Positions 1 to 26,643 of a DNA stretch of 26,643 bases are shown here, in pieces (position 1 is the first letter of the stretch; the number at the start of each line of letters is the position of its first letter). The translations under genes were made by a program, and so were the position numbers. This DNA is from a virus: IMG/VR virus record IMGVR_UViG_3300036652_000500, positions 1-26,643 of that record; one strand, given 5' to 3'. The notes beneath the pieces are model-generated. The model saw only the letters and a program-made list of their open reading frames with translations, ran no database searches and was not told the origin of the DNA.

Positions 1-3000
1 CCTGTGCGTTTCTTGGTGTATCCATTTGCCGTTGTAATGTGACCAAAATCGGCGTCGTCATAAGCGCCGTCCTTAATCGCCGATTTCCCCTCACGTATGG
101 GGTCCTTAACAAGAGGATGGTACCACCCTTCAAACGTACCATGTGTATTTGTGATCGGGCTAAGGGGAATCTTGTCAATGGTAATGCCGTTGAGATGTTC
201 ATATTCCTGATCCGCGAGCTTGACCAACTCCCCAAAGACTTCTTTCCCCAAACGTTGTGCACGAATCCAATCCTCTTTTGTAGTATTTGCAACTAACCAA
301 TGCATTAAGGCTTCAGGGTCTGCACCATAGCCCTTGGCGAGAACAGTCCAGTTGGATTGATTCCCTGCGTTTTGAAGCATTTGCATCACATTACCGCGAG
401 TAAAACGGGAAAATGGCTGCCCGGTTAATGGATCACGCAATGGGCTAGGAACAAGTTTATCTTTATCCTTTATCTCTCCAATACTCCGATAGATTCTAGA
501 GAACTGTCGTTGAAGTGCGGATTTGCGATTAGCCGCTGCGGCTGCGGGATAGGTAATGTAGCGATTGAAAACACTCTGCGGATCGCGGTCGCCAAGACGG
601 TTGAGGAATGTCTCCATGTTAGTTGAACCGGCAAGAAATGATTTAGGGATTTCTTTAATCTTATCCCACAATGTTGGTGTGACATTTGTTGGCTTTAAAT
701 CAAATCGCTCAACATATCCTTGCATTTCTTTAAGAACATCCGCACGATCCTGAGCTTCACCTTCACGAATGATTTTTTGTTCGTCCTTTGCGTTTTTAAT
801 CAACGCATCAACAGTTTGCTTAAGCCCGCCAAATTCCCAAGTAGTTAGCTTATCAACCGACTTAAGTCCCCCATCGAGGATGAAATCCGCAACTGGGATA
901 TTTCGATAACCAAAGCTTTCACTCAGTTTTTCATTCGTAAACTGCTCAAGTGTCTTTCCCCGGCGAGTTAAATTTTCTTGAATATTCTCCAACGATCGTC
1001 CTACTTTATACCCTGCTCCTTGGAGGATGTTTTGGATATGGTTGAGGTATTCGGGTTCGATCCCTTTAACCTCAATTTTCCTGAACGGTTTTGCGGTCTT
1101 ATCGAGCTTGGATCGAGCTTTCTCGATGTCCCGTGCAAGCTTCGCATAAATCGTGTTGTAGTATTGGGCTTGCTTGGAGCGGAAGGCATCGGCCGGTTTA
1201 TTAGAGAGAAGGGAGAGTTCGGCATTTCGTCCATGTTTAGCCCCTTCGCGTAACCACTTTTCCGAATCTACAACTCCCATAGGAAGTTGATCGAATTTGG
1301 ACTTGATTTGAGAAACCAATTGATCTCGGGTTATATCGCCAAATTGCGCACCAGCCATCCCGGCAAGTGCGTGAGTTTCTTCGTGAAGTAAGTCGAGTTG
1401 ATTTTCAGATAGGATTTGATCTCGAGAATCTTCGAGGATGTTCTTTTCAAGGATGCCATGTTCGGATTCCATTCTCCGAGCTATTTCGGCAGAGACAAGT
1501 TGACGATGGAATTTATCACGATTAAGCCCGCTATCCTCACGCATTTTGTTAAACTGAGCTAGATGGGAAATTAGTTGATCTCCAGCTTGATAGCCGAATA
1601 AATGCGCAACATCATCGGGTTTTACACCATTGCGTTTCGTGATATATTTCTCTGGAAGCGCGGCACGTTGTTCTGGCGTTAACGAATCGTGGTCGAGTTT
1701 GTAAGTTGATTCAAGTTTATGTCCAAACAATTCCCCAAGCCCAAAGAACTTATCTGCGGCAACATCAGGTCGTTGGTTTAAATCATGGAGGACTTGCGGC
1801 CGCATTGCTTCACTATTAGCTTTCCATTCCGCAGATTGTCGTTTACGTTGTTCTTTTTCAATCCGGCGGGATGAAGCCTCGAGATCAGCTTGTTGACGAT
1901 CTTCGATCAACTTCATATAATTACGGTATTGTGGAACCGACATTCCAACATCTTTAGCGGCGTGGAATGGAGATGCCGCATCAATTCCTTGACCTTCTTC
2001 TTTGATCTGACCCATCTCCAACGGATCAAATTTTCCAATATCCGGTCCCCAAATTCTACTACCAACCTGTCCTTCATCAACCCGTTTGAATACTTCCTCC
2101 CAATTAAAATCTCGGCCGAGGATTTGTTTAATCCGTGCGTGGAGACGGTCGATGAAATCTGCAATCCGCTGAAATACTCCGGGGTCTTTTAATATCTCCT
2201 GTCCACGACGCCAATGACGAAAGCCTTCGGCGATGGATTCTTCCATTTGAATTTCAGGAGAGAATTGTCCGTAGGTTTTATCTATCCCAAACTTCTGTAT
2301 CCAGTTGTCTGCTCGAGATTGGGCTTCAAGTTTACTCCATTCATCTTGAGAAAAGAACCCGCGACGAAGAAGATCGTGAATTGCTTCATGATGCACTGTT
2401 CCAAGAGGATTGTCTTGATCCATTGATACAAGCATCCGCCCCGTTTGCGGATCATATGCGCCTTGAAGCTCCCCACCATGGATTTCGGATCGAATCCCAC
2501 GAACGACTTCTAAATTAGCACTCGGAGATATTCGTTTAAGTTCGTCTTTGATTGCGTTTTGTAGATCAAACTCTTTACCTTGAAAATCTGGCCCACGAAA
2601 GACTTGAACATTCTTCGACCATTGGTCCCATTGGCCATTAAGTAATTGCTTAAAAGCTGGCCCATCACCAATATCCCCACGTTCCAACCGCATTCGGTTG
2701 AGTGGAATGCGCGGCATTGCAGATGGAAGTTGCCAAGCGCCTGTTTTATCTCTTGCGCCAGAAACTCGATGGCCGGTTAACCATTCAGCGTCGGGAAATT
2801 CAGCTTCGATTTGAGGAATTAAACTCCGGGTAAGCGCAGGGCCGAAATGATTTGGGTTGTAATAATCCCCAAGTCCATTTATCATCTCGATATAAAGTTC
2901 CTTGCCACCTTTTTGTTCACTGAGATTAAGGCTCCCTACCTTTTGCCCATCTTGATTAACCATATCAAAATCATGAAAGCCTTGTTCAGGGCCAAATTGC

Positions 3001-4304
3001 CCTGTATTTTCGGTAAGCATTCGTTGTAGCGTTAGCTTCCGATCACCGATTGAAAACAGCGGTTCAAGACCATCAACCCCACGGATGATTGGGAGATTTT
3101 CATCAACCATCCCGGGAAGGGGAGGTTGGGATTGTAAGTCTTGAAATTCTCTATTTGTAATTCCGTCTTTTGTTACCCTTAAATCGTCGTGTAATGTTTC
3201 TGCAATTTTTGGATCGGCCTTTGCAATCCAATCCGCCATTGGTACAGAAATATCCGCACCAGTTTCCTTTGCGTTTTCTAGTTGAGTTTGTATATCAGGA
3301 GCCCAACCAAGCAAACCATCATCAGCAGTAGGAACCCTATCCCCATATAATCCCAAAGCAGCTTGGCCACTAATACCAATATTTGTATCGCCAACATGCT
3401 GAGCAACAAAATCACGAAAAAGGTCCGGAGCCCTTTCTCTGGTAAGGGATTGCTGCGCATCCGCAACTTTCTCGTCAAGGAGTTGAAGTGCAGTTTGGTT
3501 TTGATCTAGCTTAAGTTTGTCAATTAGCGGATGGATACCAGCAGGTGGTTCTTTACCTGACATTAACCAAGGACGGGCTTTGTTAACGGCTTCGATATGT
3601 GAAGCCATTTCAGCATTATGTCCAGCGATTTCAAATGGAAGGCCAAGTGCTTCTCCGGCGGGACCAAGTGCGGCCCAAAGACCCGGGTCTTGAACGGCTT
3701 GAGAAACATTTTCAGGAGAAATTGGAGGTTTTTTGCCGGTGATTTGATGATAAGCTTCGGCAACGCCATAAGCCGCACTGGTTATGCCGCCGGAGGTTAG
3801 TCGCATTACAGCTTCAAGAGGATCGGTAACGCCAGTTACAGTAGAAGCAATTGCGGATTCATAAGGATGTGCGGCTTGAACTTTAGGGTCTTGCCAATCG
3901 ATTCCTGTCCAATCGCCAAGTTTCCCTTGACCAACACCAGCTTTGAAACCTTGAAAGAGTTGTTCGCCAACGGATTTAATAGGTGAAGCTAACGTGTTAA
4001 GTCCTTGTGAGACCTTATCCAAATTCCCATAATCATCATTTGATATCGATGACGCAAGGGGATGGGATTGTACATAATCTTGAATATACGTATTCTTACT
4101 AACAATGGTATTTGCTAAAGCTGTTTTGGAAGTTCGTTCAAAATTATCAAGATCACCAGAAATAACGCTAGGTGGAACGCCGGTGACTTGGCTAAGTTGA
4201 AGCGCTCGCGCAGTTTGATCCGGATCGACGTTGATATTCGCAGTCACATTAGCTTGCGGCTCAGTGCCGAATGCGCCTTGAATGATATTGGAATATTCAC
4301 CCAT
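1..4304 (-). CDS. Giant internal virion protein with zincin motif, partial (3' end outside window)
   Basis: An open minus-strand frame runs from ATG at 4304 to the window edge, over 1434 codons with no stop, so the C-terminus is missing. It starts with a TAATG overlap on the preceding gene. Visible pieces: a segment around residues 347-372 (ISVPMADWIAKADP) of a type I associate with large polyvalent phage proteins; residues about 435-512 with a GNAT-like feel (ELYIEMING, GHRVSGAR); and a zinc-metallopeptidase motif HEAIH at 639-643, followed by EESIAEGF near 688-695, which could supply the third zinc ligand. Long charged helical stretches follow. Position after the transglycosylase gene and size match the T7 gp16 slot, i.e. 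an ejected internal core protein that helps DNA entry. The slot is a confident call; peptidase activity is inferred from the motif only. Confidence 0.8.
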   Translation of the reverse strand, partial: MGEYSNIIQGAFGTEPQANVTANINVDPDQTARALQLSQVTGVPPSVISGDLDNFERTSKTALANTIVSKNTYIQDYVQSHPLASSISNDDYGNLDKVSQGLNTLASPIKSVGEQLFQGFKAGVGQGKLGDWTGIDWQDPKVQAAHPYESAIASTVTGVTDPLEAVMRLTSGGITSAAYGVAEAYHQITGKKPPISPENVSQAVQDPGLWAALGPAGEALGLPFEIAGHNAEMASHIEAVNKARPWLMSGKEPPAGIHPLIDKLKLDQNQTALQLLDEKVADAQQSLTRERAPDLFRDFVAQHVGDTNIGISGQAALGLYGDRVPTADDGLLGWAPDIQTQLENAKETGADISVPMADWIAKADPKIAETLHDDLRVTKDGITNREFQDLQSQPPLPGMVDENLPIIRGVDGLEPLFSIGDRKLTLQRMLTENTGQFGPEQGFHDFDMVNQDGQKVGSLNLSEQKGGKELYIEMINGLGDYYNPNHFGPALTRSLIPQIEAEFPDAEWLTGHRVSGARDKTGAWQLPSAMPRIPLNRMRLERGDIGDGPAFKQLLNGQWDQWSKNVQVFRGPDFQGKEFDLQNAIKDELKRISPSANLEVVRGIRSEIHGGELQGAYDPQTGRMLVSMDQDNPLGTVHHEAIHDLLRRGFFSQDEWSKLEAQSRADNWIQKFGIDKTYGQFSPEIQMEESIAEGFRHWRRGQEILKDPGVFQRIADFIDRLHARIKQILGRDFNWEEVFKRVDEGQVGSRIWGPDIGKFDPLEMGQIKEEGQGIDAASPFHAAKDVGMSVPQYRNYMKLIEDRQQADLEASSRRIEKEQRKRQSAEWKANSEAMRPQVLHDLNQRPDVAADKFFGLGELFGHKLESTYKLDHDSLTPEQRAALPEKYITKRNGVKPDDVAHLFGYQAGDQLISHLAQFNKMREDSGLNRDKFHRQLVSAEIARRMESEHGILEKNILEDSRDQILSENQLDLLHEETHALAGMAGAQFGDITRDQLVSQIKSKFDQLPMGVVDSEKWLREGAKHGRNAELSLLSNKPADAFRSKQAQYYNTIYAKLARDIEKARSKLDKTAKPFRKIEVKGIEPEYLNHIQNILQGAGYKVGRSLENIQENLTRRGKTLEQFTNEKLSESFGYRNIPVADFILDGGLKSVDKLTTWEFGGLKQTVDALIKNAKDEQKIIREGEAQDRADVLKEMQGYVERFDLKPTNVTPTLWDKIKEIPKSFLAGSTNMETFLNRLGDRDPQSVFNRYITYPAAAAANRKSALQRQFSRIYRSIGEIKDKDKLVPSPLRDPLTGQPFSRFTRGNVMQMLQNAGNQSNWTVLAKGYGADPEALMHWLVANTTKEDWIRAQRLGKEVFGELVKLADQEYEHLNGITIDKIPLSPITNTHGTFEGWYHPLVKDPIREGKSAIKDGAYDDADFGHITTANGYTKKRT

Positions 4305-6466
4305 TATTTACTAACCGGAACTGATGGCTGATTGGACACGGACGCGGCTTTAGGCGTTCCGCTATAAAGCTTGTTGTAAAGTTGCCGGGTATAAATGCGT
4401 TGAACCATATCATTCGTTGGAACAATCCCATGAGATTTCCAATACGGATCGGCGAGAATTTTAGTTTTCTCAGCCTCGGGAACCTCAACGTTGTATAAGG
4501 GAGTTTTATCAATATTCGATCCAAAGAAACCAGTTCCAACTTGACCTTGAAGTAGCCTTTGCCCCATCTCCATGATTTCTTTTTCATTGGGCGATTTTTT
4601 ATAAATATCAGCGTGCTGCTCCATGGCTCCTTGAAGCGCACCAACAAATCGATCATAAGATTGCAAATCCGAAGTTCGACTAATTCCAGCTTGATCCATT
4701 GTTGGTTTGAGAATCGATAACGCATGCAAGACTCTAGGATCAGCTTCTGACTTTGCTTTCTTCGCCACTTGCAGATTTACAAGCTCTTTTCTTGCAGAAA
4801 GAGGCAGATCGGCACCGACGATATTCTCATCCATAAAAGCACTTGGATCAGATTGCGCTTCACCCTTTAATTGTTGATATTCCGTCAGGCGCTGTGATGT
4901 CCAAGGCACATCTCCCTTTGCATTATGCGCAATTACATTCATGTACCGTTGTATTGCAGCAGGGTCGTTTTGGGCCAAGTAGCTCCAAGATGTGGCAACC
5001 TTAGGATCGGTTTTAAGATCATCAATCGACATCGGGAGTTTACCTCCCTGTGTTCCACCAACAAGAGCTTGTTCTACAGTTTGCCGATTGCCATAATCAT
5101 CATCACGTTTGACAGCGAGTTGAAGGTTGTGATCCGTAACGATTCGTTGTTCGGTGTAGTCTGCAAGTAGCGGATCGTTGGGTGAAAATTGATCTGCTTG
5201 ATCCCGGCCTCGTGCAACGAGATCGGCTAAAGGAGCATTTTTAGCAAGGACGGAATTGGCTTTTGCTATATATTTTTGCGCGTTGGTGCCGAATCGATCT
5301 GTTGCGTTTCCAGCTTCGGCAAGTGGCTTTCCGGTGAGCCATGCAGAAGCGGCATCGTTGAACGAGCCGTATTTCTGCATATATCCACCAAAGACGGTTT
5401 CAAAAACCTTATCCTGTGCGCCTTGATCTTTAACAAATGCTTCCGGTGTCATTGGAGGGAGGCCGGATTGTTTAAGCCAAGAAGGAAGATTGGCCTCGGT
5501 GATACCATATCGGCCCAAAGCGCGGCCTTGCGCAGTGCCGGTATCGACTACCGTGTTGTAGTTGTTGGTACTTTCATTTGTGCCGATTGCGAGTTTGGCT
5601 TGTGAGATCGAAACAGGCTTCGCGCCCCAAGAGGTATCTTGACCACTGACAAGATTATTGGAGATGTTTCTCGCACCAACAGTGTGTGTTGCATCACGTA
5701 CAATTGAAGTCAATCTGCCAATATCATCTCCATTAATCTTCCCATCTTTTACAGCTTGATTAAAGATTTTCTCCGCTGTGAAAGGTTGCGTGCGTGCTAA
5801 GGCAGTTACACGATCTCGATAGAGATTGGAGACGGCGGTGTGTTGTGCATTATCGATTGTATCTTGATCCGCACCTTTCAATTGCCATTGGGCATTTACA
5901 TTTTGAATCGTGTCTTGTACATGTTGTTGAAATCCAGCCTCGTCAGTGGGATCGACAAGTGCAGCATTGCGCGCCGCACTTACCCTAGACGCGGCGGCAC
6001 CGATAGCATAGGATGTATTTTCATGCGCAGAGTGTCCCGCACCGTTGAAGATGGTACGAGCTTCAAATGACCTTGAATCCGCATCATACAACTTTTGTAC
6101 CATGGGATTGGAAAGGCCATTGCGGATTGATTCCCTTGCATTGTGCAGGTCGGGGGCGTACTGCCCATTAAAATAATTAACCGCATCCTTACCCTGCATT
6201 GCGGAAAGATTGGCATGGATTTTACTAGCTTGGATTATGTAGTTAGAAATGGCCTCTTGCGCCTCACTGCTGTTGGCAAGCTGTTGCATTGCCATTGCAC
6301 GGGAGAAGAGTTCGTTACCTGATTGGGCAAAGGCTCCGCCAAGCTTTTGCTCCGCTTGCGCGGTATCTCCGCCAAATGCCGCTGGTGGCGCAAAGGTCCA
6401 TTCACGCGGAATGGGTTGATTTTGCGGACTAACGGATGGAGCGCCTGTGTAGGGAACTACTGCCAT
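4304..6466 (-). CDS. Internal virion protein with lytic transglycosylase-like domain
   Basis: 720 aa. Residues about 290-385 look like a lysozyme-type (SLT/goose-type-like) domain: AIGTNESTNNY with E298 as the likely catalytic acid, a GRALGRYGIT segment, then a helical part with AQDKVFETVFGGYMQKYG and AASAWLTG. The N-terminal 290 residues are Ala/Gln/Asn-rich and helical; the C-terminal 330 residues carry no motif I recognise. Such proteins sit in the virion core and cut peptidoglycan locally during genome ejection. It lies between a gp14-like gene and the giant protein, the usual core-protein neighbourhood, and begins with a TAATG overlap on its upstream neighbour. The transglycosylase assignment is by pattern; the exact family is uncertain. 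Confidence 0.82.
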   Translation of the reverse strand: MAVVPYTGAPSVSPQNQPIPREWTFAPPAAFGGDTAQAEQKLGGAFAQSGNELFSRAMAMQQLANSSEAQEAISNYIIQASKIHANLSAMQGKDAVNYFNGQYAPDLHNARESIRNGLSNPMVQKLYDADSRSFEARTIFNGAGHSAHENTSYAIGAAASRVSAARNAALVDPTDEAGFQQHVQDTIQNVNAQWQLKGADQDTIDNAQHTAVSNLYRDRVTALARTQPFTAEKIFNQAVKDGKINGDDIGRLTSIVRDATHTVGARNISNNLVSGQDTSWGAKPVSISQAKLAIGTNESTNNYNTVVDTGTAQGRALGRYGITEANLPSWLKQSGLPPMTPEAFVKDQGAQDKVFETVFGGYMQKYGSFNDAASAWLTGKPLAEAGNATDRFGTNAQKYIAKANSVLAKNAPLADLVARGRDQADQFSPNDPLLADYTEQRIVTDHNLQLAVKRDDDYGNRQTVEQALVGGTQGGKLPMSIDDLKTDPKVATSWSYLAQNDPAAIQRYMNVIAHNAKGDVPWTSQRLTEYQQLKGEAQSDPSAFMDENIVGADLPLSARKELVNLQVAKKAKSEADPRVLHALSILKPTMDQAGISRTSDLQSYDRFVGALQGAMEQHADIYKKSPNEKEIMEMGQRLLQGQVGTGFFGSNIDKTPLYNVEVPEAEKTKILADPYWKSHGIVPTNDMVQRIYTRQLYNKLYSGTPKAASVSNQPSVPVSK

Positions 6467-7071
6467 TAGTATAAGCTCCCTGTGGTATTGAATGGATTAA
6501 TTCCACCCGAACCACCGCCACTCGCGCCCATAATTGCTGGAATCGCACCAGATTGGGTACCTTGCAGCCATTTCGAGCTTACACTTCCAGCAGTACTTAC
6601 AAGAGATGCTGCCATAGCCGTCGGTGCGGCAGCTGCGGCGTTGGAGGAAGCAAAGCCGTAAAGCCCTGCTTGATTCAAATCTTGCGTTGATTGCACATCA
6701 TAATCATAAGCTGTCTTTGCGGCGTTGGAGCGGATTTGATCGAGGTCTAGGGTTGTGACAGTTTGTTGCGATTTTTGTACCTGCGCATTCGATCCGCTAT
6801 TTACCGCAATGTTTGATGCCCCTTGCGCAGCCTTTATCTGCCCCATCCGTTGACCAGCCTGCATACCGAAATTCTGCGCCTGCATTTCTCCAGTTTGCCG
6901 CGCAAAATCCGCATTCTGCAAATCAATCTGCGAATTAATCTTCGCCACTTGGGATTGATAGGAATACATTTGAGATTGGGCTTCATATTGATTCTTAGCC
7001 CCCTCTCCTTGCATGATCCCACCAATTAAGGAAGAACCAATACTAAGCCCTGCTAACGCCCCTGTGCTCAT
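6466..7071 (-). CDS. Internal virion protein, T7 gp14-like
   Basis: 201 aa. The N-terminus is Gly/Ser/Ile-rich and moderately hydrophobic (LAGLSIGSSLIGGIM), followed by a long Gln/Ala-rich helical region (about residues 25-150) and a Gly-rich tail. This layout is typical of phage core proteins in the T7 gp14 position, which enter the cell envelope during ejection and help form the DNA channel. It starts with an ATGA overlap on the gp13-like gene and ends in a TAATG overlap with the transglycosylase gene. Identification rests on composition and position; there is no catalytic motif. Confidence 0.7.
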   Translation of the reverse strand: MSTGALAGLSIGSSLIGGIMQGEGAKNQYEAQSQMYSYQSQVAKINSQIDLQNADFARQTGEMQAQNFGMQAGQRMGQIKAAQGASNIAVNSGSNAQVQKSQQTVTTLDLDQIRSNAAKTAYDYDVQSTQDLNQAGLYGFASSNAAAAAPTAMAASLVSTAGSVSSKWLQGTQSGAIPAIMGASGGGSGGINPFNTTGSLY

Positions 7072-7475
7072 TTTACAATCTCAAAAGGAATGACATTGTC
7101 GATTGGTTCGTGGAAAGTGGCTCCGCACCATCGAAGCCACCGTTGCGAATTTGTTGCGGATTTCAAGCAATGCCCCATGATTCGTGAGTAGCGCAATAAG
7201 AGCGCAGCAGTTACATCACGAGAATGTCTAGCGAAGGTTATGGGACGGAGTTTAACAGAAGGTAGAGTGTAGAGCCAAAGATACGCAACATCACTGATAA
7301 GAGTAATTGGCCATGTGCCAAAAATAGCAACAACCTCCCCATCAATTTCCACAATCCAAACGTATTGAGATTTATCCATTGTAGCGGTCATTATTTCAAT
7401 CTCAATTGGAGTGAAATGCTCCCGCACCCTTGGGATTATAAACTCAGATTTAGTTGGAGTGATTATCAACCCCAT
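7068..7475 (-). CDS. Gp13-like / GNAT-like small phage protein
   Basis: About 135 aa from the ATG at 7475, which overlaps the tail tubular B stop as TGATG; a TTG one codon earlier is possible but unnecessary. Features fit the T7 Gp13/DUF2833-type family, which resembles a degenerate GNAT acetyltransferase: VWIVEIDGEVVAIFGT as the central strands, a LWLYTLPSV segment, then a C-terminal SQRWLRWCGATF resembling the usual 'aiRWLkwlGF'. It lies between tail tubular B and the internal virion proteins, as gp13 lies near gp12 and gp14 in T7-like phages. In T7, gp13 affects virion assembly; no acetyltransferase activity should be assumed. Family call moderate. Confidence 0.65.
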   Translation of the reverse strand: MGLIITPTKSEFIIPRVREHFTPIEIEIMTATMDKSQYVWIVEIDGEVVAIFGTWPITLISDVAYLWLYTLPSVKLRPITFARHSRDVTAALLLRYSRIMGHCLKSATNSQRWLRWCGATFHEPIDNVIPFEIVK

Positions 7476-10288
7476 CAATCATCTCCTACAACAAGAGCAG
7501 GGATTACGCCAAGAATCGTAGCAGGGAGTGGGTTTGATTGGCGAATACAATATTGCCCCGGAACGTTGTAAGTTGGATCGAGAATGGTTCGTGCGTCGCC
7601 GGTGTAGAGATTGGGAACGATTTGCGATCCAAGTCCAGTAAGCATTGTGCCAATATTTCCTGCAATAGTATCTTTCATCGCCACTAAGGTTGAGAAGCTT
7701 GAACCAATCTCGAGATTGTTAGTCTCAGTCATCCGCACTGTAACTTCTGGAATCTTCTTAACCTTGCCTTGTATCGTTGGATTACCGATATCAATTCCAA
7801 GAGTTTGCAGATCGCAATTATATCCAAGTCCCACAGTCACAACCGATGCCGCAGTGCCGAGAGTGAATGAGCCATCCTCTGGCATTACAAATGAAGGGAT
7901 AACTACCCCATCCGCAAGTCCGGTAACTGTTTGTCCTCCAAGATGTTGCGCTCCAGAGAAGTTAGTTGCAGGTGCGCCGGAGTATTGAATTGCGGCATCA
8001 ACGCACCATGCATTGGAAAGACTGCCATTGAAATTCCGCTCCGCAACACGTTCGATATATTGAACAGTTTGCGAATTGATAGTTCGTTGAACGACGGTGT
8101 AAATCGCATCGATTTCGCCAGAAAGCTCTGTGTCTTCGACAACAGTTGCAACGGATTTGAACAATCCATTTGTTGTTGAATGTGCCCACCCAATAAAATC
8201 TTGCTCTTTGATATAAGTCAAGTTGAGCATTGTACCATCATTACGCACAGCCCAAACTAACTTAAACGGTTCCTCAGCCCAAGCCCACTCGAGAATTTGA
8301 AATCCGTAAAAGAGATGGGAGGATAGAACGGATATGTCAGTTCCGGTGTAGAGATTGGCGTAGATATTGAATGCGGCATCGCGAACACTAGAGCCTTTGG
8401 CTTGGACGTAAAGAACATCGTAGTTGACAACGATTGGTGGAACATCTGAGGCACCAATAAATGATTGTGCATTGGCAACTAACGCAGAAGGTGAAACAGC
8501 GGAACCAAAAGACCCACCATTTATAAGCCATGAATTACGATCGGTTAAAACCAACAATCCGTTGTTTTGTGGGATCATTGATTTGATTGTGTTTAATTGA
8601 CCCGAAACAAGTGTTCCGCTAATTGCGTCTGAGGCTTGGGCGGGGTTGGAGATGTTGAAGTTGAAATAATTCCCCGGTTGAGACATCCAGAATGTTTGTG
8701 GACTGCCTTCGGGTGAAGCTAAAACGAGTCGTTGTTGAAAAAATCCGCAGACAGATGGATTGCCATTGGAGGTGGGGGAAAGGGTTGCGGTGGCTGTAGC
8801 TCCGGTAGGGGAAAAGGTTATTGTTGGTGTTGAGGCATAACCAGCCCCGCCATTAAGAACTAGAATCTTTCCAACACCCCAAACAAGATCAGCTGTTGCG
8901 CCAGTTCCGCTACCACTGGTTGAAGATTGCGTAACGGGATTTGATGGAGTTGAACCGGAGGTGGTTTGACCCGCACTAGAACCAACATAGGTAATTGGTT
9001 GCCAAGCCGTAACAACGCCACTAGATACTGAAGCAACAACTAAGGTTACACCATTGGTGAAACTAACCAAATCTCCAACGACATAACCTGCCCCACCCGA
9101 ACCAACAGTTGGAGTACCGTAGACTTGTAAAATTGCTGCAAGAGACGCAGAGATTGTGGAGGAAACTCCGGTTGCAGAGACTGACGGAACAGTGGTATAA
9201 GTTCCAGTAGCTGTTACCGCAACAGACGCAATTCCACTTCCTATGAATGGGTTTTGTGCAATTGGAGGGGTTTGAGAAAAATCTGGAGAGATGTTGGAGT
9301 CCACAAATGATGTACTCGACGCTCCTTGCACACTACCTATAAATCCATAGATTAGACCAGAAGGAATGCCAAAACTATAACTCACATCAGATTTATAGAT
9401 ATTATACGCAACAGCCCCCGCAGCCGCATCCCAAGAAAGACTAATAGAACCTGCTACGGATCGAAGATCGTAAGTTGGACCTATATTCCATGGGTTAGAT
9501 TGAGAAGATTCATTTCCATTAGCATCAATAGACGTTGCCACGTAGGAATAATAAATCGAAGCCGGATTAGAACCCGGAACAGGAAAGCTAACTCCGTCAG
9601 AAACTGCTACTGGTGTCTTAGCAGTTGTGCCAAAAACAATCGGTATGATGGACCAATTTGTCGCAGTTATAAGGGTAAGAACATAAGGAACGTAACTTGG
9701 ATGACAAAGAATAAGTTGATTAACGTCTTGGGCAAATTTAATCTTCGCCAAGTCCGCGGCGGCGTAAGGTGAGACGATGGTATAGATACGCGCAGCGGAT
9801 ACGGGAAGGGTAAATGGATTGGTGTTGATTGCATTGCCAAAGAGATCGGTTAAAGTGTATGTATTGGTTGTGACATTTTGAACAATGTAATAATTATCGT
9901 CAACGTTAATCCAATCACCATTTGAATACCCATGGCTATCATCGGTAAAAACTTCAGGAGGCCCTGAAGTCGCACCGGTGATTGTTGTATCAGCTTCAAG
10001 GACCGGTGCGCCATTAAAGATGAAACGGATGTATTTGTCACCAAATTCAAGAACATACCCTACATTAAAGGACGCTTGAAAAGGGATTAAACGAACAGTC
10101 GTGCTGGATTTGAAACATTGAATGATATATTTAGTACCTGCCCGGGTTGATGCACCACCACGATAATCGACGAAATAATTTAAAAGAAGGGCTGCGCCAG
10201 ATTTGTATTTTTCAAGATCAACGCGCGCATAGAGTTTAGGGCTCCATTCGCCGCTGTTGAAAGATGCTTGAATTACAAGGTCGCTCAC
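7475..10288 (-). CDS. Tail tubular protein B-like (nozzle/stabilisation) protein
   Basis: 937 aa. The N-terminus (QASFNSGEWSPKLYARVDLEKY, then GGASTRAGTKYI and VLEFGDKYIRF) is the hallmark of podovirus tail nozzle proteins in the T7 gp12/tail-stabilisation group. These form the distal tail tube below the adaptor and hold the fibres. Residues about 350-500 hold Gly/Ser/Thr-rich beta repeats (GGAGYVVGDLVSF, STSGSGTGATADLVWG, GGAGYASTPTITF) that interrupt the family core and recur in the neighbouring tail tubular A protein. The core resumes with CGFFQQRLVLASPEGSPQTFWMS and GNYFNF, again typical. The upstream gene ends 9 nt away, and the downstream gene overlaps its stop. Confidence 0.88.
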   Translation of the reverse strand: MSDLVIQASFNSGEWSPKLYARVDLEKYKSGAALLLNYFVDYRGGASTRAGTKYIIQCFKSSTTVRLIPFQASFNVGYVLEFGDKYIRFIFNGAPVLEADTTITGATSGPPEVFTDDSHGYSNGDWINVDDNYYIVQNVTTNTYTLTDLFGNAINTNPFTLPVSAARIYTIVSPYAAADLAKIKFAQDVNQLILCHPSYVPYVLTLITATNWSIIPIVFGTTAKTPVAVSDGVSFPVPGSNPASIYYSYVATSIDANGNESSQSNPWNIGPTYDLRSVAGSISLSWDAAAGAVAYNIYKSDVSYSFGIPSGLIYGFIGSVQGASSTSFVDSNISPDFSQTPPIAQNPFIGSGIASVAVTATGTYTTVPSVSATGVSSTISASLAAILQVYGTPTVGSGGAGYVVGDLVSFTNGVTLVVASVSSGVVTAWQPITYVGSSAGQTTSGSTPSNPVTQSSTSGSGTGATADLVWGVGKILVLNGGAGYASTPTITFSPTGATATATLSPTSNGNPSVCGFFQQRLVLASPEGSPQTFWMSQPGNYFNFNISNPAQASDAISGTLVSGQLNTIKSMIPQNNGLLVLTDRNSWLINGGSFGSAVSPSALVANAQSFIGASDVPPIVVNYDVLYVQAKGSSVRDAAFNIYANLYTGTDISVLSSHLFYGFQILEWAWAEEPFKLVWAVRNDGTMLNLTYIKEQDFIGWAHSTTNGLFKSVATVVEDTELSGEIDAIYTVVQRTINSQTVQYIERVAERNFNGSLSNAWCVDAAIQYSGAPATNFSGAQHLGGQTVTGLADGVVIPSFVMPEDGSFTLGTAASVVTVGLGYNCDLQTLGIDIGNPTIQGKVKKIPEVTVRMTETNNLEIGSSFSTLVAMKDTIAGNIGTMLTGLGSQIVPNLYTGDARTILDPTYNVPGQYCIRQSNPLPATILGVIPALVVGDD

Positions 10289-10297
10289 ACTATAGTC

Positions 10298-11386
10298 CTA
10301 GAAGTAAGAGGGCCATAAACTCCCCCAATCAAATCCAGAATACGGTCCGGAGATATACCCCTCCGTGTACCAAATTCCGCGGAAGCGAATCCAATCTGGA
10401 GTAACATCGTTGACGGTTAATGATTCGTTTCCGTCCATTGTTCGAGCTTTGTTGATGGTATCATTGGCTTCCCGGATCAGGATATTAGCAATTAGCTTCT
10501 TGTCAGTAAGAAGCGACATTGCTAAAATAGCGCCACCAATACTATACAACGCATCACGAAACGCAGGATCGAAAACATTTGGATCGAGAACTTGCTGAAC
10601 GTATTTGGCCGTAGCAAATTCTTGATTGGTTAACACCACCCGTTGCGGCGAAGCAGAGCCATAGGTTAGATTAAAGGTTGCGCCGCTACCACTACCTGTG
10701 GTTGAACCTTGCGCAACAGGATTGGTTTGTTGTGCAAAATACGATCCACCAATCGCAGAAGCTTCTCCATTAACAACATTAACTATGCTAACAGCGGTTA
10801 TCACCCCTGCATTTGCGGCGGTAACCACCAATTGTGCAGGAGCGCCGATAGGAGGATTTGTGATAGAACCTCCGGCCAAAGTAATAACATCACCAACAGC
10901 ATAACTAGTTCCTCCAGAGGCAACAGCTGCGGCTGTAACGGGAATGAATGTGTCGGTTTGAACCTTAAACCGCACAGGCGGTCCGAGGTAACTGGAAGCT
11001 CCACCTGTTACAGCGGTTGTGATTGGAATGCCAGAAGCAAAGCCTGTCTGCATCGTGGGTAGGACAGATTGCATACGAAGGCAATCAACAGGATATTGAT
11101 ATTCATACGCCCATGGTGGAGAAGGTTGGCCCGGAATCCACAAAGCCGTTGCAGCGGATTGGTTTTCAGGAGTTCCGGGCAGGGAGGATATGTAGGTGAG
11201 ATTTGCGGTTTTCATTCCGCAATCCCAAGGTGCCATGCGGAGTAGTTTGTCTCGAGTTTCCGCATACATTAGATTGAATTGAATCGCTTCGTTCGACGTA
11301 TTCCCAGCGATTTCGGCATCAGTTACCGATGTTCTTGTTCCTGCCTTTTGCAGCATTCGGTTGCAGATATCGGTAACCGAGGTCAT
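10298..11386 (-). CDS. Tail tubular protein A-like (head-tail adaptor)
   Basis: 362 aa. The N-terminus (DICNRMLQKAGT, EAIQFNLMYAETRDKLLRMAPWDC) and the PWAYEYQYPVDCLRM segment match the T7 gp11-like adaptor family, which binds the portal ring and joins it to the tail nozzle. The C-terminal half (FDPAFRDALYSIGGAILAMSLL, IREANDTINKARTMDGNE) is also typical. Residues about 150-243 look like an insertion: YAVGDVITLAGG, PAQLVVTAANAGVITAVSI, TNPVAQGSTTGSGSGATF, a beta-rich module related to repeats in the following tail tubular B gene. The start ATG follows the stop of the 51-aa gene directly (TAAATG). Confident in family; the role of the insert is unknown. Confidence 0.87.
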   Translation of the reverse strand: MTSVTDICNRMLQKAGTRTSVTDAEIAGNTSNEAIQFNLMYAETRDKLLRMAPWDCGMKTANLTYISSLPGTPENQSAATALWIPGQPSPPWAYEYQYPVDCLRMQSVLPTMQTGFASGIPITTAVTGGASSYLGPPVRFKVQTDTFIPVTAAAVASGGTSYAVGDVITLAGGSITNPPIGAPAQLVVTAANAGVITAVSIVNVVNGEASAIGGSYFAQQTNPVAQGSTTGSGSGATFNLTYGSASPQRVVLTNQEFATAKYVQQVLDPNVFDPAFRDALYSIGGAILAMSLLTDKKLIANILIREANDTINKARTMDGNESLTVNDVTPDWIRFRGIWYTEGYISGPYSGFDWGSLWPSYF

Positions 11387-11542
11387 TTAGTGTTTTCCTT
11401 GTGTTCCGCAATTGCCGCAATTATCCTCGCCAAGTCCGGGACCTTGACGCATTTGACCCTTTGGCCCTTGCGGAGGGGAATAGGGAAGGTCCTTTGGAGT
11501 TTGCTTTCCGCCACCGGATGAAGTTGATGAAGTGTCAGACAT
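11387..11542 (-). CDS. Small protein with CGNCG motif (51 aa)
   Basis: A short frame of 51 codons starts at ATG 11542, sharing one base with the stop of the previous gene (TAATG), and stops immediately before tail tubular A (TAAATG). A strong Shine-Dalgarno (GGAGGATTT) lies just upstream. The protein is Ser/Gly/Pro-rich and ends DNCGNCGTQGKH; two closely spaced Cys could bind metal or pair, but one CxxC alone is weak evidence. Seamless packing between coupled neighbours argues that it is translated. Function unknown. Confidence 0.7.
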   Translation of the reverse strand: MSDTSSTSSGGGKQTPKDLPYSPPQGPKGQMRQGPGLGEDNCGNCGTQGKH

Positions 11543-11769
11543 TAAATCCTCCTTACGGAATCAACGGCTGTTGGCTGTTCGCCATTTTCAGGTTCTGGAT
11601 TAATCCGTTCAACCGTCTCAGATTTCCTTGCTTGATCCGCAATTTGCTTGTTAATCTCCAACAACCTTCCCATCGCAGCGTTGGAGAGATGACCCAACTT
11701 TCCACTATGGCCCGCACACTTTTCCACAATATTCAACAACTCAGCGGCTTCACTCACATCAAATGACAT
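11542..11769 (-). CDS. Hypothetical small helical protein (75 aa)
   Basis: 75 aa, mostly helical and charged at the start (SEAAELLNIVEKCAGHSGKLGHLSN), then a Pro/Glu-rich tail. No membrane segment and no motif I recognise. It sits among four small genes between the fibre-like gene and tail tubular A; upstream is an 11-nt gap and downstream a TAATG overlap. This position often holds small assembly or virion accessory proteins, but nothing in the sequence shows a role. Confidence 0.65.
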   Translation of the reverse strand: MSFDVSEAAELLNIVEKCAGHSGKLGHLSNAAMGRLLEINKQIADQARKSETVERINPEPENGEQPTAVDSVRRI

Positions 11770-11780
11770 TTCAATTCTCC

Positions 11781-11990
11781 TTACTTATGCTTCCCCTGAC
11801 TTCCCTTATGATGGTTGGTCTGCCCAACCATCGGAGCCTCTATCCCTCGACCTTCATACATCGGTGGCTTTGGCGTGGTATAAACATGTTGGGTGCCAAT
11901 GTTTTCAACCGCCCGAGGATTCACAGCCCTTGACATAGGTTCAGTCTTAGTTGAACCTATCAGCGAAGTCTTAGCTTGGCCTTGCTTCAT
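11781..11990 (-). CDS. Hypothetical small basic protein (69 aa)
   Basis: 69 aa, Lys/Pro/Gly-rich, with a His/Lys-rich C-terminus (NHHKGSQGKHK) and little predicted order. Its start shares a base with the stop of the 131-aa gene, so it is probably translationally coupled. Not recognised. The basic low-complexity character would suit nucleic-acid or virion surface contacts, but this is only a possibility. Confidence 0.6.
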   Translation of the reverse strand: MKQGQAKTSLIGSTKTEPMSRAVNPRAVENIGTQHVYTTPKPPMYEGRGIEAPMVGQTNHHKGSQGKHK

Positions 11991-12385
11991 CAGAAGCTCC
12001 TTTTGAAGGTTAGTTGCTTGGTGTGATCGTAACGATTTTCCACGTCGTCTGCCATCTCCCGACGAATCTTTTCAATTGCCCCACCACCTTCATTCATGCG
12101 TTTGAGAATTTGGCGGTAGCGATCATCGAGGCGTTCGATTTCATCAAGGATGTGTTGTGGGGGGCGTTGGCCATGTTCTTCGTACATGTATTTGATGTCA
12201 TGGACATCATGGAAGTAATTGGCGAAGCGACGAAGGGATTCGGGGACTTCGACTTCAGCGTCACGGAAGAACTTGAGCAGTTCAGTGTTTTGCTGCCGCA
12301 TGACAGTGAGTTCGCGCGCTATGCGAAAGAGAAGATCACGTTCGGTTACGGAGTCGTCGAGCTTGTATTCAGGTTCAAATGTCAT
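11990..12385 (-). CDS. Hypothetical helical (coiled-coil-like) protein
   Basis: 131 aa, highly charged and helical almost throughout (RDLLFRIARELTVMRQQNTELLKFF; ILDEIERLDDRYRQILKRM). The heptad-like spacing of Leu/Ile suggests coiled-coil oligomers. No catalytic motif and no signal peptide. It follows the fibre-like gene by 9 nt and overlaps the next gene by one base, so it could be a fibre chaperone or minor structural protein. Role inferred only from place in the operon. Confidence 0.65.
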   Translation of the reverse strand: MTFEPEYKLDDSVTERDLLFRIARELTVMRQQNTELLKFFRDAEVEVPESLRRFANYFHDVHDIKYMYEEHGQRPPQHILDEIERLDDRYRQILKRMNEGGGAIEKIRREMADDVENRYDHTKQLTFKRSF

Positions 12386-12394
12386 TAGTTTTCC

Positions 12395-14224
12395 TTAATA
12401 TTGGGTAGTGACATAAAGACCGGTGTTGCCGATATTATCGAAGGCGGTGACTGTACCGCTGGGGTTGTAGGTCAGTTTCTCGATACCGTAGAGCGTGTGT
12501 GAACCGAAGAATGGAGGGATTGTTGCTTTGGCGATCCCGTCATAGCCGAGGGCCGTTCCTCCCGTCGTGTCACCGGTCAGGGCGCCTTCCGATCCGGAGA
12601 GCGAATTCGTTGCATCGATACCGATGCCGAACTCATACGAACTTGGTGATGTACCTTGAATATACCAAGCCCGCGAGAATGATGCATTTACACTATCACC
12701 TGTATAGCCAACTAGCACCTGAACGCTATAATCAGTCCCGCTCTGTACACCAATCCAATCTTGAGCAGTCGGCCATGTTAAATTATACTTGTTAACCATT
12801 GCTGTGGGTAATCCAGAAGAGAGATTTGGAATACCTGCAATTAGTGTAATTTGTTTACGATTAAAGAAATTCCAAATATCCATTACTCGATTAATACCAT
12901 AACCAAAATCCGCTGTAATTTGTCCGGCAGTTCCGGCGTCGGTTTTAATTGAGCCGAGATAAGTGCCTTCATTTGCAGGTACTGCAACAGTCGATGTTGC
13001 AGAAATACGAGCCGTCATCGATGCATCGTTCGTTGGAATACCATTATAAAATTGTAATCGTCGTGTCGATGGGGGAGTTGTGGTAAAGAATTGGATTTGT
13101 GCAAAATGAAGGTTACTAGATGTACTTGTAGCACCGGTCATACATACAACGAAATATCGATACTTTGTCGTATCAATATTATTAATATAATAAGTATAAG
13201 TATGACCATAAGTTGCGGCTGTTGATATGATATTTCTATTGACATCAAGCCGTTGCCAATTAACATTATCATTGCTACCGAAAATGTCAGTAGGTATCGT
13301 AGTTGGATCATCTCCACGAAATGATGAATCTGTTGGCTCAGTCAAAGCTACTTTGGTTAAGGTATAAGAATTCCCTGATCCCATATCTTGACCAAGACAA
13401 TTATCCATATCATTAGTAGAATTGCTATTTGTAATTGCTGAGGCAGAAACTGTCTTAGCTAATGTACCATCAAATGCAGCAGATGCTCTAGTCCAAGTTG
13501 TAGTATTGCTTCCAGTTGTGATTATAGTATTAGATGGAGAACTGATTTGAGTATAAGTTGGCAACATCGACGAGTCCCATTGTCGGGTTGCTAATACAGG
13601 CACGCCTCCATTAAGAATTGCAAATACATCAAAGATGGTTCCTGCTGGCCAATTCGCAGAACCACCAAGAGCTAAGGTTAAGCCTATCTGATCTGTTGAA
13701 GAAGAAGTAAATTGATAATTTGACCAAGTTGAGCCATTATAGAGTGGGACGGAGTCTCCTGTAAATGGTGCGTAGTAAAGATTTTGTGACGAAATATCCG
13801 CATTCATCACTGGTTGACCAGAGACTAAGGTAATTCGGCCACCGGGCTGGAGAACTGTTCCAGTCGGGATATTTATAGGAACAGAAGAAGCGCCAGTTAA
13901 TCGTCCTTGTTGATCTACTGTGAATTGTCCAACATGTGTAGCATCACCGTAAGTGCCTGTGGTGACTGCGGTATTGGCAAGTGCAGGTGCAGCATCACTG
14001 CGCATCCATGTTGCCGCAGAGCCATTAACAGCGGTACCAGAAACTTCTGCTGTAGGATTGGCAGAAGTTGGGACTGTAGGAAGGGCTTGTTGGACAAATG
14101 CCGTTGAAGCACAAGCATTTGTATCATCACCATTAGGTCGTGTTGGACATTGTGGATTGCCTTGAGCAAAAGCCGCTGAACTAAAAACGCAAAGAACCGC
14201 AGCTAGCACGAGTTTTTTAAGCAT
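12395..14224 (-). CDS. Tail fibre-like protein with Sec-type signal peptide
   Basis: 609 aa. Residues 1-20 form a clear signal peptide: basic n-region (MLKK), hydrophobic core (LVLAAVLCVFSS), AFA cleavage site before QGNPQC. The next segment (CPTRPNGDDTNACASTAFVQ) is one I remember from fibre-like proteins of alphaproteobacterial phages. The rest is beta-rich, Ser/Thr/Gly/Asn-rich, with a QFTVDQQGRLTGASSVPI stretch typical of phage fibre stalks, and a C-terminal half likely to be a receptor-binding or discoidin-like beta domain (about residues 225-380). Length and place before tail tubular A fit a host-recognition fibre. The signal peptide is at odds with cytoplasmic assembly. It overlaps the previous gene by 8 nt. 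Confidence 0.72.
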   Translation of the reverse strand: MLKKLVLAAVLCVFSSAAFAQGNPQCPTRPNGDDTNACASTAFVQQALPTVPTSANPTAEVSGTAVNGSAATWMRSDAAPALANTAVTTGTYGDATHVGQFTVDQQGRLTGASSVPINIPTGTVLQPGGRITLVSGQPVMNADISSQNLYYAPFTGDSVPLYNGSTWSNYQFTSSSTDQIGLTLALGGSANWPAGTIFDVFAILNGGVPVLATRQWDSSMLPTYTQISSPSNTIITTGSNTTTWTRASAAFDGTLAKTVSASAITNSNSTNDMDNCLGQDMGSGNSYTLTKVALTEPTDSSFRGDDPTTIPTDIFGSNDNVNWQRLDVNRNIISTAATYGHTYTYYINNIDTTKYRYFVVCMTGATSTSSNLHFAQIQFFTTTPPSTRRLQFYNGIPTNDASMTARISATSTVAVPANEGTYLGSIKTDAGTAGQITADFGYGINRVMDIWNFFNRKQITLIAGIPNLSSGLPTAMVNKYNLTWPTAQDWIGVQSGTDYSVQVLVGYTGDSVNASFSRAWYIQGTSPSSYEFGIGIDATNSLSGSEGALTGDTTGGTALGYDGIAKATIPPFFGSHTLYGIEKLTYNPSGTVTAFDNIGNTGLYVTTQY

Positions 14225-14603
14225 TGCTCTCAGTCACTGTTAGAGGGTTGGTTGTGCCAGAAGCAGCTAGGGCTTGCCATGCTTTTTGACATTCACCCTT
14301 TACCGTAAGCTGACCACCATTGGCAAACACACGATACGTGCCGCCAAAGGCAGAAGTTGTTGGAACGAAGGCTACATCAGATGGTTGTGTCGGAGCGGTG
14401 CCAAGAATGTTTTGAATCACAGTTTGTGAGACAAAGATATCAACTGTCCCGGGATTGTGGAAGGTTATCTCTTGTCGTTGCGGATTGGCATTGGCTACAA
14501 TTGTATTTTGGGCATCGGTAATGTTATTATAGCCATATGTCTTACCACCACTGGCCGAGGACGTAGTCAGTGGTGATCCGGGACCAGTGGTGATAATACC
14601 CAT
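14217..14603 (-). CDS. Putative virion accessory protein (128 aa, beta-rich)
   Basis: 128 aa, with no signal peptide. The segment NPQRQEITFHNPGTVDIFVS and the C-terminal GECQKAWQALAASGTTNPLTV are of a kind I associate with small phage structural proteins. Predicted mostly beta. Its end overlaps the start of the fibre-like gene by 8 nt, so the two are probably co-translated, and it may form the base or decoration that goes with the fibre. Function not shown. Confidence 0.65.
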   Translation of the reverse strand: MGIITTGPGSPLTTSSASGGKTYGYNNITDAQNTIVANANPQRQEITFHNPGTVDIFVSQTVIQNILGTAPTQPSDVAFVPTTSAFGGTYRVFANGGQLTVKGECQKAWQALAASGTTNPLTVTESNA

Positions 14604-14605
14604 TG

Positions 14606-14755
14606 TTATTTACCCTTAACCTTCTTGAGATTAGGATTCGCAGCTTTAGCTTTCGCGGAAGCATTGCGCGAAGCATTAGCAAGAATCGCTCCCGCGGCTT
14701 TCTTACTAACACCTTCTTTCTTGGCGATTTTGGCTTGAACAGACTTGAATGACAT
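14606..14755 (-). CDS. Small Lys/Ala-rich basic protein (49 aa)
   Basis: Begins at ATG 14755, sharing a base with the previous stop (TGATG), preceded by GGAGGGTT as a Shine-Dalgarno, and ends 2 nt before the next ATG. The product is very basic (MSFKSVQAKIAKKEGVSKKA, then AGAILANASRNASAKAKAAN and KKVKGK). Proteins of this type, 'MSFKSVQAKIAKK...', are common small genes in phages of Proteobacteria. It may bind nucleic acid; unproven. Reading frame and spacing make it a confident real gene. Confidence 0.8.
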   Translation of the reverse strand: MSFKSVQAKIAKKEGVSKKAAGAILANASRNASAKAKAANPNLKKVKGK

Positions 14756-15285
14756 CAAACCCTCCGATCGGTTTTGGTTGTAACCAATGACGCCATGAGC
14801 GCTGAGTTTTGCTCTATAAGAGCCTTCATCCCTTGAAGAATATCCTCAAGGCCCTCAACCTTCACGGTAGATTGCTTGGAATTGATTTTAGCTTGTTCCA
14901 TCTCGAGTTCATCAATACGCTTGCGCGCGTATGGGACTTCTTCGTTTGGAGAGGCATTCCATACAGTTTGAAGCTTAGCAGTGATTATTTTAGCTTCGTC
15001 GTCGAGTGGAAGCATATCTGCGGTAGGATCACCGGTGAAAAGATAATCAGATTCTTTGTGCTGGCTGTTGCGATGCGCAACAACAATATCTCCATCAAGA
15101 AGTTCACCACGCGGGTTGCGGAGAGTGTTGTCGTTCCATAAGGACTGGTCCGCAGTGTCCAAGAGCAGTGGTGTTTCATACCGCTTACGGATTTGCTTTC
15201 CGGAAGTACGATCGGTTTCGATCTGCTCCCAAAATGTTCCTTCAATCTTGAGGTAATGAGAGGTGATTAGTTTCCATCGTGCCAT
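14755..15285 (-). CDS. Conserved phage protein of unknown function (176 aa)
   Basis: 176 aa, starting MARWKLITSHYLKIEGTFWE and containing FTGDPTADMLPLDDEAKIIT, a pairing I recognise from conserved hypothetical proteins in phage structural operons. The first 110 residues look globular; residues 125-170 are helical and probably form a coiled coil (KRIDELEMEQAKINSKQ; EGLEDILQGMKALIEQ). No enzyme motif. It may be a capsid- or tail-associated scaffold or regulator, but the sequence does not say. Confidence 0.7.
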   Translation of the reverse strand: MARWKLITSHYLKIEGTFWEQIETDRTSGKQIRKRYETPLLLDTADQSLWNDNTLRNPRGELLDGDIVVAHRNSQHKESDYLFTGDPTADMLPLDDEAKIITAKLQTVWNASPNEEVPYARKRIDELEMEQAKINSKQSTVKVEGLEDILQGMKALIEQNSALMASLVTTKTDRRV

Positions 15286-15297
15286 TGTTTGTTCCTT

Positions 15298-15726
15298 TCA
15301 ATAAATGCCGTAGTAGACCATAACCTGAGTGGGTCCGGTGCCAGTTGTGACAAGGCAAAGATCGGTTCCTTGTGGGAGAGACACAAAGGCAAATGGAATG
15401 TGATCCCAATACAATCCGTTGATTGGAAGGGATATGGAAGGGGTTAGAGATGCGGTAGAAGTTCCGCAATTTGTTCCGGTGCCGGTTTTCAACTGAGCAG
15501 TGGAAGCTGCGGCACCGCTATTAAACGTCCATCCGCAAATGGAAATTTGCTTTCCAGTTGCGTTTGAAACAATCTTTGCAAGGGCAGTTGCGCCCTGAGA
15601 GACTTCGTAAACTTGATTGCAAACAATTGCCTCAGGGCCGACGGAGGATTGTTGGGCCAACACAGCACTGAATAGCCCAAACCATAAACCAAGAAAAATT
15701 AATGCCGCGCTGAGCTTTTTCATCAT
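15298..15726 (-). CDS. Secreted-type small protein with four cysteines
   Basis: The best start is the first ATG of an ATGATG pair at 15726, overlapping the previous stop as ATGATGA; a TTG at 15741 is also in frame but adds a polar extension before the signal. MMKKLSAALIFLGLWFGLFS is a classic signal peptide with likely cleavage at VLA before QQ. The mature part has four Cys (VCNQ, SICGW, NCGTS, DLCLV), consistent with two disulfides outside the cytoplasm, and is beta/Gly/Thr-rich. With the 16226 gene and the fibre-like gene it forms a set of Sec-signal proteins inside a virion operon. Function unknown; host surface modification or virion decoration are both possible. Confidence 0.7.
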   Translation of the reverse strand: MMKKLSAALIFLGLWFGLFSAVLAQQSSVGPEAIVCNQVYEVSQGATALAKIVSNATGKQISICGWTFNSGAAASTAQLKTGTGTNCGTSTASLTPSISLPINGLYWDHIPFAFVSLPQGTDLCLVTTGTGPTQVMVYYGIY

Positions 15727-16226
15727 CGCACCTGATACCAAGTTGTATTAGGGAGATTGTAAGTAAGTTCTTCGCAGGTTCGGGCGCCTAGGGTTGTAAG
15801 GGTTGCGTTTACCCCCGCAGCAAGATTTTGTCCCGTCGCCGCTGCCAAGGACACTGCATTGGTAGCCCATGCAGTGGCAGTTACATTGCAAACCGCAAAC
15901 AATTCGCCATCCGTCAAAGGGAATTGACTGGTGCCGAGTGGTGTGTTGATTGTAGTTGATGCTGAAGGCTGAGCATTGATTAGAAGATTATCAACAGATG
16001 CATTTGGCTGAATAGTACCCGATGCCGAAGAAAGAAGCTGGTATCCGGTTGTGTTGCGGGCTTGGGAAAGGGTTATGTAGGCAGATTGCCCACCAATCCC
16101 TCCTGTGCTCACAACCCAACTTTCTGCCCCGGTCCAAGTAGTTGGAATGATTCCAGCAGCAAATACAGTGAAAGTGCCGAGGACGGCAATGACCGCCCCA
16201 AGCAAAAATGCGCGAAGTTTGGTCAT
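15723..16226 (-). CDS. Secreted-type small protein, N-terminal signal or anchor
   Basis: 167 aa. The N-terminus (MTKLRAFLLGAVIAVLGTFT) is a signal peptide or membrane anchor with possible cleavage after VFA. The mature region is Ser/Thr/Ala-rich, beta-like, with two Cys (AVCNVTATAW, RTCEELTYN) that could pair in the periplasm. It follows the capsid cement gene by 11 nt and overlaps the next signal-peptide gene. Similar small secreted-type proteins occur near capsid genes in alphaproteobacterial phages as I recall, but no function is established. Confidence 0.68.
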   Translation of the reverse strand: MTKLRAFLLGAVIAVLGTFTVFAAGIIPTTWTGAESWVVSTGGIGGQSAYITLSQARNTTGYQLLSSASGTIQPNASVDNLLINAQPSASTTINTPLGTSQFPLTDGELFAVCNVTATAWATNAVSLAAATGQNLAAGVNATLTTLGARTCEELTYNLPNTTWYQVR

Positions 16227-16237
16227 TGCCGATCTCC

Positions 16238-16798
16238 TTAATTGGCGACTACAACGCCGGCTTGATAGCCGGAATAAAGGCCCGTTGCGCCGTGGATTTG
16301 GTCATCACGATCAATAACAATTTGAGCTTCAACCGCACCACCGGTATGAGTACCGACAGTGATATAACGAAGCCGTAGGAATCGTGGAAGTGCTTGTTCA
16401 GGCCCAACACGCGGAACATCGACGTTCGCTAGTTGCATTCCCTGAATCAAGCTAGCTTCGACGATTGCCGCACTGGTCCACATTGGGGTATAAGTACCCG
16501 GTGCGTTTGATCCCGCATCGGGCGCGCCATCAAGCTCAAGTTGAAGTGACGTGCCACCGGCAAAAGAAGTCACTACAACGCAAGAAAGCTTGAGCGATGG
16601 ATCATCACCTACACCAATATCTCGAGCGCCACCGCCACCCGCTGCGGATGCAGGGATGCCGTTGGTCACACCGAGATCAATGATGTTGGATGCGACTTGA
16701 GTCCCGGTTGTGGGAGCATCGGTGAATTGGCCAGAAGCAGGGGCGCCAGATGCGCCATTGCCTGTGCCGGTGAAGGTAAGTAGTGCGTCAAGAATCAT
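16238..16798 (-). CDS. Capsid cement protein, Bbp16-like
   Basis: 186 aa, directly after the major capsid gene (15-nt gap with a GGAG-type ribosome site). The sequence MILDALLTFTGTG, the GGARDIGVGDDPSLKL segment, LQLELDGAPDAGS and the C-terminal QIVIDRDDQIHGATGLYSGY match my memory of the Bbp16 family from Bordetella phage BPP-1, a trimeric cement that sits on the outer capsid surface and stabilises it after expansion. Predicted jelly-roll-like beta structure. Together with Bbp17- and Bbp19-like genes it ties this virion to the BPP-1 group. Confidence 0.82.
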   Translation of the reverse strand: MILDALLTFTGTGNGASGAPASGQFTDAPTTGTQVASNIIDLGVTNGIPASAAGGGGARDIGVGDDPSLKLSCVVVTSFAGGTSLQLELDGAPDAGSNAPGTYTPMWTSAAIVEASLIQGMQLANVDVPRVGPEQALPRFLRLRYITVGTHTGGAVEAQIVIDRDDQIHGATGLYSGYQAGVVVAN

Positions 16799-16813
16799 AA
16801 CACAGGCTCCTTT

Positions 16814-17866
16814 TCACGTAACTTGGGCTTCGTTGCTCAAAATTGCGTCACAAGTCCGCACAGGCAGTCCGCGGAAGGTAGTGACGACCTTACCATTAAA
16901 CTCTTCAAGGCGGAGCAAGACGTTGGTCTTGTTCATTGCTTGAAGATCAAGGTAAGTGCGGATGATGCGGTTGGCGTAGATAACCACACGACCCATACTG
17001 GCTCGGACTTCTGGAGTGTCCGAGGTTTGGATTGCCGTCGCCTGTGCAGGTGCGGTGGGCAAGCGGTAGAGCGCGCGGACGATTAGATTGATCAAATTCG
17101 CCGCGGAGACGCCGGTGAGTTGGGTTACATCGATATTCGCGATTCTTGCGCAATAACGCCAATCGCGAAGGATTAGGCCAATTTCCCACTTAAAGTGATC
17201 TCGATAGGCTTGGTAGGTGTTACCAGAAGCATCCTGTACCGGCCACTCACCCATGTCACGGTGCTGTAGGCCGGTGATTTTGCCTTTGGGAAAAGTTGCC
17301 GCAAAGGTATCCGAGCCCCATGTAGTAATATACATGGAGGTATTGGTGTTAGACGTACCACCAGCATCAAGAACGTTGTTGGCGGTTTGGCTGTTCGCGG
17401 TATTCACCGTGGAATATCTCGGGGCCAAGCCGGTAAAGCGTTCGGGATTGATGGTTTGGTTGGCATAGATTAGCGCGGATGCAACCTGCTGAGACATGCC
17501 TTCAAGGAAGGCTTTGACTTCGGAAAGGCGAAACTCAGCGGTGTTACCGTTGAGATCGGCAATGTCCTTGTCGATGACTGAGTAGGTTTCGAGATTGCCG
17601 CAGGTGTCAATGATCTGCGCCGTGGTAGATTTGGCATTCGGAACGCCGCTGTTAAGCAAGCGCCATGTTGCTTGAGGCAAGCCAGTGCGGACCGTGGTTT
17701 TGTGGCCCGTAGGGAGATTGCCTTCCATGACAAGCATGTCGTCAAGGATTTCGTTTGTCTGAGACAAGAGTTCGATGATAGCGGCTACATGATAGCCGTC
17801 ATCAATTCTCTTGGCCCAATCTGCATAAGTGAGAGCTAGGCTCCCAATTTGGATAGGATTAGCCAT
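16814..17866 (-). CDS. Major capsid protein (HK97 fold, Bbp17-like)
   Basis: 350 aa. Features expected of the BPP-1/Bbp17 type: LLSQTNEILDDMLVMEGNLPTGHKTTVRT near the N-terminus, then VIDKDIADLNGNTAEFRLSE, an FLEGMSQQVASALIYAN helix (the spine-like helix), FTGLAPRYST, and the C-terminal LRLEEFNGKVVTTFRGLPVRTCDAIL. It forms the icosahedral shell, assembled on the scaffold encoded just upstream. A 76-nt gap with a short perfect hairpin separates it from the scaffold gene, and AGGAGAATCTT supplies a strong ribosome site, fitting high expression. Confidence 0.92.
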   Translation of the reverse strand: MANPIQIGSLALTYADWAKRIDDGYHVAAIIELLSQTNEILDDMLVMEGNLPTGHKTTVRTGLPQATWRLLNSGVPNAKSTTAQIIDTCGNLETYSVIDKDIADLNGNTAEFRLSEVKAFLEGMSQQVASALIYANQTINPERFTGLAPRYSTVNTANSQTANNVLDAGGTSNTNTSMYITTWGSDTFAATFPKGKITGLQHRDMGEWPVQDASGNTYQAYRDHFKWEIGLILRDWRYCARIANIDVTQLTGVSAANLINLIVRALYRLPTAPAQATAIQTSDTPEVRASMGRVVIYANRIIRTYLDLQAMNKTNVLLRLEEFNGKVVTTFRGLPVRTCDAILSNEAQVT

Positions 17867-17928
17867 AAGATTCTCCTAAGAGAGGTTTGAGTGGATTATC
17901 TACCCAAATTGATCTGGCCATTGCTTTC

Positions 17929-17943
17929 AACCTCTCTGAGGTT
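17929..17943 (-). other. Short hairpin before the major capsid gene
   Basis: Perfect 6-bp stem AACCTC / GAGGTT with a 3-nt loop, beginning at the scaffold stop codon. There is no U tract, so it is more likely an mRNA stability or processing element than a terminator. The major capsid start is about 65 nt downstream. Confidence 0.4.
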
Positions 17944-18644
17944 CAACCGGGAAGATTGGGGAACATCGCTTTCGCGATTGAAGGTGTTGCGGATTTGCCG
18001 GGCTCGACTTGGCCAAGGGGAGACGGACCCTTGCCATTAACTGGTTTTGGCTCGGTGACGAATTGGGCTAAGTGGTTCAAGGCACGAATCATTACAGGGT
18101 TATCACCGACACCGGTAATATTCATCATATCTTTGAACGGTTGGCGTTGCGTTTCGGGAAGGGATTGGATGACTTTGCCAATGTTTTCGTTGGTTGCAAC
18201 GTTAAGCCCATCCGTGCCATTGCCAATCGTGGAATCTTTGACCACTTCATTACGCCATCCAGTACGAACGGCTTCATATGAAGCCGCGTTAGCTGCGTCG
18301 ATTTCAGTTTGAAACGCAACGAGCTTCTGCGCCTGTTCTTGGGATAGGTTCAAGTCTTTAAAAATCGGCAATGCTTTTTCAAGCATGGCTTTGTTAACCG
18401 TACGACCCTCAGGGAGGGTGAAGTCAACGTATTTCTCAGGAGCGCCTTCCGTTTTGGCCTTGTCCTCCGGGGTGATAGGCTGTTCCGATGATGTCGGTGT
18501 ATCTGTTGTTGGCTTCACTTCCGGAATCGTCGACGGAATTACTTGGTTCTTCAGCGTTCCGTCCGGGGTCCTCGCTTCGGGGCTGTTGCCCGGGGTCGGA
18601 GAAGTCGTAGTGTCTACTGGTGTCAGTGTCTGTTCGTCGGCCAT
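17943..18644 (-). CDS. Capsid scaffolding protein
   Basis: 233 aa, acidic, with a Pro/Thr/Ser-rich disordered N-terminus (residues 1-68), then APEKYVDFTLPEG at 68-80, a helical core (MLEKALPIFKDLNLSQEQAQKLVAFQ, about 87-112) and a flexible C-terminus. This layout is the usual one for podovirus scaffolds (T7 gp9 slot). It directs procapsid assembly and is lost on maturation. The ribosome site AGAGAGG precedes ATG 18644. Its first 209 nt are also read in another frame by the Bbp19-like gene. Confidence 0.85.
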   Translation of the reverse strand: MADEQTLTPVDTTTSPTPGNSPEARTPDGTLKNQVIPSTIPEVKPTTDTPTSSEQPITPEDKAKTEGAPEKYVDFTLPEGRTVNKAMLEKALPIFKDLNLSQEQAQKLVAFQTEIDAANAASYEAVRTGWRNEVVKDSTIGNGTDGLNVATNENIGKVIQSLPETQRQPFKDMMNITGVGDNPVMIRALNHLAQFVTEPKPVNGKGPSPLGQVEPGKSATPSIAKAMFPNLPG

Positions 18645-18933
18645 CTTGTCTTACCTCTCTTAACATAATAACGTATTGGTCCGGACAATACGTTAGGATA
18701 TCGTTTAGGAGTTGAAGTCCGGAATTGCGTTCGCCTTCGGTAAAGGCCATTTGAATTGGGTCACGATTGAAACTGGTGTGGAACACATGACAACGCTCGA
18801 GTGTTGAATAAGCATAAGCACGACCGATGGTGGAAGATAACATGAGACGAATGAAATCCGCACGTTGCGATTCATCAATCTTAGCAGCCTTTTCAGCCTT
18901 GCGTACATCTTTGCGATCGCCTGCGTTGTACAT
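18436..18933 (-). CDS. Bbp19-like protein with unusual C-terminal extension
   Basis: 165 aa as an open frame. Residues 1-96 match the Bbp19 type from phage BPP-1: MYNAGDRKDVRKAEKAAKID, ESQRADFIRLMLSS, LERCHVFHTSF, AFTEGERNSGLQLLNDI and CPDQYVIMLRE. Family members I recall end near that point. Here the frame stays open a further 209 nt inside the scaffold gene, giving an Arg/Asp/Ser/Gly-rich tail of about 69 residues that is the other frame of the scaffold N-terminus. A single-base indel just before the scaffold start would restore a normal end, so a sequencing error or true overprinting are both possible. Role of Bbp19 proteins in the head is not settled. Confidence 0.75.
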   Translation of the reverse strand: MYNAGDRKDVRKAEKAAKIDESQRADFIRLMLSSTIGRAYAYSTLERCHVFHTSFNRDPIQMAFTEGERNSGLQLLNDILTYCPDQYVIMLREVRQDGRRTDTDTSRHYDFSDPGQQPRSEDPGRNAEEPSNSVDDSGSEANNRYTDIIGTAYHPGGQGQNGRRS

Positions 18934-19115
18934 CAGTGAATCGTCCAGATAGTCACTTCATCAGTTTTAAGAGCTTGCCATGCATCTGGTCCTAGTTGCA
19001 CAACCGCAGTGGATGCGAATTTTGGATCATCGGTTTGTACAGCATGTTCGTCAAACATATTCGTAACGAAATATTTGTTTTCATTTTGATCTAAAACAAA
19101 CCGCTGAATGCTCAT
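18933..19115 (-). CDS. Conserved small phage protein (60 aa)
   Basis: 60 aa: FVLDQNENKYFVTNMFDEHA with a DDP motif and a C-terminal VTIWTIH. Short proteins of this layout are familiar from alphaproteobacterial phages between portal and scaffold. Its ATG overlaps the portal stop, and its stop overlaps the next start (TGATG). Function unknown. Confidence 0.7.
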   Translation of the reverse strand: MSIQRFVLDQNENKYFVTNMFDEHAVQTDDPKFASTAVVQLGPDAWQALKTDEVTIWTIH

Positions 19116-20839
19116 GCAACCCCCATTGATTGAAGTGCATTTTTACCGTTGCCAAGGTCCATTTGGCTAAGGTTGACACCGGCTTTGGATAAAGCTTCAA
19201 CTTGTGCAGCTTGGTTAGCTTGTTGTTGTTGTTGTTGTTGTTGTTGAGCAATTTGCGCGGCTTCTTGGTCAGAACGCAAAATCCGCGGATCGTTGTTGAG
19301 AAGATGGGAATATTCATCCACAACAAAATCAGTATTGACCTTGTTCATGATACTCGGCACGGCGCCAACAAGGCTGCCTACGAGTTGCAAGAGACGCTCA
19401 ATTCCGCCGGCTTTGGTTGCCTGTTGCGCTTGGCTAAGCATTGAGACGTATTCAATATTCATCATCATTCCCTGAATCTCAGGCGGAGCAGGAGGCATGA
19501 TACCAGAACGTTGAGCAACTGAAAACACGCGGTTGATAATTGGCCCAAGGACTTCGTAATCAATCCGTTCGAGTGCAGGACCGAGAAGAACCATTGACTC
19601 AGATTTGCGCATGTCCCATTCTACAGCAGTGACATTGGAACGGGTTTCAAATTGCGACGCGGTCATCAACACATCGTTGAAGAAGGTCTTGGAGATTCGT
19701 TGGCGAACTTCGTTCAAATCTTCAGTGATTTCGTTGACGGGGAAGGCTGTGTCGTAGACAGAAGAAAAGCCCGGCTTACCACTTGTGGTATATCCGCTGA
19801 CATAGGTGATCCCGCCCGGAAGGAGGGAGGCGGGTTGGTTTTTGAGTTGCACGTCAGCGACGAGAGGCGGATTGACCATCTTATCGATGGCTTGCGCCTT
19901 TCGCCGGGATTCGAGTTGAAGTTGCTTTTGATCCGGCAGCGCATCCATTCCGGGGCTGCGGCCATAGGCATCGTTGGAGACTAAATCCCACCGACCAATT
20001 ATCGCCGGGGATTCGTGGAACCCACGTTTTGAAAGGAACGCAGGTTGATGATTCGCGCCTCCTTGTGGAGAGGCCGACCCACCCCATTCCCAATAAACTT
20101 CGCGAAACTTAAAGCGCTCAGATATGCCAAACTTCTTTGCGTTTCCATCGTCATTAGGCTCAATTGCATGAGCGATGATAAGTTCGCGAGTACGATTTGC
20201 TCCACCAGTGTCGTTGTAGAGTTGGGCAATTGAGTCTGTGACATTTTCAATCCCAAAGCGTTTGACACAAGCATCAACGGTCATTGTGAATTCACGATAG
20301 AAAATTGTAGGACGGTAGTTGCCATCGATGTCGATGTAGTATTCACCAGCGCATGGGTTGTAGCAATTGATAACGTTTTCAAAATCCTCATAAATCAGCA
20401 TAGTAGCTGTGCCAAAAACAACAAGATCGTAATAGAAAACAGCAATGCAATTATAAAAGTTAGATTCAGAGAAGATGAGATAAAGGAGGCGTTCGCATTC
20501 CGCCAACCAAAGAGATACTAGAGAAGTGGAGGTAGAATCAGTTTTTCCAATACGTAAACGAAACCAAGGACGAGTAGGGCTTGATTTGCCACTAACAAGA
20601 CCCGATGCAAGATTTCGTGCACAGATCACCCCTGTGGAATCGAGAATGTGTTGGTTGATTGGCGAACCGCGACCCATCATATTCGGGGTTACGATCCAGC
20701 GATAGCGACGAGGGAGAAGGTAATCTGCTAATTCGCGCCAATGACACCACCAACTATATCGATTAACCCGAAGGCCCATGAGGCGACCTTCGGAGAATTT
20801 GTATAGCTCAAGCTCGGATTCTGTAAGCGGCTTAGCCAC
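19112..20839 (-). CDS. Portal (head-tail connector) protein
   Basis: 575 aa, starting with GTG at 20839 behind an AGGA ribosome site. The N-terminal half (RYSWWCHWRELADYLLPRRYRW, DSTGVICARNLASGLVSG, SPTRPWFRL) is diagnostic of the T7-like head-to-tail connecting portal family. Later segments (SPGMDALPDQKQLQLESRRKAQAIDKMVNPP; MTASQFETRSNVTAVEWDMRKSE) agree. It forms the dodecameric ring through which DNA is packaged and ejected. Residues 532-540 are nine consecutive glutamines, all CAA codons, in the C-terminal helical crown/barrel region. The start overlaps the end of the 48-aa gene by 8 nt. Confidence 0.93.
   Translation of the reverse strand: MAKPLTESELELYKFSEGRLMGLRVNRYSWWCHWRELADYLLPRRYRWIVTPNMMGRGSPINQHILDSTGVICARNLASGLVSGKSSPTRPWFRLRIGKTDSTSTSLVSLWLAECERLLYLIFSESNFYNCIAVFYYDLVVFGTATMLIYEDFENVINCYNPCAGEYYIDIDGNYRPTIFYREFTMTVDACVKRFGIENVTDSIAQLYNDTGGANRTRELIIAHAIEPNDDGNAKKFGISERFKFREVYWEWGGSASPQGGANHQPAFLSKRGFHESPAIIGRWDLVSNDAYGRSPGMDALPDQKQLQLESRRKAQAIDKMVNPPLVADVQLKNQPASLLPGGITYVSGYTTSGKPGFSSVYDTAFPVNEITEDLNEVRQRISKTFFNDVLMTASQFETRSNVTAVEWDMRKSESMVLLGPALERIDYEVLGPIINRVFSVAQRSGIMPPAPPEIQGMMMNIEYVSMLSQAQQATKAGGIERLLQLVGSLVGAVPSIMNKVNTDFVVDEYSHLLNNDPRILRSDQEAAQIAQQQQQQQQQANQAAQVEALSKAGVNLSQMDLGNGKNALQSMGVA
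19220..19246 (-). repeat. (CAA)9 microsatellite in portal gene
   Basis: Nine perfect TTG triplets on the plus strand, read as nine CAA glutamine codons on the coding strand. Uniform codon use makes it prone to slippage in steps of one residue. Confidence 0.9.
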
Positions 20840-20978
20840 GAATTGGTTTATCCTGTGGGTTGAGCTTGGTTTGCGAATCTCTGGCCATTTGTGCCATGGC
20901 CATTAAGATGTAAGCATCCTTTGGGGTTTGGATTGGTTGTGGAGTGTTGGGGGTTGTGGTGAAAGGAACTATCATCAT
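20832..20978 (-). CDS. Small hypothetical protein upstream of portal (48 aa)
   Basis: Begins ATGATG overlapping the previous stop (GCATGATGA) and ends 8 nt into the portal gene. Product: MMIVPFTTTPNTPQPIQTPK followed by DAYILMAMAQMARDSQTKLN and a short tail. The Thr/Pro-rich start then an amphipathic Met-rich helix give no known motif. Seamless overlaps on both sides and filling of the only gap between terL and portal argue that it is real. It may help to deliver ribosomes to the GTG start of the portal gene. Confidence 0.7.
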   Translation of the reverse strand: MMIVPFTTTPNTPQPIQTPKDAYILMAMAQMARDSQTKLNPQDKPIRG

Positions 20979-21268
20979 GCCCCCAACAAAGTTTTTTGAT
21001 TGTTCTGTTGTGGAACGGCTGCTGCACCGATGTATGAAGGTTGATTGGATTTCAATGGTTGCGCGGTGCCAACTGGATTTTGTGGTGGGGGTGCGGCAGC
21101 TGCGGGGATTGGAGCGGCGGTGGGCGTTGGAGCAGGAGCAGAGCCGCCACCCCCCATACTAGCTGCGGCGGCTCCGCCAGCTGCACCAACACCAGCAAGC
21201 ACAAGACCGGTGAGGGTGACAGGGTCAAGAGAACAGAGACATGGATCGATAAATTCATCGAAGATCAT
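20975..21268 (-). CDS. Small Gly/Ala/Pro-rich protein after terminase (97 aa)
   Basis: 97 aa. Residues 15-38 are hydrophobic and Gly/Ala-rich (LTGLVLAGVGAAGGAAAASM), possibly membrane-active; the middle is Pro/Ala low complexity; the end (NPVGTAQPLKSNQPSYIGAA, then KTLLGA) is a conserved tail I recall from small proteins between terL and portal in podovirus-like phages. ATGA overlap with terL. Function unknown. Confidence 0.72.
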   Translation of the reverse strand: MIFDEFIDPCLCSLDPVTLTGLVLAGVGAAGGAAAASMGGGGSAPAPTPTAAPIPAAAAPPPQNPVGTAQPLKSNQPSYIGAAAVPQQNNQKTLLGA

Positions 21269-22794
21269 TTCAGCATCCTATCTTCTGAATATGGATTATA
21301 TTCCGTCTCCGCTTGATCGGTTTTTTGAAGATGCGCAAATTCTCCACCCGCATGCGGATTGCGAGCCAATGGACCACCAAAGGTAAGGGCGAGCGCGTCA
21401 AGGTCATCGAGGACGAGGTTTGAATTGTCGTCCATCAAATCTTCTTTGGAGATTAGTTGGATTTGATCTTGTCGGTTGAAGGTGTATTTGATCGCGAGCA
21501 TTGCTTCGCGTAATTCGGTGTCGTAGGGAAGTAAGCCGGATTTGAGCCACTCACGCAACGCACCGTACATTGCAGCGCGCATGTTGGCGTATTTATGCCC
21601 GGAAGTATCGACGCTAATACCGCTGATCATGTCTTTTGCGCCGAATTGAACTTCAAAGACAAATAGGCGTTTTTCGCGGCATTGGTCTACAACACCACCA
21701 CCAACGCCACCGCCGTCGATGAAGATTCCATCTGGGTGCCATTCGGTAAAGGCGTCAAAGACTTTGTTAGATAGTTCTGTGGTGGAGATGCCATTGTAAC
21801 GCTTGCGCTCAATGCTCCGTGCATCGCGACCTTTTCGCGGAAAGATTACGGAATTGTTACGGCCGAAACGAGCTACGTCAACACCAACTGCAAGGGGTGT
21901 GAAGGCATCTACAAAGACTTCTCGATCAGGTGACATAGCGCCATCAATCTCCGCAGCGCTGAAGAACTCCATTTCGCCAACGCGAGGGAATTGACCAAGA
22001 ATGCGGATGCGAACGAAATCACTATCAAGTCCGTATGCTTTGATCCATTTCTCGAATCGGGATTTGTTAGTGACCTTGACGGTACGGGAGTCGATCTGAC
22101 GGGAATGCCAAAATTCCGCATGTCGGCCTCCGGGGAAGCATTCTTTGAACCGGCCAATATTACGTGTTGGGTTGCCAAATACGAGCCACATGATTTGGGT
22201 ATCAATGTCGGTGAGGGCGCCTTCGGCTGTTTCCCAAATAATATCAGAGATTTCAGAAGCCTCATCAAAAACCAACAGAATGCGTTTGCCTTGGTTATGA
22301 AGGCCAGCGAATGCTGCGGGATTCTTCTCCGACCATGGAATCATGTCGATGCGCCATGTGCGCTCTCGATCAGGGTCTTTGGAGAATAACGCGGTGGCGG
22401 TTAGAGTATAATGTTCTCTGGTAAAGAAGCAACGATTATACCAACGACCTAATTCAGCCCAAGTTTTTGTTTTAAGCTGTGTTTCAGTATTAGCTGTAAT
22501 GACCCCACGACAATCTGGAAAAGTACAAAAGGCCCAAAGAATAATCCAAGAAACAGTAGCTGACTTACCTATACCATGACCAGACGCTATTGCAATTTGA
22601 ATAGCCTCATTGGTATCAAGTAAACCTTCCTTAATTCTTTGCATTAATTCTCGAGACCATTCATCAGGACCATCAAAATTCTCAAGTTCACCTTCACCCC
22701 AACTATATGCCCCAAGAGTAAAAGCCAATGGATCATTGGCGACAGACGCAAGCCATTCAAGAAGATCTTCTGTTGAGCCCCCCTCGATATACAA
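21265..22794 (-). CDS. Terminase large subunit
   Basis: 509 aa, the DNA-packaging motor. ATPase half: Walker A SGHGIGKSAT (71-80), Walker B RILLVFDEAS (171-180) with D177/E178, coupling motif GNPT (207-210). Nuclease half: VGVDVARFG (303-311, D306), IFIDGGGVGGGVVD (357-370, D360) and LVLDDLDALALT (460-471), giving the acidic triad of an RNase H-fold headful or concatemer-cutting nuclease. All key motifs are intact. The start is TTG at 22794; the GGGG/AGGGG upstream is a weak ribosome site and no nearby ATG is available, so initiation may be inefficient. A terminator-like hairpin lies in the 117-nt gap before it. Confidence 0.94.
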   Translation of the reverse strand: MYIEGGSTEDLLEWLASVANDPLAFTLGAYSWGEGELENFDGPDEWSRELMQRIKEGLLDTNEAIQIAIASGHGIGKSATVSWIILWAFCTFPDCRGVITANTETQLKTKTWAELGRWYNRCFFTREHYTLTATALFSKDPDRERTWRIDMIPWSEKNPAAFAGLHNQGKRILLVFDEASEISDIIWETAEGALTDIDTQIMWLVFGNPTRNIGRFKECFPGGRHAEFWHSRQIDSRTVKVTNKSRFEKWIKAYGLDSDFVRIRILGQFPRVGEMEFFSAAEIDGAMSPDREVFVDAFTPLAVGVDVARFGRNNSVIFPRKGRDARSIERKRYNGISTTELSNKVFDAFTEWHPDGIFIDGGGVGGGVVDQCREKRLFVFEVQFGAKDMISGISVDTSGHKYANMRAAMYGALREWLKSGLLPYDTELREAMLAIKYTFNRQDQIQLISKEDLMDDNSNLVLDDLDALALTFGGPLARNPHAGGEFAHLQKTDQAETEYNPYSEDRMLK

Positions 22795-22835
22795 AGCTAA
22801 GTAGCCCCTGTTGGTGATTGGGTGTGGAAGAAAAA

Positions 22836-22882
22836 CCCAACGGCGCTCAAAGCCGCCGTTCTCAGCCGAGCAATCCGTTGGG
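22836..22882 (-). terminator. Terminator/attenuator-like structure between terS and terL
   Basis: In minus-strand RNA, AACGGCG (22839-22845 complement) pairs with CGCCGTT (22854-22860 complement) around an 8-nt loop, followed by GGGTTTTTC: the form of an intrinsic terminator. An upstream CCCAACGG (complement of 22875-22882) can instead pair with CCGTTGGG (complement of 22836-22843), using the same 3' arm. Two alternative pairings of one arm before a U tract suggest attenuation of the rest of the late operon, or simply a weak leaky terminator. Confidence 0.55.
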
Positions 22883-22911
22883 CTCTACCGAAGGGTGGTC
22901 CTCCTTCGATC

Positions 22912-23496
22912 TCAAATTCGCCGGACAAGTTTAGGCTCCCTTTGAGGTGAGTGTTCGATGACACGGACCTTTTCCGATCGCGCACGAGCGGCTTCGAGCT
23001 TTGCGGCATAATCGATATTGATATTGACCTGAGCGGATTTTTTGATAAGCCCCACACGATCGGAAGTGTCGGCAAAGACGCTGAGTGCGGAACGAAGTGG
23101 GATTAGCTCACCCTCTGCCTCGGCCTTGTCAAAATGTTCGGCGATGGTGCGCAGGGCTTTGCGATTGACCTCATTCGCCATACGGAAGCGTTCTTCTTCG
23201 GATGTGACGAATGCGTCGTGGACGTCTTTGCGATATGAGGCGACAAGATCTTGGAAGGATGGATCGGAATGGAGAACATAAACACGGGCGACAGAGAAGC
23301 CACATTGCTCAGCGGCTTCTTTGGGGCGTAGGCCGGAGGCAATAGCGCGCGCTAGGGCATGGTGCGGATCACGTAGACGTTGCACCGCAGGAACGCTGCG
23401 CTTATCGCGGAGGCAAAGTAAGTCGTCGCGGGTAAGCTCACGCACCCCATCAATTCGAAGGATACCTTGACGAAGCTGGCCGCGATGCAGGGGCAA
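22912..23496 (-). CDS. Terminase small subunit (putative)
   Basis: 194 aa. A helix-turn-helix-like region at about 45-90 (HHALARAIASGLRPKEAAEQ, then CGFSVARVYVLHSDPSFQDLV) matches the DNA-binding part of small terminases; a long helix (about 98-140, EEERFRMANEVNRKALRTIAEH) would drive ring formation. It sits directly upstream of the large subunit. The start is TTG at 23496, 2 nt after the GIY-YIG stop, with GGAG 9 nt upstream, which supports this unusual codon. It would recognise the packaging site in phage DNA. Confidence 0.8.
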   Translation of the reverse strand: MPLHRGQLRQGILRIDGVRELTRDDLLCLRDKRSVPAVQRLRDPHHALARAIASGLRPKEAAEQCGFSVARVYVLHSDPSFQDLVASYRKDVHDAFVTSEEERFRMANEVNRKALRTIAEHFDKAEAEGELIPLRSALSVFADTSDRVGLIKKSAQVNINIDYAAKLEAARARSEKVRVIEHSPQREPKLVRRI

Positions 23497-23498
23497 TC

Positions 23499-23867
23499 TT
23501 AAATTCTCCGAAGAATTGGGCCGATAGTTGGGTGGACCTTGGGTTGTACAAGGATGGAATCAATCAACGCCCGCATGTCGAATGGAATTGAGGAACGGTG
23601 TTGGATGTTGTACTTTGGACTGTATCGTAGGATCAATTCTTGCTCCAACCCATCAAGCTCATGCACCCCACAAGGTTTGATATAAATCTCATCAAAACCC
23701 ATCCATTTCTTATTAGGTCGTTTTCCATGGGTGCGTTTTGCGTGATAATGCGTGTATAGGCGCAGCAACATCGATTGCGCCTGTCCGATGTACACAACCC
23801 TGCCTTTCGCCAAGAGCATATACACCCCCGAATCCATCACACAAGATGCGTCAATAAATCCATCCAT
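23499..23867 (-). CDS. GIY-YIG nuclease-domain protein
   Basis: The domain runs GVYMLL then VVYIGQAQSMLLRLYTHY, KWMGFDEIYIKPC, and LEQELILRYSPKYN, i.e. the GIY and YIG strands, the conserved Arg, the metal-binding Glu and the closing Asn. The frame is open back to a TTG at 23924 (141 aa), but that TTG is the first base triplet of a TTGACA promoter element; transcripts from it would begin after the ATG codons near 23900. ATG 23867 with GGGGA 10 nt upstream gives about 122 aa and keeps the whole domain. First gene of the late operon, next to terS. Could be a homing-type nuclease or a packaging/recombination partner; no DNA-binding tail is visible. Confidence 0.78.
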   Translation of the reverse strand: MDGFIDASCVMDSGVYMLLAKGRVVYIGQAQSMLLRLYTHYHAKRTHGKRPNKKWMGFDEIYIKPCGVHELDGLEQELILRYSPKYNIQHRSSIPFDMRALIDSILVQPKVHPTIGPILRRI

Positions 23868-23895
23868 CACAAATAAATCCCCATTCTCACGCATT

Positions 23896-23924
23896 AGCAT
23901 ACCCGCGCAATCCACCAATGTCAA
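23896..23924 (-). promoter_or_regulatory. Sigma70-type promoter for late operon
   Basis: On the minus strand TTGACA (23924-23919), 17-nt spacer, TATGCT (23901-23896): a full -35 consensus with a 4/6 -10. It points into the GIY-YIG, terminase and structural genes. Expected start of transcription near 23890. Upstream lies the CTACC repeat cluster that may hold regulator sites. Confidence 0.6.
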
Positions 23925-24180
23925 CCATTATCTTCCCTCGGCTGCTCCACCAACCCGCCTTTATTCTCCACCCCTACTACCTTCATCATCAACACCTACC
24001 GGCAGACCAATCCCCCATCTACCAATCAACATCTAGCTGCGTCACCTATCAACCACGACACTCCACGCCTACCAATACACCTACCAATACACCTACCGGT
24101 AGACCACTCCGCACCAACTACCAACACCTTCCACACTCCACCTCTCTCAACACCTACCGGTAGACCACCCTCCCCTGCAT
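23925..24180. promoter_or_regulatory. G-poor control region with CTACC repeats
   Basis: No convincing gene on either strand. By hand count, positions 23941-24180 hold about 111 C and only 19 G on the plus strand. The pentamer CTACC occurs about eight times. Three copies of a 17-mer (CACCTACCGGTAGACCA; 23993-24009 with one mismatch, 24090-24106, 24151-24167) each contain the palindrome CTACCGGTAG. Positions 24068-24103 are three tandem 12-bp units (CCTACCAATACA twice, then CCTACCGGTAGA). It lies directly upstream of the late promoter, so the repeats are candidate sites for a late activator or repressor. Confidence 0.6.
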
Positions 24181-24467
24181 TCCGCACCAGCCCGCCTTCG
24201 GCGGTTCGGCGGTAAAGAGAAAGAGGGTGGTGATTGGAAATTGGGGATTTTTGCTGAGAGGGGATTAGGGCCGCGCGCGCACGCAAATTTTGGCCCTACC
24301 CCGTCGTCGAAGTTGCATTGTGGCAACAAGTGCATGGTGCGATGCAACATGGCATGAGACTTGCATTCGTATGCGCGATGCAAGGGACGGGCCAATGGGG
24401 CATGCGATAGGCGCATGCGTGGATCGACGAAGATGCAAGCGATCGGTCACATTGCCGCCACAATCGG
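24181..24467. other. Intergenic stretch with TTGCAT/ATGCAA cluster
   Basis: No gene seen. It holds a tight hairpin (CCGCC TTC GGCGG around 24192) and five TTGCAT or ATGCAA hexamers: 24313, 24342, 24361, 24378 and 24433, plus repeated GCATGCG near 24400-24420. GCGATGCAA occurs at 24339 and 24375. Such clustering in a divergent region could mark binding sites of a replication or regulatory protein; no known consensus is matched. Confidence 0.4.
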
Positions 24468-24507
24468 GGCGCTAAGTTGGCGGGTCGAATGTCCGACACT
24501 TAGCGCC
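24468..24507. repeat. Inverted repeat upstream of the 99-aa gene
   Basis: GGCGCTAAGT (24468-24477) and ACTTAGCGCC (24498-24507) are perfect 10-bp arms around 20 nt that contain a further GTCG/CGAC pair. It ends 22 nt before the next ATG, overlapping its leader. It could be an operator or an RNA hairpin at the 5' end of the transcript; no U tract follows. Confidence 0.6.
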
Positions 24508-24529
24508 AAGGCGCAATAGGAGATGGAAG

Positions 24530-24829
24530 ATGGCGAAGGACAGCTCACTGACTTGGACCGAGATTGACCCAATGACGTTGCCTAAACAGCAAGCCGCAGC
24601 GTATCAGGAATACAAGGAAGCGTATAGGCTGATGAAAGCCATGCGCGGGAAGTTCGAAGATAGCTTCCAGCCCGCTGCACCAGACGGGAAGAGGTTTGTC
24701 TTTGGGTATAATTTCGGCAAACTCTCGATAGCCTTGGCGGATAAGCCGGTAGAGAAGGCGAAGGCAGTGGCGAAACAGAGCATTGGGGAATACTTGGCGC
24801 AGATGCAACAGAATGGACGGCCCTGTTAG
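24530..24829 (+). CDS. Conserved hypothetical protein (99 aa)
   Basis: 99 aa, preceded by AGGAG 7 nt upstream of ATG. The first half is helical (AAAYQEYKEAYRLMKAMRGK FEDSF), then GKRFVFGYNFGKLSIALAD, a segment I recall from small conserved proteins in alphaproteobacterial genomes and phages. No enzyme motif or membrane segment. It is alone in its transcript: an intrinsic terminator follows 25 nt after the stop. Direct repeats TTAGCGCCAAGG flank it, the second covering the stop codon. Confidence 0.72.
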   Translation: MAKDSSLTWTEIDPMTLPKQQAAAYQEYKEAYRLMKAMRGKFEDSFQPAAPDGKRFVFGYNFGKLSIALADKPVEKAKAVAKQSIGEYLAQMQQNGRPC

Positions 24830-24853
24830 CGCCAAGGTCGCCAAGGTTTGTGG

Positions 24854-24885
24854 AAAGGCCGGGCATTGTCCCGGCCTTTTTTATA
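24854..24885 (+). terminator. Intrinsic terminator after the 99-aa gene
   Basis: AAAGGCCGGG, 6-nt loop CATTGT, CCCGGCCTTT, then a T run. Strong GC stem of 9-10 bp followed by six T; textbook rho-independent form on the plus strand. Confidence 0.88.
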
Positions 24886-25032
24886 GGAGGTTTTGTTCAC
24901 GTTTTGTCGAGGCCAAGGAGCGGGGCAAGCCTTGGCAGGCAGTAGGGTAGCGGGACGATGGCGCAAACGCATCAGCGGGCTCCGCAAGGCGATTGGCAGG
25001 CATTCCACAACGCGTCAACGCTGCCATCGCGA

Positions 25033-25299
25033 ATTCCATCCCTGTAAACCCCCGTTGCACCTCGGGTGCCCCCTTGATAACCCCCTCATGTTCTGATTTT
25101 ACTTTTCAGAGGGTCATGCCTCCCACGGCCACCAACACCGGTTCTACCCCTCCTTTTTACAATTTTTTTTTTTGAAGAGAGATAGGGGGGTGGAATAGAC
25201 CGGCGGGGAGGAGGTACACTTGTCAGAAAGTAAAATCAGAACATGAGGGGGGTAACAGGGGGTTATCAAGGTAGTATCCAGGGTTTACAGGGATGGAAT
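25033..25299. repeat. 267-bp interrupted palindrome
   Basis: Arms share a 19-nt block (25033-25051 with 25281-25299) and a 25-nt block (25081-25105 with 25227-25251), both centred exactly on 25166. A further 14-nt block (25072-25085 with 25258-25271) is offset by about 11 nt, showing an indel between arms. The centre has an 11-T run (25163-25173) and partly paired CCGG-containing stretches. No gene lies in 24886-25437. It could be an origin, a decayed mobile element or two copies of a control sequence in opposite orientation. Confidence 0.8.
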
Positions 25300-25332
25300 G
25301 AGGGAGATGGTGCAATAAGGGAAATTTTATGG

Positions 25333-25361
25333 TTGACCTTTGTGAGGAAATGTGGTATAGT
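25333..25361 (+). promoter_or_regulatory. Sigma70-type promoter
   Basis: TTGACC (25333-25338), 17-nt spacer, TATAGT (25356-25361): five of six bases at each element. It points to the 90-aa gene and the Cys-repeat gene; expected 5' leader about 70 nt. Confidence 0.75.
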
Positions 25362-25437
25362 GGGGATAATGAGAGATTGGTCTGAGCGGAGCTAGGCAGT
25401 CGGGCAATCGGCGAACCGGCTAAGATGGAAATGGAAG

Positions 25438-25710
25438 ATGGATAAGAACCCTTGGGGATTGAAGGAAGTTGTGGGTTGGACGGCGGTTGGGCCGGAAGGG
25501 TATTTGAAGGATAACTATGCGGCCATTTGGCGAAGATTGCGCGGTGAGGCGGCGGAGAGGTTTAAGCGGAGGTGGTTGATTAAACCGCCGGAAACGGTGC
25601 AATCAACGCAGGTGGATCAGAAGGCGTTGCGGATTGTGGAAGAAATGTTCGCCACAACGGAATTGAAGATCAAGCCGTATCTTGGGGAAGATGATGAGTT
25701 GGCGCCATGA
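25438..25710 (+). CDS. Hypothetical protein (90 aa)
   Basis: 90 aa, from ATG 25438; two nearer-promoter ATGs are in other frames. The leader before the start (ATGGAAGATGG) matches that before the 99-aa gene at 24530. It begins MDKNPWGLKEVVGWTAVGPE and has a basic stretch (IWRRLRGEAAERFKRRWLIK) and an acidic end (LGEDDELAP). No family recognised. It is first in the promoter 25333 transcript and lies 28 nt before the Cys-repeat gene, so the two are probably co-expressed. Confidence 0.62.
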   Translation: MDKNPWGLKEVVGWTAVGPEGYLKDNYAAIWRRLRGEAAERFKRRWLIKPPETVQSTQVDQKALRIVEEMFATTELKIKPYLGEDDELAP

Positions 25711-25738
25711 GCGCTCGACAAGAATATAGGAGGGGATT

Positions 25739-26194
25739 ATGTCTACTTGGATCAGTGATGAAAATGGAAATAAAGCAAGTGTGGAGTGTTGGGGAAGTGA
25801 AGAAAAGGCGCGTGAGGCGTTAGAGAGTTGCAACAATTGCATTAATTGCAATAATTGCAATAATTGCAATCAATGCAACGATTGCATTGATTGCATTAAT
25901 TGCAACAATTGCAATTATTGCAATTGTTGCAATCGTTGCGATAATTGCAATTATTGCAAGGAATGCGCTGTAAAATTTTCAACACGTTCAGATGGATATA
26001 CTTTCTATCTGGATACAGCTAATTACATTCGTGCAGGTTGTCGCATGTTCCATTCCTTTGCCGAAGCAAGAGAACATTGGAAACATCGCAAAGGAACTCA
26101 GTTAGGGATTGAAACAGAGGCAATTTTACAGGCGATGGAACAAATCGTGGAATTGATGGGGATTCGTCTCCCAGTAGGTGTTACCGATAGGTGA
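25739..26194 (+). CDS. Cys-x-x tripeptide-repeat protein
   Basis: 151 aa behind a strong AGGAGG site. Residues 1-30 are globular (STWISDENGNKASVECWGSE). Residues 31-76 carry 16 cysteines at every third position without a break (C31, C34 ... C76), with one extra Cys at 63; the other positions are mainly Asn, Ile, Asp, Tyr. Residues 77-151 form a C-terminal domain (TFYLDTANYIRAGCRMFHSF, then AEAREHWKHRKGTQ and a helical end). No signal peptide, so the thiols are in the reducing cytoplasm. A 3-residue period would line the Cys up on one face of a 3-10-like or extended helix, suiting metal binding. I recall similar Cys-repeat hypotheticals in phages and alphaproteobacteria but no assigned function. 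Confidence 0.78.
   Translation: MSTWISDENGNKASVECWGSEEKAREALESCNNCINCNNCNNCNQCNDCIDCINCNNCNYCNCCNRCDNCNYCKECAVKFSTRSDGYTFYLDTANYIRAGCRMFHSFAEAREHWKHRKGTQLGIETEAILQAMEQIVELMGIRLPVGVTDR
25829..25966 (+). repeat. AATTGCAA-type tandem repeat encoding Cys-x-x units
   Basis: Sixteen 9-bp units of the form (A/G)(A/T)TTGCAA(T/C), so the palindrome TTGCAA recurs about every 9 nt. The stretch is nearly its own reverse complement and can fold in many registers, allowing expansion or contraction by whole Cys-x-x units. Confidence 0.8.
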
Positions 26195-26197
26195 TGA

Positions 26198-26254
26198 TGC
26201 ACCGCACCATCACGAAAACGTGATTTGATTGTGCGGTGCAACATCGGTTATAAT
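26198..26254 (+). promoter_or_regulatory. Promoter overlapped by nested inverted repeat
   Basis: TTGATT (26225-26230), 18-nt spacer, TATAAT (26249-26254) makes a good sigma70 promoter for the 86-aa gene. TGCACCGCAC (26198-26207) and GTGCGGTGCA (26231-26240) are perfect 10-bp arms, the second lying in the promoter spacer; inside them ATCACG/CGTGAT form a second stem around AAAA. The layout fits a repressor operator, or an RNA hairpin ending the Cys-repeat transcript (no T run). Confidence 0.68.
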
Positions 26255-26279
26255 AGACTGGTCAACGGAGGATATGCAG

Positions 26280-26540
26280 ATGTATCAAATGACAGTTGAT
26301 AAGGCCAAGGAAATAAGTAAGGCTAGGGATTTAAGTGTCTATGAGCAGCATGAATTACGCGCTTATGATGATTGGATTAAAGTTCATGCACTTAGTCATC
26401 TTGAAAGTTGGCTTATTGAACATGGAGTTGATACAACACTAAGCGAGTATATTAAACTAATGGCGAGATGCCATTTTGGTTCGATTGAAACTGACGAGTT
26501 ACTAACCAAGCTAGGTTGTTATCCTGATTGGTTAGGGTAA
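26280..26540 (+). CDS. Hypothetical protein (86 aa)
   Basis: The frame is open from 26229 but that part overlaps the TATAAT promoter, so the start is ATG 26280, with GGAGG 8 nt upstream (the in-frame ATG at 26274 is too close to it). 86 aa, acidic and helical: MYQMTVDKAKEISKARDLSV, YEQHELRAYDDWIKVHALSH, then SIETDELLTKLGCYPDWLG. No motif recognised. It has its own promoter and operator-like repeat, so it may be regulated apart from the Cys-repeat gene. Confidence 0.68.
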   Translation: MYQMTVDKAKEISKARDLSVYEQHELRAYDDWIKVHALSHLESWLIEHGVDTTLSEYIKLMARCHFGSIETDELLTKLGCYPDWLG

Positions 26541-26566
26541 AATGGCCAATGGGAGGAACATACACA

Positions 26567-26643
26567 ATGGCAACGGTTAGTAAAGACATAGCGGATAAAA
26601 TCGCCAACGGGGATGGGTATTACGCTGATGACCCAAGGGTGGT
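26567..26643 (+). CDS. Hypothetical phage protein, partial (5' end)
   Basis: ATG 26567 with GGGAGG 10 nt upstream; the frame runs off the window. The visible product MATVSKDIADKIANGDGYYA followed by DDPRVV resembles the start of small conserved phage proteins I recall (IADxIIxxDGxYPGDPRV). Function unknown. Probably in one transcript with the 86-aa gene, 26 nt upstream. Confidence 0.65.
   Translation, partial: MATVSKDIADKIANGDGYYADDPRV

Follow-up and report, generated by a model that had tools for sequence, protein, structure and literature searches.

A small gene close to the right end of the viral DNA analysed here encodes a protein in which cysteine recurs at every third residue through a long central array. 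We propose, with a probability of about 0.6, that this protein is built of an N-terminal cap, a tripeptide β-solenoid with a thiol core, and a C-terminal domain. As judged by sequence comparison, the Cys-x-x (Cxx) array occupies the place otherwise taken by known β-solenoids beside two C-terminal domains, and because it swaps with them we read it as a tripeptide β-solenoid with its thiols turned inward. The N-terminal domain would cap the rod, the cysteine at every third residue would face the interior and pack as a thiol core in the reducing cytoplasm, and the outward x-x residues would form a variable surface. The C-terminal domain would be of the kind that phages mount on several interchangeable β-solenoids. 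Rod length would be set by the number of repeats and would change through repeat gain and loss, and the end domains would probably both cap the rod and bind a partner. We consider it likely that the array folds as a solenoid; that one coil comprises four tripeptides, or 12 residues, is an even call, and a length-adjustable binding rod is a tentative suggestion for its function.

The gene and its cysteine array

The window, by which we mean the whole stretch of DNA analysed, is 26,643 bases long and is an IMG/VR virus record that may be fragmentary. Its large terminase shares ~39–43% identity with its counterparts in Pseudomonas phage AF and Salmonella phage epsilon15. The gene, its parts and the elements around it are as follows.

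25333–25361, plus strand: candidate sigma-70-like promoter, TTGACC-17-TATAGT with TG preceding the second hexamer, from a consensus scan only (10/12 matches)
25438–25710, plus strand: small ORF of 90 aa upstream of the Cxx-array gene, without a family match
25728–25733, plus strand: Shine–Dalgarno sequence AGGAGG, read from the sequence, 5 nt upstream of the ATG
25739–26194, plus strand: Cxx-array gene, 151 aa, ATG start; ortholog L237; match to phrog_15341
25739–25828, plus strand: N-terminal domain, residues 1–30, W-x-x-D-x-N-G-N-x-x-S-V-E ... E-x-A-x-x-A-L, predicted β-β-α
25829–25966, plus strand: (Cys-x-x) array, residues 31–76, 16 in-phase Cys, proposed tripeptide β-solenoid
25970–26161, plus strand: C-terminal domain, residues 78–141, RSDGYxF ... 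IxAGCRxF ... EAREHW ... GTxLGxET, with homologues behind several β-solenoid types
26193–26245, plus strand: inverted repeat 3′ of the gene, 20-nt arms, 90% complementary, a terminator-like hairpin and putative terminator

The promoter-like site lies upstream of both the 25438 and the 25739 genes, and the 90-aa ORF is probably co-transcribed with the Cxx-array gene. Just upstream of this site, two non-coding segments (25033–25105 and 25227–25299) form a 73-nt inverted repeat that is 79% complementary, with 121 nt between its arms. Short direct repeats, CACCTACCGG[CT]AGACCA and CCTACCAATACA, occur at 23989–24174, the junction at which the minus-strand virion genes end and the plus-strand genes start. 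The protein itself is acidic (pI 5.2), no hydrophobic stretch is visible at its N-terminus, and it is probably a small cytoplasmic phage accessory protein. We found no plasmid match and, across the Cxx-array family, no recurrent neighbour genes except among near-identical phages.

In-phase cysteines stand at residues 31, 34 and so on to 76 (n = 16), with further cysteines at 17, 63 and 101. Asparagine accounts for 17 of the 46 residues of the array and threonine is absent; under the solenoid reading, the outward x-x residues would be Asn, Ile, Asp and Tyr. An earlier note, made from the letters of this DNA, had described a cysteine at every third residue from 31 to 76 with Asn-rich sequence between, N- and C-terminal flanking domains and a strong ribosome site. 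The residue positions confirm the first two of these points, separate homologues exist for each of the flanking domains, and the AGGAGG ahead of the ATG agrees with the last. A run of 16 such steps has a chance probability of about 6e-13 at the protein's own cysteine frequency and of 1.5e-30 at 1% Cys.

At the DNA level the array is a 9-bp tandem repeat of 14.7 copies (25828–25959, TRF). Two other frames of the same DNA contain 16-step A-x-x runs; since the 9-bp repeat makes these frames regular as well, the frame is decided by the flanking domains and by the ortholog L237 from Thalassobius sp. Cn5-15. This ortholog has the same three modules (49% identity over residues 1–138, E 3.5e-35), and its match nearly from end to end indicates a real gene. 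The window array is also rich in the palindrome TTGCAA and so gives rise to long imperfect inverted repeats, as might be expected if the DNA or RNA were the conserved entity, acting as a regulatory palindrome or as a series of binding sites. However, homologues produce the same cysteine pattern from different DNA (TCG, TCC or AGT serines, TGC or TGT cysteines), and between the conserved domains the pattern keeps to a single frame. A search of Rfam returned no match. We rejected this reading, which the use of different codons by the homologues makes scarcely credible.

The phrog_15341 profile matches the N-terminal domain and array of the window protein (residues 6–77, E 2.5e-9), and it also matches L237 (6.3e-10), the homologues L004 (1.1e-28) and L195 (4.9e-20) and the other Cxx-array proteins tested. 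It carries no functional or structural description, and the proteins that it matches end in several different C-terminal domains. No Pfam or NCBIfam profile matched the window protein up to E 1, the pentapeptide profile PF00805 (A-[DN]-L-x-x), the YdcK profile PF18836 (V-x-G-[ND]-A-x) and metallothionein or other Cys-rich metal-binding profiles included. PADLOC defence-system profiles gave no match up to E 1 for the window protein and three homologues. A search of PDB sequences assigned no family and returned weak matches only (best E 0.4).

Conservation of cysteine among homologues

A pattern scan of viral contigs for ten in-phase Cys codons recovered many genuine arrays together with obvious wrong-frame matches, and conservation was counted in 85 distinct proteins whose N-terminal domain is of the same kind. 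Cysteine occupied 2106 of 2115 in-phase positions (99.6%), a value that is somewhat favourable by construction because the walk that defines an array ends at two consecutive misses. The nine exceptions were Ser (6), Phe (2) and Tyr (1), and never His, Asp or Glu; L101, a more distant array, has Leu and Ser in place of some in-phase cysteines. Both cysteine codons are common (TGC 1725, TGT 381) and replacement is rare, and thus the residue is what is kept. The spacing between cysteines was exactly 3 in 2114 of 2129 intervals (99.3%), with one extra residue in six. By contrast, 20 different residues were found at x1 and 18 at x2, mostly Ser, Arg and Thr, then Asp, Gly, Arg, Asn and Tyr. The homologues therefore do the reverse of replacing cysteine freely while keeping an asparagine pattern, a possibility that the earlier note had raised: cysteine is kept and the asparagine pattern is not. 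Array length ranged from 6 to 53 steps, in line with the variable repeat number suggested in that note.

In 83 of the 85 proteins a leucine stands one step ahead of the first array cysteine. Cys31 of the window protein aligns with this conserved leucine, so the family array proper begins at Cys34 and has 15 in-phase cysteines here. We detected no higher period in the x-x residues specific to 9, 12, 15 or 18 residues; a short-lag excess in the all-protein set largely disappeared in diverse arrays and looks like local duplication. As the x-x residues have no 12-residue period, all tripeptides appear equivalent.

Several arrays depart from the common arrangement. A 41-kb phage contig (IMGVR_UViG_3300037172_000055) has several paralogous Cxx-array genes with differing arrays (L005, L006, L030), and at least four Cxx-array genes lie in tandem at L075 (IMGVR_UViG_3300045136_000401). 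L206 (3001–3396) carries the N-terminal domain but no Cxx array, and the array of L225 (2986–3567) shifts frame into Leu-Leu-Gly repeats, through slippage or sequencing error. L064 and L101 combine long Cxx arrays with other end domains, and L064 is rich in Lys and Asp.

Each adjacent pair of cysteines in the array is a CxxC, and the earlier note had taken metal or redox capture as its leading idea. The array could then be a polythiol whose successive CxxC pairs chelate Zn, Cu(I) or Fe-S and buffer or capture metal during infection, whether as a flexible chain resembling metallothionein or in a fold that metal stabilises. The near absence of replacements at in-phase positions is in keeping with this, Cys-rich zinc proteins are found among the weak matches to PDB sequences, and most of the array stays unfolded in AlphaFold2, a method that does not model metals. 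However, the residues that do replace cysteine are not the metal ligands His, Asp or Glu, the in-phase residue ahead of the array is Leu, and metallothionein-type families in Pfam and NCBIfam are without a match. A loose chelator would require neither such exact spacing nor exchange with β-solenoids. In-phase Leu, Phe and Tyr are more readily explained by a buried core than by metal ligation, and together with the serine replacements and the β-solenoid swaps they count against giving first place to metal or redox capture; we regard the polythiol as the chief rival reading but as unlikely.

End domains shared with known β-solenoids

A domain scan showed the N-terminal domain to be conserved at 67 loci of viruses and 3 of bacteria. 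In most of its relatives the N-terminal domain and array are followed by an end domain different from that of the window protein (IPxIxxIHxxV ... WHTCETTHCRAGWVVHLAGEAG). A profile comparison of the N- and C-terminal domains showed no relationship between them (probability 2.9%), and the N-terminal domain of homologues gave a weak echo of Pfam AP2 (E 0.06–0.08) that is far below the cut-off.

The C-terminal domain of the window protein was found in 38 viral loci, where it is preceded by YdcK-type hexapeptides in 32, by pentapeptides in two (L137, L157), by a GGTIx repeat in two (L149, L150) and by a very short YdcK-like stretch in two. Caulobacter phage GB2A likewise has a window-type C-terminal domain behind a pentapeptide solenoid. 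A Cxx array stands ahead of this type of domain in the window protein, in L237 and in L220, where the C-terminal domain is divergent. The GGTIxGGTIx repeat of L149 (2–343) and L150 (2–256) has no Pfam match above the cut-off and is possibly another solenoid repeat.

A second C-terminal domain (HMQIGCQ.H) follows Cxx arrays in L107/L325 and L009/L388. Across the 75 loci with intact contig context it is preceded by pentapeptides in 72, by YdcK repeats in one (L361) and by Cxx arrays in two, counts that leave out five further loci cut by a contig end. Annotated cases that pair pentapeptides with HMQIGCQ.H come from Rheinheimera, Acinetobacter and Caulobacter phages. For a third C-terminal domain (THCRAGW), the preceding module is a Cxx array in 76 of the top 80 loci; phrog_31265 gives a match to this domain as well as to a stretch of pentapeptides. 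In Flavobacterium phage FL-1 (KY421186.2; L240, 1003–1830) the Cxx array is unannotated and is overlapped in another frame by the hypothetical protein APZ82901.1 (IAPVAPIAPV...), and the array's own frame appears shifted near the THCRAGW motif of the next domain.

Among the closest parallels are the phage YdcK proteins (PF18836; phrog_7964, phrog_5070), accessory genes of variable repeat number with the same C-terminal domain right after the repeat, and phage pentapeptide proteins (PF00805) such as Caulobacter phage GB2A gp015, in which that domain also follows the repeat. They differ in the repeat itself. YdcK proteins have a hexapeptide and another N-terminal part, and L002 and L003, which carry the window-type C-terminal domain, match PF18836 whereas the window protein does not; the pentapeptide unit has five residues, whereas the window protein's has three. 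The exchange establishes positional equivalence, not identity of fold.

Gyrase is bound by pentapeptide solenoids such as MfpA and Qnr, the former of which is a DNA mimic (PMC10886550). As the window-type C-terminal domain also occurs on pentapeptide solenoids and the window protein is acidic, its array might similarly serve as a DNA-mimicking inhibitor. However, arrays across the family are nearly charge-balanced (678 D+E against 525 K+R in 6505 residues), the window array is mostly Cys and Asn, and no link to gyrase was found. DNA mimicry, disfavoured by the near charge balance of the arrays, is in our estimate very improbable.

Structure models and implications

An AlphaFold2 model of the window protein, built on a 72-row alignment, gave confident end domains, but most of the array had low pLDDT, with one weakly modelled coil. 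The N-terminal domain was modelled as β-β-α (pLDDT about 90) and the C-terminal domain as four short strands and two helices (pLDDT about 90–97 for residues 81–140). In the array, pLDDT was 81 for residues 31–40 and 64 for 41–50, then mostly below 60, and under 50 at 52–60 and 65–74. Isolated bridges were modelled at residues 32, 35 and 38 and at 44 and 47, a spacing that would pair i with i+12. For the array of the 31-step homologue L195 the model showed no fold (pLDDT about 25–41). AlphaFold2 thus lends weak support to a single coil of the window array and none to a coil in L195.

When the window model was compared with the predicted viral proteins of BFVD, the best matches that bear a name included a 'Beta solenoid repeat protein' and two phage proteins of the pentapeptide type (probability 0.99–1.00). 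Against the PDB, Foldseek found nothing below E 1 (best E 1.2). A VIA comparison with solved structures reached Z scores of 4.7 and lower, for the C-terminal domain only, which is too weak for an assignment; its rows were ribosomal proteins, then MBD- and AP2-type folds.

Low AlphaFold2 confidence would also be expected of a low-complexity expansion without a defined fold, i.e. a slippage-prone spacer between two functional domains. Such a spacer would accommodate the 9-bp tandem repeats, the free variation in length and the frame shift within the array of L225. It is hard to reconcile with purifying selection on one residue, cysteine being retained through synonymous TGC and TGT codons while x1 and x2 vary almost without restriction, and what stands there instead in other proteins is an ordered solenoid and not a generic linker. 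We consider a spacer improbable.

A precedent for the proposed tripeptide solenoid is the Tenebrio antifreeze protein, in whose 12-residue coil the side chains point out-in-out-out-in and so on, with Cys2, Ser5, Cys8 and Ala11 inward (PMC8038014). In this protein (TmAFP; PDB 1EZG; TCTxSxNCxxAx) every third position is inward and cysteine lines the core, and the i/i+12 bridges modelled in the window array's first coil may reflect a similar geometry. With every third residue inward, a coil of the Cxx array would direct four cysteines into the core. A solenoid of this kind is more likely than the helix with three residues per turn that the earlier note had offered. TmAFP, in contrast, is a secreted, disulfide-bonded insect protein with a Thr ice-binding face, whereas the phage array repeats every three residues and all four inward positions of a coil would be Cys. 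We detected no sequence relationship of the window array to the TmAFP type, no 12-residue periodicity and no Thr.

Thiols are poor core formers compared with Leu, Val or Ile, and poly-CxxC chains readily bind metal. For these reasons a fold that depends on metal would account for most of these observations as well. In a further reading, which we think quite unlikely, the array would be a new class of β-solenoid with about four inward thiols per coil whose coils, singly or in pairs, bind a metal ion and so form a genetically length-tunable metal–thiolate chain inside the host.

Our search of the open-access literature, which took in few subscription papers and no bioRxiv preprints, found no description of a Cxx repeat, and the array is probably an undescribed repeat class among the β-solenoid accessory proteins of phages. 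If it folds as proposed, it would have the shortest-period β-solenoid core known to us and an interior made up almost purely of thiols, within a protein that is probably synthesised in a reducing cytoplasm, and would be of use to protein design and to metal and redox biology. Hundreds of unannotated phage genes thereby gain a structural hypothesis. The same small end domains seem to recur in phages on at least three kinds of solenoid repeat, built of hexapeptides, pentapeptides and Cys tripeptides, and this sharing suggests a common, as yet unstudied function for which a rod is required but no particular sequence.
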